Origin: Candidatus Bathyarchaeota archaeon
Lineage (GTDB): Archaea; Thermoproteota; Bathyarchaeia; TCS64
Reading direction: 5' to 3'
Length of the DNA: 64,000 nt
Assembly (NCBI GenBank): GCA_030739585.1
Contig: JASLYX010000002.1
Span: 124,001-188,000 of the forward strand
Below the pieces are notes generated by a model that was given only the letters and a program-made list of their open reading frames with translations, was not told where the DNA came from and searched no databases. The position numbers were made by a program, and so were the translations under genes. The number at the start of each line of letters is the position of its first letter. Positions within the stretch are counted from its first letter, which is position 1. Positions 1 through 64,000 of the stretch are shown in pieces.

Positions 1-695
1 TCCTGGATCACCTGAAGACCATCACAGGGTTAGACCTTGTGCTGGCTGAGAACTTTGTTGAGAAGACGATGTTCATGACTGACTTCTTATATTACTTAGA
101 CGCGTTAGCAGCCCTTTCAGTAGACTTAGTGAAGATCTGTGGCGATCTGATACTTCTAAGCTCGGGGCCTCGAACTGGCCTTGGGGAAATAACTCTGCCC
201 GAGGTAGAGCCAGGATCCAGCATCATGCCGGGGAAGGTGAATCCCAGCATTCTCGAGTCCGTCAGTATGGTCTGCCTCCAGGTCAGGGGTGCAAGGGCGA
301 CCGTGGAGGACGCCGCTAAATTAGGAGCGCTCAACCTCAACGTTTTTACCCCTGTCATCGCATTCAACACGTTCACCTCTGCAAGGTGGCTCACCAACGC
401 GATTCACATCCTTACGGAGAGATGCGTTTCGGGAATTGAGGTCAATCTAGTTGCAACAAACTACTACTTTGACTATTCTAATGCTATAGCCACCCTTCTC
501 AACCCAGTTATAGGTTACGAAGCAGCCGGTGAACTCGCCAAAGAGGCCCTAGAGAAGGGCGCTAAGATCAGGGACCTCATCATAGAGAAAGGAATACTAA
601 CTCAGGGAGAGATAGACGAGCTCATCGAGCACTCCGGTGAGCCCAATCTCCATATCTCCAGGCGGATCACTGAGGAGAGGCGACGTAAGGGCTAA
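1..695 (+). CDS. Fumarase/aspartase superfamily enzyme, 3' part (5' end outside window)
   Basis: The gene is already open at the left edge, with codons in frame from base 3, so only about the last 230 residues are present. The superfamily signature GSSIMPGKVNP lies near residue 80 of the visible part; in class II fumarases and aspartases this loop carries the catalytic Ser. The stretch before it (TGLDLVLAENFVEKTM) resembles the central helical core, and the C-terminal part (NPVIGYEAAGELAKEALEKG) matches the small C-terminal domain of fumarase C and AspA. The reaction is fumarate hydration or aspartate deamination; the residues separating the two are mostly in the missing N-terminal half, so no symbol is given. 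It ends at a TAA, and an unassigned gap of about 600 bp follows. Confidence 0.85.
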   Translation, partial: LDHLKTITGLDLVLAENFVEKTMFMTDFLYYLDALAALSVDLVKICGDLILLSSGPRTGLGEITLPEVEPGSSIMPGKVNPSILESVSMVCLQVRGARATVEDAAKLGALNLNVFTPVIAFNTFTSARWLTNAIHILTERCVSGIEVNLVATNYYFDYSNAIATLLNPVIGYEAAGELAKEALEKGAKIRDLIIEKGILTQGEIDELIEHSGEPNLHISRRITEERRRKG

Positions 696-1308
696 CCCAG
701 GTTAACGGTATGGTCTCTTTACTGACCAAGTCTTTGACATCACCCCCGACCTCAGGCTTGTGAAATCGCGTACGTGAAACGTGCCCTGAAAATGATCCAG
801 AGTGGGTCATGGCATCCAAAAAGTCATAGTTAGCAGCCCCCGCGTGCGATAGAAGGCAATTTCCAATAAGGTCAATGTATGACCTTTTGCTAGACATTAC
901 CACGCCAGAAAACGGAGAGTTATGGGGCTCGCCGACGAGTTGAAGAGGCTCACCTTCGACTTGTTAAGTAACTTCCCGGAGAGCTACATGGGGTTTGACT
1001 AGGCGGGATACCTTTGGGGTCTCTATTACTATATCAAATTCCGTAGATAACCGTAGATAACAATCTACCTCAATATTGAAAAGTCATAAGGTGAGATTTT
1101 TAATTGTGAAAAGATCCCAGAGAAGGGGCGCTGCTTCCTCTGCCCGAATTCTCAAGGGGCCTAAGGACAGAGTACCAGCGCGTCAAGGAAATAGGGGTCG
1201 AGGGGGATCTTAAGAAGGAACCGGAGAGGGCAAAGACAGGGACCTTATTGCACTCCATAATGAAATATTGAAAAACGGGGTGGCACCTCTTTATTCAATA
1301 AAACCGTT
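696..1308. other. Intergenic stretch with possible gene remnants
   Basis: No convincing gene. At 922-1002 there is a 26-codon plus-strand frame (MGLADELKRLTFDLLSNF...) with GGAGAG a few bases before its ATG. It reads like protein but is far shorter than any family I recognise, so it may be a remnant. A 10-bp unit CCGTAGATAA is repeated back to back near 1042-1061. Near 1271-1300 the words AAACGGGGT and TTTATTCA recall the tandem repeats upstream of ilvB. The 1100-1260 part is purine-rich and could be further degraded coding sequence. Confidence 0.4.
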
Positions 1309-2469
1309 CTACCTCAGGTTGGAGAGGGCGCCTTCAAGTCTATCAAAGGCCTCATTGATGACGGCTTCGCTGGTCGCCATGCAGAGCCTAAGATGCCCCT
1401 CCCCCTGGGCGCCGAACTCAGAGCCCGACGTGAAGGCAATTTTTCCTACCTCAAGCATGTACTTTTGTAGTTCATCACTGACGATATCGTAGTCAAACTT
1501 TGGGAACATTAAGTATGTACCCTCCAACTTGGGGTAGGTGACTCCGGGTAACTCGTCCAGCCTCTTGTAGCAGATTTCCCTGATCTTCTCCAGATGGGTT
1601 ATGATGTCCCTACGCCACCAGTCAAGACGGTGGTCCAGCATCACCGGAGCAGCGGCCTTCGCCATATTGTTGGTGGTCCGGGTGATATCAGCCGAAATCC
1701 TCTTGAGGTTCGCCATCATCCCCTCGTCGGTGGCGCAGGTATACCCCATCCGGATCCCTGCGACCCCAAAGGTCTTAGAGAATCCCCAGGTGGTCATGGT
1801 GAGCCTCTCTATCTCTGGGCTTAGGCTGGCTAGGGAAATATGCTTCCTGCCATCGAAGATTATGTCTTCCCAGAGCTCGTCGCTCATCACCGTGATCTCG
1901 CTGTCTACTGCAATATCCGCTATGGCCTTGAGCTCTTTCTCAGTCATTACTCTCCCCGTGGGGTTGTGGGGGTTGCAGACAAAGATGAGTTTCGTTTTGG
2001 CTGTCACCAGCTCTTTAAGAACCTCTTCATCAAAATTGTATCCATCTTCCATATTGAGGTTCCAGCGGATGGGAATTGTACCCGTGACCTCTTGGGCCGA
2101 GTAGAAGTGAAAGTACATAGGATCGGTGGCTATCACCTCGTCCCCTGTTTTGCACGCGTGGTTTACTGCGAGCCACATCGCTGGGATGACCCCTTGGGTG
2201 ATGAGGATGTCCTCCCCGCTCGCATCGAGGCTGTTCCTCCTGGTCACCTTTTCTGCCATCGCCGCCATGGTGGGCTCGTTGAATCCGTAAAATAGATCCT
2301 CGTCGTGGATGCAGTTGAGGAGGGCCTTCTTTATTTCCATCGCGACGGGGAAGTCAGGGTCTGCTATCCATAGTGGTATCACATCTGGGGTGTGTGTGTG
2401 CCATTTCCTGCCCGGGGCCTCGAGCATCCCCTCTATGGTTGCAAAGTTGAAAATATCTCCTGTAAACAT
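1309..2469 (-). CDS. MalY/PatB-like PLP-dependent aminotransferase or C-S lyase
   Basis: A 386-residue fold-type I PLP enzyme of aminotransferase class I/II, close to the MalY/PatB branch. Visible motifs are IPLWIADPDFPV near the N-terminus (the WxADMDF-like motif of the MalY group), NPHNPTGR near residue 166, SDELWEDI near 196 (the Asp that contacts the PLP ring nitrogen) and the Schiff-base lysine in WGFSKTFGVAGIRMGY, Lys232. The length is normal for the family. MalY-group members are cystathionine beta-lyases or aminotransferases, and sequence alone does not decide. ATG start. It is on the same strand as the CoA and threonine synthase genes, but 363 bp separates it from pantoate kinase, so a shared transcript is uncertain. 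Confidence 0.85.
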   Translation of the reverse strand: MFTGDIFNFATIEGMLEAPGRKWHTHTPDVIPLWIADPDFPVAMEIKKALLNCIHDEDLFYGFNEPTMAAMAEKVTRRNSLDASGEDILITQGVIPAMWLAVNHACKTGDEVIATDPMYFHFYSAQEVTGTIPIRWNLNMEDGYNFDEEVLKELVTAKTKLIFVCNPHNPTGRVMTEKELKAIADIAVDSEITVMSDELWEDIIFDGRKHISLASLSPEIERLTMTTWGFSKTFGVAGIRMGYTCATDEGMMANLKRISADITRTTNNMAKAAAPVMLDHRLDWWRRDIITHLEKIREICYKRLDELPGVTYPKLEGTYLMFPKFDYDIVSDELQKYMLEVGKIAFTSGSEFGAQGEGHLRLCMATSEAVINEAFDRLEGALSNLR

Positions 2470-2832
2470 GCTTTCTCACTCGTTGGGGAAAGGGGACCTC
2501 CAGGTTTAATAATCGTTTTGGATTTTGCACAGGTAATCCCAAATCCCTGAAATTTAATCCTACACCGTTTCGACGGGATCTGGATCTCCCAGATGCTCAA
2601 GGACTGGGAGGCTAAGAACACCGAGGACTATGAGGCGCGTGCGTTTTGCATGATAACCTTCATGGCTCTATAAAGGAAAGGTGGACCCCCCAGAGCGTCC
2701 TAAAGACGATGTTTAAGGAAATTTCCTCACAATCGAGATGAATGTTTAAATGAACCCCAAGGCGCTCACAACATAGTCGAGGTCATCTTCACAAAACTTC
2801 TAGATGTTCCCTGCTTATAGCTGATCCGACAT
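2470..2832. other. Intergenic stretch with a 41-codon coding-like fragment
   Basis: The plus-strand frame 2551-2673 is open for about 41 codons and ends in TAA. Its only ATG is at 2593, giving MLKDWEAKNTEDYEARAF and a few more residues. The composition is protein-like, but there is no clear ribosome-binding site and no family I know, so I read it as a possible remnant and not a gene. The rest is AT-rich and probably holds the promoter of the minus-strand aminotransferase (near 2490-2520) and the end of the CoA gene group. Confidence 0.35.
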
Positions 2833-3738
2833 CTACAGTAAACGGGCGCCGTGTTCATCAATGGATATGGGTTGAACTTCCCTGTTCGAAGAGATTCTAC
2901 GATAAAATTCTTCAACCCTTTCTGCCTTGTCTTTTTCAACTAAGGAGAATACCGCCTCCCCAAACATGGCCATAGCACATGGTACACTTGCTTTGTCAGC
3001 TGCGTTGAGGATGCCCTGGAGTTGTGGTGTTGTAATGCCAACATAGTCCGTGAACTTTCGAGATAGCTCCATAAACCGTGAAGCGCTAAGATCTTCCTTG
3101 ATTTCATCAACAAAATTTCCACCCAGATCGTTTATCCTCCTTCTAAGAGCTGGGTTGGAGAGGGCTTTACTAGTAGAGATGGCCCCGAAGTGGATATAGA
3201 AGGCAACTAGTTCATCGCTCCTTCCATATTTTATAGACTCCCCAATCCCCGGGGCACCGGGCCTGTGTAATACACCAAATCCCCCCTGAGTCGCGGCAAA
3301 CACGGATCCCAGCCCAGTCCTACACTCTATCTCGGCGAGATGGGCGATCCTAGAGACATCAATATCTGAAAGGCCCAGCTCCAGGGCCTCGTTCATGGCC
3401 ATAGTGATGGTCAACGCTCCGCCTCCGCTGGAGCTGAAGCCTGCCCCAATCGGTGTTTCGATGTCATGAGTTACCTCGACCCTCTGATGCTCCTCTTCCA
3501 TTTCGAGCATTCGTCTGACCGCGTTTTCTGAGACTATTGCTTCTCCCGTAACTCTGCCGTTTATGATGATTTTGATAGCCTCTCGCTTTGAGGGCTCTAC
3601 TTGTACTTTCGTCTGGGTCCCAATCTCTACAGAGAATCCTGCGCCACGGGAGCCCTTCCTCAAGGGGTCTTTTGATTCATCGCATATTTGGAAGAACCCC
3701 GTGATGTGTCCGGGGGCGAAGGCTGAGGCTTTCTTCAA
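2833..3738 (-). CDS. Pantoate kinase (PoK), GHMP kinase family
   Basis: A 301-residue GHMP kinase that phosphorylates pantoate to 4-phosphopantoate, the first of two steps that replace bacterial PanC/PanK in archaeal CoA synthesis. The N-terminal signature AFAPGHITGFFQI is typical of archaeal pantoate kinases. The GHMP phosphate loop is PIGAGFSSSGGGAL at about residues 96-109. The C-terminal part (AMFGEAVFSL) matches the family's last conserved strand. The start is TTG (TTG AAG AAA GCC), placing the AFAPGH motif at the expected distance from the N-terminus. PanB lies 50 bp upstream and phosphopantoate-beta-alanine ligase just before that on the same strand, which supports the assignment strongly. 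Confidence 0.9.
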   Translation of the reverse strand: MKKASAFAPGHITGFFQICDESKDPLRKGSRGAGFSVEIGTQTKVQVEPSKREAIKIIINGRVTGEAIVSENAVRRMLEMEEEHQRVEVTHDIETPIGAGFSSSGGGALTITMAMNEALELGLSDIDVSRIAHLAEIECRTGLGSVFAATQGGFGVLHRPGAPGIGESIKYGRSDELVAFYIHFGAISTSKALSNPALRRRINDLGGNFVDEIKEDLSASRFMELSRKFTDYVGITTPQLQGILNAADKASVPCAMAMFGEAVFSLVEKDKAERVEEFYRRISSNREVQPISIDEHGARLL

Positions 3739-3788
3739 CTCAATCGATTATGTGCCCCTGAGTTTATGTGATAAGTGTTGCGCTGAGG

Positions 3789-4556
3789 TCAGTGGAATGA
3801 GTGCCTGTCTTCGGGGAACCTCCCCGTTTTCACGTCCTCAATATAACTTTTCACAGCCTTTCCGATAAGGTTGTTGAGGTCGAGATAGGCATTCGCGTGC
3901 CTAGGGCAGTAGCCATCATCCATCCCGAGCATATCGTTCATAACAAGGACTTGACCATCACAGTGGACTCCCGCCCCGATCCCAATGGTGGACGTAGCAA
4001 CAGCCCCAGTGATCCGTCTCGCAAGATCCAAGGGGATACACTCTAACACTAGGGAGAACACCCCAAGCGAGTCCAAAACTTTTGCATCTGCGAGGATCTG
4101 TTCAGCATCGCGGCTTCTCTTTCCTCTAACCTTCATGCTTTTAGCCGTTTGAGGGAGTAGCCCGAGGTGCCCCTGCACAGGGATACCTGCTTCAATGATT
4201 GCCCTTATGATTTCCGGTTTGTTTCCCTCGAGTTTGACTGCATGGGCTCCGGCCTCCACCAGTCGCTTAGAGTTGGCGAGGGCGTCCTCAACAGTGTCGA
4301 AACTGTGGATGGGCAGGTCTCCTATAACGATAGCTGATTTGACACCTCTGGCAACGGCTTGGGTATGCCGTATCATGTCCATCATCGTCACTTTTTTGGT
4401 GTCATGATATCCTAGGACCACCATTCCGAGGCTGTCCCCCACGAGGATCATATCGATACCCATATCATCGATTATTTTAGCCGTCTGATAATCGTAAGCT
4501 GTTAGGACAGTTATCTTTCTTACGCCTTTGAGGCGCTTCACTTCCTCAACATTCAT
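3789..4556 (-). CDS. panB: 3-methyl-2-oxobutanoate hydroxymethyltransferase
   Basis: Transfers a hydroxymethyl group from methylene-tetrahydropterin to 2-oxoisovalerate to give ketopantoate. At 255 residues it is normal to slightly short for the family. The TIM-barrel motifs are all present: LTAYDYQTA near the N-terminus, VGDSLGMVVLGY (metal-binding Asp), HAVKLEG, GIPVQGHLGLLPQ, LVLECIP with the catalytic Glu, and IGIGAGVHCDGQVLV. The ATG is preceded by a strong AGGAGG ribosome-binding site at about 4562-4569. Its substrate 2-oxoisovalerate is also the IlvBNC pathway intermediate, and those genes lie a few kilobases away. Confidence 0.95.
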   Translation of the reverse strand: MNVEEVKRLKGVRKITVLTAYDYQTAKIIDDMGIDMILVGDSLGMVVLGYHDTKKVTMMDMIRHTQAVARGVKSAIVIGDLPIHSFDTVEDALANSKRLVEAGAHAVKLEGNKPEIIRAIIEAGIPVQGHLGLLPQTAKSMKVRGKRSRDAEQILADAKVLDSLGVFSLVLECIPLDLARRITGAVATSTIGIGAGVHCDGQVLVMNDMLGMDDGYCPRHANAYLDLNNLIGKAVKSYIEDVKTGRFPEDRHSFH

Positions 4557-4643
4557 TTCACTTCCTCCTTAAACATGGAACTTTCTAGAAATGGCCTATA
4601 TACGACCAAGAAATCTTCATACTGAATGATCCCAGCCCTAGAA

Positions 4644-5456
4644 CTATTTCTGGATTACTTTAGATTCCGAGAGTTTTGCTAGCCTCTTGAGTATTGTTTT
4701 CAAAGCGTCCGAGAGAGCGTCCCTGTTGCTGTAAGCGTTTACAATCTCCCTCAGAGTCTCGGGGCTCTCTTTCTTCAGGTTCTTGGCCTCGGATACTAGC
4801 AGGGGCATCGCCCTTACAACGTTATCGACTATGGTCACGTCCGCAAACTGGGCCGTCCTAGATATTGGGTTCAGGTCCACCGTTACGACCTTCTTCCCCA
4901 TTCTGACTAATCCCTCTGTCCTGTCACCGTCCTCCAGAGGGACGAAGACCACGTCGGCTATATAGATCCCTCTAGGGTCCACGGTGCGACGGTCACTAAA
5001 GACCTCCTCCATCTTTGCGTTTGCCGATCCATCCACGCCTAGGATTCCTCTCGCGCCAGCCTCCTTGAGCTCCGCTTCGATGGCTTCCTCCCTTCCGGGG
5101 AGCCTATGAAAAAGATTTACTTCCAGCTTGGCGCCCGTTACATTAGAGAGGTCAACGAGCTCTCTGGCGCACAGAGCAGCCACGTTCCCGTTCACCGATA
5201 ACACCGGTTGATCTGCAAGGAGAAGCATTGCCACTGCGGCAGTTATAGATGTCTGCGCTGAAGATGTGGTCTTCTCCCCTAGGATATAGTCAAAAGCCTC
5301 CCCCCTGCCGTGGGCAATGAGCCCTGCAAGTGCTAGAACCTTGGTCTCGATGTGTCTTGTGAGTCTTTCCCTGATCCTGATGGACTCGGACCGAGGATGA
5401 CCATTTGATACGTGATTACCAACTTTCAACTTTATTCCCTTTTTGACTTGCGGCAT
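4644..5456 (-). CDS. 4-phosphopantoate--beta-alanine ligase (PPS)
   Basis: The second archaea-specific CoA enzyme: it condenses 4-phosphopantoate with beta-alanine using ATP. The protein is 270 residues and matches the family in HPRSESIRIRERL near the N-terminus, LIAHGRGEAFDYILGEKT, LSVNGNVAALCARELVDLS, VNLFHRLPGREEAIEA, VFVPLEDGDRTEGLVRMGK and VTVDLNPISRTAQ. These cover the nucleotide-binding and dimer regions of the Thermococcus enzyme family. The first ATG leaves about 18 residues before the conserved HPRSES motif, so a slightly later start is possible. It lies upstream of panB and pantoate kinase on the same strand with short gaps, so the three probably form one operon. Confidence 0.92.
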   Translation of the reverse strand: MPQVKKGIKLKVGNHVSNGHPRSESIRIRERLTRHIETKVLALAGLIAHGRGEAFDYILGEKTTSSAQTSITAAVAMLLLADQPVLSVNGNVAALCARELVDLSNVTGAKLEVNLFHRLPGREEAIEAELKEAGARGILGVDGSANAKMEEVFSDRRTVDPRGIYIADVVFVPLEDGDRTEGLVRMGKKVVTVDLNPISRTAQFADVTIVDNVVRAMPLLVSEAKNLKKESPETLREIVNAYSNRDALSDALKTILKRLAKLSESKVIQK

Positions 5457-5515
5457 CAGTGCTTCCGCCTTGAGTCCAGATAAAGATAGGCTTTAGGTAA
5501 AACGTCTGGATACCC

Positions 5516-6733
5516 CTATAGGTTTTTGTAGTCGATCTTTTCTCCAATATCGAAGACGGGTGCATCTATCTCAAAGAGGGTAGTGTATTTTATGCCGGAG
5601 CCTGTGTTGAACAGTACCACCTTCTCATCCTTGTCTACTTTTCCGTCGTCAATAAGATATTTGAGGGCTGCAAATGTGGCGGCCCCTTCGGGGCAGACGA
5701 AAAGCCCCTCCTCTTTAGCAATCTGTCCAATTCCGTCTATGATCTCGTCATCAGTCACAGCCAATGCTGATCCTCCACTCTCCCTAGCGGCATTAAGGAC
5801 CAGAAAGTCGCCGAGGGCGTGAGGCACCCGAAGACCAGTAGCGAGGGTCTCGGCATTCTGCCAGAACTCGGATTCCCCCTTCTCCTCTTCGAAGGCTTTA
5901 GGTATTGGGGCGCATCCAGACGCCTGGACTGAGACCATTTTTGGGCGCTCGCTCCCAATCCAACCCAGTTCTTCGAGCTCGTCAAAGACCTTCCACATCC
6001 CAATGATACCTGTGCCCCCACCCGTGGGATAGATGATAACATCTGGGAGGCTCCATTCAAACTGCTCGACCACCTCAATGCCCATTGTCTTCTTTCCCTC
6101 AACCCGATAGGGTTCCTTCAGCGTAGATAGAGGGAACCAACCCATATCGGGGATCCCATCAGCTACCATTTTACCGGCGTCAGTGATGAGCCCGTTTACT
6201 AGAAAAACCTTGGCACCTACGATCTGGCATTCGATCTTGTTGACATCGGGGGCGTCTACAGGCATGAAGACATAGCTCTCCATCCTAGCTCTGGCCCCGT
6301 AGGCTGCCATCGCTCCGGCGGCATTCCCTGCAGAAGGGAGGGCGATTTTCTCGATGCCTAGCTCTTTAGCCTTAGAGACTGCCATCGCTAGGCCCCTGGC
6401 CTTGAACGTCCCTGTGGGGATAATTCCCTCGTCCTTGATCCAAAGGTCAGGAAGCCTGATGGCCTTACCAAGGTGCTTCACCTGGGTAAGGGGGGTCCAG
6501 CCCTCGCCAAGGCTGACCTTATTGGCCTTGTTTTTCACCGGGAGGAGCTCCCAATACCTCCACATCGACGCTTCTCTACCTACGAGGTCGGCGGGGGAGA
6601 CGTCGCTCTTCAACGCCTCGAGGTCGTACCTCGCGAAGAGGGGCTTTCCACACTCAACGCAGACGGTCTGGACCTTGTTGATATCGTGCCAGTGGCCGCA
6701 TTTTGAACATTCTAGATGCGTGAAATAGCTCAT
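5516..6733 (-). CDS. thrC: Threonine synthase
   Basis: A PLP enzyme converting O-phosphohomoserine to threonine; 405 residues. An N-terminal zinc-ribbon with Cys9, Cys12, Cys25 and Cys28 is typical of the class I archaeal and plant-like branch. LGEGWTPL (residues 75-82) precedes the catalytic lysine in PTGTFKARG, Lys111. The phosphate-binding SAGNAAGAMAAYGARA, the glycine loop PTGGGTGIIGMWK and the C-terminal LFNTGSGIKY are all intact. ATG start. It is transcribed with the CoA genes, 60 bp upstream of PPS. The product threonine would feed isoleucine synthesis if a threonine deaminase exists elsewhere. Confidence 0.93.
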   Translation of the reverse strand: MSYFTHLECSKCGHWHDINKVQTVCVECGKPLFARYDLEALKSDVSPADLVGREASMWRYWELLPVKNKANKVSLGEGWTPLTQVKHLGKAIRLPDLWIKDEGIIPTGTFKARGLAMAVSKAKELGIEKIALPSAGNAAGAMAAYGARARMESYVFMPVDAPDVNKIECQIVGAKVFLVNGLITDAGKMVADGIPDMGWFPLSTLKEPYRVEGKKTMGIEVVEQFEWSLPDVIIYPTGGGTGIIGMWKVFDELEELGWIGSERPKMVSVQASGCAPIPKAFEEEKGESEFWQNAETLATGLRVPHALGDFLVLNAARESGGSALAVTDDEIIDGIGQIAKEEGLFVCPEGAATFAALKYLIDDGKVDKDEKVVLFNTGSGIKYTTLFEIDAPVFDIGEKIDYKNL

Positions 6734-6830
6734 TTTGAACGGTTTTAATTATGATCACAGTTGTGCTTAAACCTTGATATGGGATCGGTTTTTGGAAAGT
6801 TTTTTTAGGCATTCTCTTGTATTCACCAAC

Positions 6831-7088
6831 ATGCCGAAAAGTTTGAAGAATGTAGGGGAGGTCATCCACTATTTCACTCGAATCGGTGTCGCTGTAGTGG
6901 ACCTATCAGGATCACTCAAGTTGGGGGATAGGATCGCGATTAAGGGGATGACTACTAACTATGAGATGACGGTCACCTCGATGCAGGTCAAGGGGGCCGA
7001 CATTGAGGAGGCGGGGGCGGGGGACGACGTCGGGATGAAGGTTGATGACAGGGTCCGGCAGGGGGACCTCGTTTATAGACTTGGGTAG
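6831..7088 (+). CDS. Small translation-factor beta-barrel protein (EF-Tu domain 2-like)
   Basis: An 85-residue protein that looks like a free-standing domain 2 of translational GTPases. The pattern GEVIHYFTRIGVAVVDLSGSLKLGDRI followed further on by a D-x-V-x-x-GDLVYRLG ending is the usual beta-barrel layout (stated here in segments: GEVIHYF, VAVVDLSGSLKLGDRI, VKGADIEEAGAGDDVGMK, RQGDLVYRL). Similar small proteins are annotated in many archaea as elongation-factor-like or as relatives of a U32 peptidase C-terminal domain; their role is unknown. I chose the ATG at 6831 because the conserved part begins within ten residues of it. It is divergent from threonine synthase. Confidence 0.75.
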   Translation: MPKSLKNVGEVIHYFTRIGVAVVDLSGSLKLGDRIAIKGMTTNYEMTVTSMQVKGADIEEAGAGDDVGMKVDDRVRQGDLVYRLG

Positions 7089-7160
7089 TGTCTGCTTGGA
7101 CGTGCAGTAATCTTTTTATGCCCGTCATCCGTTGCCCTTATCCACTGGCTTATCGGAGAG

Positions 7161-7295
7161 GTTGAAATGGGGTTTCACATTCTCAAGTTCCCAAATAATG
7201 GATGGACGTAAATGGGGTATTGCTTTATTCAGCCTCCAACATTGGGGGAAATGTAAATGGGGTCTCGTTTTATTCAGCCCTAAGGCCCACCCGAA
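7161..7295 (+). repeat. Three-copy, 45-bp-period degenerate tandem repeat upstream of ilvB
   Basis: The word AAATGGGGT starts at 7165, 7210 and 7255, exactly 45 bp apart. The second and third units agree at 24 of 27 positions over 7208-7234 and 7253-7279, sharing GTAAATGGGGT and TTTATTCAGCC. The first unit is more diverged. The array stops about 10-15 bp before the probable BRE/TATA of the ilv operon, where archaeal activators of the Lrp type often bind. It does not overlap a convincing gene. Confidence 0.75.
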
Positions 7296-7310
7296 AAGAA
7301 ACTATACAAA
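7291..7310 (+). promoter_or_regulatory. Probable BRE/TATA promoter of the ilvBNC operon
   Basis: The A-rich CGAAAAGAAA followed by CTATACAAA at about 7292-7310 reads as a BRE plus TATA box. A transcript starting about 26 bases further on would have a leader of about 65 nt before the ilvB ATG at 7396, which has GGAGG at 7383-7387. The tandem repeats end immediately upstream. Confidence 0.5.
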
Positions 7311-7395
7311 ACGGCCTCGGAGCCGTGCGTAAAACTTGTAGGTAACGAAATGGAGATGCCAGTCCACTCTGGGGTAACTAAAAGGAGGAATCACA

Positions 7396-9084
7396 ATGGT
7401 TGAAATGTCTGGTTCTAAGGCCTTCGTAGAGGGCCTCAAACGTGAGAACGTCAATATGATATTCGGTGTCACCGGGGGTGCAGTGCTTCCCATCTGCGAC
7501 GAGCTCTGGGGGAGTGACCTTAGGTTCGTAATGGCTCGCCACGAGCAGGGCGCGGTCCACATGGCCGATGGATATGCTAGGGCCCTAGGAAAGGTCGGCG
7601 TATGCCTCGCCACCTCAGGCCCAGGGGCGACGAACCTCGTCACTGGAATTGCCACGGCGAACATCGACTCTGCCCCTGTTGTAGCTTTTACCGGGCAGGT
7701 CCCCCTGAAAGCGGTGGGAAGCGACGCATTTCAAGAGGTGGACATCATCGGTATCACCGCTTCCGCTACAAAGTATAACATCCAGGTGAGGCGCCCCTCT
7801 GAGATCCCGCTGGCCATCAAATCAGCGTTCCACATTGCCTCCACGGGGAGGCAAGGAGCCGTCCTGGTGGATCTCCCGAAGGACTGTCAGATCAACGTCG
7901 AGGATATTGAGTTCCCCGACGAGGTTAGCTTTAGGGGATACAATGTGAACCGGGAGCCGGATCCCCGGGAGATGGACTGGGCAGCTACTCTCATCTCCAA
8001 GGCTCGGAGACCTGTTGTTATGGCAGGGGGCGGCGTTATAGCCTCCAACGCATCGCCTGAGGTCATAAAAATCGCGGGTATGCTTATGGCACCTGTTGTC
8101 ACGAGTCTCATGGGAAAAGGCTCAATCCCTAGCGATCATCCCCTCTTCGCTGGCCTCTGCGGAATGCACGGCACTGGTGAAGCTAACATGTTGGTCTCAG
8201 ACGCGGACGTCCTCCTAGTAGTGGGTGCCCGATTTTCGGATAGGACCACTGCCAGCCTTGAGGATTTCAGCCAGGGATCCAAAGTGATCCACATCGACAT
8301 TGACAGGAGCGAGGTTGATAAGAACGTCGAGACGGTGACCCGGGTGATCGGGGATGCCAAGCTTGCTATTCAGGGTATCATCAAGCGCCTCAAGAAGCTA
8401 AGCTACCAGTCCCCTACCAAAGGGGACTGGATTAAAAAACTTAAAAAGTTCCGGTCTGAGTATCTTCCTCCTGAACTCTCCGAAACCCCTCACATGAGGG
8501 CACCAGCCGTTTTGAGGGCCCTCAGGAAGGTGCTCCCCAGAAACGCCCTGGTCACCACTGAGGTGGGCCAGTGCCAGATGTGGGCTGCCCTCTATTTTGA
8601 CTCTTACGCCCCTCGAACCTTCTTTAGCTCCGGCGGTCTCGGGACAATGGGATGGGGCTTCCCTGCTGCCATCGGGGCCAAGGCTGCAAGGCCAGACCTG
8701 CCCGTGGTGGACATCGCGGGGGATGGGAGCTTTGCCATGACCGAGAATAGTCTCGCGACCGCCGTTGAGGATGACTTCCCTGTCATTGTTGTGGTCCTTA
8801 ACAATAGGATGCTGGGGATGGTAGCCCAGTGGCAGAGGCTCTTCTACGGGCGGCGCTACATGGCGGTGAGGCAGGGGGCGTATCCCGACTTCGTGAAGCT
8901 CGCGGAGGCCTATGGGGCCGTGGGGGTCCGTCCGGAGACTATCGTCGATTTTGAAAAGGCGGTTCAAACCGCCATAGATAGCAACCTTACCACTGTGATC
9001 GATGTATCCATCGACCCCGAGGAGAACGTTTTCCCCATGGTGCCCCCTGGGAAGGGGCTTAGGGATATCCTGCTGGTGGCCTAA
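7396..9084 (+). CDS. ilvB: Acetolactate synthase, large (catalytic) subunit
   Basis: A ThDP-dependent enzyme (562 residues) joining two pyruvates, or pyruvate and 2-oxobutyrate, in the first common step of valine/leucine/isoleucine synthesis. The N-terminal domain holds the activating Glu in MARHEQGAVHMADGYAR. Next come TSGPGATNLVTGIATA and FTGQVPLKAVGSDAFQEVD. The central FAD-binding-like domain has VVMAGGGVI and LVVGARFSDRTT. The C-terminal ThDP motif is VDIAGDGSFAMTENSLATA...NNRMLGMVAQWQ (two segments). FQEVDI and the MVAQWQ tail favour acetolactate synthase over other ThDP enzymes. ATG start with a clear ribosome-binding site. Its stop overlaps the ilvN start by one base. Confidence 0.95.
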   Translation: MVEMSGSKAFVEGLKRENVNMIFGVTGGAVLPICDELWGSDLRFVMARHEQGAVHMADGYARALGKVGVCLATSGPGATNLVTGIATANIDSAPVVAFTGQVPLKAVGSDAFQEVDIIGITASATKYNIQVRRPSEIPLAIKSAFHIASTGRQGAVLVDLPKDCQINVEDIEFPDEVSFRGYNVNREPDPREMDWAATLISKARRPVVMAGGGVIASNASPEVIKIAGMLMAPVVTSLMGKGSIPSDHPLFAGLCGMHGTGEANMLVSDADVLLVVGARFSDRTTASLEDFSQGSKVIHIDIDRSEVDKNVETVTRVIGDAKLAIQGIIKRLKKLSYQSPTKGDWIKKLKKFRSEYLPPELSETPHMRAPAVLRALRKVLPRNALVTTEVGQCQMWAALYFDSYAPRTFFSSGGLGTMGWGFPAAIGAKAARPDLPVVDIAGDGSFAMTENSLATAVEDDFPVIVVVLNNRMLGMVAQWQRLFYGRRYMAVRQGAYPDFVKLAEAYGAVGVRPETIVDFEKAVQTAIDSNLTTVIDVSIDPEENVFPMVPPGKGLRDILLVA

Positions 9085-9581
9085 TGATGCCGCCACTGAA
9101 TACTATAGCTTTCCTCGTTGAGAACAAGGCAGGAGTTCTCTTCAATGTCTCCAACATGTTCCGGCGTCGGGGCTTTAACATCGAGAGTATCTCAGTAGGG
9201 CCCGTAGAGGGCCATCAGATCTCTAGGATGACCGTTTCCGTCTACGCCAACAACAAGGAGCTGAACCAGATCGTTCTCCAGCTCGAAAAGATGGTGGACA
9301 TCATCAAGGTGAAGCGACTAGACAAGATGCGGAGCATAATGCGGGAGATGGTCCTCATCAAGGTTGACACCGTTGATCCCATGGCCCGGGAGGAGACTCT
9401 CCGACATGTGAATGCCTACCACGGCCTCATTCTCCACATCGACGCCGAATCCATCATTGCCGAGGTAACGGGCGAGTCCGAGGTGATCGACGAGTTCATA
9501 TCCAAGACAAGGCCGATAGGGATTGAGGAACTCTCAAGGACTGGAGTTACCGCCCTAGAGAAGGGAAATCTGAAGCTCTAA
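9084..9581 (+). CDS. ilvN: Acetolactate synthase, small (regulatory) subunit
   Basis: A 165-residue ACT-domain subunit that activates IlvB and usually makes it sensitive to valine. The ACT domain at residues 5-80 shows VENKAGVLFNVSNMFRRRG, FNIESISVGPVEG and SRMTVSV. The C-terminal half (LIKVDTVDPMAREETLR, ESIIAEVTGESEVIDEFI) matches the second ALS_ss_C domain of the longer small subunits. The start is inside the ilvB stop (TAATG), so translation is probably coupled. Confidence 0.95.
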   Translation: MMPPLNTIAFLVENKAGVLFNVSNMFRRRGFNIESISVGPVEGHQISRMTVSVYANNKELNQIVLQLEKMVDIIKVKRLDKMRSIMREMVLIKVDTVDPMAREETLRHVNAYHGLILHIDAESIIAEVTGESEVIDEFISKTRPIGIEELSRTGVTALEKGNLKL

Positions 9582-9583
9582 AG

Positions 9584-10579
9584 GTGAAGAAAATGATTGA
9601 TGTTTACCACGACAAGGATATAGATGATAAGATTCTGAAAGGAAAGAAGGTAGCCGTCATCGGATACGGTAGTCAGGGAAGGGCCCAGGCTCTAAACATG
9701 AAGGAGTCTGGGGTTGATGTTATAGTCGGCCTCAGACCCGGGAAGTCATGGGAGAGGGCCGAGGCAGATAACATGACGGTTAAACGGGTCATTGACGCGG
9801 CCAACGAGGCCGACGTGATCCTAATGCTCGTCCCGGACATGGCCCAACCCACAGTATTCGCCGAGGAGGTTTCCCTCGCGATGAAACCGGGGAAGGCCCT
9901 TCAGTTTGCTCACGGGTTTAACGTCCACTTCGGGCAGATCAAGCCCCCGGAGTGGATCGACGTCATCATGGTGGCCCCTAAGGCCCCCGGCCCAGAGTTG
10001 CGCCGTCAGTATGAGCAGGGCTTTGGGGTCCCGGCGCTCATCGCTGTGGCCCAGGACGCTACAGGCCAGGCCAAGGCAAAGGCTCTGGCCATCGCGAAGG
10101 CTCTAGGGTCTGGCAGGGCGGGGGTCATCGAGACCACCTTCAAGGACGAGACAGAGAGCGACCTTTTTGGGGAACAGGCTGTTCTCTGCGGAGGAACCGA
10201 CTGGCTCATCCGCAGAGGATTCAAGGTGCTCACCGATGCGGGATACCCCCCTGAGCTCGCCTACTTCGAGGTACTCAACGAGCTAAAGCTCATCGTGGAC
10301 CTTATTTACAAATCGGGGATCAGTGGGATGTACGCCGCCGTCTCAGACACAGCCAAGTTCGGCGGGATGACCGTAGGGCCCATGATTATCGATGACCACG
10401 TCGAGGACAATATGAGGGCGGCTCTTAAGGCGATCCAGAGTGGGGAATTCTCGAATGGGTGGATCGCTGATTATGAAGCTGGCTCCAAGGAGTTCCAACG
10501 TCTCTATGACGAGTGTAAGAATCTGGAGATTGAGAAGGTTGGGAAGAGGGTCAGGCAGATGTCTGGTTTGGAGAAATAA
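9584..10579 (+). CDS. ilvC: Ketol-acid reductoisomerase
   Basis: Converts acetolactate to 2,3-dihydroxyisovalerate using NAD(P)H and Mg2+. At 331 residues it is the short class I form. The Rossmann motif VAVIGYGSQGRAQALNMK lies near residues 24-41, followed by VGLRPGKSW. The active-site region has MLVPDMAQP and FAHGFNVHFGQI, and the knotted C-terminal domain has FKDETESDLFGEQAVLCGG and ISGMYAAVSDTAKFGGM with the metal-binding Asp/Glu residues. The SW pair after RPGK is in the cofactor-choice loop but does not settle NADPH against NADH. The GTG at 9584 is three codons before an ATG at 9593; either could start the protein. Confidence 0.95.
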   Translation: MKKMIDVYHDKDIDDKILKGKKVAVIGYGSQGRAQALNMKESGVDVIVGLRPGKSWERAEADNMTVKRVIDAANEADVILMLVPDMAQPTVFAEEVSLAMKPGKALQFAHGFNVHFGQIKPPEWIDVIMVAPKAPGPELRRQYEQGFGVPALIAVAQDATGQAKAKALAIAKALGSGRAGVIETTFKDETESDLFGEQAVLCGGTDWLIRRGFKVLTDAGYPPELAYFEVLNELKLIVDLIYKSGISGMYAAVSDTAKFGGMTVGPMIIDDHVEDNMRAALKAIQSGEFSNGWIADYEAGSKEFQRLYDECKNLEIEKVGKRVRQMSGLEK

Positions 10580-10601
10580 GTACTATCTAATCTTCCGGCC
10601 A

Positions 10602-10609
10602 TTTTTTTT
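10602..10609 (+). terminator. Poly-T tract after ilvC
   Basis: Eight Ts run at 10602-10609, 23 bases after the ilvC stop. Archaeal RNA polymerase commonly stops at such tracts without a hairpin. This would separate ilvBNC from leuCDB, which appear to have their own promoter near 10751-10766. Confidence 0.45.
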
Positions 10610-11048
10610 ATTTCTCTCATGTGGAGGGGCACTCACGCTTATTGTTTTTTTAAGGGGTTATAGTTTCTACTGCACGGTTCGAAACGTTCCATAATAATGC
10701 TGTATGTGTATTTTTTATACGAATTTTTCATCAACTATGACATCCTGCTCCGAAATCTTTATTTATATTCCAGATTTCATTTTATGGGCTCATTTAAAAA
10801 AAGGCGTTTGAATGAAATGGAACACGGTCATCTCAACTTTAACTCTGACAGAACACTGAGAGGGATTAACAAGCTTTGCATCTACTCCCTCCCCTGCATC
10901 TTCGCGAGTACGATGATTCCGGCCCTCGATGAATACATGTCATCGACAATTACAGCTACCCCTTTTTGTACCCCGGATGGGAGCCAATCATCATATTTTT
11001 CCACCAAGCTAAGAGAGCATATCCGTAGGGCCATAGGAGAGTGAACAA
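10610..11048 (+). promoter_or_regulatory. leuCDB promoter and long leader, possibly with a small reading frame
   Basis: CGAAATCTTTATTTATA at about 10750-10766 is a good BRE/TATA candidate, so transcription would start near 10790, leaving about 260 nt before leuC. A frame from the ATG at 10787 (MGSFKKRRLNEMEHG...) runs to a stop at 11044, four bases before leuC; in-frame codons extend further upstream to 10697. I recognise no family in it. Its C-terminal part (STKLREHIRRAIGE) is plausible protein, but Ser/Thr-rich composition and the absence of a ribosome-binding site make a non-coding leader equally likely. GGAG at about 11036 serves leuC. Confidence 0.4.
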
Positions 11049-12284
11049 ATGGGATCAACGATTACAGAGAAGTTACTGGCCAATGCATCACACGTGGCTG
11101 AGGCCTCTGCTGGGGACTATCTCGTGGCAGACCTAGACTATGTGATGGTCCACGACTCCACTGGTCCTCTCGCCTTCCAGGGAGTCTCCGAGATTGGGAA
11201 GGGGGTATTTGATAAGGATAGAGTCATCCTTGTCTTCGACCATTTCTACCCAGCGCCTTCAGTGGACGCGGCTAGCCTCCACAAGATTTCAAGGGAGTTC
11301 GTCAAGTCGGAGGAGATCTCCAACTTCCGCAGCGACGGCGTTTGTCACCAGTTACTGGTTGAGGACTACGTCTCCCCTGGAGATATTGTTGTGGGGGCAG
11401 ACTCTCACACATGCACACAGGGCGCCCTTGGGGCGTTCAGTACCGGGTTGGGGTCAACAGACGCCGCCGGTGCCATAGCTACCGGAAAATGCTGGTTTAG
11501 GGTGCCGGAAAGCATAAAAATAGAAGTTTCGGGGTCCCCCGGGAAGGGTGTCTATGCAAAAGATATGATTCTAACCATCATAGGGGAGCTTGGGAGTGAT
11601 GGAGCTCTTTATAAGGCGGTGGAGTTTGGTGGTGACTACGTGAGGGATTCAAGCGTCCCCTCTAGGATCACCCTCTGCAATATGGCCGTCGAGATGGGGG
11701 CTAAGAACGGCGTAATCGAGGCTGACGACAAGACCGTGAGTTATCTGGGGAGGGAGGGGAAGACCTTCAGGAGCGATCGAAACGCCGTCTATGCCGATGA
11801 GATAGAGTTCGACATCAATAATGTTGAGCCTCAGATCGCATGTCCTTCAGAGGTAGACAACGTTATGCCTGTGACCGAGGTTGATGATGTGGCAATAGAT
11901 CAGGCATACATAGGAACATGCACCAACGGTAGGCTGGAGGACCTCAGGGTTTCAGCGGATATCCTCAAGGGGAACCAGGTCCATCCCGACGTGAGGCTTG
12001 TCGTGATACCTGCAACAACCAGGATTTATCTGAAAGCCTTCAACAAGGGCTATATACAGACCATACTCCAGGCGGGGGGAGTTGTCCCGAACCCGGGGTG
12101 TGGACCATGCATAGGTCGGTGGGGTGGTGTCCTGGCCGACGGAGAGACATGCATCACTACCCAAAACCGGAATTTTACAGGGAGGATGGGCCACCCAAGT
12201 TCCAAAATATACCTAGCTTCTCCCGCTACGGTCGCGGCTTCTGCTCTAACGGGGACAATAATGGACCCAAGAGGGTTTCTATGA
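11049..12284 (+). CDS. leuC: 3-isopropylmalate dehydratase (or homoaconitase), large subunit
   Basis: The [4Fe-4S] subunit, 411 residues, of the enzyme isomerising 2- to 3-isopropylmalate. Motifs are DYVMVHDSTGP near the N-terminus, VGADSHTCTQGALGAF with one cluster Cys, AYIGTCTNGRLEDL and NPGCGPCIGRWGG with the other cluster cysteines, and QNRNFTGRMGHP near the end. The length is typical of archaeal LeuC/HacA. The same fold serves homoaconitate in lysine synthesis, and some archaeal enzymes do both jobs. Because a LysW-type lysine cluster follows a few kilobases away, dual use is possible. The stop overlaps the leuD start (ATGA). Confidence 0.9.
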   Translation: MGSTITEKLLANASHVAEASAGDYLVADLDYVMVHDSTGPLAFQGVSEIGKGVFDKDRVILVFDHFYPAPSVDAASLHKISREFVKSEEISNFRSDGVCHQLLVEDYVSPGDIVVGADSHTCTQGALGAFSTGLGSTDAAGAIATGKCWFRVPESIKIEVSGSPGKGVYAKDMILTIIGELGSDGALYKAVEFGGDYVRDSSVPSRITLCNMAVEMGAKNGVIEADDKTVSYLGREGKTFRSDRNAVYADEIEFDINNVEPQIACPSEVDNVMPVTEVDDVAIDQAYIGTCTNGRLEDLRVSADILKGNQVHPDVRLVVIPATTRIYLKAFNKGYIQTILQAGGVVPNPGCGPCIGRWGGVLADGETCITTQNRNFTGRMGHPSSKIYLASPATVAASALTGTIMDPRGFL

Positions 12285-12760
12285 GGGCCTGGAAGTTTGG
12301 GGATGACATCAACACTGACCTCATCACCCCGGGGAGGTTCAACGTTACCACAGATAAGGCCAAGCTAGGGAAAATTGCGTTCATCGAGTATAGGCCGGAG
12401 TTTTCAAAGGAGGTCCGAGAGGGGGACATCATTGTCGGAGGGATGAACTTTGGCTGCGGGTCTTCCAGGGAGCACTCACCAATTGCCATAAAGGCTGCTG
12501 GGATAAAGGCTGTTGTGGCCAAGTCCTTTGGGCGCATCTTCTTCAGGAACTCAGTGAACATCGGCCTGCCAATATTCATCTGTAAGGGGGTGGATGGAAT
12601 TGATGATGCTGATGACATTGAGATCGATATCAGTACGGGCGAGATCAGCAACGCTACGAGGGGGACGCTGATCCAGGCTGAACCCCTCCCAAGATTCATC
12701 CAGATGATAGTGGATAAGGGGGGACTGATTAATTTTCTCCGGGATGAAGGATATGTATGA
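12281..12760 (+). CDS. leuD: 3-isopropylmalate dehydratase (or homoaconitase), small subunit
   Basis: The swivel-domain subunit, 159 residues. I start it at the ATG at 12281, which overlaps the leuC stop and gives the family N-terminus MRAWKFGDDINTDLITPGR; earlier in-frame starts lie within leuC and would add unrelated residues. FGCGSSREHSPIAIKAAG and VVAKSFGRIFFRNSVNIGLP are the conserved substrate and interface segments. The substrate-selecting loop reads GRFNVTTDK, which differs from classical bacterial IPM isomerases and does not exclude homoaconitate. Translation is probably coupled to leuC. Confidence 0.9.
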   Translation: MRAWKFGDDINTDLITPGRFNVTTDKAKLGKIAFIEYRPEFSKEVREGDIIVGGMNFGCGSSREHSPIAIKAAGIKAVVAKSFGRIFFRNSVNIGLPIFICKGVDGIDDADDIEIDISTGEISNATRGTLIQAEPLPRFIQMIVDKGGLINFLRDEGYV

Positions 12761-13742
12761 CGTAGCTGTTGTACCTGGAGACGGTATCGGCAAGGAGGTC
12801 GTCCCTGAGGCGGTAAGGGCCTTGGAGAGTACGGGATTGGAATTTAATTTCCATCGCTTCGACGTTGGATATGAGGTCTTCAAAAGGGATGGAAATCCCG
12901 TTCCTAATGAGGCGATAGTAGGGATCAAGCAAAACCCCGTATGCCTTTTCGGGGCCACGACAACTCCTTTAGGTATCCCGAACTACAGCAGCGCTATCCT
13001 GACTCTTAGGAAAGCATTAGGGGTCTACGCGAACATCAGGCCTGCTAAGAGCTGTCCTGTTAGGTGGTCTAGGGATGGGGTAGACCTTGTAGTGGTCCGT
13101 GAGAACACCGAGGGCCTGTATAGTGGGATCGAATTCGGAGACAGGGATCGGGCCTATACTCTCAGGGTGATAAGCTTGGAAGCGTCTGAGAGGATCGCAA
13201 AGTGCGCTTTCAAATTGGCGATGAGCAGGCGTAGGCAGCTAACATTGGTGACGAAAGCGAACGTCCTTAGGAAGACTGATGGCCTCTTTAGAGATGTCTC
13301 TCTTGGGGTTGCGGAGGAGCACCCAGAGGTGGAGGTAAACGAGCTTTTGGTTGACGTAGCCGCGATGCACATAGTAATGAAGCCTCAGATCTTCGATGTA
13401 ATCTTGGCCCCCAATCTCTATGGTGATATCCTTTCGGATGAGGCAGCCGGACTGGTTGGGGGACTAGGTCTCGCTCCCAGCGCGAGCATCGGGGATGACT
13501 ACGCTCTGTTTGAACCTGTCCACGGCTCCGCTCCCGACATCGCAGGGAAAGGTATAGCTAACCCCATGGCTGCCATACTCTCTGCGAAGATGATGCTTGA
13601 GCACATTGGGGAAGATAAATGGGCTCACAAATTGGAGGCTGCAGTTATCTCAGTCCTCATGGAGGGCAAGCATCTGACCCCAGACATCGGTGGGAACTCG
13701 ACTACCCTTGAGGTCACTGACGCGATAATCAAGGCTCTATAG
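12744..13742 (+). CDS. leuB: 3-isopropylmalate dehydrogenase (possibly also homoisocitrate dehydrogenase)
   Basis: An NAD-linked beta-decarboxylating dehydrogenase of 332 residues. Motifs are VVPGDGIGKEVVPEAV at the N-terminus, LTLRKALGVYANIRPAKS with the substrate-binding arginines, VVVRENTEGLYSGIE, LVTKANVLRKTDGLF with the catalytic Lys, NLYGDILSDEAAGLVGGLG with the metal-binding Asps and EPVHGSAPDIAGKGIANP, the adenosine-binding loop. It lacks the long N-terminus of the NADP-ICDH at 48.9 kb. ATGs at 12744 and 12753 both overlap the leuD end. Its place after leuCD argues for leucine; a second role on homoisocitrate is possible given the nearby lys cluster. Confidence 0.88.
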   Translation: MKDMYDVAVVPGDGIGKEVVPEAVRALESTGLEFNFHRFDVGYEVFKRDGNPVPNEAIVGIKQNPVCLFGATTTPLGIPNYSSAILTLRKALGVYANIRPAKSCPVRWSRDGVDLVVVRENTEGLYSGIEFGDRDRAYTLRVISLEASERIAKCAFKLAMSRRRQLTLVTKANVLRKTDGLFRDVSLGVAEEHPEVEVNELLVDVAAMHIVMKPQIFDVILAPNLYGDILSDEAAGLVGGLGLAPSASIGDDYALFEPVHGSAPDIAGKGIANPMAAILSAKMMLEHIGEDKWAHKLEAAVISVLMEGKHLTPDIGGNSTTLEVTDAIIKAL

Positions 13743-13900
13743 ACTCATATTTAAGCACCAGACCTTACAGGCCGTTTACATCCTCTACAAACTGAGGCAA
13801 TTTCAAGGAGTATCGCCTGTATCTTTCGGATCGTGTGGGCATTTAACTCCGACAATAGTCGAAAATGTTATAGGCAATTGTCGTATTACCCGTCCCTATC

Positions 13901-15130
13901 TTGACTCACAACGAACACTCCAAACCAATCGCTGCTATCGTTGGTGCAGGTCGGACCAAATTCGGCGAGTTGTGGTACCAAAACCCAGAGAAACTCCTCT
14001 TTGAGGCCGGCCTAAAATGCATTGAGTCAGTGGACAAGGGCCTGAGTCGCAAGGACCTCCAGGCATGCTTCTTTGGGAGCTTCCTATATCAGACCACTAA
14101 TAAACTGGGGCTCATTCCCGGCTACATGTCCAGGGAGCTCGGTCTTAATATCCCCATCTCCATGACGGAGGCCGCCTGCGCCTCGGGAGGTTCCGCCCTC
14201 TTCAACGCGTGCATCGCGGTTCAGTCCGGGGTTTACGACACTGTTTTAGTGGGTGGCTTTGAGAAGATGACAGACAGGTCTTATAAGATGAGCGACGACC
14301 TGATGTTCGCCGCTGACCCCAAGGAGTTCGACACCGGCTTCACATTCCCAGGCCTTTACGCTACCATGATGACCAGGTACATCTACGACTATGGGTTAAG
14401 TGACCCTCGGTGCCTAGAGGCGCTCGCGATGATTGCCAGTAAGAACCATCTTCATGCCTTAGGGAACCCTTACGCCCACTTCCGCAGAAAGTTTAGCGTG
14501 GAGGACGTAATGGACTCCACAATGGTTGCAGACCCTATACGCCTCCTCCACTCCTCTCCTATCTCGGATGGAGCATCAGCTCTAATTGTAACGAGCCCCA
14601 AAACAGCGAGTACGCTTACTGATACCCCCATCTACATAGTGGCGAGCCAGCAGGCCAGCGATGACGTCTCCCTGTTCACCCGGGAGAGTCTCACGTCCAT
14701 TAAAACCACTAAGCTCACACTTACCGCCGCCCTCTCTCAGGCCAGTCTCGACATTGGAGATATACACCTAGCGGAGGTCCACGACTGCTTCACCATTGAG
14801 GAGGCTATCTTCTTGGAGGACGCAGGATTCTATGAGACGGGAGAGTCGTGGAAGGGCATCCATGAGAGCTACGAGTCCTTCAAGGGCTCCAAACACATCC
14901 CTTATGCGAAAGAGGGCGGAGAACTCATCGTTAATCCGGGGGGCGGCCTCAAAGCTGATGGTCACCCCGTGGGGGCCACCGGTATACGGCAGGCCTATGA
15001 GTGCTTCAAGCAACTCCGGGGAGAGGCGGGGGGCAACCAGGTGGACACACCCCCTGATATCGCCCTATGCCACAACATCGGGGGGACGGGGGGTATCGCC
15101 ACGGTACACATACTTAGGAGGGATATTTGA
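13901..15130 (+). CDS. Acetoacetyl-CoA thiolase, archaeal type
   Basis: Condenses two acetyl-CoA to acetoacetyl-CoA for the mevalonate pathway. It has 409 residues and a TTG start. The nucleophilic Cys is in MTEAACASGGSALFNA, the second-half motifs are EVHDCFTIEEAI and NPGGGLKADGHPVGATGIRQ, and ALCHNIGGTGG near the end replaces the Cys-bearing C-terminal motif of bacterial thiolases, as in the archaeal thiolase/SCP-x branch. In archaea this enzyme forms a complex with HMG-CoA synthase and a DUF35 protein that channels the intermediate (established for a methanogen). Its stop overlaps the next start (TGATG), consistent with joint production. Confidence 0.9.
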   Translation: MTHNEHSKPIAAIVGAGRTKFGELWYQNPEKLLFEAGLKCIESVDKGLSRKDLQACFFGSFLYQTTNKLGLIPGYMSRELGLNIPISMTEAACASGGSALFNACIAVQSGVYDTVLVGGFEKMTDRSYKMSDDLMFAADPKEFDTGFTFPGLYATMMTRYIYDYGLSDPRCLEALAMIASKNHLHALGNPYAHFRRKFSVEDVMDSTMVADPIRLLHSSPISDGASALIVTSPKTASTLTDTPIYIVASQQASDDVSLFTRESLTSIKTTKLTLTAALSQASLDIGDIHLAEVHDCFTIEEAIFLEDAGFYETGESWKGIHESYESFKGSKHIPYAKEGGELIVNPGGGLKADGHPVGATGIRQAYECFKQLRGEAGGNQVDTPPDIALCHNIGGTGGIATVHILRRDI

Positions 15131-16629
15131 TGAGTGAGCCCATAGCGAGGCGGAACGCCCTAGTGGACTACCGGATCAGCACTATGAGGTGTGCAGACTG
15201 CGGCAAAGTATACTTCCCCCCTAAATCCTTTTGCGACCTAGAGGGGAGGGACAGCACCATGCTCCCTGAGGACTATTTCTACAAACAGGGCGAGCTCTTC
15301 AGTGGTACCATGATAGCAACCTCCACCAACAAGTTCAAACACCTTGGCCCCTTCCTTACCGGGATCATCCAGTTCCCCGAGGAAGGCTTCAAGGTTCCCG
15401 GCCGGATAACCGACCGCATCCCCTGTGCTGAGGGTGGGGAAATCTCTGGGCTCATTGGGAGAGGCGTCGTGCCTCGGTTCAGGAGGAACTATGCCGACGG
15501 GGCCAGTGGCCTAGTTTACTACTCTAGTCTCAACTTCAGCCTTGAGGGGGATTACTACCCCTACCAGGAATTCGAGACGATTAAACCCTCTAACAACATC
15601 GGGCCACCCGGCATCGTGGGATATGGTGCTTACCTCCCCAAGTTCAGGATAAAGAACGAGCCCTCCGGGACCCTTGGGGTCAAAGAGCGAACTGTGCCAT
15701 TCATGGATGAGGACACTGTGACCTTTGCCGTGGAGGCTGGGAAACGGGCTCTGATCCACTCTGCTCTGAGTAATAGGCTTATCAGGAAGTGCTTTGTGGG
15801 CACAGAATCCCCAGCCTACGCCGTGAAGCCCATTATGGCTACGGTGATTCAGGCCTTGGAACTCGGGATAGCTCACGATGGGGGGTTCTACTCTGGGGGC
15901 GTTGACACCCAGTTCGCATGCAAGGCCGCCTCGGACCTCTTCATCGACGCCGCAGCCCTCGTCGACTACTCCAAGTTCGAGGGAGATTACGTCATGGTCA
16001 TCGGGGCCGACAACTCACAGGCGGCTCCTGGGGACGCCTTAGACCGTACCGTAGGAGCTGGGGGCTCGGCGTTCATCATAGGTAAGAGGGACGTTATCGC
16101 TACCCTGGATCACTACGTCTCCTATACCTCAGACACTCCCGACTTTTATCGTCGTGAGGGCCAGCGGTATCCAAGGCACGGAGGGCGCTTTACCGGGAAA
16201 CCCGCCTACTATAAACACACCCGGAACGCAATGGATAAAATACTGGAGAAAAGTAGTATGGCGCCCGGAGACTTTGCCCACATCGTCCTCCACTCCCCTA
16301 ATGGTGTGTTCCCCCTCAGAGTCGCGACCGAGATTGGCTTCAAGAGAGATCAGATCGACACGGGTCTCGTGGTAACCCGGATAGGCAATCTCTATTCTGG
16401 ATCTACCCTCACTGGACTCGCGGCGGTTCTCGACATTGCGGATCCAGGAGAGAGGATCCTCATGGTGAGCTACGGCTCGGGGGCAGGGAGCGACGCCTAT
16501 ATTTTCACAGTGACTGAGCAGATCTTGGAAAAGAGGGGGAGGCTGGTCCGATTAGAGGACCAGATCGAAAGTCCCCTACGTGAATACATAGACTACAGCA
16601 CTTACAGGAAGATGAAAGAGATCAGTTGA
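15130..16629 (+). CDS. DUF35 (Zn-ribbon/OB) domain fused to HMG-CoA synthase
   Basis: About 499 residues from the ATG at 15130. Residues 1-150 form a DUF35-like unit: MRCADCGKVYFPPKSFC supplies Cys21, Cys24 and Cys35, followed by an OB-like part (GELFSGTMIATSTNKF, FKVPGRITDRI). The fourth expected zinc Cys is not obvious. HMG-CoA synthase starts at about residue 161 (GIVGYGAYLPKFRI) and has the expected triad: Glu194 in FMDEDTVTF, Cys264 in VDTQFACKAASDL and His388 in HIVLHSPNG. In most archaea DUF35 and HMGCS are separate genes next to the thiolase; here the bridging subunit is covalently joined. The pair would deliver HMG-CoA for archaeal lipids. Confidence 0.88.
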   Translation: MSEPIARRNALVDYRISTMRCADCGKVYFPPKSFCDLEGRDSTMLPEDYFYKQGELFSGTMIATSTNKFKHLGPFLTGIIQFPEEGFKVPGRITDRIPCAEGGEISGLIGRGVVPRFRRNYADGASGLVYYSSLNFSLEGDYYPYQEFETIKPSNNIGPPGIVGYGAYLPKFRIKNEPSGTLGVKERTVPFMDEDTVTFAVEAGKRALIHSALSNRLIRKCFVGTESPAYAVKPIMATVIQALELGIAHDGGFYSGGVDTQFACKAASDLFIDAAALVDYSKFEGDYVMVIGADNSQAAPGDALDRTVGAGGSAFIIGKRDVIATLDHYVSYTSDTPDFYRREGQRYPRHGGRFTGKPAYYKHTRNAMDKILEKSSMAPGDFAHIVLHSPNGVFPLRVATEIGFKRDQIDTGLVVTRIGNLYSGSTLTGLAAVLDIADPGERILMVSYGSGAGSDAYIFTVTEQILEKRGRLVRLEDQIESPLREYIDYSTYRKMKEIS

Positions 16630-16745
16630 GGACGGTCTGCCTGTATGAAAGGGATCCTTAAAAACCAACGAGTAGTAAACCCATTCCATATTACGCGAAT
16701 TATGGTTTTAGGGCTGATCCAACCCCTTTTTTAAGTTTAAACCAA

Positions 16746-17171
16746 ATGAAATGCGATATGGTCGATGAGATAGATGAGAAGATCATCAACGCCCTCAAGG
16801 AGAACTCCCGGAAGTCTAACGTCCAGATCGGGAGCGCGGTGGGGTTATCCGAGGGGGCCGTTAGAAACAGAATCCAGGCCCTCATAAATTCTGGCACTAT
16901 CAGAAAATTCACGATAGAAGTAGCTCCCTCCATTAGGGTGAGGTCCTTGACCATGATCTCGGTGGATCCCTCCAGCCCGACCTACGCTATATCCAAGAAG
17001 GTGGAGTCTCTTTCTGGGATCGAAAGCATCTATGAGGTGACGGGAGAATATGACATCGTCTGCGTTGTCTCGCAGCGGAATATAGAGGGGCTTAACCAAA
17101 CCATCGAGGAGATTAGGAAGCTTGACGGCGTCGTTAAGACCAACACAGTGATAGTACTGCGAACTCTCTAG
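16746..17171 (+). CDS. Lrp/AsnC-family transcriptional regulator
   Basis: A 141-residue feast/famine regulator. The N-terminal helix-turn-helix (DEKIINALKENSRKSNVQIG then VGLSEGAVRNRIQALI) is followed by a RAM/ACT-like ligand domain (SLSGIESIYEVTGEYDIV, IEEIRKLDGVVKTNTVIVL). ATG start; an AT-rich promoter-like stretch lies at about 16725-16740. It sits between the mevalonate genes and the lysine cluster. Archaeal Lrp proteins of this type (for example LysM in Sulfolobus) often control lysine genes, so lysWXYZJK is the natural target, but no binding site is proven here. Confidence 0.88.
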   Translation: MKCDMVDEIDEKIINALKENSRKSNVQIGSAVGLSEGAVRNRIQALINSGTIRKFTIEVAPSIRVRSLTMISVDPSSPTYAISKKVESLSGIESIYEVTGEYDIVCVVSQRNIEGLNQTIEEIRKLDGVVKTNTVIVLRTL

Positions 17172-17278
17172 TAGTTTCTACGATTCGTGCCATTTTTCTT
17201 TATTTTATATAACTTATTCTCCGTTATTTTTCGAAATCTTTATGAATTATACGCCATCCGGGATTGGCATCCTTTAGA

Positions 17279-17465
17279 ATGGTACAAATAGGGCTTGTAC
17301 CTGCGTGTATGGCTTGCGGCACTACCTTAGACCGTTCAAACGATTCCTTCTTAGGAGAGATCGTTGGATGTCCAAAATTCGGCTATATGGTATAGTCGAG
17401 ATGGATGAATCCGGGAGCAAGCACCTGAAGAAATATTGATATACCTTTAAGACTGGGGTGAATAA
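17279..17465 (+). pseudogene. lysW: Decayed second copy of lysW
   Basis: The ATG at 17279 opens a frame with CMACGTTLDRSNDSFLGEIV, clearly parallel to CVDCGAGMDVPNDALIGEII of the intact lysW 300 bp downstream, then hits TAG at 17390s. Shifting frame continues the match (IVEMDESGSKHLKK against IENDDSGGKQLKEL) up to a TGA at 17437-17439. A third frame, 17451-17465, still spells the DWGE-stop tail that in LysW carries the substrate. All three reading frames are thus needed. The second zinc pair CPDCG has become CPKFG. A BRE/TATA-like CGAAATCTTTATGAATTA remains at about 17232-17250. I read it as a duplicated gene under decay; sequencing errors could explain the shifts but not the lost Cys. Confidence 0.85.
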
Positions 17466-17586
17466 ACCAACCCATGTCTGAATTGGGACAAAAAACCCAA
17501 AAAATGGGGTATTAGTGTCACAATTCTTATTACTTTCGTGTATAACGAGTTACGTTATAACACAATCAAAAAGGTATGATTAAACG

Positions 17587-17760
17587 ATGACAAATACATG
17601 TGTTGATTGCGGAGCTGGCATGGACGTTCCCAATGATGCTCTTATCGGAGAGATAATTGGATGCCCCGACTGCGGGTTAGATTATGTTATCGAGAACGAT
17701 GACTCCGGTGGCAAGCAACTGAAGGAACTCTTGATTGAGGGTGAAGACTGGGGAGAGTAG
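17587..17760 (+). CDS. lysW: LysW amino-group carrier protein
   Basis: A 57-residue acidic Zn-ribbon carrier. Its C-terminal Glu is joined through the gamma-carboxyl to the amino group of 2-aminoadipate (or glutamate), which protects the substrate while LysZ, LysY and LysJ act on it; LysK then releases lysine or ornithine. Zinc ligands are CVDCG (Cys5, Cys8) and CPDCG, and the tail EGEDWGE is the invariant attachment motif. The ATG follows a TATA-like GTATAACG at about 17540. A TAG stop is used. A T7 run at 17794-17800, between this gene and lysX, could reduce read-through so that the carrier is made in excess over the enzymes (inference). Confidence 0.95.
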   Translation: MTNTCVDCGAGMDVPNDALIGEIIGCPDCGLDYVIENDDSGGKQLKELLIEGEDWGE

Positions 17761-17818
17761 CCTAGCACAAGGCCCCCGGAGAGGGATCTTGTGTTTTTTT
17801 GGTTAATTGGTGCTTTTT

Positions 17819-19003
17819 ATGGCAAATATAGCGATGTTATGTGATCGAATCGAGACAGACGAGTTGGGCATCCGTCTCACGGCCGAGGAAATGGAAATCG
17901 ATCTTGAATATTTCCCTTTTCACAAGGTGTCAGTAGCATTCGATACTGATGGATTCTCCTACCGTAGTCTTGGTAAGGACTACACTGCTAAGCTTAGCGA
18001 TATCCGGGTAGTGCTGAATAGGACCCAGAGCAAGAGCCGCAGGTTGTACGCCACCGATATCTTCGAAGCTATTGGTGCTCAAGTACTGAACCCCATGACG
18101 GTGGAGCAGGCATGCCAGAGCAAGGTGAGGACACTGCTTGCGTTTGCCACCAACGGTATTAGGGTGCCCAGGACAATTTACCTGTCAGCTAACGTTAAAG
18201 AGCGGACAGTCTTAGGAGATGTCCAGGATAACTGCGAAAACATCTCTGCCCTAATCTCCCAGGACCTAGGAAGTGAGAAGGTCGTGGTGAAGCCCGACGC
18301 GGGAACCCACGGGTTAGGCGTCACCCTCGCAGAGGGACCCGACGAATTGCTTCGAATCCTCAAGAATGTGTCGCCCACGATTACCAATCCATCAGGGGTG
18401 GTTGCCCAGGAGCTAATCCCCAAATGGTTTTACGACCTCCGGATAGTGGTCCGAAAAGAAAAAGGGAAGGCTCCACACTGCCACGAGACCGCTCTTGCTC
18501 GAGGGGGCTTTAAAGAGTTCAGAACTAACACCTTCCTCGGAAACATGGTCTTTAGAGCCCATTTGCCCACAGTAGTTCGGAGGCAGGCTGAGGCCAGCGC
18601 TCTTGCCCTGGGGGGTAACGAGGCTTCCTGGATGATAGCCTTGGATGCGATGCCCCGAATCGGAGACGATCTCACGGAGGGTGAGGAGGTCCTTAGGCAA
18701 AGTTTTGATGACCTAGAGGAACACTTCCGCAAAGTGACTATGGTTAAGCAGATGCCCAATAAAAAGAGAAACTTCCGTACATACAACCGTGAGATTACCC
18801 GGGCCTATAACGAGTACATGGCCTCGGAGCCCTACGCCTACATCAAGAGTGTGGTGGACGAGACCTTGGAAAAGTGTCGAGACTCTATCTATTTCCATGA
18901 GGGGAACGCCTGCCCCGAGTTCTGGGAGCAGACTCGTATTGTGGGCGGGGTGGACATTGCCCAAGACCTTTTAACGTGTGCTATTGGACTCGTTGACTCT
19001 TAA
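17819..19003 (+). CDS. lysX: LysX: LysW-2-aminoadipate/glutamate ligase (ATP-grasp), enlarged
   Basis: A RimK-type ATP-grasp ligase that attaches 2-aminoadipate (or glutamate) to the LysW C-terminus. It has 394 residues against about 280 for well-known LysX. Family landmarks are MLCDRIETDELGIRLTAEE, VVVKPDAGTHGLGVTLAEG (phosphate loop), VVAQELIPKWFYDLRIVV and FKEFRTNTFLGN. After ALDAMP, where the ordinary enzyme soon reaches its metal-binding NEVN motif, about 75-80 extra charged residues intervene before FHEGNACPEF, the apparent equivalent. The ending GGVDIAQDLLTCAI matches the usual last helix. Start chosen at the ATG at 17819 over TTG/GTG codons just upstream. It follows lysW directly. Confidence 0.88.
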   Translation: MANIAMLCDRIETDELGIRLTAEEMEIDLEYFPFHKVSVAFDTDGFSYRSLGKDYTAKLSDIRVVLNRTQSKSRRLYATDIFEAIGAQVLNPMTVEQACQSKVRTLLAFATNGIRVPRTIYLSANVKERTVLGDVQDNCENISALISQDLGSEKVVVKPDAGTHGLGVTLAEGPDELLRILKNVSPTITNPSGVVAQELIPKWFYDLRIVVRKEKGKAPHCHETALARGGFKEFRTNTFLGNMVFRAHLPTVVRRQAEASALALGGNEASWMIALDAMPRIGDDLTEGEEVLRQSFDDLEEHFRKVTMVKQMPNKKRNFRTYNREITRAYNEYMASEPYAYIKSVVDETLEKCRDSIYFHEGNACPEFWEQTRIVGGVDIAQDLLTCAIGLVDS

Positions 19004-19015
19004 GGATGAATAATA

Positions 19016-20062
19016 GTGAAGATCGGAATCATGGGGGCCTCAGGATATGCAGGGGGAGAGCTCCTCAGACTACTTCTACCTCATCCTGAAGCGGAGGTCG
19101 AATTCGCGACATCCTCAAGATTCTCAGGGGAGTTTGTACATATGGTCCACCCCAACCTCCGAGGTAGCACCAAGTTAAAGTTTACACCTCCCAGTATACC
19201 TCGGATGACTGAAGACTGCAACCTCATATTTCTAGCAACTCCCCACGGAGTCTCCAAGGACATGGTTGGTGACTTTTTGGAGGCAGGTGTAAGAGTTGTG
19301 GATCTGAGTGCAGACTTTCGTCTCAACGATCCCAAGGATTACCCTAAGTGGTACGGCTGGGAGCATCCCCACCCTGAGCTGCTCTCTGATGCCGTCTTCG
19401 GTCTCCCAGAACTCCATAGAGAAGAGATCCGGGGGGCCAATCTTGTTGCTTGCTCAGGCTGCATGGCCGGGGCGTCTATCCTTGGGCTTGCCCCGCTTGT
19501 AAAGACAGCTTTTGTTGAAAAAGAGAGGATTACGATCGATGCAAAAATAGGATCTTCTGGGGGTGGAAGTGACCCAACGCTAGCAAGCCACCACCCTGAG
19601 AGGTTCGGCGCTTTAAGACCCTATAAGGTGGTGGGTCACAGACACATAGCCGAAATCGAACAGGAATTGACTCTGGCGGGTGGGCACCTCCTGAAGGTGG
19701 GGTTCACGCCTCACGCTGTGAATATGGCGAGAGGCATCCTCGCGACAATCCACATTTGGCTCAATCGTCCCTTGAGAGACAGGGATATCTGGACTGCATT
19801 CAGGAAAGCCTACTCAGACGAGCCGTTTATCCGTCTTGTTAAGTCGAGGAAGGGGCTATACCAACTACCTGATCCTAAGGTAGTTTCAGGTACTAATTTC
19901 TGCGACATAGGCTTCGAGCTCGACCCTCACGCCGGGCGTCTCGTAGTGTTCTCCGCGATAGACAATCTTGTAAAGGGTGCAGCGGGACAAGCAGTTCAGT
20001 GCTTCAACGTGATGCAGGGCCTAGACGAGCGGACGGGGTTGGAGCACGTTGGGCTACACTAA
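19016..20062 (+). CDS. lysY: LysY: LysW-aminoadipyl/glutamyl phosphate reductase
   Basis: An NADPH-dependent reductase of the ArgC family, 348 residues, reducing the LysW-bound acyl phosphate to the semialdehyde. MKIGIMGASGYAGGELLRLL is the Rossmann loop; the catalytic Cys lies in NLVACSGCMAGASILGLAP, and the active-site His is likely in KVGFTPHAVNMARGIL. GTG start 12 bp after lysX. Its position between lysX and lysZ fixes it as the carrier-linked form and not a free N-acetylglutamate enzyme. Whether it serves lysine, ornithine or both is not readable here. Confidence 0.92.
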   Translation: MKIGIMGASGYAGGELLRLLLPHPEAEVEFATSSRFSGEFVHMVHPNLRGSTKLKFTPPSIPRMTEDCNLIFLATPHGVSKDMVGDFLEAGVRVVDLSADFRLNDPKDYPKWYGWEHPHPELLSDAVFGLPELHREEIRGANLVACSGCMAGASILGLAPLVKTAFVEKERITIDAKIGSSGGGSDPTLASHHPERFGALRPYKVVGHRHIAEIEQELTLAGGHLLKVGFTPHAVNMARGILATIHIWLNRPLRDRDIWTAFRKAYSDEPFIRLVKSRKGLYQLPDPKVVSGTNFCDIGFELDPHAGRLVVFSAIDNLVKGAAGQAVQCFNVMQGLDERTGLEHVGLH

Positions 20063-20875
20063 GTGAATGAATTGATTGTCATCAAGATCGGTGGAGACCT
20101 CATCTCCAAGGGTTTACCAGAAGCTCTCGTTGATAACATCGTCTCTATAACCAAGGAAAATAAAATCATTCTAGTTCATGGGGGTGGAGACGTTGTCACA
20201 AGGATCTCCACGGAACTGGGCCATCCCCCTAAGTTCATAGTCTCCCCTAAAGGATTCAGGAGCAGGTACACTAACCGCGAGGAGGCCGGGATATTCACCA
20301 TGGTAATGGCTGGCAAGATCAACAAGGAGATCGTCTCAGCCCTCCAGGGTCGTGGTGTCCAAGCGGTAGGACTTAGCGGTCTTGATGGGGCCCTTGTCCG
20401 GGCGACGAGGAAAAAGAAGATCGTAGCGGTGGATGAGAGGGGTCGGAGAATGCTGATAGAGGGGGGCTACACAGGAAAGATCGACGGGGTGAACAAGGTA
20501 TTCCTAGGACTGCTGGTGGATAACGGCTACATACCTGTCATCTCCAGTCTTGCAATGAGTAAGGCGGGAAAGCCCCTCAACGTCGATGGGGATAGGATGG
20601 CTTCTAGTCTAGCCACGGCGATGGGAGCCGAAAACTTGGTACTCCTAACCGACGTAGCAAATATACTTGTGGCCGGTAAGTCGGTTGATGCGTTGAGCAT
20701 CTACGAGGCCAAGACTGTTATAGAGGGTATCGGCCCCGGTATGATAACTAAGCTATACGCGGCCATTGAGGCGCTGGAGGGCGGAGTCGGGGAGGTCGTG
20801 ATCTCCTCCGGTTTCATTAAGAACCCGATTGAATTGGCACTAGAACACAAAGCTGGTACGGTGATAAAAAAATAA
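20063..20875 (+). CDS. lysZ: LysZ: LysW-aminoadipate/glutamate kinase
   Basis: An amino-acid kinase of the ArgB family, 270 residues, phosphorylating the side-chain carboxylate of the LysW-bound substrate. It shows IVIKIGGDLISKGLPEAL at the N-terminus, ILVHGGGDVVTRIS (phosphate loop), AVGLSGLDGALVRATRKKK, DGDRMASSLATAMGAENLVLLTD in parts (MASSLATAMGAENLVLLTD) and the ATP-binding GPGMITKLYAAIEAL. The basic ARATRKKK-like stretch is a feature of LysZ-type kinases that bind the acidic carrier. GTG start immediately after the lysY TAA, so translation is probably coupled. Confidence 0.92.
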   Translation: MNELIVIKIGGDLISKGLPEALVDNIVSITKENKIILVHGGGDVVTRISTELGHPPKFIVSPKGFRSRYTNREEAGIFTMVMAGKINKEIVSALQGRGVQAVGLSGLDGALVRATRKKKIVAVDERGRRMLIEGGYTGKIDGVNKVFLGLLVDNGYIPVISSLAMSKAGKPLNVDGDRMASSLATAMGAENLVLLTDVANILVAGKSVDALSIYEAKTVIEGIGPGMITKLYAAIEALEGGVGEVVISSGFIKNPIELALEHKAGTVIKK

Positions 20876-20907
20876 GCAAATGGATTGTCGACAAGGAGAA
20901 TCTTTCA

Positions 20908-22068
20908 ATGGCCTCTACATACTGGAAGAGGCCTATTGTGATCACTCACGGACGAGGCTCGAATCTTTGGGATGCCGAGGGAAGGAAATACCTCGATTGC
21001 ACTAGTAACTACGGTGTCGCAATAACTGGGCACTGCCATCCTAGGGTCGTTGAGGCAACAAGGAACCAGGCGGGGCTGCTACTCTCCTGTCATGGCACGT
21101 TCTACAACAAGGCAAGGTCCGAGCTCTTGCATAGGCTATCTACCATATCCCCGGATGGTCTCCAGAGGGCCTTCTTATCTAACAGCGGGACCGAGTCAAC
21201 AGAGTTCGCTTTTAAACTTGCGAGGAGAAGTACGGGGAAAACCGGAATCATCTCGATGATGGGGGCTTTCCACGGAAAGACAATGGGCGCTTTGTCGGCG
21301 ACTTGGAACAAGAAATATCGGACACCATTCGAGCCGTTGGTTCCAGGATTCAAACATGTCCCCTATGGTAAGCTTGAGCGGTTGGAGGCGGCCATCGATG
21401 ATGAGACCGCAGCTGTAATCGTGGAGCCTATACAGGGGGAGAGCGGAGTCAATGTCCCTCCGGATGATTTCCTCCCCGGGCTCAGGGATATCTGCGACGA
21501 CAAAGGGATCCTCCTGATTCTAGACGAGATCCAGACGGGCTTTGGGCGCACAGGGGACTGGTTCGCCTGCCAGCATTATGAGATCGAACCTGACATCATG
21601 TGCCTCGCCAAGGCAGTCGCGAGCGGTCTCCCTATGGGCGCTACCATGGCAACGGAGGAGGTGATGTCCACCCTCAAGATGGGAGACCACTCGAGCACCT
21701 TTGGGGGAGGTCCGGTTGCTTGTGCAGCTGCATGTGCAACCATCGACGTGCTCAAAGATGAACGGCTTCCCGAGCGGGCGAAGACTAATGGTGAATATAT
21801 GCTCACAAGGCTGAAGGAACTGGTGAAAAAGTACACGATCGTCCGAGGAGCCCGTGGTAGGGGTCTGATGCTGGGTTTGGAACTCCGGTTCGACGTTCTG
21901 AATGTCATCATGGGGTCACTGGAGCGTGGAGTCCTATTCCTAGACGCTGGGAGAAAAGTGGTGCGTATGCTCCCCCCTCTCATCATAGATCGGGGCCAGA
22001 TCGAAAGGGCCCTCACGGTCCTGGACGAGGTCCTAGAGGGAGAGGAGAATGCAAGACTCAGCAATTAA
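20908..22068 (+). CDS. lysJ: LysJ: LysW-aminoadipate/glutamate semialdehyde aminotransferase
   Basis: A class III PLP aminotransferase of the ArgD family, 386 residues. [20 protein letters not shown] at the N-terminus, [18 protein letters not shown] (cofactor phosphate), [34 protein letters not shown] with the Asp that contacts PLP, and the Schiff-base Lys in [15 protein letters not shown] are all present. It transfers an amino group from glutamate to the carrier-bound semialdehyde. ATG start with AAGGAG about 10 bp upstream. The end overlaps lysK by 20 bp. Confidence 0.92.
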
Positions 22069-23152
22069 CCTTCTCAGAGGGCTGGTGGAGCGGTACAGCC
22101 CCTCAGGAAAGGAGGATGAGGTCGGATATTTTTTATCCTCCCGAATGGAGGAGCTGGGTTTTCTAGTCAAGCGAGATATTGTCGGTAACGTTATCGGAGA
22201 ACATGGGGATGGTAGCCCTAGAGTGCTTTTGTGTGGCCACATGGACACAGTTCCTCCCGAACTTCCCGTCCGCCTTGAGGATGGGATCCTCTACGGGAGG
22301 GGAACCGTTGACGCTAAGGGCCCCCTGGCTGCATTGGTGATGGCGGCGTCGGGACTGGTCGACGACGGTCATTCCGGAACCCTCATTGTGGTGGGTGCCG
22401 TGGATGAGGAGGGAATGAGCACCGGCGTCAAGAACCTCGTTAATGACGGGCTAGAGGCTGACTATGCTATCTTCGGCGAGCCCACCAATGTCGAGACCAT
22501 CACGGTGGGTTATAAGGGAGGCTTAGTACTGAAGATTGACTGCGAGACGGAGACGGGGCACTCCTCGGCCCCATGGCTTTTTAAAAACGCTATTGAGAAA
22601 GCGATGGGAATCTGGCACCAGGTCAAGTCCCTCCAGTTACCAGAGGAGGATTCTGAAAGCAGATTCCATTCCGTCTCCTACTGCCTGAGACGGATCAAGG
22701 GCGGAGGGATAGGTAGTGTCGTTCCTTCAAGCTGCCAAATCTTGGTTGAGGCTAGAATACCCCCTGCTGTATCTGTAGATAGGCTTAGCGCTGAACTCCT
22801 CGCCCTCATAGACGCATATAGGGTGGATAATCCCGACGTGAATGTCTACGTGGAGATCTTGGGCCATACCGAACCTTACCTATCCGATAAAAAGTCTCCT
22901 CTAGTCAGGGCTATTTCCCGTTCTATATGGAGGAACCGAAAAGCGAAAGTGGGTCTCATCAATAAGACGGGGACGGGAGATATGAACATCTACGGAAGGG
23001 CCACAGGGACGCCCACCATCACATATGGCCCAGGAGATCCTCACTTGGACCACACATCCTACGAGCATATAGGGGTTCAGGACTATTTGGATAGTATTAC
23101 GGTACTCAAAGGGGCGCTGACCGACCTGCTTCTACTCAGCGGTCAGAATTGA
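22049..23152 (+). CDS. lysK: LysK: LysW-lysine/ornithine hydrolase (M20 metallopeptidase)
   Basis: A zinc/cobalt M20-family hydrolase, 367 residues, releasing the finished amino acid and regenerating LysW. The metal site is visible in LLCGHMDTVPPELPV (His, with the usual downstream Asp) and GRGTVDAKGPLAALVMAA; the catalytic Glu and metal Glu are in VGAVDEEGMSTGVKNL. EPTNVETITVGYKGGLVL and TETGHSSAPW belong to the dimerisation domain, and GPGDPHLDHTSYEHI holds the last metal-binding His. As the final enzyme of the row it completes lysW-X-Y-Z-J-K. Confidence 0.92.
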   Translation: MQDSAINLLRGLVERYSPSGKEDEVGYFLSSRMEELGFLVKRDIVGNVIGEHGDGSPRVLLCGHMDTVPPELPVRLEDGILYGRGTVDAKGPLAALVMAASGLVDDGHSGTLIVVGAVDEEGMSTGVKNLVNDGLEADYAIFGEPTNVETITVGYKGGLVLKIDCETETGHSSAPWLFKNAIEKAMGIWHQVKSLQLPEEDSESRFHSVSYCLRRIKGGGIGSVVPSSCQILVEARIPPAVSVDRLSAELLALIDAYRVDNPDVNVYVEILGHTEPYLSDKKSPLVRAISRSIWRNRKAKVGLINKTGTGDMNIYGRATGTPTITYGPGDPHLDHTSYEHIGVQDYLDSITVLKGALTDLLLLSGQN

Positions 23153-23192
23153 AATTTATTTAACTGTGCGTTCTAAAATATGGTTGGCCAAA

Positions 23193-24233
23193 ATGTGTCA
23201 GCTAGCCGCCTATGTGGGAGACCGGCCCATCATTCCTCTTCTCCTCAGGGCCCTGGAGCTCCAGGAGCCCCTTTACGCAGGCCACGCCACTGGCTTAGGG
23301 GTCATTGATCAGGGCGTCCTAAGAGTCGTGAAGGACTCAGGGCCTGTTGTACGGGTGAGGCACGTAACAGATATCGGATCCCTAAAAGGGACCGCTGGGA
23401 TCGCCCATAGCCGTTACAACAGCCGCGCCCGGGACGATCCCCGTTTCAATATCTCAGAGATGGCCCATCCTTTCCTTGATGACGCCAGGAACTTGGCGCT
23501 GATGCACAACGGAACTATCTACAATTACAGGAAGCACTGGCAACAGCTCAGGGACGTTCACTCTTTCACGTCCTATGTAGAGGGTCTTGACTCCATTACG
23601 GACAGCGAGATCGCTGCCCACATGCTCAGCGACGAGCTGTTGGGAGGAATGTCTATAGAGAAGGCGTTGAGGGCGGTCACATCCCAGCTCGTTGGGGGCT
23701 TTCTTCTGGCCGTGATAACTCCCGACGACCCAGAGACTGTCTGGATCGCTAACTGGTATCAGCCTTGCGTCGTTGCGGTGGGAGACGACGAGGCAATGTT
23801 CTGCAGCAGCCCCCTCGGTTTCCACGATATAGCCTATGAGATGGATAGACTCTTCAAGCCACCCAAGAATAGCATACTAAAGCTTACCCGAGGGAAGGTA
23901 GAGGTCACCACGATGGACTCGAGCCGGAGGCTCTATGACTGGAAGATGGACGAGGGGAGAGCAGCTGATGCGATTCTACAGATAGTGATGAAGGAGAAAG
24001 AGATCGGCGTCAAGAAGCTCTGGGATGCCCTGTATCCAGATGGGTGGGCGGAGGTGTTCGGGGTCTCTTCGGAGAGCTTCAGGAAGGAGTACCTCCAGGG
24101 TTTCAGGTTCGTTAACGAATACTTTGGCTTCATGGATAAGCTGGTCGCGCGCGGGTTCTTGAAGAAAAAGGTCAATCTAAGGGCAGAAGGGGGGTATCCT
24201 GAAACACCCAGGATCTTCTATAGCCTTGCTTAG
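23193..24233 (+). CDS. Class II (Ntn) glutamine amidotransferase, partner unknown
   Basis: About 346 residues. I place the start at the ATG at 23193 because the next codon is Cys (MCQLAAYVGDR): class II amidotransferases use this N-terminal Cys2 as nucleophile after Met removal, and any upstream start would abolish it. GTAGIAHSRYNSRA, LALMHNGTIYNYRKHW and DSITDSEIAAHML are the expected glutamine-site segments, and NWYQPCVVAVGDDEAMFCSS continues the PurF/GlxB-like fold to about residue 230. The last 100 residues (ADAILQIVMKEKEIGVKKLW onward) look helical and match no synthase domain I know. There is no acceptor domain, so ammonia probably goes to a separate partner. It follows the lysine operon. 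Confidence 0.8.
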   Translation: MCQLAAYVGDRPIIPLLLRALELQEPLYAGHATGLGVIDQGVLRVVKDSGPVVRVRHVTDIGSLKGTAGIAHSRYNSRARDDPRFNISEMAHPFLDDARNLALMHNGTIYNYRKHWQQLRDVHSFTSYVEGLDSITDSEIAAHMLSDELLGGMSIEKALRAVTSQLVGGFLLAVITPDDPETVWIANWYQPCVVAVGDDEAMFCSSPLGFHDIAYEMDRLFKPPKNSILKLTRGKVEVTTMDSSRRLYDWKMDEGRAADAILQIVMKEKEIGVKKLWDALYPDGWAEVFGVSSESFRKEYLQGFRFVNEYFGFMDKLVARGFLKKKVNLRAEGGYPETPRIFYSLA

Positions 24234-24303
24234 AAATTAGGGGCACTTCCAATGTTTCTTTGATTTTTATCTCTTTTCTTAGACTAATCCAAACCCTTAA
24301 ATA

Positions 24304-24321
24304 ATTTAGGCTCTCCTAAAT
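24304..24321. promoter_or_regulatory. Palindromic operator candidate upstream of feoB
   Basis: ATTTAGG-CTCT-CCTAAAT is a perfect inverted repeat with 7-bp arms, just downstream of the AT-rich TTAAATAA element that probably serves as TATA box. The core TTTAG-N6-CTAAA recurs upstream of the second DtxR gene (27255-27270). It resembles DtxR/IdeR-type boxes, and two DtxR proteins are encoded in this cluster, so iron-dependent repression is the likely use. Confidence 0.7.
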
Positions 24322-24369
24322 CTTTTACCATACGCAAGCATTAACATCCAATTGTGAGATCCGAACTAG

Positions 24370-24969
24370 ATGTCTGAAATATTTTTGAAGTCGAAGAAAA
24401 GGCATAGCAGAGGGATAATGGGCCAAAAAGGACACCATAGCGGCGGTAACCAGGCCCCACTTTCGGTCTCCCAACCAGGTCTCAGGAAGCTGGCCCTAGT
24501 GGGAAACCCGAACACCGGTAAGAGCGTTATGTTCAATAACCTCACCGGGAGCTACGCCACCGTCTCCAACTATCCTGGAACCACTGTCGAGGTAACACGG
24601 AGTCAAGGTGAGTTCGGTGGCGTCCCATTTGAGGTGGTGGACACCCCGGGGATGTACAGCCTATATTCCATTACAGAAGACGAAAAAGTTGCCCGCTCCA
24701 TTTTACTTAACGAGAGGCCAGACGTTGTCCTCCAGCTCATTGACGCAAAGAACATGGAGCGAATGCTCCTAATGACCTTCCAGCTCATCGAGGCGGGACT
24801 CCCCCTTATCGTGGTCTTCAATCTGATGGACGAAGCCGAGGAAGCGGGGATTATCATCGATCTGGAGGGGCTTTCAAAGAGGCTTGGAGTCTCTGTAGTG
24901 GGCACTGTCGCGACCAGCGGTAGAGGTATGGACAAGCTAAGAAAGGAGATCACCAACTATGTCCAATAA
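24370..24969 (+). CDS. feoB: FeoB N-terminal GTPase as a separate protein
   Basis: A 199-residue cytoplasmic G-domain of the ferrous-iron transporter FeoB. All switch motifs are present: G1 VGNPNTGKSVMFNNLTG, G2 TVSNYPGTTVEV, G3 VVDTPGMYSLYS, G4 VVFNLMDEAEEAG and a G5-like VATSGRGMDKL. A His/Gly-rich leader (MGQKGHHSGGNQ) precedes the G domain; the ATG at 24418 is an alternative start. The frame stops right after the G domain and the membrane part follows in another frame with an 11-bp overlap. The split falls at the natural boundary before the helical domain. A palindromic operator lies upstream. Confidence 0.88.
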   Translation: MSEIFLKSKKRHSRGIMGQKGHHSGGNQAPLSVSQPGLRKLALVGNPNTGKSVMFNNLTGSYATVSNYPGTTVEVTRSQGEFGGVPFEVVDTPGMYSLYSITEDEKVARSILLNERPDVVLQLIDAKNMERMLLMTFQLIEAGLPLIVVFNLMDEAEEAGIIIDLEGLSKRLGVSVVGTVATSGRGMDKLRKEITNYVQ

Positions 24970-26407
24970 GATTGAAATAACATATGATCCTAGGGTTGAA
25001 AAGGCCCTAAAGGAGATCGGCTCGCTCCTCCACGGCGATTACCAGCTGTCAAAACGTATAATTTCCCTACTCCTGCTCCAGAATGACACAGATATCAAGG
25101 ATCTAGTCAAATCACAGGAGGCTGAGCGTTGGGATGCAATCCAGGACATCATCAATCAGACTGCTGCCCTATATAATCACTCTATGAACTACGTCATCGC
25201 CATGACGAGGCGAGTGGAGGCGAAAAGGATCGTCCGGGAGGTAACTACATACCCTGAAAGTGAGGTAATCTCTCGTCGTGAGCACCTCAGCAGGTTAATG
25301 ATGAACCCGGTGACGGGTCTTCCCATCTTTGTTTTTGTGATCTACGTAATGTATCAGTTCGTTGGTAACTTTGGAGCCCAGATCGTAGTGGACTATCTCG
25401 AAACATCAATCTTCGAGGAAAAGATCAACCCCTTCATCATCACTCATTTTACGCGACTGCTTCCATGGTCTATCGTCAGCGACCTCTTTGTAGGGGATTA
25501 TGGGATATTCACCCTAGGAGTCAGGTATGCCATTGCCCTTATCTTGCCCATTGTGGGGACTTATTTCATAGCGTTTGGAATCATGGAGGATTCAGGATAC
25601 CTCCCCCGAATGGCGATGCTCATCGACAGGGTTTTCAAGAGCATTGGGCTCAACGGCAGGGCCGTGATCCCCATGGTATTAGGCTTTGGCTGCGACACTA
25701 TGGCCACCATCGTTACTCGGACCTTGGAGACAAAGAGGGAGAGGGTTATAGCCACACTTTTGTTGTCATTGGCGATCCCATGCTCAGCCCAGCTCGGAGT
25801 GATCTTCGCGATCCTCGCCGGAGCTCCCAACGGGTTGTTGATCTGGGGGGTAGTGGTTTTCGGGCTATTTCTGCTAGTGGGCTTCCTCTCTGCTAGGTTA
25901 ATGCCCGGGGAGATGCCTACGTTCCACATGGAGATTCCTCCTTTAAGAGTACCCAAGTTTAACAACGTCGCGATCAAGACATTAACCCGAATGGAGTGGT
26001 ATTTTCGGGAGGTCTTCCCGATGTTCATTATCGCGAGCATTCTAATCTGGCTGGGACAGATTAGCGGCGTCTTTGACCTGCTGGTTGGGATCCTTGCGTA
26101 CCCCGTGAGCTGGATCGGTCTGCCCCGAGAAGTCGCAGTGATTTTCCTCTTCGGGTTCTTCCGGAGGGATTATGGGGCGGCTGGGCTCTTCGACCTACAT
26201 CAGGAGGGACTCCTCGCTAATCCCCAGCTCATTATCGCGGCGGTGACCCTTACCCTCTTCCTCCCGTGTATTGCCCAGATCGCGGTAAACATAAAGGAAC
26301 GGGGCTCAAGGATGGCTGCCTATATTACACTGTTCGTCTTTCCCTTCGCATTCCTCGTTGGCTATCTCCTCAAAATAGCTTTCATGATCGCGGGGGTGCC
26401 TATGTAA
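24959..26407 (+). CDS. feoB: FeoB membrane permease part
   Basis: 482 residues: a helical cytoplasmic segment (residues 1-115) and then the Gate/permease domains. About eight to ten hydrophobic segments follow MMNPVTGLPIFVFVIYVMYQF. The first Gate motif holds the conserved Cys (PMVLGFGCDTMATIV), replacing the common GCNVPA form. The second holds LFLPCIAQIAVNIKERGS. FGIMEDSGYLPRMAMLIDRV is the family's signature cytoplasmic loop. The start ATG overlaps the G-domain gene (ATGTCCAATAAG contains its stop). With the separate GTPase it should form a Fe(II) uptake system. It could be a true split or a frameshift of a single gene. Confidence 0.88.
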   Translation: MSNKIEITYDPRVEKALKEIGSLLHGDYQLSKRIISLLLLQNDTDIKDLVKSQEAERWDAIQDIINQTAALYNHSMNYVIAMTRRVEAKRIVREVTTYPESEVISRREHLSRLMMNPVTGLPIFVFVIYVMYQFVGNFGAQIVVDYLETSIFEEKINPFIITHFTRLLPWSIVSDLFVGDYGIFTLGVRYAIALILPIVGTYFIAFGIMEDSGYLPRMAMLIDRVFKSIGLNGRAVIPMVLGFGCDTMATIVTRTLETKRERVIATLLLSLAIPCSAQLGVIFAILAGAPNGLLIWGVVVFGLFLLVGFLSARLMPGEMPTFHMEIPPLRVPKFNNVAIKTLTRMEWYFREVFPMFIIASILIWLGQISGVFDLLVGILAYPVSWIGLPREVAVIFLFGFFRRDYGAAGLFDLHQEGLLANPQLIIAAVTLTLFLPCIAQIAVNIKERGSRMAAYITLFVFPFAFLVGYLLKIAFMIAGVPM

Positions 26408-26592
26408 TGAGATGTTCACTGTGCGGGTTAGACTTCAAGAGAGGAGACATCATGAGCTCATGCGAAAACTGCTTTGTGAAGAAAGGAGACTGCGATATGC
26501 TGAGGTGCCCTAACTGCGGTTTCGAGAACCCAGGAGAGCCCCAGTTATTTAAGATGATTAAACGATGGAGAAACTGGAATGGAATTAAGTGA
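26407..26592 (+). CDS. Cys-rich mini zinc-ribbon protein in the feo operon
   Basis: A 61-residue protein whose ATG overlaps the feoB stop (TAATG) and whose end overlaps the next gene. It has paired cysteines MRCSLCG, SSCENCF, DCDML and RCPNCGFENPG, making three CxxC-type pairs plus one extra Cys, enough for one or two Zn or Fe sites. The C-terminus is basic (KRWRNWNG). It is not the membrane-anchored FeoB-associated Cys-rich protein of bacteria, as it has no hydrophobic helix. I do not know its family. The tight coupling suggests a role in iron handling or FeoB assembly. Confidence 0.7.
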   Translation: MRCSLCGLDFKRGDIMSSCENCFVKKGDCDMLRCPNCGFENPGEPQLFKMIKRWRNWNGIK

Positions 26593-27229
26593 GAACGCAG
26601 AAGAGATACTTGAGAGGCTTTGGACGGACAACGCAAACGAAGCGGAAGCTCGTACAAGCCTCCAAGACCCAGAAATTGAATTAAACGGCCTTGGGCTGAA
26701 GGAGCTCCGAGACGAGGCTCTGATCGACGTCAAGGGAGAAACTGTTTCACTGACTCCCAAAGGCCTACGAGAGGCGAGGAAAGTGGTAAGGCGGCATAGG
26801 TTAGCAGAGAGGCTGCTCATGGATGTTATCAACACGGAGCCCGGCGCGGCGCACGACGCCGCATGTAGATTCGAGCATGTCCTCCGGAGCGGTATCGAGG
26901 AGAACGTCTGCATCCTTCTTGGACATCCAAAGGTCTGTCCCCACGGTAACCCTATCCCCCCTGGTAAGTGCTGCAAGGAGGGACTTGACGAGGCTAACCG
27001 TGTGGTCTACCCGCTTTCGGAGATGGACATAGGACAGGGAGGGCGGATAGGGTATATCCACACCCACGGTGAAGGAAGTATTCAGAAGCTCATGGCAATG
27101 GGGGTTCTCCCTGGGTTCGACGTCTCACTGATTCAGAGATACCCCTCCTTCGTCTTCAAGGTTGGGCAGACTCAGATAGCGGTGGATGAAAAGATTGCAA
27201 GCGAAATATTCGTTCTAGTCTCCAGTTGA
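26579..27229 (+). CDS. DtxR-family metalloregulator with C-terminal FeoA/SH3-like domain
   Basis: A 216-residue regulator. The N-terminal 65 residues form a winged helix that is weakly conserved (NAEEILERLWTDNANEAEAR). The dimerisation/metal domain is typical: RKVVRRHRLAERLLMDVI, then HDAACRFEHVLRSGIEENV and HPKVCPHGNPIPPGKCC, which carries the usual His/Cys/Glu ligands. Residues about 140-216 (LSEMDIGQGGRIGYIHTHGE, IQKLMAMGVLPGFDVSLI) are a FeoA-like SH3 domain. Co-transcription with feoB suggests it senses Fe(II), and its FeoA domain might also contact FeoB, since no free FeoA gene is seen here. Confidence 0.85.
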   Translation: MELSENAEEILERLWTDNANEAEARTSLQDPEIELNGLGLKELRDEALIDVKGETVSLTPKGLREARKVVRRHRLAERLLMDVINTEPGAAHDAACRFEHVLRSGIEENVCILLGHPKVCPHGNPIPPGKCCKEGLDEANRVVYPLSEMDIGQGGRIGYIHTHGEGSIQKLMAMGVLPGFDVSLIQRYPSFVFKVGQTQIAVDEKIASEIFVLVSS

Positions 27230-27254
27230 GCCGACCACAACAACATTTAAATAT

Positions 27255-27270
27255 TTTAGTTTCGCCTAAA
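27255..27270. promoter_or_regulatory. Palindromic operator candidate overlapping the promoter of the second DtxR gene
   Basis: TTTAG-TTTCGC-CTAAA is an inverted repeat with the same arms and spacing as the site before feoB. It lies between the TATA-like ATTTAAATATT and the ATG at 27276, so a bound repressor would block initiation. This suggests autoregulation together with feoB. Confidence 0.65.
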
Positions 27271-27275
27271 TTTAG

Positions 27276-28013
27276 ATGGCCCTGGGTAGTGATAGCATCG
27301 AGGAATACCTTGAGGCGATCTTTTTCTTTAACAACAATGGGAAGCTTGCTAGGAACACCGAGCTGGCCAAGAGGCTCATGGTAGCTCCCCCCAGCGTTAC
27401 TCAAATGGTCAAGAAGCTTGCGGACCGGGGCTTTGTCATCTACGTGCCTTACAAAGGTGCGGTGCTCACCGGGCGAGGGATGGCTAGGGCACAGAAAATT
27501 GTCCGGAAACACCGGCTTTTGGAGCGGTTCTTTTATGATTACTTGAGGATGAACAAGGATAAGGTCCACGATGAAGCCTGCATGATGGAGCACGCCCTCT
27601 CTGACGAGGCTGCGTACGCGCTCTGCAACGCCCTAGACAACCCCCAGACGTGTCCAGATGACGGGAATCCAATACCCCGGTGCACCTTGAACGCATCCAA
27701 CTGCGACGAGTGCGCCATTATCAGCGAGAGGGGCGAGGCTAGACCTTTCACAGAATTGTCCCACCTTCAGACTGGTGAGAGAGGGATCGTGATCCCGGTT
27801 GATGATGGAAGCATCCTCCTAAAGGAGTTGGGTCTTTTCAAGGGAGACGAGATCGAGATCATAAAAGCTGAGGCCTTTAATGGCCCTCTGAAAGTAAAGG
27901 TGGGCAATGAAACCACCAGCATTGAACGAGAGATTGCCGCGAAAGTCTACGTGGAGGTATTGGACGGAGAAAGGAGTCTTGTTGAGACTAATTTCTACGG
28001 CTCACATCACTGA
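27276..28013 (+). CDS. DtxR/MntR-family metal-dependent repressor
   Basis: A 245-residue protein with full DtxR layout. The winged helix is well kept (DSIEEYLEAIFFF, NTELAKRLMVAPPSVTQMVKKL, recognition helix SVTQMVKKLADRG). The dimer/metal domain has RKHRLLERFFYDYLRMN, VHDEACMMEHALSDEAAYAL and CPDDGNPIPRC. A C-terminal FeoA/SH3-like part follows (LQTGERGIVIPVDDGSIL, ELGLFKGDEIEIIK). With its clear DNA-binding helix it is the best candidate to bind the two palindromes at 24304 and 27255. The ATG lies only about 20-25 bases from the TATA region, so the mRNA is probably almost leaderless. Confidence 0.9.
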   Translation: MALGSDSIEEYLEAIFFFNNNGKLARNTELAKRLMVAPPSVTQMVKKLADRGFVIYVPYKGAVLTGRGMARAQKIVRKHRLLERFFYDYLRMNKDKVHDEACMMEHALSDEAAYALCNALDNPQTCPDDGNPIPRCTLNASNCDECAIISERGEARPFTELSHLQTGERGIVIPVDDGSILLKELGLFKGDEIEIIKAEAFNGPLKVKVGNETTSIEREIAAKVYVEVLDGERSLVETNFYGSHH

Positions 28014-28451
28014 GCCCAAATTGTCTCACGCGAAAACACCTTTGCCCTTATCAGACTACGATTATTAATAGGGTGCTTTGGATCCTGTTTAGACTCCCAA
28101 CATGAGGCGTATGCCTTTTTTTAGCTCTTGTATTGTTTGTTACTCAATGATCAAGATGATGTCGTACACTCAATAAGCCGGATGGGCTTCCTTCACCTCA
28201 GGTATGGACCTGAGGTCAGCGCACATGCCAACCTTGTCGGAACAAATGGTGTTGCCAAGACTGACCCCCTATTAGGTTTTCAGTGAATCCAAACCTGACG
28301 CGCGCGTCATTTTTTAGGTCTGCAAACAAGAATATTTTCAGTGTTGCATTCCCCCTCATAAGAGGAAAGATCCGGCAGAACGGTGACGTCTAAACCACCC
28401 TTACACACGCCATTTATATCCTCACCTTTACACCAGAACAATGAAAGGTCT
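28014..28451. other. Intergenic stretch with several short hairpins
   Basis: After the terminator-like element there are, on the plus strand, AAGCC-GGATG-GGCTT near 28176-28190, a perfect 8-bp inverted repeat ACCTCAGG-TATGGA-CCTGAGGT at 28195-28216 and a 12-bp self-complementary GACGCGCGCGTC at 28297-28308 followed by a T6 run. No coding potential is convincing. TTTATATCC at about 28411-28418 is a good TATA box for the gene starting at 28452. Confidence 0.5.
28105..28122 (+). terminator. Hairpin plus T-run after the feo/DtxR cluster
   Basis: AGGC-GTAT-GCCT followed by a T7 run resembles an intrinsic terminator. It lies about 90 bp after the DtxR stop and would end the feo cluster transcript. 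The stem is short (4 bp). Confidence 0.45.
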
Positions 28452-29612
28452 ATGACCCCCGAACCAAGAGTCATTATCTGTACTGGCTCCCCAGGCAACG
28501 GCAGAGATGACCTTCTCTACCAAATGAGGGAACACGCCACATTCAACTATCACCACCTATTCGAATATATTGTAAACGAGGCCCGCTTTGACGACACCAA
28601 CCTTACCAAGCTGAACATTCTCGACTTCTACGATAGCAGTCCCCAACGCATGCAAACCTACCACAAAGCCGCCATCCATAAGATTACCCAAGAAATAGAT
28701 AGACGTCCCGGAGACCACATTATTAGCACACCCCTTCACTTCGAATGGAAAGGCAACAGATTCCAAGGCCTCTATGAAGACGAGATCCAAGCCCTCAAAC
28801 CTGATGCTATAATCATCATTTTTGATGATATACTACGCGTCAGAGACCGCCTCAGTCACGATGCTCAGTGGCAGGGACATACTTTCACCCTAGGCGAGAT
28901 CGCTAACTGGCGCCGCGAGGAGATCAGTCTCGCCTACAACCACGCTAAGCTCTTTACCCCTCGTCCAGAGGTCCAACTCGTCGCTTACGAGAATGGTCCT
29001 GAGCTTCTACAAGACGTCATCTGGAGCCACGGTCGCGAAAAGGTCTACCTTAGTCACCCCATTACTGGGGAAAACGAGGTCATGCTCAATAACATCCATG
29101 AGTTCGGCAAGACCCTCAGTGAATACTATGTCGTATTCGATCCCTATATGATCAAAGACTGGAACACCGTAGAGGCTTGGAGGCGCACCGTCAACGCCGC
29201 CATCGTTGCCGGGGAGCCCCGTCCCAACAAGCTCAATTTCACTATGGAGTATAAGACCGGCGCCATCCGCGAGGAGATCGACGCCCTTGAACTCGAGGCC
29301 AGCATCAAAAACCTTCGGTTCCAGATCATCGACACGGACTATAAGCTCATCGAGAACAGCGCCATGGTTGTCGTTTACCATCCCCGTGCCGCAATCAGCG
29401 CAGGAGTCATGTGCGAGATGGTTTACGCCAAAGCCCTCGGCAAGATGGTCTACGTCTACTACCCATACGAACCCAGCCCCTTCTTCGAATGGTACGCCAC
29501 CCGGATCTTTTCCGAGGAGGATGAACTCAGAGATTTTCTCATAAAAAATTCCAAGGTCACGGGCCAGACACCTCTAGATATCTACACAGGAAATGCACCT
29601 AGAAACAGTTAA
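28452..29612 (+). CDS. Fusion of a degenerate P-loop nucleotide-kinase domain with a nucleoside deoxyribosyltransferase-like domain
   Basis: 386 residues from the ATG at 28452, chosen because a TATA box lies about 38 bp upstream. The N-terminal half looks like an adenylate-kinase-type P-loop fold (VIICTGSPGNGRDDLLYQM), but the Walker A Lys and Ser/Thr are replaced by Arg and Asp. FDDILRVRDRL follows a hydrophobic strand, as in a Walker B region. From about residue 195 the protein changes to KVYLSHPITGENEV and later NSAMVVVYHPRAAISAGVMC-EMVYAKALGKMVYV, the strand and Glu pattern of the nucleoside 2-deoxyribosyltransferase/TIR-like fold. Arg codons CGC/CGT and C-ending codons dominate, unlike the AGG-rich neighbours. 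Substrate and role are unknown. Confidence 0.65.
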   Translation: MTPEPRVIICTGSPGNGRDDLLYQMREHATFNYHHLFEYIVNEARFDDTNLTKLNILDFYDSSPQRMQTYHKAAIHKITQEIDRRPGDHIISTPLHFEWKGNRFQGLYEDEIQALKPDAIIIIFDDILRVRDRLSHDAQWQGHTFTLGEIANWRREEISLAYNHAKLFTPRPEVQLVAYENGPELLQDVIWSHGREKVYLSHPITGENEVMLNNIHEFGKTLSEYYVVFDPYMIKDWNTVEAWRRTVNAAIVAGEPRPNKLNFTMEYKTGAIREEIDALELEASIKNLRFQIIDTDYKLIENSAMVVVYHPRAAISAGVMCEMVYAKALGKMVYVYYPYEPSPFFEWYATRIFSEEDELRDFLIKNSKVTGQTPLDIYTGNAPRNS

Positions 29613-30029
29613 GCCTTTAAAATCTCACCCATCGTGCGCGGGAGCTTATTCCCAACTAGGAGACAATAGGAAATCAGCAAATTACAACTATCTCCAGGGA
29701 ACTAGCCACATAGTGACTGTCTCCCAGCCTTAGGTTAGGCATGTATGTTGCCTTTGTGATAGGATAATACTTCTCCAGGAGAGTCAGTATCACGCTATTG
29801 CTCTCCTTCCAAAACGCGCCCTAGAAAGAGAAAATCTTCTCGCGCGCGATCGAACATTCGTCTGCTGGAAATTCAAGAACGTCGCCCTATGCATATCGCG
29901 CGCTGAGAAAGGTCCCATTCTTGTAAAGTCGTAGAGTATCAATAAGTAAGCTAAACGTTAATAATAATGTCTATTTCATTCGCACGAGACTGTTCTTCTT
30001 CGTTTATCTGGTTTAGTGGGTTTTTTTGG
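29613..30029. other. Non-coding stretch before tRNA-Leu
   Basis: No credible gene. It is AT-rich but holds two CGCGCG-type words (CTCGCGCGCGATCGA near 29840 and TATCGCGCGCTG near 29895). CCTTAGGTTAGG and TTGCCTTTG near 29730-29755 give a weak hairpin. A T7 run at 30021-30027 lies just beyond the 3' end of the minus-strand tRNA, on the opposite strand sense. Confidence 0.35.
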
Positions 30030-30134
30030 TGCGGGGGGCGGGACTTGAACCCGCGAAAGCCTCAGCTACGAGATGTCTTACCCGTGGTTGGGATCTTAAG
30101 TCTCGCCCCTTTGACCAGCCTCGGGTACCCCCGC
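30030..30134 (-). tRNA. tRNA-Leu (TAA) with a 20-nt intron
   Basis: Read on the minus strand: acceptor GCGGGGG pairs with CCCCCGC, discriminator A; the D arm is CCC-GAGGCTGGTCAAA-GGG; the T arm is GCGGG-TTCAAGT-CCCGC; and a class II variable arm AGC-TGAG-GCT identifies Leu or Ser. The anticodon stem CGAGA/TCTCG encloses CTTAAG, giving anticodon TAA, so Leu. A 20-nt intron at 30075-30094 sits after position 37. Its junctions form a textbook bulge-helix-bulge: CTTA pairs with TAAG, flanked by the 3-nt bulges AGA and ACA. The mature RNA is about 85 nt. CCA is not clearly encoded in full (ACC follows the acceptor). Confidence 0.93.
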
Positions 30135-30160
30135 TGCTTGATATGTGGGTGCGGTGGGGG

Positions 30161-30171
30161 TATTTATTTAT
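30161..30171. promoter_or_regulatory. TATA element shared by two divergent tRNA genes
   Basis: TATTTATTTAT is the only AT-rich run in the 65 bp between the tRNA-Leu and tRNA-Arg 5' ends. Its centre is about 32 bp from one and 34 bp from the other, the right distance for an archaeal TATA box in both directions with leaders of a few nucleotides. Confidence 0.55.
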
Positions 30172-30199
30172 GGGTGTGAGTGTCCTCTGTTCTGGCGTT

Positions 30200-30274
30200 G
30201 GGCCCGTAGCGCAGTATGGATAGCGCGCCGGCCTCCTAAGCCTGAGGTCGTGGGTTCAAATCCCACCGGGCCCG
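30200..30274 (+). tRNA. tRNA-Arg (CCT)
   Basis: Acceptor GGGCCCG/CGGGCCC with discriminator G; D arm GCGC...GCGC; anticodon stem CCGGC/GCCTG (one mismatch-type pair) around the loop CTCCTAA, anticodon CCT; T arm GTGGG-TTCAAAT-CCCAC. CCA is encoded at 30275-30277. No intron. It reads the AGG codons that dominate arginine use in most genes of this window. Confidence 0.93.
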
Positions 30275-30428
30275 CCAGATATCTCATTTTCTATTTTTAA
30301 CCCTCAGATATCACCCTTTGATTGTAGACTTTTTCTTTTTGGGTTGAATAACTCAAGGCTATGTGCTGAATCTCCCGCGCGCACGAGTTATAAACATAAA
30401 ATACACCCTTTAAATCGAGGATAATCAC

Positions 30429-31334
30429 ATGGTGCATATTAACTCTGTTTCGAGCCGAACTACTTTACTTGGCTCCACAGATATTAGAGTCTCACAAATC
30501 GGTATTGGAACGAACCGGTGGGCGTTTGGTGAGAATGATGAGCCGGTCTTCCAAGTATACAAGTCATTGCTAGATAATGGCGTAAACTTCTTTGACACAG
30601 CTGAGGTATACACTGGTGGAAAGTCTGAGCGTCTTCTTGGAGCTTGTTCCAAACGCGATGGGAGAAACTCGGTTATAGCTAGTAAATATAGGCCCTCTTC
30701 TGACCGTTGTACTGAGCGTGATTTCTTTGAGGCTCTGGATGGATCGTTAAAACGGTTGGGAGAGGAGACTTTGGATCTCTATTATATACACAGGCCTCCG
30801 TCCGCTCAGGGTATTGAGGCCCTTATGGATTATATGGCTGAGGCTTGGACTTCGGAGAAGATAAGTGCAGTTGGTGTTAGTAACTTTGATGCTGAGCAGA
30901 TGAGGAGGTCTGTGGCTCAACTTGAAAGACATGGCCTAAAGCTGGCCGCAAATCAGGTTGAGTATAGCCTGTTGAATCGGATGACTGAAACAAATGGTGT
31001 CTTTGATGCTTGTAAAGACCTCAATGCTTCTCTTGTAGCTTACCGTCCTCTTGGGAGGGGACAGCTAGCCTCGGCTGTAATCGCTGGTAACTCTTCGAGG
31101 GCTGCAGTTGGAAATCAAAATGAGTCTAAATTGGAGACTGTTATTCTATCAATTGCTGAGGACCATGGAGGGAGTGTTAGTCAGGTAGCTATCAATTGGC
31201 TACTTCGTAGGGATGACCTGGTGATTCCAATTCCCGGTGCCACTAAAGTGGACCATGCTCTGGAGAACATTGGAGCATTAGATTGGAACATGAGCAAATC
31301 TGAGTTTAACGAGTTGGATGACACCTCTTCATAA
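30429..31334 (+). CDS. Aldo/keto reductase
   Basis: A 301-residue NADPH-dependent (beta/alpha)8 oxidoreductase. The catalytic tetrad is readable: Asp and Tyr in NFFDTAEVYTGGKSERLLG, Lys in VIASKYRP and His in LYYIHRPPS. The C-terminal cofactor region is DDLVIPIPGATKVDHALENIG, close to the IPG-K-x2-Q motif of AKRs in the YccK/Tas-like groups. Substrate unknown. Codon use is T-rich (TCT, GAT, GGT, CTT) and overall GC is clearly lower than in flanking housekeeping genes, so recent acquisition is possible. It is alone downstream of tRNA-Arg, near a tRNA locus that could have served as an insertion point (inference). Confidence 0.88.
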   Translation: MVHINSVSSRTTLLGSTDIRVSQIGIGTNRWAFGENDEPVFQVYKSLLDNGVNFFDTAEVYTGGKSERLLGACSKRDGRNSVIASKYRPSSDRCTERDFFEALDGSLKRLGEETLDLYYIHRPPSAQGIEALMDYMAEAWTSEKISAVGVSNFDAEQMRRSVAQLERHGLKLAANQVEYSLLNRMTETNGVFDACKDLNASLVAYRPLGRGQLASAVIAGNSSRAAVGNQNESKLETVILSIAEDHGGSVSQVAINWLLRRDDLVIPIPGATKVDHALENIGALDWNMSKSEFNELDDTSS

Positions 31335-31654
31335 CTTCTTTTATCCATTAACTGCAACGCGCGCTGGAAGACCTGAATAACACTGAACTCAAGACCATAA
31401 TAAAGGAAATATTGGATACTGTGAACTGAATATTATAATGCCTTATTCAGGCATTTAAAGAGAGATAATAATCTAGACACTGATCAATGAAGAGACACTT
31501 TCACTTACTCGCGCGAGATGAAATGAACCGTGCACGATTGTCTGCACTCTTTTGAAACACTAACATCTGATTTTCTAGTGTTGATTTTTCAAAGCGCGCG
31601 AATGTTTAATCCTTAAAAAATACAAATAATGTTGATTTGTAGGATAGTACATCT
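31335..31654. other. AT-rich intergenic stretch with two hairpins and CGCG words
   Basis: Plus-strand AATGCCT-TATTC-AGGCATT at 31437-31455 and AACACTA-N13-TAGTGTT at 31556-31582 are perfect 7-bp inverted repeats; the second is followed by GATTTTTC. CGCGCG-type words occur at about 31358-31365, 31510-31516 and 31593-31600. No reading frame of substance. The promoter of the protease gene is probably the AT-rich run at 31610-31630. Confidence 0.45.
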
Positions 31655-34060
31655 ATGGGAAAAGAAGTCAAACGTGACGACCATAAAACCATCACCGATA
31701 AGATCGAAGGTATGACCGAGTACTTGGGATTCTACAACTTCTATTGGGACGAGAAGGAAGGCAAGATCTGGCTAGAGGTCAGTAATTGGGACGAAGAGTT
31801 CCTTTATGTTAATGCCCTCTCCGCTGGCCTAGGCTCCAATGATATTGGACTGGACAGAAACCAACTTGGAAAGACAAGGATTGTATATTTCCACCGAATC
31901 GGGCCAAAGGTCCTCCTTTTCCAACCCAATTACAGCTATAGGGCGCTGAGTGGAAACCCCGACGAGATAAAAGACGTCGACGATTCCTTTACATCCGCCG
32001 TAATCTGGGGGTTTAAGGTGGATACCGAGGAGGGGGAAAGGGTGCTGGTGGACGCCACCGAGTTCCTGATGAGGGACGAGAAGGATGTCATCACTAGGCT
32101 CAAGCAGATGGATGAGGGGGAATACGAAGTTGACTTATCAAAATCGGCAATTTGGATGCCCGAGACCAAGAATTTTCCCCTCAACACTGAGTTCGAGGCT
32201 TTGCTTACCTATAAGGGGAGATCCCCCGGGGGCTATGTCACTAGCGTCGCCGTAGAGCCCAAGCTGCTTACTATGAGGCAACATCACAGTTTCATCCAGC
32301 TACCCGCTGATAACTTCGAACCTAGGCTCTGGGATCTGAGGTCTATGTTCGGGTCTAACACTTACAATGACTACTCCGCTCCAGTGGACCAATCCATTCA
32401 AAAAAAACTCATCAGGCGCCACAGATTAAAGAAAAAGAACCCGAAGGAGGAGTACGGGGAGGCTGTAGATCCTATAGTTTACTACGTTGACAGAGGTGTC
32501 CCTGAGCCAATTAGGTCAGCATTGGTGGAGGGCGCTGCGTGGTGGAACCAGGCCTTCGAGGCGGCGGGGTACAAGGATGCGTTCAGGTGTGAGGTGCTCC
32601 CTGAGGGTGCTGACAACTTGGATATAAGGTATAACATAATCAACTGGGTGCACCGCACTACAAGAGGTTGGAGTTACGGCTTTGGTATTGATGATCCCCG
32701 GACGGGGGAGATAATAAAGGGGCAGGTTGCGTTGGGTTCCCTCCGTATCCGGCATGATTTCATGATCGCAGAGGGGCTCATTGCTGATTACGAGGACGGT
32801 AGCGAAACATCAGAGATGCTTGAGATGGCACTCGCTAGGATTAGGCAGCTTTCGGTTCATGAGGTGGGGCACACCTTGGGGGTGGGTCATAACTTTGCTT
32901 CTAACGTCAACGGTAGGTCCTCAGTGATGGATTATCCCGCCATGTGGGTGAAGATAGACGATGACGGCAAACTCGACCTCTCCGAAGCCTATGAAACAGG
33001 CGTCGGAGAGTGGGACAAAGTCTATATCAATTTCGGATACCGGGACTATCCAAAAGGAGCAGACGTAGACTCGGAGTCCAAGTTGATACTTGATGGCGCC
33101 TTCGAGAGGGGGCTGCTTTTCGCGCCTGGTCAGGGCTCAGGGGCAGCGGGGGACCACCCGCTAGACAACCCTTGGGTGAACAGGACTGACCCAGTGGACG
33201 AGTTGGAACGCATTATAAAGATTCGAAAGATCGCACTGGATGGCTTTTCAGAGCGGAGGATCAAACCAGGTATGCCTATGGCGCTGCTTGAGGAGCCCTT
33301 GGTAACTACATATCTCTACCACAGATTCTCTACAGAGGCAGCCTGCAGCAAGATAGGCGGCCTTTACTATAACCATACCCTCAGAGGAGACACTCAAAAA
33401 GACCCCGAGATAGTATCCGGGGACGAGCAGAGGCACGCCATTGAGGTTGTGTTGAGAACGATCAACCCCGAGTTCCTTGAAATGCCAGAGAGGGTGCTGG
33501 AGATAATGCCACCGAGGCTAAGGGGCTTGGGTCCCCACAAGTTGACACTGCAGGAACCATCACTGATAAATAGGGATGTCTTTCCCGGACGTACTGGGAA
33601 TCCATTTGACCCTTTAGGTGCGGCTGAGGTAGCTGCCAACTTTACCGTTGAGCGGTTGTTGCATCACGAGAGGGCGGCCAGAGTCGTTGAGTACCACACT
33701 AGGAACGATTACACTCCGAGTCTCGGGGAGGTTATTGACGCCCTGATTGAGGTCACTTGGAAGAAAACATATGAAAACGGGTACCACGCGGAGCTGGGTA
33801 GAATGGTGAACAGCTTGGTGCTCTACAACCTCATAAAGCTGTCATCTAACAGAGAGGCTGCAATGAGTGTGCGTTCAATTGCCTACCTCAAACTGGACGA
33901 GACCAAGGAATGGCTCGGGAAACAGGGGAAAAATGTTAAGGACGAAAGTTACAGAGCCCACTATCTGTTCTCCAAGGATTTGATCGAGCTCTACCAAAAG
34001 AACCCTACCGCCGTGAAGCTCACTAAGCCCCTCGGGATTCCCCAAGGAGAGCCTATCTAA
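31655..34060 (+). CDS. Zinc metalloprotease of the DUF5117/DUF4953 type
   Basis: An 801-residue protein. Residues about 1-200 fit the DUF5117-like N-terminal part (DKIEGMTEYLGFYNFYWDE, FLYVNALSAGLGSNDIGLDR). The central part holds the extended zinc motif SVHEVGHTLGVGHNFASN near residue 405, that is HEXXHXXGXXH of metzincin-like peptidases, with the Met-turn candidate SVMDYPAM about 25 residues later. The C-terminal 400 residues match the helical DUF4953 region (GDEQRHAIEVVLRTINPEFL, LFSKDLIELYQKNP). Bacterial relatives are secreted, but no signal peptide or membrane segment is visible here, so it is probably cytoplasmic. Substrate unknown. Another metallopeptidase follows. Confidence 0.85.
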   Translation: MGKEVKRDDHKTITDKIEGMTEYLGFYNFYWDEKEGKIWLEVSNWDEEFLYVNALSAGLGSNDIGLDRNQLGKTRIVYFHRIGPKVLLFQPNYSYRALSGNPDEIKDVDDSFTSAVIWGFKVDTEEGERVLVDATEFLMRDEKDVITRLKQMDEGEYEVDLSKSAIWMPETKNFPLNTEFEALLTYKGRSPGGYVTSVAVEPKLLTMRQHHSFIQLPADNFEPRLWDLRSMFGSNTYNDYSAPVDQSIQKKLIRRHRLKKKNPKEEYGEAVDPIVYYVDRGVPEPIRSALVEGAAWWNQAFEAAGYKDAFRCEVLPEGADNLDIRYNIINWVHRTTRGWSYGFGIDDPRTGEIIKGQVALGSLRIRHDFMIAEGLIADYEDGSETSEMLEMALARIRQLSVHEVGHTLGVGHNFASNVNGRSSVMDYPAMWVKIDDDGKLDLSEAYETGVGEWDKVYINFGYRDYPKGADVDSESKLILDGAFERGLLFAPGQGSGAAGDHPLDNPWVNRTDPVDELERIIKIRKIALDGFSERRIKPGMPMALLEEPLVTTYLYHRFSTEAACSKIGGLYYNHTLRGDTQKDPEIVSGDEQRHAIEVVLRTINPEFLEMPERVLEIMPPRLRGLGPHKLTLQEPSLINRDVFPGRTGNPFDPLGAAEVAANFTVERLLHHERAARVVEYHTRNDYTPSLGEVIDALIEVTWKKTYENGYHAELGRMVNSLVLYNLIKLSSNREAAMSVRSIAYLKLDETKEWLGKQGKNVKDESYRAHYLFSKDLIELYQKNPTAVKLTKPLGIPQGEPI

Positions 34061-34335
34061 CTTATTTCCCAAATTTGTTTAATGGTATAAAAGCCCTAGA
34101 ACTAACTGAGACCGCGAGCATTAAAGGAGGTCCTCGAAAAGGTCTGTGAAGCTTGTTAACACCCATATGACTAACTTACTCTCGGTTATCCCCTATTCGG
34201 TGAATGAATTCACCCATCTTAGGGAGATCAAATAAGCATCGATCACAACACGTACCCTCTCGGGAAAAATATGACCATCAGAAAGCCCTAGAGGTCTAAA
34301 TTAACTATGTTCTTTCCGCTTCACTTTTAGATGAA

Positions 34336-36102
34336 TTGTCGAAATGTTATATCTATGTTTATGCGTCAGGTAGATACGCGATCTGCAAGGTGGCATCATC
34401 CTTGAAAAAGTTGAAATTTGATCATTATTACCTCTACGGAGAGATTACTGAGGCCCTGAATGAGCTAGCCACGGAATATCCCTCCCTCGCCAAGTTGACA
34501 TCAGCGGGAAAGAGTATTGAGGGCCGTGACATCTGGGTCATGGAAATAACTGACTTTGGGACGGGGCCCCCGGAGTGCAAACCCGCCGTCTGGGTTGACG
34601 GGAATACCCACGCTGGCGAGCCTACAGGGTCTATGGTCTGTCTTAAAACCATCAGTCACTTGCTATCAAGCTACGGAAAGGATCCGCGAATCACAGAGCT
34701 ACTTGGTAATACAACTTTTTACATCTTACCTAGGGTGGACCCCGATGGGGGGGAATTCGTCCTCACAACCCCCTATTACGTCCTCAGCGCCGATATTGAG
34801 ACTGGTGGAGGGAGATGGTACCCTCTTAGTGAGGAGGAGTGGCGGGCGTCCCAGCACGGCCTCTACCTTGAGGACATCGACGGGGACGGGTCCATCGTAA
34901 AGATGAGGATCCCAGACCCAGCGGGGGAGTGGAAGCCCATGGAACAGGACAAACGGCTCATGGTCAAGAGGAGGCCAGAGGACCGGGAGGGGGATTTCTA
35001 TAGGATGTACCCAGAAGGAATGATACTGAACTACGAGGGTGAGAAGGAGATCAAGATGGCTCCCTCCCGCTGGGGCCTCAACATGGGCGGGAACTGGCCC
35101 GGGAACTGGGGCACCGAGAACCCCGGCAGGGGAAGCGGCCCTTATCCGCTATCCGAGCCCGAGACCAGAGCCATCGCAGACTTTATTCTTGGCCACCCAA
35201 ACATCTGCGTGGGGGTCACCTACCACACTCACGGCGGAGTCCTGTTTAGCTACTCAGAATACTTAGAGCTCCCTTCCCAGGATCGAAAGCTATTCGAGAT
35301 CATCAACTCGGTCTTCGTGGAGCAGACGGGCTACCCGTTCCGCTCCAGCGTGAAGCGGAGGGGGACGGGCGGGGGTTTCTCCTCATATATGACGGTTCAC
35401 AGAGGGATACCCTGCACCACCGTGGAGGTCTGGGACCTCATCAGTCGGCTTGGAATGGGGAACTTCATGGAGAGAGGCGGATTCTACAACACTCCCGATA
35501 GGCTCGAAGAGCAGGAATTGAAGCTCATGGCCTGGAACGAGAAGGAACTTGGGGGTAAGGCTTTCGTGGAGTGGCACCTGTTCAATCATCCTCAGCTGGG
35601 CCCTATAGAGGTAGGGGGATGGATCAAAAAGTTCCTCTGGAGGAACCCCCCCGTGGAGTTCCTGGAGGATGAGATAGATAGGAATATGGGCTTCCCCGTT
35701 AAACTTGGAGAGTACCTGCCCCGACTAAGCGTAAGGGAGGCCTCATCAACAGACATTGGAGGGAATCTGTACAAAGTCTCAGTCACCTTGGAGAATTTAG
35801 GGGCGTTCCCAACCTACATAATGCAACAGGCCGTAGAAATCGGGGCCACAAAGCCGGGTATAATTACCCTCAAGCTGGGAGCGGGGATGAATCTGATCAA
35901 GGGGGCGAGGCATGAGACTTTCCATCTGGAAGGATATCTAAATAAGACTCTTACGGGATCTCGATACGAGAGGCTAAACACCAGGGACAAGAACATGGCC
36001 ACTTTTAGCTGGGTAATCGAAGCTGAGGGGCCGGGGGAGGTCGAGGTGCGCTACGAGTCCCCAAAGGCAGGGAGAGGCATTACAACCCTAAAGATCCTGT
36101 AG
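34336..36102 (+). CDS. M14-family zinc carboxypeptidase
   Basis: About 570-588 residues. The frame is open from a TTG at 34336, but the conserved part begins with FDHYYLYGEITEALNELATE at about residue 35, so a GTG at 34390 or TTG at 34402 may be the real start. The zinc site is visible as GNTHAGEPTGS (His and Glu of HxxE) and the third ligand His in VGVTYHTHGGVLF. The substrate-binding region has the expected RVDPDGGE. The catalytic Glu is probably in CTTVEVWDL. About 130 extra C-terminal residues (VSVTLENLGAFPTYI) look like a beta-sandwich domain. No signal peptide is seen. It probably trims peptides, perhaps together with the protease upstream. Confidence 0.85.
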   Translation: MSKCYIYVYASGRYAICKVASSLKKLKFDHYYLYGEITEALNELATEYPSLAKLTSAGKSIEGRDIWVMEITDFGTGPPECKPAVWVDGNTHAGEPTGSMVCLKTISHLLSSYGKDPRITELLGNTTFYILPRVDPDGGEFVLTTPYYVLSADIETGGGRWYPLSEEEWRASQHGLYLEDIDGDGSIVKMRIPDPAGEWKPMEQDKRLMVKRRPEDREGDFYRMYPEGMILNYEGEKEIKMAPSRWGLNMGGNWPGNWGTENPGRGSGPYPLSEPETRAIADFILGHPNICVGVTYHTHGGVLFSYSEYLELPSQDRKLFEIINSVFVEQTGYPFRSSVKRRGTGGGFSSYMTVHRGIPCTTVEVWDLISRLGMGNFMERGGFYNTPDRLEEQELKLMAWNEKELGGKAFVEWHLFNHPQLGPIEVGGWIKKFLWRNPPVEFLEDEIDRNMGFPVKLGEYLPRLSVREASSTDIGGNLYKVSVTLENLGAFPTYIMQQAVEIGATKPGIITLKLGAGMNLIKGARHETFHLEGYLNKTLTGSRYERLNTRDKNMATFSWVIEAEGPGEVEVRYESPKAGRGITTLKIL

Positions 36103-36213
36103 CAGATGCAATGCGCGTGAGGATTAGGCCTATGATGCCCTCCAGACCCTACTTGATGTATACCATTCTCTAGATCACTTTGAATGATTTCCTAACATCT
36201 GGATCTATAACTT

Positions 36214-37236
36214 TTATGAACTGGGATAGTTTTCTCGGAAGTAAGGGATAATCTCTTCCCCAATGAGCCTGATAGTCTCCGCGGGGTCGGGACCCAAAGG
36301 AGGTCCAAATCTTATGTGATTGAGCCCCTTATTGACCAGTTTCTCCAGACGCCGGATGCAGTCCTCAGGGGTCCCATGGATTGCAATATCAGCCATCTTG
36401 TCGGTTACAAGGGATCTTGCTTTCTCCGGGTCCTTCGCGGCGTAGGCCTCCCTGATGGGATCAAAGTCTAATGGAGTTAATCCTATCTCGGCGATCATAT
36501 CGGGGGCGAGGTGGGGGCCATAAAATGATACCAAGCCCCTTAGAGCTTTCTTAGCTTTCTCGGGGTCCTGGGATGCGGAGAACCAAATGCAGCCAACCAC
36601 GTCGATATCGTCCAGGCACCTCCCTGCCCTCCTGGCTCCCCTGATGATGTGACCTTTGACAGTTTCAAAATATTCGGGAGGGAAGAGGAGAGGTAGGCCT
36701 CCATCGCCGATCTCCCCAATAAGCTCCAGCATTCTCCTGCTCTGGGCCCCCAAGTAGAGTGGTATCGAGTCTCTGAAGGGCTTGAACCGAATATAGGCCT
36801 CCTTTGTCCACCTCTTGAAGACCTTGCCATCATGCTCCACCCGCTCTCCCTTGAGGAGCCTCCGAATCAGAGTGAAGCTCTCCCGCATCCCGGAGATGGG
36901 CCTACGGGCCTTGATCCCAACCCACTCCAGGAACTCAACGGCCCCAACACTGATGCCTAGACGGACCCTACCGTGGCTATATTCGTCAAGGGTGGCGGCG
37001 TGCATTACCAGCTCTGCGGGGTTCACTGTATATGGTGTCACTATCCCGGTGCCCAAGTGGATCTTGTTAGTGTTCGCGGCGGTGGCCGTAAGAAAGACCC
37101 AGACGTCTCTCTGGAAGAGGTCTTGGCAGTACCAGACGCAGTCCAACCCCGCCTTTTCAGCGAGGACAGCATACCTAACGGCCTTCTCGGTTGGTCCGTG
37201 GCCACTGTTGAGTGAGAGGCTGAAGGTAAGCGTCAT
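36214..37236 (-). CDS. F420-dependent LLM-class oxidoreductase (Mer-like)
   Basis: About 340 residues, a bacterial-luciferase-like TIM barrel. AEKAGLDCVWYCQDLFQRD, IHLGTGIVTPYTVNPAELV with the family's non-prolyl cis-peptide region, and VRLGISVGAVEFLEWVG match methylenetetrahydromethanopterin reductase (Mer) and related F420 enzymes. IPLYLGAQSRRMLELIGEIGDGG and HGTPEDCIRRLEKLVNKG are the later conserved stretches. Whether it is true Mer or a side-branch enzyme cannot be settled. The ATG at 37236 is preferred over a TTG four codons upstream. It is divergent from the FAD oxidoreductase, so they may share a promoter region. Confidence 0.82.
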   Translation of the reverse strand: MTLTFSLSLNSGHGPTEKAVRYAVLAEKAGLDCVWYCQDLFQRDVWVFLTATAANTNKIHLGTGIVTPYTVNPAELVMHAATLDEYSHGRVRLGISVGAVEFLEWVGIKARRPISGMRESFTLIRRLLKGERVEHDGKVFKRWTKEAYIRFKPFRDSIPLYLGAQSRRMLELIGEIGDGGLPLLFPPEYFETVKGHIIRGARRAGRCLDDIDVVGCIWFSASQDPEKAKKALRGLVSFYGPHLAPDMIAEIGLTPLDFDPIREAYAAKDPEKARSLVTDKMADIAIHGTPEDCIRRLEKLVNKGLNHIRFGPPLGPDPAETIRLIGEEIIPYFRENYPSS

Positions 37237-37340
37237 GTTAGGGTTCAAATTAGGTTAAGGGTGTGATAAGAGTTCGCTCCACGTGTGCCGGGCACTTTTT
37301 CCCCCCAACTCTTTTCTTCAATTCACTCCCCTTTCCTGCC

Positions 37341-38615
37341 ATGGATTGTGATATTCTGGTGATTGGTGCCGGGATCATGGGGCTCAGCTCGGCTTACCAC
37401 CTGAAGAGACTGAATCCAAAGAAGAGGGTAGTCCTGATTGAGAGGCTCGGTGCCCCTGGGCAGGGAAGCACAGCCAAGAGCGCTGGGGGATTCCGGGATC
37501 TCCTATTGTCGGGGACTAACAGGATCCTTGCTGAGGCAACTATTGACTGGTTCCGTCACATTCAGGCGGAGACAGAGCACAACTTGAAGATGCATAACAC
37601 AACTTACCTTTATCTTCTCGGGGTGACTCAGTATGCCAGACGCAAGCCCCTTTTCGAGGAGATGGAGAAGGTGGGGCTTAAATTGAAAACCTTCAGTCCC
37701 AAGGAGTTGAAAGGTCATATCCCTGGTCTTGTGATAGATTTTAGCGGAGACGAGGAAGCAGAGATGATGGGTATAGAATCCATCGAAGCAGGAGTTCAAG
37801 GAATTAACTGCGGGTCGGTGGACACCGATTCCCTATCACGATGCTTAGAGGCCCTCTTCCTGGGGCTTGGAGGGGAGGTGCACTACGGTACGACGGCTGA
37901 CCGGCTTTTACTGGGCGCAAGGAAGGCGCTGGATATCCCCGGTGAGCCTTTCGTTTGGCAGAAGGCCTTGGTGAAGGGGGCGGAGACCAGCCTCGGTGAG
38001 ATACGGGCGATGACTACGGTAGTGGCTGCGGGTGTCTGGTCGGAACGGCTGCTGGATCCTATAGGCTTCGATTCTATGATGCGGCCAAAGAAGCGGTGCA
38101 TGTATGTCCTTAAGGATCCAAGGCTGAAACGGTTACTCTATACCCGGGGCTTCAACAGTGATAAAGTTCTCCCCGTGACCCAGATACCAGATGCCGGGGT
38201 CTATCTAAAGGGAGATCTCTCCGAGGGGAGCATCTGGGTCGGGGTCACTGAGGACCTTGGGAGGGAGTACCGTCTCGAAGATGACCCCCAGGCCGAGGAG
38301 GAGACCTACTCCGGGAACGCCTACCATGCCCTGGTAAAGTACCTGCCCAGTTTTGAGGGCGTGCGTCCCGTGAACATGTGGGCGGGGCAAAGGGCTGTAA
38401 ATGGCTTCGACAAGATTCCTGTGGTGGAGGGGATGCCTGGATTGATCTACGTGGGAGCCGCCACTGGGAACGGCATCATGAAGTGCGACTCCTTGGGCCG
38501 GATTGTCGCGGCCTACTATGCAGGGGCGAAGGATGCCAAGCTGTATGGGGAGCGTAGGGTCCGAGTCTCTGACATTAGTGTGAAAAATCGCCGGGTAGAG
38601 AAAGAGCGATTTTAA
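37341..38615 (+). CDS. FAD-dependent oxidoreductase (DAO/sarcosine-oxidase family)
   Basis: About 424 residues from the ATG at 37341, which puts the dinucleotide fold MDCDILVIGAGIMGLSSAYHL at the very N-terminus; the in-frame sequence upstream is not protein-like. GQGSTAKSAGGFRDLL is the second FAD loop, TVVAAGVWSERLLDPIG the mid-domain motif, and YVGAATGNGIMKCDSLGRIVA the C-terminal flavin-binding segment. Family members oxidise sarcosine, D-amino acids, glycine or dehydroproline; the substrate cannot be told. No partner subunit is adjacent, so it may work alone. Confidence 0.85.
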   Translation: MDCDILVIGAGIMGLSSAYHLKRLNPKKRVVLIERLGAPGQGSTAKSAGGFRDLLLSGTNRILAEATIDWFRHIQAETEHNLKMHNTTYLYLLGVTQYARRKPLFEEMEKVGLKLKTFSPKELKGHIPGLVIDFSGDEEAEMMGIESIEAGVQGINCGSVDTDSLSRCLEALFLGLGGEVHYGTTADRLLLGARKALDIPGEPFVWQKALVKGAETSLGEIRAMTTVVAAGVWSERLLDPIGFDSMMRPKKRCMYVLKDPRLKRLLYTRGFNSDKVLPVTQIPDAGVYLKGDLSEGSIWVGVTEDLGREYRLEDDPQAEEETYSGNAYHALVKYLPSFEGVRPVNMWAGQRAVNGFDKIPVVEGMPGLIYVGAATGNGIMKCDSLGRIVAAYYAGAKDAKLYGERRVRVSDISVKNRRVEKERF

Positions 38616-39103
38616 ACGGTGATCTAGGTTTCATCCTTCTTAGACCCTCAACGGAATCAATGCCATATAGACTTGCTTTATGTCGAGGACTCTTGAGGTG
38701 TACCCTACTCTGGTGTATCCTAGATGTAGACGATCGATCCCAGGAGAAACCTCCTGATCTCCCTGTAGGAAACCTCCACCTCAAGCTAACCTGTCAGGCA
38801 GATCAACAACTAACGCCACAGAGCGGGGATTCAGTGGCCATACTACTCGGGGGGGAGTCTCTTGATGAAGGAAATATTGTCCAAGGGCAGGTTCTCGGAA
38901 ACCGATTTGTGTGGCTCTGGGGGGCTTAATCTCCCCGTTCCAACATGAGCTGTTGTACGGGGAGGTAGGTTTCACCGTCCCGGTCCGAATAGATCCTAAT
39001 GTAACTCTAAGGCTGATCTATCTTTTTTTGACCTGCCCTACTTTTCCGATGCAGTAAATAAGAGTCTATCACGCGAGATCCTCGCTATTTTTGAGGACTC
39101 TTG
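38616..39103. other. Intergenic stretch, nothing firmly recognised
   Basis: About 490 bp between converging genes. GAGGAGAAACCTCC-type sequence near 38752-38780 (AGGAGAAACCTCCT, then GGAAACCTCCACCTC) offers a small hairpin. Frames of up to 89 codons exist on both strands but lack family resemblance and good starts. It probably contains the 3' ends of both neighbours' transcripts; T-rich CTTTTTTTGACC lies at about 39021-39032. Confidence 0.35.
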
Positions 39104-40426
39104 TTACTCGCGGTTCAGTCTAGCTAAATAGAAACCGTTGCACTCATTTAGATGCGGGTAAAGACGCTGAGCTCCTTCCTGACCACGTAGTCCCGGGAGC
39201 CCCAGCCTGGGAAGGGCATCAACCAACCCGAACTCTGGGTGCTCCCTTAGAAAGTGCTCCACCACCATCTCATTTTCCTCAACAGTGATGCTGCATGTAC
39301 TATACACGATGGACCCACCCTCGGCAACACGATTTGCACACCTGCTTAAGATCCTTCTCTGGATCCCAGCCATCCTCCCGATGCTCCCTCTTGTGATGCG
39401 CCACTTCCCGCTTGGAGCCCTGCCGAACGTTCCTGTCCCTGTGCACGGAGGATCCACCAGTACCAGATCCGCTTCTATATCCGGATAAGCCCCCTGTTTT
39501 ATAGCGTCCCCCAGCACTGGGATTGCATTTTCCACTCCGAGTCTCAGCATCTCCCTCTTCCACGCCTCAAGGCGTTTCTCAGAGAAATCCATAGAATAAA
39601 TCCGGCCTTCTCCCGCTAACCTCTCGGCAATATGCCCCGTTTTAATCCCGGGGGCGGCGCAGACTTCTAGAACTGTCATCCCGGGCGCCGGGGCGGCGAC
39701 GAATCCTGCCAGGGCGCTCGCCTTATCCTGTATGGTGAAGAGTCCCATCTCATGAGAATTCAGGAAGACGAGGGGCCGGGCTTGGGCCACAACCTTATAA
39801 ATGTGTTTTAGACCGACATTTTCCAACTCTACGCCCTCCCCCCTTAGCTTTCCTAGAAGCATCTTATCGTCTCCCTTAGTTTCGTTGAACCTCACGTAGC
39901 TGGGGGGAACAGGGGCTTCCAGAAGCCGGGTCGACTCTTCATCGCCCAGGAGTTTCCGGCAGTATCTTACATACCATGTAGGATGGAACGTCCTCAGGGC
40001 CGTGACCTCGTCCTGGGATATCTCCTCCCACAGGATCTCAAGGCGGGGAATTAGGATCAAGGCCTCCTCGACAGGGGCGAAACCCCTTTCCCCTAGAATC
40101 TCTCGGGCGAGGTCTTCCATCTCCACCAGCTCCTCATAGGTCGGGTCCCCGTATATCGCCTCGGAGGCGTAGATCCTAAGGAAGTTCTTTTTTCCAAGGA
40201 AGATCTCGTTAATGCCGTCTTCACCAATGGCCCTCAAGATGATGTGGTCGAGGGCGTTCCTCCTCCGGGTAGTTTCCATGATGAGCCGGAATGCGTGGCG
40301 CAGCGTGGTTCCATCCCTGATCCGGAGCTGTTCGGCTGTGCTCCGAAGGGCCTGGCGCCCGTTCATCCTCTTTAGTTCCATCCAGCTCAGGGCCTCTATG
40401 GCAAGCGCCAGCGTCTCAGACCTCAT
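39104..40426 (-). CDS. NOL1/NOP2/Sun-family RNA cytosine-C5 methyltransferase with NusB-like N-domain
   Basis: About 440 residues. The N-terminal 150 residues are helical and NusB-like (TLALAIEALSWMELKR, LRHAFRLIMETTRRRNAL), as in RsmB. The methyltransferase domain has motif I TVLEVCAAPGIKTGHIAERL, motif IV VLVDPPCTGTGTFGR with one of the two catalytic cysteines, and motif VI IVYSTCSITVEENE with the other. FTIQDKASALAGFVAAP is the family's typical SAM-pocket lead-in. It methylates rRNA or tRNA cytosines; which RNA is not clear. The ATG at 40426 is favoured over a TTG two codons earlier. Confidence 0.9.
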   Translation of the reverse strand: MRSETLALAIEALSWMELKRMNGRQALRSTAEQLRIRDGTTLRHAFRLIMETTRRRNALDHIILRAIGEDGINEIFLGKKNFLRIYASEAIYGDPTYEELVEMEDLAREILGERGFAPVEEALILIPRLEILWEEISQDEVTALRTFHPTWYVRYCRKLLGDEESTRLLEAPVPPSYVRFNETKGDDKMLLGKLRGEGVELENVGLKHIYKVVAQARPLVFLNSHEMGLFTIQDKASALAGFVAAPAPGMTVLEVCAAPGIKTGHIAERLAGEGRIYSMDFSEKRLEAWKREMLRLGVENAIPVLGDAIKQGAYPDIEADLVLVDPPCTGTGTFGRAPSGKWRITRGSIGRMAGIQRRILSRCANRVAEGGSIVYSTCSITVEENEMVVEHFLREHPEFGLVDALPRLGLPGLRGQEGAQRLYPHLNECNGFYLARLNRE

Positions 40427-40610
40427 AACCAATCCCCCCCGGCATCCACTGTGGAGCGGAGGGATTACTACCTTATCTTGGTTCCGACGAGGGCACTATA
40501 TTTCATCAACTAAATGAGTGCGCCTTGAAAGTGCTCATAACTAAACCTGATAATCCACGCGCGAGTGAATTAATTCGCATGAAACACCTATATTATCCAA
40601 CTTGCGGTTG

Positions 40611-40961
40611 TTACCCCATATTAATAGTGAGGCCGACTAGTAGGACCAGTAGAACTACTGTTGTTATTATCGCCAGCGAATCATCATTGCCCCTGAAAAA
40701 TATGTAGACAGCCGATGCGATGTTTAAAATTGAGGTTGCTATAAGGACTGTGAATCCTAATAACAGGACTTGGGATGGCATAATTACTAGGTTTCCGTTT
40801 AACATATTGTCCCACTCCTGTGTTCCATAAGGGTTTGAGGTGTCCCCGGTCACGAACGTCATGGCCATACCTATGACGATGAGTATCGCGCTAATCCGAA
40901 CCCCGAAGGAGAAGATTGTTGCAGCGCTACGCCTAACTCGCATCATCATCTCTTCGCCCAT
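40611..40961 (-). CDS. DUF1634 membrane protein
   Basis: A protein of about 116 residues with three hydrophobic segments: ATIFSFGVRISAILIVIGMAM, VIMPSQVLLLGFTVLIATSI and AIITTVVLLVLLVGLTIN. GVRISAILIVIGM and the MPSQ segment fit DUF1634, a small protein regularly encoded beside TauE/SafE transporters. The ATG at 40961 immediately follows the transporter's stop, so the pair is surely co-transcribed. It is probably an accessory subunit. Confidence 0.8.
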   Translation of the reverse strand: MGEEMMMRVRRSAATIFSFGVRISAILIVIGMAMTFVTGDTSNPYGTQEWDNMLNGNLVIMPSQVLLLGFTVLIATSILNIASAVYIFFRGNDDSLAIITTVVLLVLLVGLTINMG

Positions 40962-40962
40962 T

Positions 40963-41808
40963 CTAGATTCCCATCCCAAAGAGAATCATTCTGATAGCAA
41001 TTATGTTCAGCAACACGATAAATGTCTTCTTGAGAGCGATCCCTTTGATCTGGGTAGAAAATCGAGCTCCGATGCTCGCACCAATAATCGAACCCAAGAC
41101 CACAGGTGCAGCGATAAAGACATCGCAGTACTGATTTCTGATGTAGACGAGGGCGCTCGTAGCGGCAGTGACCCCAATCATGAAATTACTAGTCGCGACC
41201 GCCGCTTTCATAGGGATATTTCCAATAACATTCATTGTAGGGACTTTGATCGCTCCCCCGCCTATGCCTAATAGCCCAGACATAATCCCAGCGATGTAGC
41301 TGATTCCGAAGGTCTCTGGGGTCCTGCTTACGCCATATTCTATCGACTCTTCTCTAGCATTATCGTAGTAACTCCCCGCGAGGCTTAGGCGCTCAGCAAG
41401 CCCGTCATTTGGGGCATTTAACCAGCTTCTCCCTCCCTTCTTGATCTGCTTGAACATGGTCCCTGCAGTGTAGAAGAGGGTCAGGCCGAAGACTATGCTG
41501 ATAATCTTGGAGTTTACAAAAGGTACAGTGATGGCCCCCGTCAACGCTCCAAGGGTCGTGGCTAGTTCGAGGAAGAACCCCAGCCTAATGTTGGTCATAT
41601 CCTCCTTTACGTACTTGGCGGAGGAGGCGATTGACTTGGCGAGGACCGCGAGAATGCTGGCGCCGGAGGCGACCTGAATGGGAACCCCTAGGAGGAAAAC
41701 AAGGAAGGAAACCGTGAAAACTCCGCCCCCCGATCCCAAAAGGGCCCCAACGGCTCCCGTGACGACGCTGAGGATGAACGCTTGGAGGGTAAAGACGGGG
41801 AGGATCAT
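40963..41808 (-). CDS. TauE/SafE (TSUP) family anion/sulfite exporter
   Basis: A membrane protein of about 281 residues with around eight hydrophobic segments in two repeats. The family signature appears as GAVGALLGSGGGVFTVSFLV in the first half and AGIMSGLLGIGGGAIKVPTM in the second. The loop between them is longer than usual and charged (KKGGRSWLNAPNDGLAERL). TSUP proteins move sulfite, sulfoacetate or other organosulfur anions; the cargo is unknown. The ATG at 41808 is preferred to a TTG at 41820. DUF1634 follows directly. Confidence 0.85.
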   Translation of the reverse strand: MILPVFTLQAFILSVVTGAVGALLGSGGGVFTVSFLVFLLGVPIQVASGASILAVLAKSIASSAKYVKEDMTNIRLGFFLELATTLGALTGAITVPFVNSKIISIVFGLTLFYTAGTMFKQIKKGGRSWLNAPNDGLAERLSLAGSYYDNAREESIEYGVSRTPETFGISYIAGIMSGLLGIGGGAIKVPTMNVIGNIPMKAAVATSNFMIGVTAATSALVYIRNQYCDVFIAAPVVLGSIIGASIGARFSTQIKGIALKKTFIVLLNIIAIRMILFGMGI

Positions 41809-42418
41809 CAGTATAAACAATTCAAGGTCATAGGCAAAATTTGAAGTTTATTGTCAGGTATCTCACCAATCCAGCATTCAAGCATTTTCACGAGGAAAAA
41901 CATGACCCAACTCTCCAATGTGAACAAAGTCCCGCGCAAAGATTCTTTTTGTTTTCTTAATATAAAAAAATCTTTTGCAAACGCGTGAGGCCTAGTTTTT
42001 TGATGGAGAATTTGGAACTATACATCCTATTCGTCATGTAGATGAAGCTAGAGATGGCCTTCTAGTTCCCCAAGGCCTCTAGACCTACTACCAAAAGCGG
42101 CAATCGAGGTGTCCTCCAGATAATTGGGATATACTCTATCTCCATAGTGATGCCCATAGCTGAATTTGCGCCCTATAACAATTGACTATTTCACCTAATT
42201 TTCTCTCTGCCTTTAAGATGAAACTCGCCCTAATGCGCATGACCCCCCCCAAGCCGAGATCTCCCTATTTGTCGATAACCTAAATATAACCCACTTATTG
42301 TCCAGACGAAAATATTTCTCACGACCTTTAAGCGGCCCAAGGCACTTTAGAAAAAGTAAAATATAGGTGAACCTATTACATCGAAGCTCCTTAGCTGGGG
42401 CAACACAGAGGCCTATTG
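41809..42418. other. Long AT-rich gap upstream of L40e
   Basis: No gene seen in 600 bp. AAAAATCTTTTGC and TTAATATAAAAAA near 41955-41980 may be the TauE promoter region. The inverted repeat GGCCTT-N10-AAGGCC at 42056-42077, flanked by partly complementary TAGAG/TCTA, can form a hairpin. An AAATATAGG TATA-like element at about 42357-42365 fits transcription of L40e. Confidence 0.4.
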
Positions 42419-42583
42419 ATGTCATTAAGGGATCCGTTTAAACTAGCGCTGGCACGCAGTCACTTAGTAGACAAAACCGTCTGCAGGAGTTGCGGAGCTA
42501 CAAATCCTCCCAAGGCGGTAAAATGTAGAAAGTGTCGTGGCAAGAATTTAAGGCCAAAGCGAGTCAAGGGCCGATCTGGCTGA
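42419..42583 (+). CDS. rpl40e: Ribosomal protein L40e
   Basis: 54 residues, normal for archaeal eL40. The zinc-binding core is VCRSCGATNPPKAVKCRKC, with cysteines at 22, 25, 36 and 39, followed by the basic tail RGKNLRPKRVKGRSG. It is a component of the large ribosomal subunit. The ATG at 42419 gives the usual short N-terminus (MSLRDPFKLALARSHLVDK). It is isolated from other ribosomal genes and converges with the gene at 42589. Confidence 0.93.
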   Translation: MSLRDPFKLALARSHLVDKTVCRSCGATNPPKAVKCRKCRGKNLRPKRVKGRSG

Positions 42584-42588
42584 CATCT

Positions 42589-43293
42589 TCAAAGTTTTCT
42601 CATTAGCTCCCCGTAGCCGTCGAGTCCAGGGGTCACCCTGCCCCGAAGGGCTGCCCACATTGACGCCTGATTGCTGGTGACCACGTGTTTGCCTAATCCT
42701 TTTTCGAATTCCTCGATGAGACCAACAACGGGGAGATTCGTGCAGCTGATGAAGACCGCGTCGGCATCATCTGCGACCTCCCATATGATGCTCTCTAAGG
42801 TCGCTTTAGGCACCTGTCCAATACCTAGATTGTCCAGAATGCCGAGGCCCCGTATCTCCATCACCTTGAATCCAAAAGTCTCTAGGAAGCTCTTCTCTAG
42901 GCCGTTGAGCTCCTCCGAGTAGGGAGTTGCCACCCCTAAGCGTCTCGCCCCTAGGCTTCTCAGTGCCTCTATCACAGCAATACTTGTAGAGACTGCAGGT
43001 ATCCCCGTCTCTTTCTTGATTCTCGCCATGAGACCCTTTTCCCATTCGACACCTTTCACCAAGGAGCCCGTGGTACAGCCGTAGACGATGATCTCCACCC
43101 CTGCATCGGCGAGAAGCCCGGCGGCCATCTCGGTGTCCTCGGCCATCCGAATCAGGGCTTCAGGTGTGACTTTGGTGAGCCTCATCCTGGCTGTGTGAAC
43201 GGTGACCCCTCTAGGGGCCATTGTGTAGAAATCAGGCTCCATGATAGTGTTACTGGAGGGAACGAGGATGCCTATACGAAGCTCTGGGGTCAA
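42589..43293 (-). CDS. Maleate cis-trans isomerase / arylmalonate decarboxylase family protein
   Basis: A 234-residue Asp/Glu-racemase-fold enzyme. IGILVPSSNTIMEPDFY at the N-terminus matches maleate isomerases; the first catalytic Cys is in IIVYGCTTGSLVKG and the second in AVFISCTNLPVVGLIE. RRLGVATPYSEELN begins the second half. Members isomerise maleate to fumarate, racemise hydantoins or decarboxylate arylmalonates; the two-Cys arrangement favours isomerase or racemase. TTG start. Next gene leuA is 50 bp upstream on the same strand. Confidence 0.8.
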   Translation of the reverse strand: MTPELRIGILVPSSNTIMEPDFYTMAPRGVTVHTARMRLTKVTPEALIRMAEDTEMAAGLLADAGVEIIVYGCTTGSLVKGVEWEKGLMARIKKETGIPAVSTSIAVIEALRSLGARRLGVATPYSEELNGLEKSFLETFGFKVMEIRGLGILDNLGIGQVPKATLESIIWEVADDADAVFISCTNLPVVGLIEEFEKGLGKHVVTSNQASMWAALRGRVTPGLDGYGELMRKL

Positions 43294-43343
43294 ATGGATT
43301 TCCTGGGGCTGACTCAGGCGTTGGCGGATAAAAGTTTGGGGGC

Positions 43344-44834
43344 CTAGGTGGTGTCGCTGTTCTTGTCGTTAACGAGGAGGACATTCATCCCCCTCAGATA
43401 GGCCTCGATGCTTGCCTGTACGATGTCCTCGTGGACACCTGTCGAGTTGACGATCCTGTTCCCCCTCCGAAGCCGGACCTCAACATTCACCACTGCGTTG
43501 GTCCCTCCCGTAATAGCCTCGACGTGGTAGGTGTCAAGTTGGATTTGCTGGTCTTGGGGGAGGGCCTTACTCACGGCGTTGAGAGTCGCGTCTACTGGCC
43601 CATTTCCCGTCGACTCCTCTATAACGGTGACCCCGTCGAGTCTCATTTTCACCGAGGCAGTGGGGGTGATCCTATTCCCCGTGGTCACCGTGTACTCATT
43701 CAGGATGATTCTGGGCTCCACCCTGAGGCCCATAGCTTCCTCCGCGAAGTCAAGGAGGTCTGCGTCCGTTACCCCCTTCCCGCTATCCCCGAGGTTCTTC
43801 ACCCTGGCCATGATCACTCCGAACTCTGCCTTGGATGGCTGAAGCCCCATTTCGACCAGAGACTTCAAGAGTCCCGTAGAGCCTGCGTGCTTTCCGGAGA
43901 CTATGCGTCTCGCAGCCCCCACAAGCTCGGGGTTGATAGCTTCATAGGTGGTGGGGTCCTTGGAGATGGCGTGAGTATGAATCCCCGACTCGTGGGCGAA
44001 GGCGTTGGCCCCAACAATGGCCTTATTAGCCTGCACCGGCATTCCGGTTAGGTGGCTCACCATCCGGGATACGCTGGTGAGCTTTTCCATGCGGACACTA
44101 GTATCCCTATTGTAGAGAATCTTGAGGGCGACCACTATCTCCTCAAGAGCGGTGTTCCCCGCTCTTTCACCTATCCCATTGACCGTGACATGGACTATAT
44201 CGATCCCCGCTCCAAGGGCGAAAATACTATTCGCGACGCCGAGACCGAAATCGTTGTGACAGTGAACCCCCAGAACCTCTCCGGGGAAGGCTCCCCGCAT
44301 CTCAGAATATAGGTCGAAGGACTGACCGGGTGTCAGAGTCCCCACAGTATCGCAGATGGTCATCCTATCAAGACCCGCCTCGAAGGCCCTCCCAGCGAGT
44401 ATTTTCAGGTACTCCCTGTCGGCCCGGGAACCGTCCTCTGCTGAGATCTCTGCGACAAGGCCATGATCCTTAGAGTGGGTTACAGCCGCAGCGGTAATAT
44501 CTAGGACCTCCTCCCTGGTTTTGCGGAGCTTGGTCTCGATGTGGAGATCAGAGCTTGGTATGATAATGTTGACGCTGTCGACTCCAGCTTGGATGGCGGC
44601 GTCAATGTCCGTGATGACCCCCCGAGTAGCGCTGCAGACTTCTGCATCGAGCCCCTCGTTTGCTACAAGTTTCACTGCATTGAACTCCCCTTGGGAAATG
44701 CATGCAAACCCCGCCTCTATGACCTCGACCCCCAGGGTGTCGATGGCCCTGGCTACACTGAGCTTCTTCTCAGGTGTCAAGGAGATCCCGGGGGTCTGCT
44801 CCCCGTCTCGGAGGGTTGTATCTAGAAACTTCAC
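43344..44834 (-). CDS. leuA: 2-isopropylmalate synthase family enzyme (LeuA/CimA type)
   Basis: 496 residues. The TIM barrel opens with MKFLDTTLRDGEQTPGI; acetyl-CoA and metal-binding residues are in VLGVHCHNDFGLGVANS (HxH) and GIGERAGNTALEEIV. The C-terminal regulatory LeuA-dimer domain occupies roughly residues 365-490 (RIILNEYTVTTGNRITPTAS, VDATLNAVSKALPQ), the site of leucine or isoleucine feedback. In archaea citramalate and isopropylmalate synthases look very alike, so leuA is the likeliest but not the only reading; homocitrate synthase is less likely because those usually lack this domain. GTG start. It supplies LeuCDB, encoded 30 kb away. Confidence 0.85.
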   Translation of the reverse strand: MKFLDTTLRDGEQTPGISLTPEKKLSVARAIDTLGVEVIEAGFACISQGEFNAVKLVANEGLDAEVCSATRGVITDIDAAIQAGVDSVNIIIPSSDLHIETKLRKTREEVLDITAAAVTHSKDHGLVAEISAEDGSRADREYLKILAGRAFEAGLDRMTICDTVGTLTPGQSFDLYSEMRGAFPGEVLGVHCHNDFGLGVANSIFALGAGIDIVHVTVNGIGERAGNTALEEIVVALKILYNRDTSVRMEKLTSVSRMVSHLTGMPVQANKAIVGANAFAHESGIHTHAISKDPTTYEAINPELVGAARRIVSGKHAGSTGLLKSLVEMGLQPSKAEFGVIMARVKNLGDSGKGVTDADLLDFAEEAMGLRVEPRIILNEYTVTTGNRITPTASVKMRLDGVTVIEESTGNGPVDATLNAVSKALPQDQQIQLDTYHVEAITGGTNAVVNVEVRLRRGNRIVNSTGVHEDIVQASIEAYLRGMNVLLVNDKNSDTT

Positions 44835-44988
44835 GTGTTTTGGGAAGTCAGTTAATAAAGCGATACCCCATGTTACATTCCTTCAGTGGCAGCATCTACC
44901 CCTCAAGAAGGGAATATAAAAGTAACGGAACAATAGAGAAGCAGACAGCGGGGATCCATAAACGGGGCATCTGGGATTTTTCCCTTTT

Positions 44989-45429
44989 TTAGAGGATGTT
45001 AAAGTCCTCCTTTAGGGTGATCAGAGCTAGGTGTGTCTTCGTCCGTTCGACGTTCTCGATCTTTAGGACCCTCTTGGTGAAGCTGCTAAGGTCCTCCCTA
45101 CCCTTGAACTTGGCTATTACCATCATATCAGAGTCGCCGGTAACGTTGTAGATGGCGCAGGTGCCTTTAATTCTGGTGACCTCTCTTCCTACCTCCTCGG
45201 TCATTCCCATGGAGACAGTTATCTCTGATATTACCGTCAATTCGTATCCAAGCTTCTCGTAATCTATCTGGGCTGTGTACTTAGTGATAATCCCCTTCTC
45301 CTCAAGGTCCCTGATTCGCGACACGACAGTTCCAGGGGATATTTTCAATATTCGTGCGATCTCCCTGAATGACCTCCGGGAGTCAACCAAGTACTCCTTC
45401 AGAATCTTCTCATCCATCTCATCAATCAT
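44989..45429 (-). CDS. Lrp/AsnC-family transcriptional regulator
   Basis: A 146-residue regulator with the helix-turn-helix DEKILKEYLVDSRRSFREIA plus ILKISPGTVVSRIRDLEEKG, then a RAM-type domain (IKGTCAIYNVTGDSDMMVIA, VLKIENVERTKTHLALIT). ATG start. It lies between leuA and the Re-citrate synthase operon, divergent from the latter across 154 bp, so it is well placed to control either or both in response to an amino acid. Confidence 0.9.
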   Translation of the reverse strand: MIDEMDEKILKEYLVDSRRSFREIARILKISPGTVVSRIRDLEEKGIITKYTAQIDYEKLGYELTVISEITVSMGMTEEVGREVTRIKGTCAIYNVTGDSDMMVIAKFKGREDLSSFTKRVLKIENVERTKTHLALITLKEDFNIL

Positions 45430-45583
45430 ATGTAATCCGCCTCATATTTGCTATCTGTCTAATTATACATTATCTTTATGGTCAAATGCCCAGTAAACAT
45501 CCGATCAGTTTTTTATATAGTGAATATTTTAGTATCCTCCTGTATCTCTGTCGAAAAACTGGTTTTCATGGTGCTATGTTCTG

Positions 45584-46963
45584 ATGTTTGATCTCGAAAA
45601 GGTGATCAGTCCAAATTTGTATAAGGAGGTTTTTCCCTACGATGGGCTACCTCGGATGGAGTTTGAGGAGAAGCTTGTCCCAATGAACCTACCTGAAGAG
45701 ATCTGGGTTACAGACACCACCTTCCGTGACGGTCAGCAGGCTAGGGAGCCCTATACCGTGGAGCAGATGATTAACCTCTTTGATCTGATGCATAGACTCG
45801 GGGGCGAGGAGGGCGTAATCAAGTTCACGGAGTTCTTCCTTTACACCAAAAGGGACAGGGAGGCAGTAAAAAGATGTCTCGACAGGGGTTATGAATTCCC
45901 AAAAGTTACGGCCTGGATCCGTGCTACTAAGGGGGACCTCGAGCTTGTGAAGGAGATCAACGTGGAGGAGGTAGGCATTCTCTCTTCTTTGTCCGATTAC
46001 CATATCTTCTACAAGTTCGGGTGGGACCGGGAGAAGACCGTCAATAACCACCTCTCCATAGCAGAGGCCTGCTTAAAGAAAGAGATTATCCCCCGGTGCC
46101 ACGTGGAGGACGCGACTCGGGCTGATTTTCAGGGCGTAGTGATACCCTTCGTCCAGCGACTCATGTTGCTCTCAGAGGAATATGGCCTACCTACAAAGGT
46201 CCGGCTGTGTGACACCCTCGGTCTTGGGCTGCCTTATCCCAACGCCAAGCTCCCGAGGAGCATCCCTAAGATGATACACGCTGTCACTTCAGAGGGGGAT
46301 CTCCCGAGCGAGTGGCTGGAGTTTCACGGCCACAATGACTTCCATCAGGCGGTAGGAATCTCCACTTCCGCTTGGCTCTACGGATGCTGCGGTAATAACG
46401 GGACCCTCCTAGGTATTGGAGAGAGGGCGGGAAACACCCCCGTTGAGGGTCTACTATTCCAGCTCCTCCAGCTGAAGCGCGATACAACTGTAGACACGAT
46501 GGTCCTGAAGGAAATCGCCGAATACTACCGTGATATAGGGTACCTCATCCCGGAGTTCCAACCCCTGGTCGGAGGGAACTTTAACGTGACAAGGGCCGGG
46601 GTCCATTCTGACGGCATGATCAAAAATCCCGAGATCTACACCAGCTACAATATGGGGGAGATCTTGGGGCTCCCGCCCAAAAGCGTGGTGGGCCGATATT
46701 CTGGGGCGAGCGGAATAGCTTGGAAGGTCAATGAGCTGCTGAACATAGAGAAGAAGAACTGGTATGGCAAGAAACATCCGGCCATCCTCCTAATCCTAGA
46801 GACCGTAGGAAACCAGTACAACGAAGGAAGGGTCACAGCTTTCTCTGACCGGGAGATTCTAGAGCTGATTAATAAGTTTCTCCCCCACCACAGGGAGAAG
46901 GCCCCGACCTCTATAGTCTCAAGTCTTGCTGTCGAAAAGATTGAAATCGTGGAAGCCGAATAA
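45584..46963 (+). CDS. Probable Re-citrate synthase (DRE-TIM, homocitrate-synthase-like)
   Basis: 459 residues. It belongs to the DRE-TIM acyltransferases (TDTTFRDGQQAREPYTVEQ; EFHGHNDFHQAVGISTS; GIGERAGNTPVEGLLFQL) but lacks the LeuA regulatory domain. The N-terminal extension (SPNLYKEVFPYDGLPRMEF) and the C-terminal WYGKKHPAILLILETVGNQYN resemble the Re-face citrate synthase of Clostridium kluyveri and homologues in anaerobes. The next two genes are aconitase and an E. coli-like isocitrate dehydrogenase, which is exactly the downstream route of citrate to 2-oxoglutarate and disfavours homocitrate or isopropylmalate. The start follows an AT-rich promoter shared with the divergent Lrp gene. 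Confidence 0.78.
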   Translation: MFDLEKVISPNLYKEVFPYDGLPRMEFEEKLVPMNLPEEIWVTDTTFRDGQQAREPYTVEQMINLFDLMHRLGGEEGVIKFTEFFLYTKRDREAVKRCLDRGYEFPKVTAWIRATKGDLELVKEINVEEVGILSSLSDYHIFYKFGWDREKTVNNHLSIAEACLKKEIIPRCHVEDATRADFQGVVIPFVQRLMLLSEEYGLPTKVRLCDTLGLGLPYPNAKLPRSIPKMIHAVTSEGDLPSEWLEFHGHNDFHQAVGISTSAWLYGCCGNNGTLLGIGERAGNTPVEGLLFQLLQLKRDTTVDTMVLKEIAEYYRDIGYLIPEFQPLVGGNFNVTRAGVHSDGMIKNPEIYTSYNMGEILGLPPKSVVGRYSGASGIAWKVNELLNIEKKNWYGKKHPAILLILETVGNQYNEGRVTAFSDREILELINKFLPHHREKAPTSIVSSLAVEKIEIVEAE

Positions 46964-46972
46964 GCCCTCAGT

Positions 46973-48886
46973 ATGAAATTAAGCATCTCGGAGAAGCTTA
47001 TATCCCAGCACCTGCTCGAGGGCCAAATGGAGCCCGGGGAGGAGATAGCTCTCCGTATAGATCATACCCTCATACAGGATTCCACTGGAACGCTGGCAGA
47101 TCTACAGCTAGAGGCCATTGGTGTGGATCTGGTGAAGGCCGAGCTGTGCCTTAGCTTCGTGGATCATAATACCCTGCAGGGGGATCACAGAAACGCTGAC
47201 GACCACGCCTACTTGAGAACAGTGGCTGGCAGGCACGGCCTCACATTCTCTAGGCCGGGAAACGGAATCTGTCATCAGGTCTATCTCGAGAGGTTTTCCA
47301 AGCCAGGTCGCACCCTCTTAGGTAGTGATAGCCATACTCCCACCGCCGGGGGCGCGGGCGTTCTCGCTATGGGTGCCGGTGGCCTAGACGTCGCCGCTGC
47401 AATGGCGGGGGAGCCTTTCTACCTCAAAATGCCCATAATCGTGAGTATAGAGCTCACGGGATCGTTGCCCGAGTTCGTCTCGGCGAAGGATGTTATCCTT
47501 GAGGTCCTCAGGAGGACTGGCGTGAAAGGGGCGGTGGAGAAGATCCTAGAGTACAGGGGACCAGGGGTCGAGACTCTTAGCGTCCCTGAGCGAGGGACTA
47601 TAACAAACATGGGAACCGAGACTGGGGCGACAACATCGATCTTTCCATCAGATGAAGTCACAAAGATATTCATGGAGACCCAGGGGCGAGGGAATGACTA
47701 TCAGGAGATAACGGCCGACGCGGATGCATCCTACGGAGAGGAGATGCACATTAATCTCTCTGGGCTTGAACCCCTGGTCGCCTTACCCCATAGTCCCGGC
47801 AACGTGGCTAGGGTGGCTGATGTGGTGGGCACGCCTGTCGACCAGGTCTGTATCGGGAGCTGCACCAACTCCTCCTTAAGGGATCTCAAGATCGTGGCCC
47901 AGCTTCTGAAGGGTAGGAAGATCAGCAGGGGGATAAGCCTCACCGTCTCCCCTGGGACCAGGCAGGTCTTAGATCACCTCACTGAGAGCGGAGAGCTGGG
48001 GTATCTCATCAAAGCCGGCGCCAGGATCTTGGAGTGCGCCTGCGGTCCCTGCATAGGCATGGGACAAGCTCCAGCGACGGACTCGGTATCATTGAGGACC
48101 TTCAACCGGAACTTCAAGGGGAGGTGCGGAACAGAGTCCGCTGGAGTTTACCTTGTAAGCCCTGAGACCGCTGTAGCGTCTGCGATCCACGGGGTAATCA
48201 CTGACCCTAGGAGCCTCGGCCACTATCCTACGATCAAAATGCCTAGGAGATTCACTGTCAACGACAATCTTATCGTGAAGCCCTCTGAGGGCAAAACTGA
48301 TGTTGAGGTGATCAGGGGCCCGAACATACGTCCCCTCCCTGAGTTTCCTCCCCTTGAGGAGACGCTCGAGGGGGAGGTCCTGCTAAAACTGGGGGATGAT
48401 ATCACCACAGACGACATTCTGCCCGGAGGGGCCCACGTCCTCCCCCTGAGGAGCAATATCCCCGAAATCAGCAAATATACATTCAAGGCGGTAGACCCCG
48501 GCTTCTACGCAAGGTCCTTGGCAAAGGGAGGCGGATTTGTGGTCGGAGGTACCAATTATGGTCAGGGCTCATCGAGGGAGCACGCCGCCATGTCCCCAAA
48601 ATATCTCGGGGTCAAGGCCATCCTAGCGAAATCCTTCGCCCGGATCCATCTTACTAATCTCGTGAACTTCGGAATCGTCCCGCTAACATTCGTCGACGAA
48701 GATGATTATGACAAGGTTCGTCGAGGAGATTCCCTGAGGCTGGAGTTGGGCAACCTTCGGGGAGACCTCTCGCTAGAGAACTTGACGACGGGCTCCAGAA
48801 TACGGGTGGCTCACGGCCTAGGGGAGAGAAACTTGGAGGTTCTTAGTATGGGGGGAAAGCTCCCCTATATCAAGAGCCGGGCATAG
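46973..48886 (+). CDS. Aconitate hydratase, short Aquifex-type single-chain form
   Basis: 637 residues with LeuC-like and LeuD-like parts in one chain. Iron-sulfur cysteines are in VCIGSCTNSSLRDLKIV and LECACGPCIGMGQAPATD; GSDSHTPTAGGAGVLAMGAG is the substrate segment. The swivel domain, from about residue 460, has KLGDDITTDDILPGGAHVL and GGTNYGQGSSREHAAMSPKY. It is much shorter than AcnA/AcnB (about 850-900) and fits the group annotated as Aquifex-type aconitases. Ten bases separate it from the citrate synthase gene. It isomerises citrate to isocitrate. Confidence 0.9.
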   Translation: MKLSISEKLISQHLLEGQMEPGEEIALRIDHTLIQDSTGTLADLQLEAIGVDLVKAELCLSFVDHNTLQGDHRNADDHAYLRTVAGRHGLTFSRPGNGICHQVYLERFSKPGRTLLGSDSHTPTAGGAGVLAMGAGGLDVAAAMAGEPFYLKMPIIVSIELTGSLPEFVSAKDVILEVLRRTGVKGAVEKILEYRGPGVETLSVPERGTITNMGTETGATTSIFPSDEVTKIFMETQGRGNDYQEITADADASYGEEMHINLSGLEPLVALPHSPGNVARVADVVGTPVDQVCIGSCTNSSLRDLKIVAQLLKGRKISRGISLTVSPGTRQVLDHLTESGELGYLIKAGARILECACGPCIGMGQAPATDSVSLRTFNRNFKGRCGTESAGVYLVSPETAVASAIHGVITDPRSLGHYPTIKMPRRFTVNDNLIVKPSEGKTDVEVIRGPNIRPLPEFPPLEETLEGEVLLKLGDDITTDDILPGGAHVLPLRSNIPEISKYTFKAVDPGFYARSLAKGGGFVVGGTNYGQGSSREHAAMSPKYLGVKAILAKSFARIHLTNLVNFGIVPLTFVDEDDYDKVRRGDSLRLELGNLRGDLSLENLTTGSRIRVAHGLGERNLEVLSMGGKLPYIKSRA

Positions 48887-48892
48887 ATACCC

Positions 48893-50326
48893 ATGATGGA
48901 CAAAGTTCTCACCTCGCCACCCAACGGGGATGCTATTGTTGTCGATGGGAGCCGCCTTGTGGTGCCCAAGAATCCCATTATCCCCTATATACGGGGCGAC
49001 GGGATCGGGGCCGATATCACTCCGGTGATGCTCAGGGTTGTAGATGCTGCCGTGGAGCAGGCGTACGGGGGTAAGCGGGAGATAAGCTGGATGAGGGTGC
49101 TTGCTGGGGAGGATGCAGTAGAGTCTGCCGGCCTTACACCAAATGAGGCAGCAGTGGCATCAGCCTCGGAGTTGAATGATCTCTTCCTCCCAAAGGACAC
49201 TCAGAAAGCGATCTCGAGGTACAAGGTCGCGATTAAGGGACCTCTGACAACCCCCGTCGGGGAGGGTTTCAGAAGCCTGAACGTCTCTTTAAGGCAGCTT
49301 CTGAATCTCTACGCCTGCGTTCGCCCCGTGAGGTGGTACCCCGGGGTGCCTGCCCCTCTGAGGCATCCAGAGAGACTTGATGTGATCATCTTCAGGGAGA
49401 ACATCGAAGACGTTTATGCGGGCATCGAGTGGAAGGAGGGCTCCCCCGAGGCTAAGAAGGTACGACAGTTCCTTACGTCGGTTATGGGGGTGGAGATCCG
49501 AGGCGACAGCGCCATCGGCGTTAAGCCCGTTAGCGCCACAAGATCCAAAAGGCTTGTGAGGGCCGCGATCAGATACGCCCTGGCAAACAAGAGGAGGAGC
49601 GTTACTTTAGTCCATAAAGGAAACGTCATGAAGTTCACCGAAGGCGCCTTCAGGAATTGGGGCTATGAGGTAGCGATCCAAGAGTTTCGGGACTCCATAG
49701 TAACTGAGGACGAATACGGAGTCCTCCGCTACCGGAACCTGTATCCGGGCCTAAATGACCCAGAACTGGTAACCAAGCTGAAGGAGGGTGGCTACTACGA
49801 CTCCGATGTCAAGTCTTTGAGGATGGTCTTGGATCATCTCGATGAAACTCACGGAGGTGATAGGCTCTTAGGGAAGCTCCTGGTGAAGGACCGCATTGCA
49901 GACCAGATGTTCCAGCAGCTCATGCTCCGGCCCGAGGAGTACGACGTTATCGCCACTCTGAACCTCAACGGGGACTACTTGAGCGATTCCTGCGCCGCCG
50001 AAGTCGGGGGTCTTGGGATTGCCCCGGGTGCAAACATCAACTACGAGACTGGAATCTCTCTCTTTGAGGCCACCCACGGTTCGGCTCCTAGACACGCGGG
50101 GCTTAACCGGGTTAACCCTAGCTCAATGATCCTCTCCGCGGTATTGATGCTGGAGTATTTAGGCTGGGGGGAGGCCGCCTCAATGATTGAAGCCGCACTA
50201 CAAGCTACCTTTGCAGACAGGACAGTAACCTACGATTTGCATCGCCAGATGGAAGGAGGTACCCTGCTTAGCACCTCAGAGTTCGGCGAGGCCATTGTGA
50301 GGAACTTAACTCACTCTGGACCTTAG
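48893..50326 (+). CDS. icd: Isocitrate dehydrogenase (probably NADP-dependent)
   Basis: 477 residues, somewhat longer than E. coli Icd (416). It follows that enzyme closely: [35 protein letters not shown] with the regulatory-site Ser, [54 protein letters not shown] with the catalytic Lys, [19 protein letters not shown] and [19 protein letters not shown]. Arg-His at the position of E. coli Lys344-Tyr345 would still allow NADP binding. An extra segment near residues 270-330 accounts for the length. It ends the operon and yields 2-oxoglutarate, the precursor of glutamate and thus of the LysW pathway amino donor. Confidence 0.92.
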
Positions 50327-50415
50327 GTGAGATACTATCCATTCGATCCTCTATTAGTGCCGGGAAGCGGATCTTAATTTGACGCAGAGGGATATGGGTA
50401 TGGTTGAGCTGATGT

Positions 50416-51351
50416 TCAAGCCGAGTACATACCCTCAACCTTCGTTTTAACGCAATAGAGAGAAGTTCTGGCAGTTATATAGAGCGTTTTCCAGTCTTTG
50501 CCTCCCCACGCCAAGTTCGCCGGTATCTCTGGTATCTTGATTATGCCTAGATGTTTACCCTCTTCAGAAAACACCCAGATACCAGCAGTGGCCACGTAAA
50601 GGTTGCCCTCGACGTCGACTTTCATTCCATCGGGGTTCCCGGGTAGCTCCGACCTGATTTCGGCGAAGACACGGCCGTCTGTCAAGGTCCCGTCGTTCTC
50701 AACGTTGAAGGCCCTAACGTGCCTCCTGTCGGAAGAATCGGCAATGTATAGTGTTCTCTCATCCGGGGAGAAGGTCAGACCATTCGGTCGCTCAAAGTCG
50801 TCGACGAGCAGGGTTGGCTCCTTTTTGCCCGCCTCGAGACGGTAGACGCCCTGGGACAAAAGCTCCTGCTCCTCGGGCTTTATGCCATATGGTGGGTCCG
50901 TGAAGTAGATGCTTCCGTCCGACTTAACTACTGCGTCATTGGGGCTGTTAAGGCGCCTACCCCCATACGTTTCGGCGAGGACTGTGTAGTTGCCATCTCT
51001 CTCCACCTTTCCTATCCGGCGAGTGCCGTGTTCACAAGTTATGAGACTTCTGCTCATGTCAAGGGTCAGCCCATTGGAGTTCCCACTGGGCTCCCGGAAA
51101 ATCTTAGCTGACCCTCCCGGAGTCCACCTATATATTCGGTTCGCCGGGATGTCGCTGAAGAGGAGGCAACCCTCAGAGGCATCCCAGACTGGGCCCTCGG
51201 TGAACTTGTAGCCTGTAGAGAGATTCTTAACCTTACCACCATCGAGCAGAAATGAGCTCTTTCTATCACTCAAGATGTTCACGTCATGATAACTTAATGG
51301 CAGATGATATAGAACTTCTTCCGAATCTCTAAGCTCTTCGTGAGACGCCAT
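50416..51351 (-). CDS. SMP-30/gluconolactonase-family protein
   Basis: About 311 residues, a six-bladed beta-propeller lactonase. Metal-binding Glu is in KFTEGPVWDASEGCLLFSD; the Asn/Asp ligands in RRLNSPNDAVVKSDGSIYFTD and the catalytic Asp region in LLVDDFERPNGLTFSPDERT and ELPGNPDGMKVDVEGNLYV are all retained. It probably opens a sugar lactone, although this fold also includes other hydrolases. The ATG at 51351 is favoured over a TTG at 51369. There is no neighbouring sugar-pathway gene. Confidence 0.85.
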   Translation of the reverse strand: MASHEELRDSEEVLYHLPLSYHDVNILSDRKSSFLLDGGKVKNLSTGYKFTEGPVWDASEGCLLFSDIPANRIYRWTPGGSAKIFREPSGNSNGLTLDMSRSLITCEHGTRRIGKVERDGNYTVLAETYGGRRLNSPNDAVVKSDGSIYFTDPPYGIKPEEQELLSQGVYRLEAGKKEPTLLVDDFERPNGLTFSPDERTLYIADSSDRRHVRAFNVENDGTLTDGRVFAEIRSELPGNPDGMKVDVEGNLYVATAGIWVFSEEGKHLGIIKIPEIPANLAWGGKDWKTLYITARTSLYCVKTKVEGMYSA

Positions 51352-51595
51352 CCTCTCTATTTGATCCAATTTGGGTAGGTGGGGCTAGAATTTCCTCTGG
51401 CTGCCATGAACTTAGTCATAGATGCAGGAGAATTAGCCAAATATTAATCGGAGAGTCACAGTAAATCTATTACTCATTCGCGAGATATGTTAATGCACAT
51501 GCCCCATACCCATAAGTGAGGCGGTAGCTCATACGGACCTTCTACATTTTCAAGAAAAGAATTTTAATCTGACATGGCGAGTTATGGATGCAGTT

Positions 51596-51669
51596 GGGCC
51601 GGTAGTCCAGCCTGGTAGGACGCTGCGTTCACACCGCAGAAGTCGTGAGTTCAAGTCTCACCCGGCCCA
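51596..51669 (+). tRNA. tRNA-Val (CAC)
   Basis: Acceptor GGGCCGG/CCGGCCC with discriminator A; D arm TCC...GGA; anticodon stem CTGCG/CGCAG around loop TTCACAC, anticodon CAC; T arm GTGAG-TTCAAGT-CTCAC; CCA encoded at 51670-51672. No intron. TTTTAAT at about 51562-51568 lies some 30 bp upstream as TATA element. Confidence 0.93.
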
Positions 51670-51748
51670 CCACTTCTCAAGTTCAATTAATATACCTTGT
51701 TAGACGTGCGCGAATCAATAAAACTCTCATGTAACAATCTATACATAA

Positions 51749-52150
51749 TCACTGCGCGCGCATATCCAAGGTAGAGACAAGGGTATTTACCTTACTTTGA
51801 ATCTCGTCCCTGATTCCCCTCACGACCTCCAAAGGTTGCCCATGGGGGTTATCAAGGCTCCAATTCTCCATCTCCACGGGAATCACGGGACATACATCCT
51901 CGCCGCAGCCCATTTTGACCACGAGATCTGCTCCCTGCATCATCTATGTATTGAGCCTCTTAGTCCTCGCACTATGTATATTGATACCGAGCTCCGCCAT
52001 GGACTCGACGGCTACAAAATTTATCTTATCCGAGGGCATACTACCCGCGCTAATCCCCTGATGTCTTCCACCTGAGACTTCATTTAGGAAGGCCTCCGCC
52101 ATCTGGCTCTTCCCCGCGTTATGAATACAGACGAACAGCACCTTCGCCAT
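51749..52150 (-). pseudogene. arsC: ArsC-type arsenate reductase interrupted by an in-frame TAG
   Basis: Reading from the ATG at 52150, MAKVLFVCIHNAGKSQMAEA is the low-molecular-weight phosphatase/thioredoxin-coupled arsenate reductase N-terminus. The frame continues through SAGSMPSDKINFVAVESM to RTKRLNT, meets TAG at 51944-51946, and then goes on in the same frame with MMQGADLVVKMGCGEDVCPV and the normal C-terminus. A single G-to-T change in a GAG codon would make this stop (LNTEMMQGAD would be the expected family reading). In addition the phosphate-loop Arg (CxHNxxR) is Lys. Two point lesions suggest decay; read-through is a less likely alternative. Confidence 0.8.
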
Positions 52151-52362
52151 GTTTGATCTATAGCTATTCTTCTTCCACTGCAGAAAAACCACACGGAAAC
52201 CATGAAAAAGGGGTCATCATTAATAAGCGTCACAATTAGGTGGCGAACTAGTGAATCACGCCCCTGCTCGTACCGACGAGACCTGCAGATAATAAAAATA
52301 CGGGGCCATCCTAGCTTTTTCCATCATCATTTATTATATATCGCCCTCCCTCATCGTAGATT

Positions 52363-52821
52363 ATGTTCAAAAAGATCCTCGTGGCTATCGATGGTTCCGC
52401 CCAGGCGAATCTCGCCTTCAATTTCGGTGTGGACTTGGCTAAGAGAGACGGAGCAGAACTATTAGTGCTGACAGTTGTACCCCCTCTTCCAGTCTACATT
52501 GCGGAGGAGGGCGAACTCTCGTACTTTCAGCGTTTCATTGACGATATGGAGCAATTCCATAACAATCTGCTAACCGAGACTATCCGGGACATCAAGAGCA
52601 ACCACATTGGATTGAAGGCAAGATCCGTCTTGAAGAAGGGGGAACCTTCAAGGAACATCATCGAGGTCGCGAAGGAAGAAGAGGCAGACCTCATCATCCT
52701 AGGTAATAGGGGCATCGGTGGAATCCTAAGCTGGATGCTCGGGAGCACCAGTAAAAGAGTGGCGGATGCCTGTACGGTCCCGGTGCTCATCGTGAAAAAC
52801 AGGGAATACTGTGAAGCCTGA
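52363..52821 (+). CDS. Universal stress protein (UspA family)
   Basis: 152 residues with the ATP-binding form of the fold. MFKKILVAIDGSAQANLAFNF opens the domain, and NRGIGGILSWMLGSTSKRV contains the G-x2-G-x9-G-S/T nucleotide motif, followed by the closing strand CTVPVLIVKN. It probably binds ATP and acts in stress survival. ATTATATATCG at about 52331-52341 is a good TATA box, giving a short leader before the ATG. Confidence 0.9.
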   Translation: MFKKILVAIDGSAQANLAFNFGVDLAKRDGAELLVLTVVPPLPVYIAEEGELSYFQRFIDDMEQFHNNLLTETIRDIKSNHIGLKARSVLKKGEPSRNIIEVAKEEEADLIILGNRGIGGILSWMLGSTSKRVADACTVPVLIVKNREYCEA

Positions 52822-53004
52822 GATGAAGCTCTCCTTAGACCCAATCCCATTTGAGGCCACAACTGAGATCTCGCCCAATGGAGTCTTCCTTATATTATAA
52901 TTCTTAACTGGAATGAGCTTGGCTCAGAATGTTCAGGTTTATTCAGAGAATGCTGCTACTATCATTTTGTTCAGGTGGGTGAATGGTTTGTTTCAGTGTC
53001 CCCG

Positions 53005-54294
53005 TTATGTGGTCTCTCCGATAAGATAGCCCCTTAAAGCCTCGGTGATCCTGATCTTCACGGAATCCCCGACCCGGACGGGGTCCTTAATCACAATCGG
53101 CTTGTACGCAAAGTTCCTGGCCATCATCCCGCCGGATCTCCCTGGCTCGTCTACTAGGGCCTTACCCTCCCATCCCACCCACCTAAGATTAGCCTCTAGA
53201 CTTATGTCCCTCCAGAGCCCCGAGAGGAGCCGGGACCTCTTCTTAGTGATCCTACCGTGGAGCTGGCCCTCCATCGAGGCTGCCTCTGTCCCAGGGCGGG
53301 GCCAGAACCTAGAGATGTTGAGGACGTCCGGTCTCATCTGCTCCACAAGTTTTATGGACTCCTCAAATTGGCTCTCGGTCTCCCCAGGGAATCCGCAGAT
53401 GATATCAGTGGAGATGCTCGCCAATGGATGCCCCTCTTTAAACCTCTGTACCAGCTCCCGATATTCCTTCACGGTGTAGCGACGGCCCATCCTCCCCAGA
53501 ACCTCATCACTCCCAGACTGAGCCGGTACATGGAGAAACTTGAACACCTTATCAGAGTGATATGCCTCAATGAGAGGGTCTAATATTGGTTTCGCCTGGC
53601 TGGGGGTCATCATCCCAACCCGGATGAAGTAGCGCCCTGGGAGATCCGCGAGCCTCCCTAGAAGCTTAGGTAGCCCCACGCCCTTCCAGTGGTACGCGGC
53701 GGTGTCCTCAGCGGTGACCCATATTTCCCTACATCCTGCCACAAGAGCAGTCCGTGCATTATCTACAATCGCCTCAGCTGGGAACGAGGTGAGGCCCCCA
53801 CGGGCTTGCTTTACGATGCAGTAGCTACAGCTCCCGAGGCACCCTGAGGCTATGGGTGCAATGTGGACCACGGGGTTCTCCCGGATCCGAGGAAGACCGG
53901 TTTTATCTGGTCTTCCCCCCTCAAGGGCTTCCATGCTTTCGCCTATAATAGCTGCCCCGACAACCCTCACCACCTCTCTGATATTGTCTGGCCCTATCAT
54001 ACTGGCCCCCGGGGCGATATCGGCTACTAAATCCCTCTGGGCTTTAGGCATGCAGCCGGCAACAATTAATGGGGGCCCGAGCAGGTGGAGTTCCCTGATT
54101 CTCTTCTCGATCTTCTTTTGTGTGGGGGTTTTCACAGTGCAACTGAGAACCACAGAGGCATCGGCGGATCCTGGCTCCCCTACGATAGTGTGCCCCGCCT
54201 TCCAGAGGAGGCCTTGGACTATCTCGGAGTCGGCTAGGTTAGCGCTGCACCCGTACGCTTCGACGTATACCCTTGCTATATGCCAACTCTCCAC
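53005..54294 (-). CDS. Threonylcarbamoyladenosine tRNA methylthiotransferase (CDKAL1/archaeal type)
   Basis: A 429-residue radical SAM enzyme adding a methylthio group to t6A37 in ANN-decoding tRNAs. The N-terminal UPF0004 domain binds one [4Fe-4S] through cysteines in VEAYGCSANLADSEI, VLSCTVKTPTQ and IVAGCMPKAQRD. The radical SAM CX3CX2C is SGCLGSCSYCIVKQARGG. STDIICGFPGETESQFEES is the family's SAM-barrel motif, and the last 60 residues form a TRAM domain (VRVGDSVKIRITEALRGYLI). The sequence groups with archaeal/eukaryotic e-MtaB, not bacterial MiaB. GTG start. Confidence 0.92.
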   Translation of the reverse strand: MESWHIARVYVEAYGCSANLADSEIVQGLLWKAGHTIVGEPGSADASVVLSCTVKTPTQKKIEKRIRELHLLGPPLIVAGCMPKAQRDLVADIAPGASMIGPDNIREVVRVVGAAIIGESMEALEGGRPDKTGLPRIRENPVVHIAPIASGCLGSCSYCIVKQARGGLTSFPAEAIVDNARTALVAGCREIWVTAEDTAAYHWKGVGLPKLLGRLADLPGRYFIRVGMMTPSQAKPILDPLIEAYHSDKVFKFLHVPAQSGSDEVLGRMGRRYTVKEYRELVQRFKEGHPLASISTDIICGFPGETESQFEESIKLVEQMRPDVLNISRFWPRPGTEAASMEGQLHGRITKKRSRLLSGLWRDISLEANLRWVGWEGKALVDEPGRSGGMMARNFAYKPIVIKDPVRVGDSVKIRITEALRGYLIGETT

Positions 54295-54747
54295 CAGTTC
54301 TTGGTTTCGGCTCCTTGATAAATCACACGAGTCGTAATGAATAGGGGCTTTTCCTTCTTCATCTTTTGGAAAATTGGAGTTTGAAAGATTTATAAGGGCT
54401 TTTTTATACCTCGTTTTGATAATCCCGAAGGATCGTTTACGGGATTTTGTATTAAGTGTATAAACTCCTTCTGATTTATAATGCGGAATTTCCTAGATTT
54501 AAAACATAAATATGGTTTATTTAGCCATTAATCGTAGAAAAATCAGGATAAAATACAGAATCCTGTTAATATGATGTGCCAAATTTATCGAGGTTTGGTT
54601 GTACCAGTTATGTCTAATTGTCTCTCGTTCCACAGACGTTATTAATATTCGACGAGAATAACTGAAACAAATCAGATAATACTCAGCCTTTTGAGACAAT
54701 CTTTAGGTGTGGGGACAACCCTGGGGTGTTTCTGGAGTGATTGAAAA
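54295..54747. other. Long AT-rich divergent promoter region upstream of ftsZ
   Basis: About 450 bp between the divergent methylthiotransferase and ftsZ genes, with no gene seen. The inverted repeat AATCCCG-N12-CGGGATT spans 54421-54446. TTTATAAGGGC and TTTTTTATACC at 54390-54410 are TATA-like, as are TTAAAACATAAATATGG near 54500 and TATTAATATTCG near 54640-54652. The latter is the best placed for ftsZ. The repeat could be a regulator site or hairpin. Confidence 0.45.
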
Positions 54748-55863
54748 ATGGTTCTCATGGAGAAGGCGCTTAGTTGGACACGCCACGAAGTAGATATCAA
54801 GGGGCTTCGTAGGCCAGGGGAGTGTAAGATCGCGATTGTGGGAGTCGGAGGATGTGGTAACAACACCCTCAACCGGCTGATGAAATCTGGAATAAGTGGT
54901 GCCGAGTGCATCGCCATAAACACTGATGTCCAACATCTGGACACCATCCACTCCGACAAGAAGGTTCTCATTGGGGAGAAAGTGACTCGAGGTCTCGGGG
55001 CGGGGAACATGCCAGACATAGGCAAGGACGCCATGCTGGAGAGTGCCGACACGTTGGATCGCCTCATCACGGGAGCTGATATAGTATTTATTGCTGCAGG
55101 GATGGGCGGGGGTACCGGGACTGGGGCGGCTCCTGTGGTGGCAGAGATAGCTCGACAGAAGGGGGCTATTGTGGTAGGTGTTGTCACCATGCCGTTCCGG
55201 CATGAGAAGGGGCGCTTTGAGTATGCTCTCGAAGGGCTAAAAAAGATGAGAAAGACCACGCACACGACAGTAATCATCGACAACAACAAGCTCATGGACC
55301 TAGTTCCACAGTTGCCCATAAACACCGCCTTCACCTTTGCCGACAGCATCCTGGCGAACATGGTGAAAGGCATAGTGGAGACGATTGCATTGCCGAGCCT
55401 GATCAACCTAGACTTTGCCGACTTCAGAACCATCATGACGAAAGGCGACGTCGCCATAGTAGGTATGGGTCAAAGTAATTCCCCGGAACGGGCCGAGGAC
55501 GCCGCGCGAAACGCCTTGGAGCACATGCTCCTCGACGTGGATTATAGTGGCGCAGACGGGGCCCTCATCCACATCAGCGGGGGGGCCGACATGACCCTAG
55601 GCGAGGCAGTAAGGGCCGCGGAGTACGTCACTGAGATGATGGGGGACAAGGCCATGGTTATCTGGGGCAGTAGGGTCGATCCAGACCTCAACGATATGCT
55701 TAGAGTCACTCTGGTGCTCACCGGAATCAGGAGTCCTCACCTTGTGAGCGGCTATGAGATACCTGTGGTCAAGCTCCATCAACTGGAGCCCTATGCCACA
55801 CCGGAGATGCACTTGGGCATTAACTTTGGGCTCTACGATATCGAGAACAAGATCTACCGCTGA
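54748..55863 (+). CDS. ftsZ: Cell-division GTPase FtsZ
   Basis: 371 residues. GTP-binding segments are IVGVGGCGNNTLNRLMKSG near residue 32, ECIAINTDVQHLDTI, TRGLGAGNMPDIGKDAM and the signature FIAAGMGGGTGTGAAPVVAE. The T7 synergy loop INLDFADFRTIMTKGD carries the Asp that completes GTP hydrolysis in the next subunit. The C-terminal domain is typical (ADGALIHISGGADMTLGEA). It reads as true FtsZ of the archaeal FtsZ1/2 groups and not CetZ. The short conserved C-terminal tail of bacterial FtsZ is absent. An N-terminal extension of about 28 residues (MEKALSWTRHEVDIKGL) precedes the fold. ATG start. Confidence 0.93.
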   Translation: MVLMEKALSWTRHEVDIKGLRRPGECKIAIVGVGGCGNNTLNRLMKSGISGAECIAINTDVQHLDTIHSDKKVLIGEKVTRGLGAGNMPDIGKDAMLESADTLDRLITGADIVFIAAGMGGGTGTGAAPVVAEIARQKGAIVVGVVTMPFRHEKGRFEYALEGLKKMRKTTHTTVIIDNNKLMDLVPQLPINTAFTFADSILANMVKGIVETIALPSLINLDFADFRTIMTKGDVAIVGMGQSNSPERAEDAARNALEHMLLDVDYSGADGALIHISGGADMTLGEAVRAAEYVTEMMGDKAMVIWGSRVDPDLNDMLRVTLVLTGIRSPHLVSGYEIPVVKLHQLEPYATPEMHLGINFGLYDIENKIYR

Positions 55864-55969
55864 GTCTAAACCAATCGTTTCATCGGGATTTCTTTTTATT
55901 CCTTTTTTAGCTCGATTTTGGGGTATTCTCCCCAGCTTGGTCCGTGATAAATTTAATCTTAAGGTGTGC

Positions 55970-57316
55970 TCATGGATTTTTTGATTCGAACCAAATTTCC
56001 CTGGCTTCCCCTACCAAGAAGACTGAACCCACGATGATCACCATGCCGTTCCCTCCAGCCAACGTTATTGCCCGGGCGATGGCCTCCTTCACATTTGGAA
56101 CGATCTCACTCGGCTTACCGTGTCTATGAGCCTCACTAACAATGAGAAGGGGGTCAGCCGCCCGCCCTAAGACCCTGTGGACCGTGATCACATATCGGTC
56201 CACAACCTGGGACAGCTCCGCAATCATCTGAGGGATCTTTTTATCTGAGGAGATGCTTACAACAGCAATCAGCTTCTCCGAGGTGTACTCACTCAGGAGG
56301 GCCTCTTTGACGGCTTTCATTGCTTCGATATCCTTGGCTACGTCCAGAAGAACCATGGGGCTCCTCTGAACTACCTCCATCCTCCCGGGCCACTCCACGT
56401 TTTTGAGGCCCTTTTCAATAGCTTCCACAGGTACGTTGACGCCGTGGAACCCGAGGGCCTCTACCGTACCAACAGCAACCGCGGCGTTTAGTAGTTGGTA
56501 CTTTCCAAGGAGGGGCAAACTGAGCCCTTTGTACTTGTCCCGGATCCCCTCCAGCCTAAACCTCTGCCCCTCATAGTTAGTGCTCAAACGCTTAAATGTG
56601 ATATCGGTGCCCACCCTGAATATTCTGGAGCCCACAACTGAACAGATTTCCTCCAATAGAACGTAGACCTCGTCGTCCTGGGTAGCAGTGACTAAGACCC
56701 CCCCTTTCTTTACTATCCCTGCCTTCTTCTCGGCGATCTCCAGCACCGTGTCGCCCAGGACCTTAGTGTGCTCGAGGCCGACGTTTGTGATGACGGAGAC
56801 CAGGGCCTTCACGACGTTGGTGGCATCGAGTCTCCCCCCCATTCCCACCTCGATGACGGCAAAGTCTACCCTCCGCTCAGAAAAGTACTGGAAAGCCATA
56901 GCGGTGACTATCTCAAAAAATGTCGGATGCCTCAGCCCAGGATCTATCTCCATCTCCTTGCAGAGGGGCCGTATCTCGTCCACGAGTTTCAGTACGTCGT
57001 CTAGGGGGATCTGGCAGCCATTGATCTGGATGCGTTCGGTAAACGAAGACAAATGGGGGCTGGTGAACATCCCGGTCCTGAAGCCTGCCTTGGAGAGGAT
57101 GGAGGCTACCATTGCGGTGGTAGATCCCTTCCCGTTGGTTCCTGTGACGTGAACTGACCGGAAATCCTCCTGTGGATTATCCATTAGCTCTAGGAGGTGC
57201 CCCATATACTCTAGGCCCAGCTTGGAGCCGAACCTCTTGATCGAAAAGATCCACTCAAGGGCCTCTTTGTATCGTGCCTCTAATCCTGATACCTCGTCCC
57301 CCTCCAGTATTGTCAT
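55970..57316 (-). CDS. folC: Mur-ligase family folylpolyglutamate/dihydrofolate synthase-like enzyme
   Basis: 448 residues. The P-loop is VHVTGTNGKGSTTAMVASIL; TGMFTSPHLSSFTERIQING is the folate-loop signature of FolC, followed by AVIEVGMGGRLDATNVV (metal Glu) and NVGLEHTKVLGDTVLEIAEKKAG (carbamylated-Lys region). LLDVAKDIEAMKAVKEAL replaces the usual LDGAHNP, so the Ala-His pair of the C-terminal domain is altered. It adds glutamate to a pterin cofactor (folate or a methanopterin-like compound) or serves another polyglutamylated cofactor. ATG start. It is convergent with ftsZ. Confidence 0.82.
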   Translation of the reverse strand: MTILEGDEVSGLEARYKEALEWIFSIKRFGSKLGLEYMGHLLELMDNPQEDFRSVHVTGTNGKGSTTAMVASILSKAGFRTGMFTSPHLSSFTERIQINGCQIPLDDVLKLVDEIRPLCKEMEIDPGLRHPTFFEIVTAMAFQYFSERRVDFAVIEVGMGGRLDATNVVKALVSVITNVGLEHTKVLGDTVLEIAEKKAGIVKKGGVLVTATQDDEVYVLLEEICSVVGSRIFRVGTDITFKRLSTNYEGQRFRLEGIRDKYKGLSLPLLGKYQLLNAAVAVGTVEALGFHGVNVPVEAIEKGLKNVEWPGRMEVVQRSPMVLLDVAKDIEAMKAVKEALLSEYTSEKLIAVVSISSDKKIPQMIAELSQVVDRYVITVHRVLGRAADPLLIVSEAHRHGKPSEIVPNVKEAIARAITLAGGNGMVIIVGSVFLVGEAREIWFESKNP

Positions 57317-57420
57317 TATACATGGTTCAACATTTTTAAATCCCGAGCTTGTATCCTCAGGTTTTTTCCGTTAAAGTTCTATTCCTTATCTAAATGCTAT
57401 CAACACCACTGATTAACGAT

Positions 57421-58107
57421 TCAAGGAGCTTTGAAATCGTAATCCTTGTAACCTTTTCTTAAATACTTAGCCCACATCCTGTAACATTTGAATCTCTCAG
57501 CTAAGGAGATCCCCTTTCCAACGCTCCTACATTTTCCCTTTCGGAGGGCACTCAGCACGCCCTCTGGAGACCTCTCCTCAGCCTCAAGAATGGTGTATGC
57601 TCTCCCTACTGTTTCGGGGATATGTGAGTCGCTCCCTCCAGTATTGGAACATCCTAGCTTCTTGGCGAGATTGCTGTTTAGCATCTCTATGGTTCTGAAG
57701 GGAAATTGGTACGCGTTCGCGACCTCCACCAGGTCGAACCCGGCCTCTTCTACCTTGTCCCTGTTTATCCAGGTCCGTAGAACCGAGTGGGCATGGCAGA
57801 TAATAGCGATCCCCCCTTGGTTATGGATCTCGTCCACGGTCTCCCTGAGGTTCAGCCTGTAGTCAGGCAGCCTTTTGATGCCGAATGCACCGATGTGGAT
57901 CCCCTCGGAATTGATCTCTACTCCCGAGAGGATAACGAGCCCGGATTCGTTTAATATCGATTTGGGTATCTCGCTGAGGGCATCGTGATTTGTTAAGGCG
58001 AACCCATCGAGTCCAAGACTATGGCATCTATTGACGGCGTCAAAGAGGCAAACAGTGCTGTCTAGGCTCAGTGTAGTGTGGAGGTGAAGGTCAATCTTGA
58101 GTTCCAT
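57421..58107 (-). CDS. PHP-domain metal-dependent phosphoesterase
   Basis: About 228 residues from the ATG at 58107, which gives MELKIDLHLHTTLSLDSTV with the first metal-binding His pair (HLH) at the N-terminus. Frames reaching further upstream enter the MetRS gene. Further metal ligands are in GLDGFALTNHDALSEIPKS, GIAIICHAHSVLRT and SNTGGSDSHIPETVGRAYT. It is a short stand-alone PHP protein of the PHP-histidinol-phosphatase-like group, probably a phosphoesterase; the substrate is unknown. The gap to metG is only 13 bp, so the two are likely co-transcribed. Confidence 0.85.
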   Translation of the reverse strand: MELKIDLHLHTTLSLDSTVCLFDAVNRCHSLGLDGFALTNHDALSEIPKSILNESGLVILSGVEINSEGIHIGAFGIKRLPDYRLNLRETVDEIHNQGGIAIICHAHSVLRTWINRDKVEEAGFDLVEVANAYQFPFRTIEMLNSNLAKKLGCSNTGGSDSHIPETVGRAYTILEAEERSPEGVLSALRKGKCRSVGKGISLAERFKCYRMWAKYLRKGYKDYDFKAP

Positions 58108-58120
58108 TTGGATAATCTTC

Positions 58121-59773
58121 TCAGCCCGAGGCCTCTTCGATCCTCTTGGAGACCAACTCACTGAGCTCGGCGATGGTCTCCTTAGAGACCTGCTCGAAGA
58201 TGGGAGTGGGCTTTGCAATGGGTGTGCCTGCATCAAGGGGCATCAGAGCCTCTGACATGAGTGTGTCTTTCTTTGGGGTGCCCAGCTGCCTCCAGACCTC
58301 CTTAGCCTTGAATGGGAAAATAGCCTCCATGAGGACTGCTAAGGCCTTAATGAGCCAGAGACAGTTGTGGATTGTCTCCGCGGCCTTTTCAGGGTCCGTT
58401 TTAGTGAGCTTCCAGGGCTCCCCGGACTGGAGGTAGCGGTTGCCATACGCGGCTAGCCCAATTATGGAATCGGCGATCTTTTTGAACTCATACTCGTCCA
58501 AGCCATCCCTTATTTTTTCGATGGTGTTTTCGACCTCCGCCATCACCATAGGGTCTACTTTTCCCTCTGGGACTGACTGGTAGTTGCGGTGGGCGAAGAG
58601 GATGGTTCTGTACAAGAAGTTGCCCAGGGTCCCTACCAGCTCCTTATTCACTTTTTCGCCGTAGGCATGCCAAGCGAAGTCGAGGTCCCGGTTGTGCCCA
58701 GTATAGCTCGCAATGTAGTAGCGGAGAGCGTCGGGATCTAGGCCCTTTTCTAGGTAGTCTTCCTCGACCCAGATGACATAACCCCTGCTCTTACTGAAGA
58801 CGTGACCCTCCACTTTCATGGTTCCGGAGGCAATGACTGCGTCGGGAACATTGTAGCCGGCTCCCTTGAGCATGCTGGGCCAGAAGAGGCAGTGGTGATA
58901 GATAATTCCTGGCCCGATAAAATGGATGAGGGATCCTTCCCCCTTCCAGTAGTATTTCCAGTTACCCCCAGTGCGTTCCGCCCACTCCTCCGTAGAGGCG
59001 ATGTACCCAATAGGAGCGTCCACCCAGACGTAGTAGACGAGTCCCGGCTCTCCGGGGACCTTGATCCCCCAGTCCAAGTTCCGGGTAATATTCCAATCTT
59101 TGAGGCCGCCCTCCACCCACTTTTTGGCATAGTTCCGCGCGATCTCTGTGCCGTCTAGGCCTTGAAGGTATTCAGTTAGGAAGCCCTCAAAAGTGGTAAG
59201 CTTGAGGAAATAGTGACGGGTCTCCCTTTTCTCAGGTTTTGTCCTGCAGATGCCGCACCTGGTGTCTATGAGTTCCCCTGGCTCAAGATAACGGCCACAG
59301 CCCTGGTCGCATTCATCTCCCCTTGCGGAGGCGCCGCAATGGGGACATGTACCCTTTTGATATCGGTCTGGGAGAAAGCGGTCGCAGTTGGGACAATAGG
59401 GGAGCTTGAGATCATTGGCGTAAACGTGTCCGTTTTCCCTGAGGTCGTCCATTATCTGGATAGTCCGGCTGTGGTTAAGGGGGTGGTCTGTACTTCCGTA
59501 GTTAGTGAAGCGGATCCCCATCCGAGGAAAGAACTCCAAAAAGTGCTTGTGGTACTCCTTGATGATTTCGAGGGGGGTGACCCCCTCCGCCTCAGCCTTT
59601 ACAGTGATGGGGGTGCCGTGGGTGTCTGAGCCACAGATGAATACCACTTCCTGACCAAGCTTCCTGAGCAGCCTCACGAAGATATCTGCAGGGACATAGG
59701 TCCTGAGATGGGCAATGTGGGCCGGACCGTTCACGTAGGGTAGTCCACACGTCACTAGCGCCGCCCTGTTCAA
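58121..59773 (-). CDS. metG: Methionyl-tRNA synthetase
   Basis: 550 residues, lacking the C-terminal tRNA-binding/dimer domain found in some MetRS. The class I HIGH motif is PYVNGPAHIAHLRTYVPADI, and KMSKS appears as VFSKSRGYVIWVEEDYL. The connecting peptide has a four-knuckle zinc region (YCPNCDRFLP, TCPHCGASARGDECDQGCG, RCGICRTKPEKRETRHYF). WVDAPIGYIAST is the methionine-pocket segment. TTG start, chosen because the family begins within about ten residues of PYVNG. It charges both initiator and elongator tRNA-Met. Confidence 0.95.
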   Translation of the reverse strand: MNRAALVTCGLPYVNGPAHIAHLRTYVPADIFVRLLRKLGQEVVFICGSDTHGTPITVKAEAEGVTPLEIIKEYHKHFLEFFPRMGIRFTNYGSTDHPLNHSRTIQIMDDLRENGHVYANDLKLPYCPNCDRFLPDRYQKGTCPHCGASARGDECDQGCGRYLEPGELIDTRCGICRTKPEKRETRHYFLKLTTFEGFLTEYLQGLDGTEIARNYAKKWVEGGLKDWNITRNLDWGIKVPGEPGLVYYVWVDAPIGYIASTEEWAERTGGNWKYYWKGEGSLIHFIGPGIIYHHCLFWPSMLKGAGYNVPDAVIASGTMKVEGHVFSKSRGYVIWVEEDYLEKGLDPDALRYYIASYTGHNRDLDFAWHAYGEKVNKELVGTLGNFLYRTILFAHRNYQSVPEGKVDPMVMAEVENTIEKIRDGLDEYEFKKIADSIIGLAAYGNRYLQSGEPWKLTKTDPEKAAETIHNCLWLIKALAVLMEAIFPFKAKEVWRQLGTPKKDTLMSEALMPLDAGTPIAKPTPIFEQVSKETIAELSELVSKRIEEASG

Positions 59774-60606
59774 GGGGTATTTATGCCCTCCTTTATTATT
59801 CGATTTGAGTTTAATACACCTCTATTTGTGCTGAAGTTGATACAATGAGCGGATTGATATTTCTTGTGTTAATTCCAACTTGTTTTTTAAACAAAATAAT
59901 GAATATGATGAAAAAGGCTTTGTGGGGGGTCATTCCTTTAGATTTTCGTACTCGTTTAGGAATCACTTCCTACGAGTTTTCCTCTCCTTTTCGAATAGAA
60001 ATGACCTTTTCGCGCGCTACCTCTTTTTTTTATCGTGTTAAATGGTTTACTTCTAGGTCTACTAAGGTCCTCAAGGAAGAAGCCTCCTCTCATCGTCTTC
60101 TAGGCTGCTAATCCCCGGGGATGCCATCTCCACTGTGTGTCTCAATAGTCAAGAAAACAAACAACAGAACGTTGATCATACTAACTTTTAGGACAATAAA
60201 GTTCTAAACTTAGTAGTATTTCAACGCGTCCATTAGGTTCCCGTATATGAGGGACATAAGGGAGAATCTAGTGGTTCAGGTGCAGTTCCCCTGACCCTTA
60301 GCGATCCCGACTTCTTAGTGGGGAGGTCTCAGCTATTGTGAAGCTATAAAGGGTCTCCGCCATCTCATAACTAAGCCCCTGTTACTCGGTAAAGATGGGT
60401 CTGAGGCCGAAGGGGTCAGACCTGATAAAGTTCCCCTAAAGTACGTGTGGATCACCCTGCCGAGGGTGACTCAGGGATACCTCCTGCTTACAATTTGGTA
60501 CCGGAAATCAATTAATGGAACGGTTTTCCCTCTAAAATGTTCCAAAAATCAATCAAAGAAAAAACCTTAACCTGACTTTCCCCTAATAATCACGGTGTTA
60601 ATAGCT
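59774..60606. other. Long gap with a doubtful 88-codon frame and a structured region
   Basis: A plus-strand frame at 59845-60111 could encode 88 residues with a hydrophobic N-terminus (SGLIFLVLIPTCFLN) and a basic Ser/Arg-rich rest. It is T-rich, has no recognised family and no strong ribosome-binding site, so I do not call it a gene. 60240-60480 is GC-rich, contrasts with its AT-rich flanks and contains several hairpins (see separate entry). The bases just before 60607 are AT-rich and probably hold the promoter of the phosphorylase. Confidence 0.4.
60240..60480. ncRNA. Candidate structured RNA (family unknown)
   Basis: Within an otherwise AT-rich gap this block is GC-rich and has well-formed inverted repeats: GGTTCAGG...CCTGACC (about 60273-60296), GGTCTGA-N11-TCAGACC (60398-60422) and TCACCCT-GCCG-AGGGTGA (60452-60469). 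AGTTCCCCT occurs twice, near 60284 and 60429. It has no open frame. I compared it by eye with RNase P RNA, SRP RNA and TPP/SAM riboswitch consensus words and found no convincing match. The strand is undecided. Confidence 0.35.
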
Positions 60607-61401
60607 ATGTTAAAATATTCTGCAGAGATCGGCGTCATTGGGGGGACTGGTGTCTACGACCCTGATGTCATAGAGGACGCCCAGTCGATAGAGGTCTATA
60701 CCCCTTACGGCCCCCCAAGTGATCTCATAACCTTAGGCATCTATCAGGATAGGCGCGTTGCTTTCATTCCCCGCCACGGCAGAGATCACCAGATTCCCCC
60801 TCATGGGATCAACGCCAGAGCCAACATCTGGACTATGAAAGAGCTAGGGGTTGAAAGGATCGTCGCCTCGTCTGCCGTTGGTAGTTTGAAAGAGGATTAT
60901 GCCCCGGGGGACTTTGTGATCACGGATCAGTTCATTGATCGTACCAAGGCCCGCCCAGATACATTCTATGACAAAGGCATGGTTGCTCACGTCTCTAGCG
61001 CAGACCCAGTTTGCCCCCAGCTCCATGACCACTTCGTCGACCAGGCTAGGAGGCTTGGGTTCCCGGTTCACCCCACTGGGACTTATGTTTGTGTCAATGG
61101 ACCCCGGTTCTCCACTCGGGCAGAGTCCCGTCTTTTCAGGCAGTGGGGCGCCGAGATCATCGGTATGACTATGTATCCCGAGTGTATCCTAGCTCGGGAG
61201 GCAGAGATCTGCTACGTTTCCGTCGCGATGGTGACCGACTACGATGTGTGGGCTGAGAAGCCGGTTTCTACCCAGGAGGTCCTTGAGACTCTCCACGCTA
61301 ACTCTGCGAATTTTAAGGGACTGTTCATGGAGGCTCTGCCTGGGATTCCAGCTGAGCGGGAGTGCAGATGTGGTGAGGCGATGAAGTATGCGGTCCTATG
61401 A
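60607..61401 (+). CDS. mtnP: S-methyl-5'-thioadenosine phosphorylase
   Basis: About 264 residues. IGVIGGTGVYDPDVIEDAQS carries the phosphate-binding loop; FIPRHGRDHQIPPHGINARAN, AVGSLKEDYAPGDFVITDQF, YVCVNGPRFSTRAESRL and EIIGMTMYPECILAREAEI with the purine-site residues match MTAP. MVTDYDVW follows. The NGPRFSTRAE and MTMYPE motifs favour MTA over ordinary purine nucleosides. It cleaves the MTA left by aminopropyl transfer, giving adenine and methylthioribose-1-phosphate, which fits bpsA nearby. The ATG at 60607 is preferred to the GTG four codons upstream. Confidence 0.92.
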   Translation: MLKYSAEIGVIGGTGVYDPDVIEDAQSIEVYTPYGPPSDLITLGIYQDRRVAFIPRHGRDHQIPPHGINARANIWTMKELGVERIVASSAVGSLKEDYAPGDFVITDQFIDRTKARPDTFYDKGMVAHVSSADPVCPQLHDHFVDQARRLGFPVHPTGTYVCVNGPRFSTRAESRLFRQWGAEIIGMTMYPECILAREAEICYVSVAMVTDYDVWAEKPVSTQEVLETLHANSANFKGLFMEALPGIPAERECRCGEAMKYAVL

Positions 61402-61745
61402 CCCGAAGCAACTGCCTCTCATATATCAACTTGCGCGCGAAAGTCCCCATCTCCCTTTGAGCTAAAGAAGGCAGTTATACCCAAGAACGCTGAGAAATGG
61501 AGCGTTGACTAGGCCTATAGTAGGTTGAAGATAAGGCTGCTTGACTGGAATGATGTTTTTATTTTAATGGACAAGAAGAGGCGGTAGTGGTGTCCTTCTC
61601 CCTATACCGGTGGGGAGGTTTGATAATAACAGGTTCACGTTGAGTGAGGAAAAATCCAACCTATGGTTCAAGAAACTGTTTCTCCACAACTAGGAGCGTG
61701 AAAAGTCCAAGCGGTAATTCTCCCAATTCTAAAAGCCCTGGAAAT
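61402..61745. other. Gap between mtnP and the speD-like gene, nothing recognised
   Basis: About 340 bp between convergent genes. It contains TTGCGCGCGAAA near 61431 and a weak CTCCC/GGGAG pairing near 61598-61617. The plus-strand frame beginning at 61644 continues antisense through the speD-like gene and is a shadow. T-rich GTTTTTATTTTAATGG at about 61553-61568 may stop the mtnP transcript. Confidence 0.4.
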
Positions 61746-62099
61746 CTATCCTCTGTCATCACCGATGGATCTTGTTATCTCTTTAATCTCAAAGGATCCA
61801 GGCATGAGTCTCTTCTTGATAAGTTCCCAGGCCGCAGATGGGGATTTCCCCTCCCCGCAGATGAAGATATCCACGGCAGCATAGCCGTGCTCAGGCCAGG
61901 TCTGAATGGAGATGTGGGTCTCAGCAAGGATAAGGAAGACACTAACCCCGACAGGATGGAACTTGTAGACAAGCTGATCCACAACAGTGGAGCCTGCCTT
62001 CACTGCGGCCTTCTCCAGTATATTAACAAGAAACTTGTCGTCATTGAGGTCGGCCTTGCAACCGTACAGGTCCACCAAGAGCTGTTTTATCCTGAGCAT
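61746..62099 (-). CDS. S-adenosylmethionine decarboxylase (SpeD) homologue with altered active site
   Basis: 117 residues, clearly of the class 1B AdoMetDC family: LLVDLYGCKADLND at the N-terminus, VYKFHPVGVSVFLILAE, then THISIQTWPEHGYAAVDIFI and CGEGKSPSAAWELIKKRL. Ungapped comparison with the recalled Thermotoga enzyme puts Thr61 where the pyruvoyl-forming Ser63 should be, Gln66 in place of processing His68, and Cys81 at the proton donor Cys83. The length is normal and the protein is otherwise well conserved, so it does not look like random decay. It lies 57 bp from bpsA on the same strand, which needs decarboxylated SAM. It may process through Thr, act without pyruvoyl, or be a regulatory partner of another SpeD. 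Confidence 0.85.
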   Translation of the reverse strand: MLRIKQLLVDLYGCKADLNDDKFLVNILEKAAVKAGSTVVDQLVYKFHPVGVSVFLILAETHISIQTWPEHGYAAVDIFICGEGKSPSAAWELIKKRLMPGSFEIKEITRSIGDDRG

Positions 62100-62155
62100 C
62101 TTCGATTTTATACTTTATACCCTCTATTTGGCTTTACGGTGATTTACCGATAGCC

Positions 62156-63316
62156 TCAATCGGCTCGCTGCTTCTCGGAGAGCCTGAATCCCTCTCTCCT
62201 TCTACATTTTGGGCAGCCCCCCGCCTTGAGTTCCTCAATAGTTGTGAAACCCGTCGATGAACCCACCACTATCGCTTTCCCACACCGGCACCTGTACACC
62301 CGGATCGTGGGCTTTAGTTCCCCCGTATATATACCTCCTTGGAATGGGCCTGTAATGACTGGTCTTGCCTCCCCAGTGACCACGAGCCGGAACATTGATG
62401 TGGTATTGGCCAGTATTTCAGCTCCTAAATAGATGTTAAACCGAGGGATGATCTCGTCGACGTAGAGTCCCATCCAGTTTAAGGTCCCGTGGGCTTTAAG
62501 CATCTCCAGAGGAGGCTTGTCAGGATAGGCCATATAGGCGATCGATGTCTTCCGCCACCTGAGCGCCTGGATGCCCCGGGAGATGAAGAGTTCTAACCCT
62601 GGGATGGTATAAGGAGGATCGGTTAGGAAAGTATCAAAGGCTCCCCTAAGCGACTCTGGTAGGGGCTCCCTCAGGTCGTGGAGTACACACTGGATGCTGA
62701 GTCCCTCCTCCTTGGAGACCCCCATGATGGTCTCGAGGAGTCTGCCGTCAATGTCTACAACAGTGATCCCCTTTGTCACCCTAAGAAGGCCCGCTGCCAC
62801 CGATACCAGATCATCGTCCCCTAGGAAGAGGACGTTCCTCCCTGCAAGGTTTCCCCCATCAAGCATGTAAAGAGCCCTCCGCAGGGCTGTTTCAGGAGTG
62901 GCGTGGGTCTGATCCAATTTGGGGTTGGCATTTGGCCGTCTGGATGATGCCTCCCGGATTTTTTCCAAGATCGGTTCGTACTCAGGAGCGATCTCCTGCG
63001 AGTCGTTCGTCTCCTTTGTTTTCGCTACCATGCCCAGTACCACCTCGACGAACTCTTTTCCCGTCACTGTGAGGATCGCCCCACCTTTTCTGGCGACTAG
63101 TCCCGCTTTCTCGAGTTCCCTGCGAATTGCTGCGGTGACGGGGGTAGGGAGCCTCGTGGCCCTTGCGATGTCCTTGGTACCCACCTTGCCTCTGTGATGG
63201 ATCTCCCTGAGAACTCGCCTTATGGCCTCCTCACCCTCTTTTAACCTCATCTTTTCTGCTAGTTTTCGGAGAAAGTCCTCAGGTGGTGCATAGCTGGAGG
63301 AGCCTATTTTCTGCAC
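62156..63316 (-). CDS. bpsA: N4-bis(aminopropyl)spermidine synthase (branched polyamine synthase)
   Basis: 386 residues. A winged-helix-like N-terminal domain (KVGTKDIARATRLPTPVTAA) precedes a Rossmann aminopropyltransferase domain with VLFLGDDDLVSVAAGLLRV (the GDDD substrate motif) and DTFLTDPPYTIPGLELFISR. The C-terminal part contains a zinc-ribbon-like set, YRCRCGKAIVV and GGCPKCRRREG. This layout is that of the archaeal/Thermus BpsA (DUF43) family that adds two aminopropyl groups to N4 of spermidine, making the branched polyamine known from thermophiles. GTG start. It is co-oriented with the SpeD homologue. Confidence 0.9.
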   Translation of the reverse strand: MQKIGSSSYAPPEDFLRKLAEKMRLKEGEEAIRRVLREIHHRGKVGTKDIARATRLPTPVTAAIRRELEKAGLVARKGGAILTVTGKEFVEVVLGMVAKTKETNDSQEIAPEYEPILEKIREASSRRPNANPKLDQTHATPETALRRALYMLDGGNLAGRNVLFLGDDDLVSVAAGLLRVTKGITVVDIDGRLLETIMGVSKEEGLSIQCVLHDLREPLPESLRGAFDTFLTDPPYTIPGLELFISRGIQALRWRKTSIAYMAYPDKPPLEMLKAHGTLNWMGLYVDEIIPRFNIYLGAEILANTTSMFRLVVTGEARPVITGPFQGGIYTGELKPTIRVYRCRCGKAIVVGSSTGFTTIEELKAGGCPKCRRREGFRLSEKQRAD

Positions 63317-63368
63317 CTCCGAACGGCAGGCCCCATATAAAATTCGTGAAGAGCCATCATAAGCCTCG

Positions 63369-63980
63369 TTATTTGTTTCTCCTCCTTATCTCATCGCGAA
63401 TCCTCTTTATCTCTCCCTGGTTTGCCTCAATTTTATGGTCTGATTTGAGTCGCTCTGCAATCTCCGAGTCAGTGACTCCGTTTTTATCTATTTTCATGAT
63501 GATATTGGATATGTCCTCGATGTAGTTCCAGGGAAAGATCACCCAGCACCAGCTGATCTTTTCTCCAAAGTAGTCTGGGGTGAATTGGGAGCCGGTAATA
63601 TGTTGGAGCGTAGCGGTCTTTACCCCCAGGGGATTCAGGGTGTTAACATAGCTCATAGCGGCGATCATGCTGAGCCCAGTATCTGTGATATCATCCACCA
63701 CCAGCACCTTGTAGCCGGAGAGGTCAATGTTAAAGGGGTACTTGATACGGGCTTTCCCATCAGGGGTCGCTGTGACCCCCCAGTGCTCCACCTTGAGGCT
63801 CACAAGGTCCTTGACGCCGAGATAATCACAGAGGACCCTGCTAAGGACCCAGCCCCCCCGGGCAAGCCCCACGATTATGTCCGGTTTGTAACCGGAGTCT
63901 ACAACCTTCCGGGCGGTCTTCTCTGCGAGAAGCTGGAATCTGTACCAATCCATAACTTGGCAATCGAATTTGCTTGACAC
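63369..63980 (-). CDS. Purine-type phosphoribosyltransferase
   Basis: A 203-residue type I PRTase. PDIIVGLARGGWVLSRVLCD is the pyrophosphate loop, LKVEHWGVTATPDGKARIKY the hood region and VLVVDDITDTGLSMIAAM the PRPP-binding motif. The C-terminal 50 residues (DSEIAERLKSDHKIEANQGE) are helical and resemble those of archaeal proteins annotated as hypoxanthine/xanthine-guanine PRTase-like. It would salvage a purine base, which suits the adenine-releasing mtnP nearby, but base specificity is open. A GTG at 63980 or ATG at 63953 may start it; about 50 bp separates it from bpsA. Confidence 0.85.
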   Translation of the reverse strand: MSSKFDCQVMDWYRFQLLAEKTARKVVDSGYKPDIIVGLARGGWVLSRVLCDYLGVKDLVSLKVEHWGVTATPDGKARIKYPFNIDLSGYKVLVVDDITDTGLSMIAAMSYVNTLNPLGVKTATLQHITGSQFTPDYFGEKISWCWVIFPWNYIEDISNIIMKIDKNGVTDSEIAERLKSDHKIEANQGEIKRIRDEIRRRNK

Positions 63981-64000
63981 GGTGAAATAATGACTCTAAT

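Follow-up and report, generated by a model that had tools for sequence, protein, structure and literature searches.

The pyruvoyl decarboxylases described so far always make their cofactor from an internal serine, via an ester (PMC3975893). What a member of this group can do when that serine is a threonine is the question raised by a short gene (61746..62099, minus strand) in the window, the whole 64,000-nucleotide stretch of Candidatus Bathyarchaeota archaeon DNA that was analysed. The gene encodes a 117-aa homologue of SpeD, the S-adenosylmethionine decarboxylase (AdoMetDC), which matches the Pfam model AdoMet_dc (PF02675) with 114.7 bits (cut-off 25) and the NCBIfam adenosylmethionine decarboxylase equivalog TIGR03330 with 116.7 bits (cut-off 75.65). 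Its AlphaFold model, made for the monomer only, has a pLDDT of 94.1 and the two-layer AdoMetDC fold, the best structural match being the Thermotoga maritima enzyme (PDB 1tlu, TM 0.89).

The frame contains LILAETHISIQTWPEHGYAAVDIFICGEG around the motif region. In the alignment with 1tlu, the pyruvoyl-forming Ser63 is replaced by Thr61 (codon ACC, 61917..61919, minus strand) and His68 by Gln66 (codon CAG, 61902..61904, minus strand), with Cys83 and Ser55 retained as Cys81 and Ser53 and Cys81 at +20 from Thr61. The open reading frame, the profiles and this alignment confirm the two substitutions, and the spacing of the cysteine, noticed in a sequence-only reading of the locus. By profiles, fold and the equivalents of Cys83 and Ser55, the protein belongs with the class 1B AdoMetDC family; it departs from the class in having no Ser at the Glu-Ser cleavage site, where all 23 members of its clade carry Thr, and no processing His68, a position where the window and two other species of its genus have Gln and the remaining 20 genomes His.

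The clade was delimited by a class-wide homologue search of 257 Bathyarchaeia genomes, which gave 23 proteins at 49–100% identity and then a gap down to 45% or less. Thr occupies the cofactor site in every genome above the gap, and the homologues below it, where read, have Ser. The carriers are spread over three families, f1 (genera g1 and g4), f11 (genus g89) and f23. All four Thr codons (ACA, ACC, ACG and ACT) occur among them, which indicates that Thr itself has been kept. A single, long-stemmed branch with 100/100 support separates the 22 near-complete Thr proteins from the rest of a 46-sequence tree. Scans for the Thr motif covered Thermoproteota genomes and IMG/VR viral contigs: among 398 Thermoproteota genomes the motif was found in seven, all within the Thr clade, and a control pattern allowing Ser or Thr hit 243; in the viral contigs the Thr pattern was not found, and the Ser pattern does match there. 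Nearly all sequences come from metagenome-assembled genomes. An assembly or sequencing error is ruled out, since both substitutions recur in two more species of the genus and Thr in all 23 genomes.

Conservation across the clade is complete or nearly so for Glu60, His62, Cys81, Ser/Thr53 and the TWP core; the Cys83 position holds Cys in 23/23, and that of Ser55 holds Ser or Thr. With the class 1B enzyme TM0655 of T. maritima (1tlu/1vr7), the clade shares the fold, the length, the Glu before the cofactor site, Cys83, Ser55 and the TWPE core. Aside from Thr in place of Ser63, and Gln in place of His68 in the window's sub-clade, it differs from TM0655, as from the Ser group, in having Val after Ser53 (Ser55), Ile/Val/Leu before Cys81 (Cys83), an invariant Trp91, and no N-terminal GxH motif, whose His has become Gln or Glu. 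These residue changes around the active site could make room for the added methyl group or go with a different substrate.

The two substitutions differ in age and spread. The sequence-only reading had left it to the relatives to tell whether Thr and Gln form a conserved pair, or whether the usual Ser and His stand at this locus elsewhere. Ser was found in none: each relative carrying this BpsA locus has Thr, which is old and invariant; His is present in 20 of the 23, and there is no fixed pair. Gln66 occurs only in the window's genome (G000), G001 and G002, three species of one genus, and the fourth genome of that genus, G003, has His. The Gln species form a sub-clade (support 95/92 in the 46-sequence tree), and on this phylogeny Gln is a young, local change and Thr an old one. 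The speD of the Gln sub-clade is clearly under purifying selection: between the three species, dN/dS is about 0.14, 0.15 and 0.07 for the Thr-type speD and about 0.13, 0.14 and 0.32 for BpsA, values well below 1, with dS near saturation in the two wider of these comparisons. This low dN/dS, together with Thr across 23 genomes, rules out a pseudogene, in line with the earlier view that the gene is not dead.

The gene neighbourhood points to polyamine synthesis. The gene lying 56 bp upstream of speD and co-directional with it (62156..63316, minus strand) encodes a BpsA-type aminopropyltransferase of 386 aa with GDDD and TDPPYT motifs and a C-terminal CxC...CxxC; it matches PF01861 with 179.5 bits, as expected from the co-oriented bpsA reported before, and its best solved-structure match is 5xnc, an N(4)-bis(aminopropyl)spermidine synthase. 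Upstream of bpsA lies a phosphoribosyltransferase-domain gene (63369..63980, minus strand, PF00156), and the order phosphoribosyltransferase–BpsA–SpeD is found in four more genomes of the window's family. A convergent gene (60595..61401, plus strand) encodes S-methyl-5′-thioadenosine phosphorylase (MTAP; TIGR01694, 316.8 bits, cut-off 274.85), which also lies near the Thr-type speD in G001, G002 and G003. The link to an aminopropyltransferase, proposed for the window, holds across the clade: in 21/23 genomes, the window included, bpsA directly precedes speD in the same orientation, and BpsA is present in 22/23. In G210 speD is cut by the contig end and BpsA stands at the end of another contig; in G003 (76% complete) the Thr gene is present and BpsA was not found. 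The gaps between bpsA and speD are mostly short, with a 4-bp overlap possible in several f23 genomes, and at Ser-type loci the gene order is reversed, SpeD preceding BpsA.

BpsA uses decarboxylated AdoMet (dcAdoMet), and its GDDD motif positions this donor (PMC12979288). The Thr protein is the sole AdoMet_dc homologue in 19 of the 23 genomes, of which ten reach 90% completeness or more and seven consist of a single contig; the AdoMet_dc model also detects the E. coli enzyme, so that a class 1A enzyme would have shown up. The presence of BpsA with a single SpeD homologue in an organism implies that this homologue makes dcAdoMet. We infer, with a probability of roughly 0.55, that the Thr protein is a working dcAdoMet-forming decarboxylase that feeds BpsA and cleaves itself between Glu60 and Thr61 to give a 2-oxobutanoyl cofactor. 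Such a Thr-derived cofactor is the reading favoured by the comparative evidence. Thr61 would attack the carbonyl of Glu60 in an N-to-O acyl shift, the resulting ester would undergo β-elimination to dehydrobutyrine, and hydrolysis of the latter would leave an N-terminal 2-oxobutanoyl group acting in place of pyruvoyl, with Cys81 and Ser53 in their usual roles. SpeD would then supply dcAdoMet to the adjacent BpsA, and MTAP would recycle the methylthioadenosine released by aminopropyl transfer. Engineered Ser-to-Thr mutants have reportedly been made; literature searches on Thr-derived cofactors and on AdoMetDC S68T returned nothing usable.

In other proteins Thr can act as the nucleophile of autocleavage, and the same N-to-O shift followed by hydrolysis could, as in Ntn hydrolases, leave an N-terminal Thr serving a different chemistry. 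This outcome is very improbable, given the AdoMetDC fold, the inability of an amine N-terminus to sustain decarboxylation, and the setting in polyamine synthesis.

The Gln sub-clade requires an additional assumption. His68 of T. maritima presumably corresponds to His243 of human AdoMetDC. The latter helps to resolve the ester (PMC3975893), and the Gln sub-clade should therefore be slower or use another base: another residue or a water molecule would assist, or processing would be slow. The loss of His could mean weakened processing, and the activity of the window's own Gln form is less certain than that of the rest of the clade.

The window's genome (1.69 Mb, 95% complete) has two AdoMet_dc homologues, the Thr type and a distant paralogue (KSH type, motif DKSHIAIHTF), and the two types also coexist in G001, G002 and G016. 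A second speD, for which the sequence-only reading had suggested looking, thus exists in the window's genome as a distant paralogue and is absent from 19/23 genomes with the Thr form. The prozyme-like partner role also proposed there is ruled out for the clade by this absence, which also speaks against a dead gene. The trypanosome AdoMetDC prozyme is likewise a SpeD homologue without a processing residue, but it requires an active paralogue. For the window's sub-clade alone, the loss of His might signify decay of the gene or reliance on the KSH-type SpeD, for instance in a hetero-oligomer, and the paralogue is indeed found in all three Gln genomes. We consider this improbable: His is retained in G016 alongside the KSH paralogue, the Gln gene and its BpsA are under selection of similar magnitude, and many genomes with the distant paralogue have no BpsA.

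The KSH-type gene of the window's genome (L002:1489-1827, minus strand, contig C6) belongs to a type that is common in family f1, mostly without BpsA. All 14 f1 genomes with only the distant paralogue (KSH type where read) are without BpsA. The KSH-type carriers are genomes in which the pyruvoyl arginine decarboxylase PvlArgDC was not found, and the KSH type is itself a candidate arginine decarboxylase. A methanofuran role, considered for the KSH type on account of its MfnB/MfnE neighbours in the window's genome, was rejected: G000 and G002 are the only genomes with MfnB nearby, and most KSH-type genomes lack MfnB; the tyrosine decarboxylase MfnA was checked as well.

The loss of GxH and the altered residues beside Ser53 and Cys81 mean that the substrate of the Thr protein may have changed. 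Like the SpeD-derived arginine and ornithine decarboxylases, the protein might decarboxylate a different compound (arginine, ornithine or a polyamine precursor), the cofactor still being derived from Thr. Neofunctionalisation of this kind is widespread (PMC10407285), the surroundings of the active site differ from those of the Ser group, and PvlArgDC was not found in the six f1 carriers. Among the f11 and f23 carriers, 16/17 have a separate PvlArgDC which fills the role, so that an arginine decarboxylase role is disfavoured outside f1 and possible within it. Moreover, with another substrate the f11 and f23 carriers would be left without an AdoMetDC to serve BpsA, an enzyme that requires dcAdoMet and to which the gene is linked; a change of substrate is thus unlikely. 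The decarboxylases SpeDA and SpeDC are likewise divergent SpeD proteins in which the sequence surrounding a conserved core has changed, but they are expected to keep Ser63, His68 and Cys83 (PMC10407285), while the Thr clade has Thr for Ser63, is usually the sole SpeD and is tied to BpsA. Marks of the SpeDA/SpeDC group are diagnostic ODC residues (Gln, Thr, Phe, Tyr) or a lost gamma proline. In the Thr clade, the proline of the TWP core is present in 23/23 members.

The adjacent aminopropyltransferase is distinctive too. The clade BpsA, identified by PF01861 and by a GDDD motif kept in every protein examined, has PF01861, GDDD and DPP in common with 5xnc, but differs in a C-terminal CxC...CxxC, found in 20/20 examined clade BpsA and in the fragmentary G007 locus, and in a GNAT acetyltransferase domain fused to the C-terminus in family f23. 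The CxC...CxxC is absent from all five examined BpsA that accompany Ser-type SpeD. The BpsA C-terminus is thus remodelled, and the joint SpeD–BpsA reaction may differ as a result. This zinc-ribbon-like element sits where T. kodakarensis BpsA reportedly has an acidic aminopropyl-carrier tail. The f23 fusion (L074:6334-7986, L077:6328-7995, L078, L081, L084 and others) is possibly a polyamine synthase-acetyltransferase.

An unusual BpsA, with its CxC...CxxC element or GNAT fusion, would also suit an uncleaved SpeD without catalytic function that would act as a subunit or regulator of BpsA and bind AdoMet or dcAdoMet, with dcAdoMet coming from elsewhere or BpsA using another donor; the replacement of Ser in all members, and of His in three, accords with such a role. 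It is nevertheless unlikely, because Glu60, His62, Cys81, Ser/Thr53 and the TWP core, needless for mere binding, are kept, and 19/23 genomes have no other AdoMet_dc homologue.

Several SpeD proteins met in the course of the comparison deserve separate mention. At L012 and L062 (G034), a 438-aa open frame joins a Ser-type SpeD in frame with a spermidine-synthase-like domain. A SpeD homologue of an uncultured Selenomonadaceae (L036:4001-4324), DEGHAILEIYGG, has Gly at the cofactor site and lacks the processing His. At L006 and L089 (G022), the N-terminal AEDGIRDVERSRGLGDVYKRQ resembles a translated sequencing adapter at a contig end, and this SpeD may be contamination.

Judged against the pyruvoyl decarboxylases described and the survey of SpeD homologues, whose text mentions neither threonine nor Bathyarchaeota (PMC10407285), the evidence suggests that Thr at the cofactor site is new. 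Profile-based naming (TIGR03330) conceals the difference between Thr and Ser. The wider picture, to which we give slightly less than even odds, is that of a natural decarboxylase lineage which draws 2-oxobutanoyl from an internal Thr, is the sole AdoMetDC of most of its hosts and has co-evolved with a remodelled branched-polyamine synthase, one sub-lineage working without the processing His. If this is true, a second residue besides Ser can supply a carbonyl cofactor in nature, genome annotation should accept a wider range of active sites, and the clade would put the need for the neighbouring His to a natural test.
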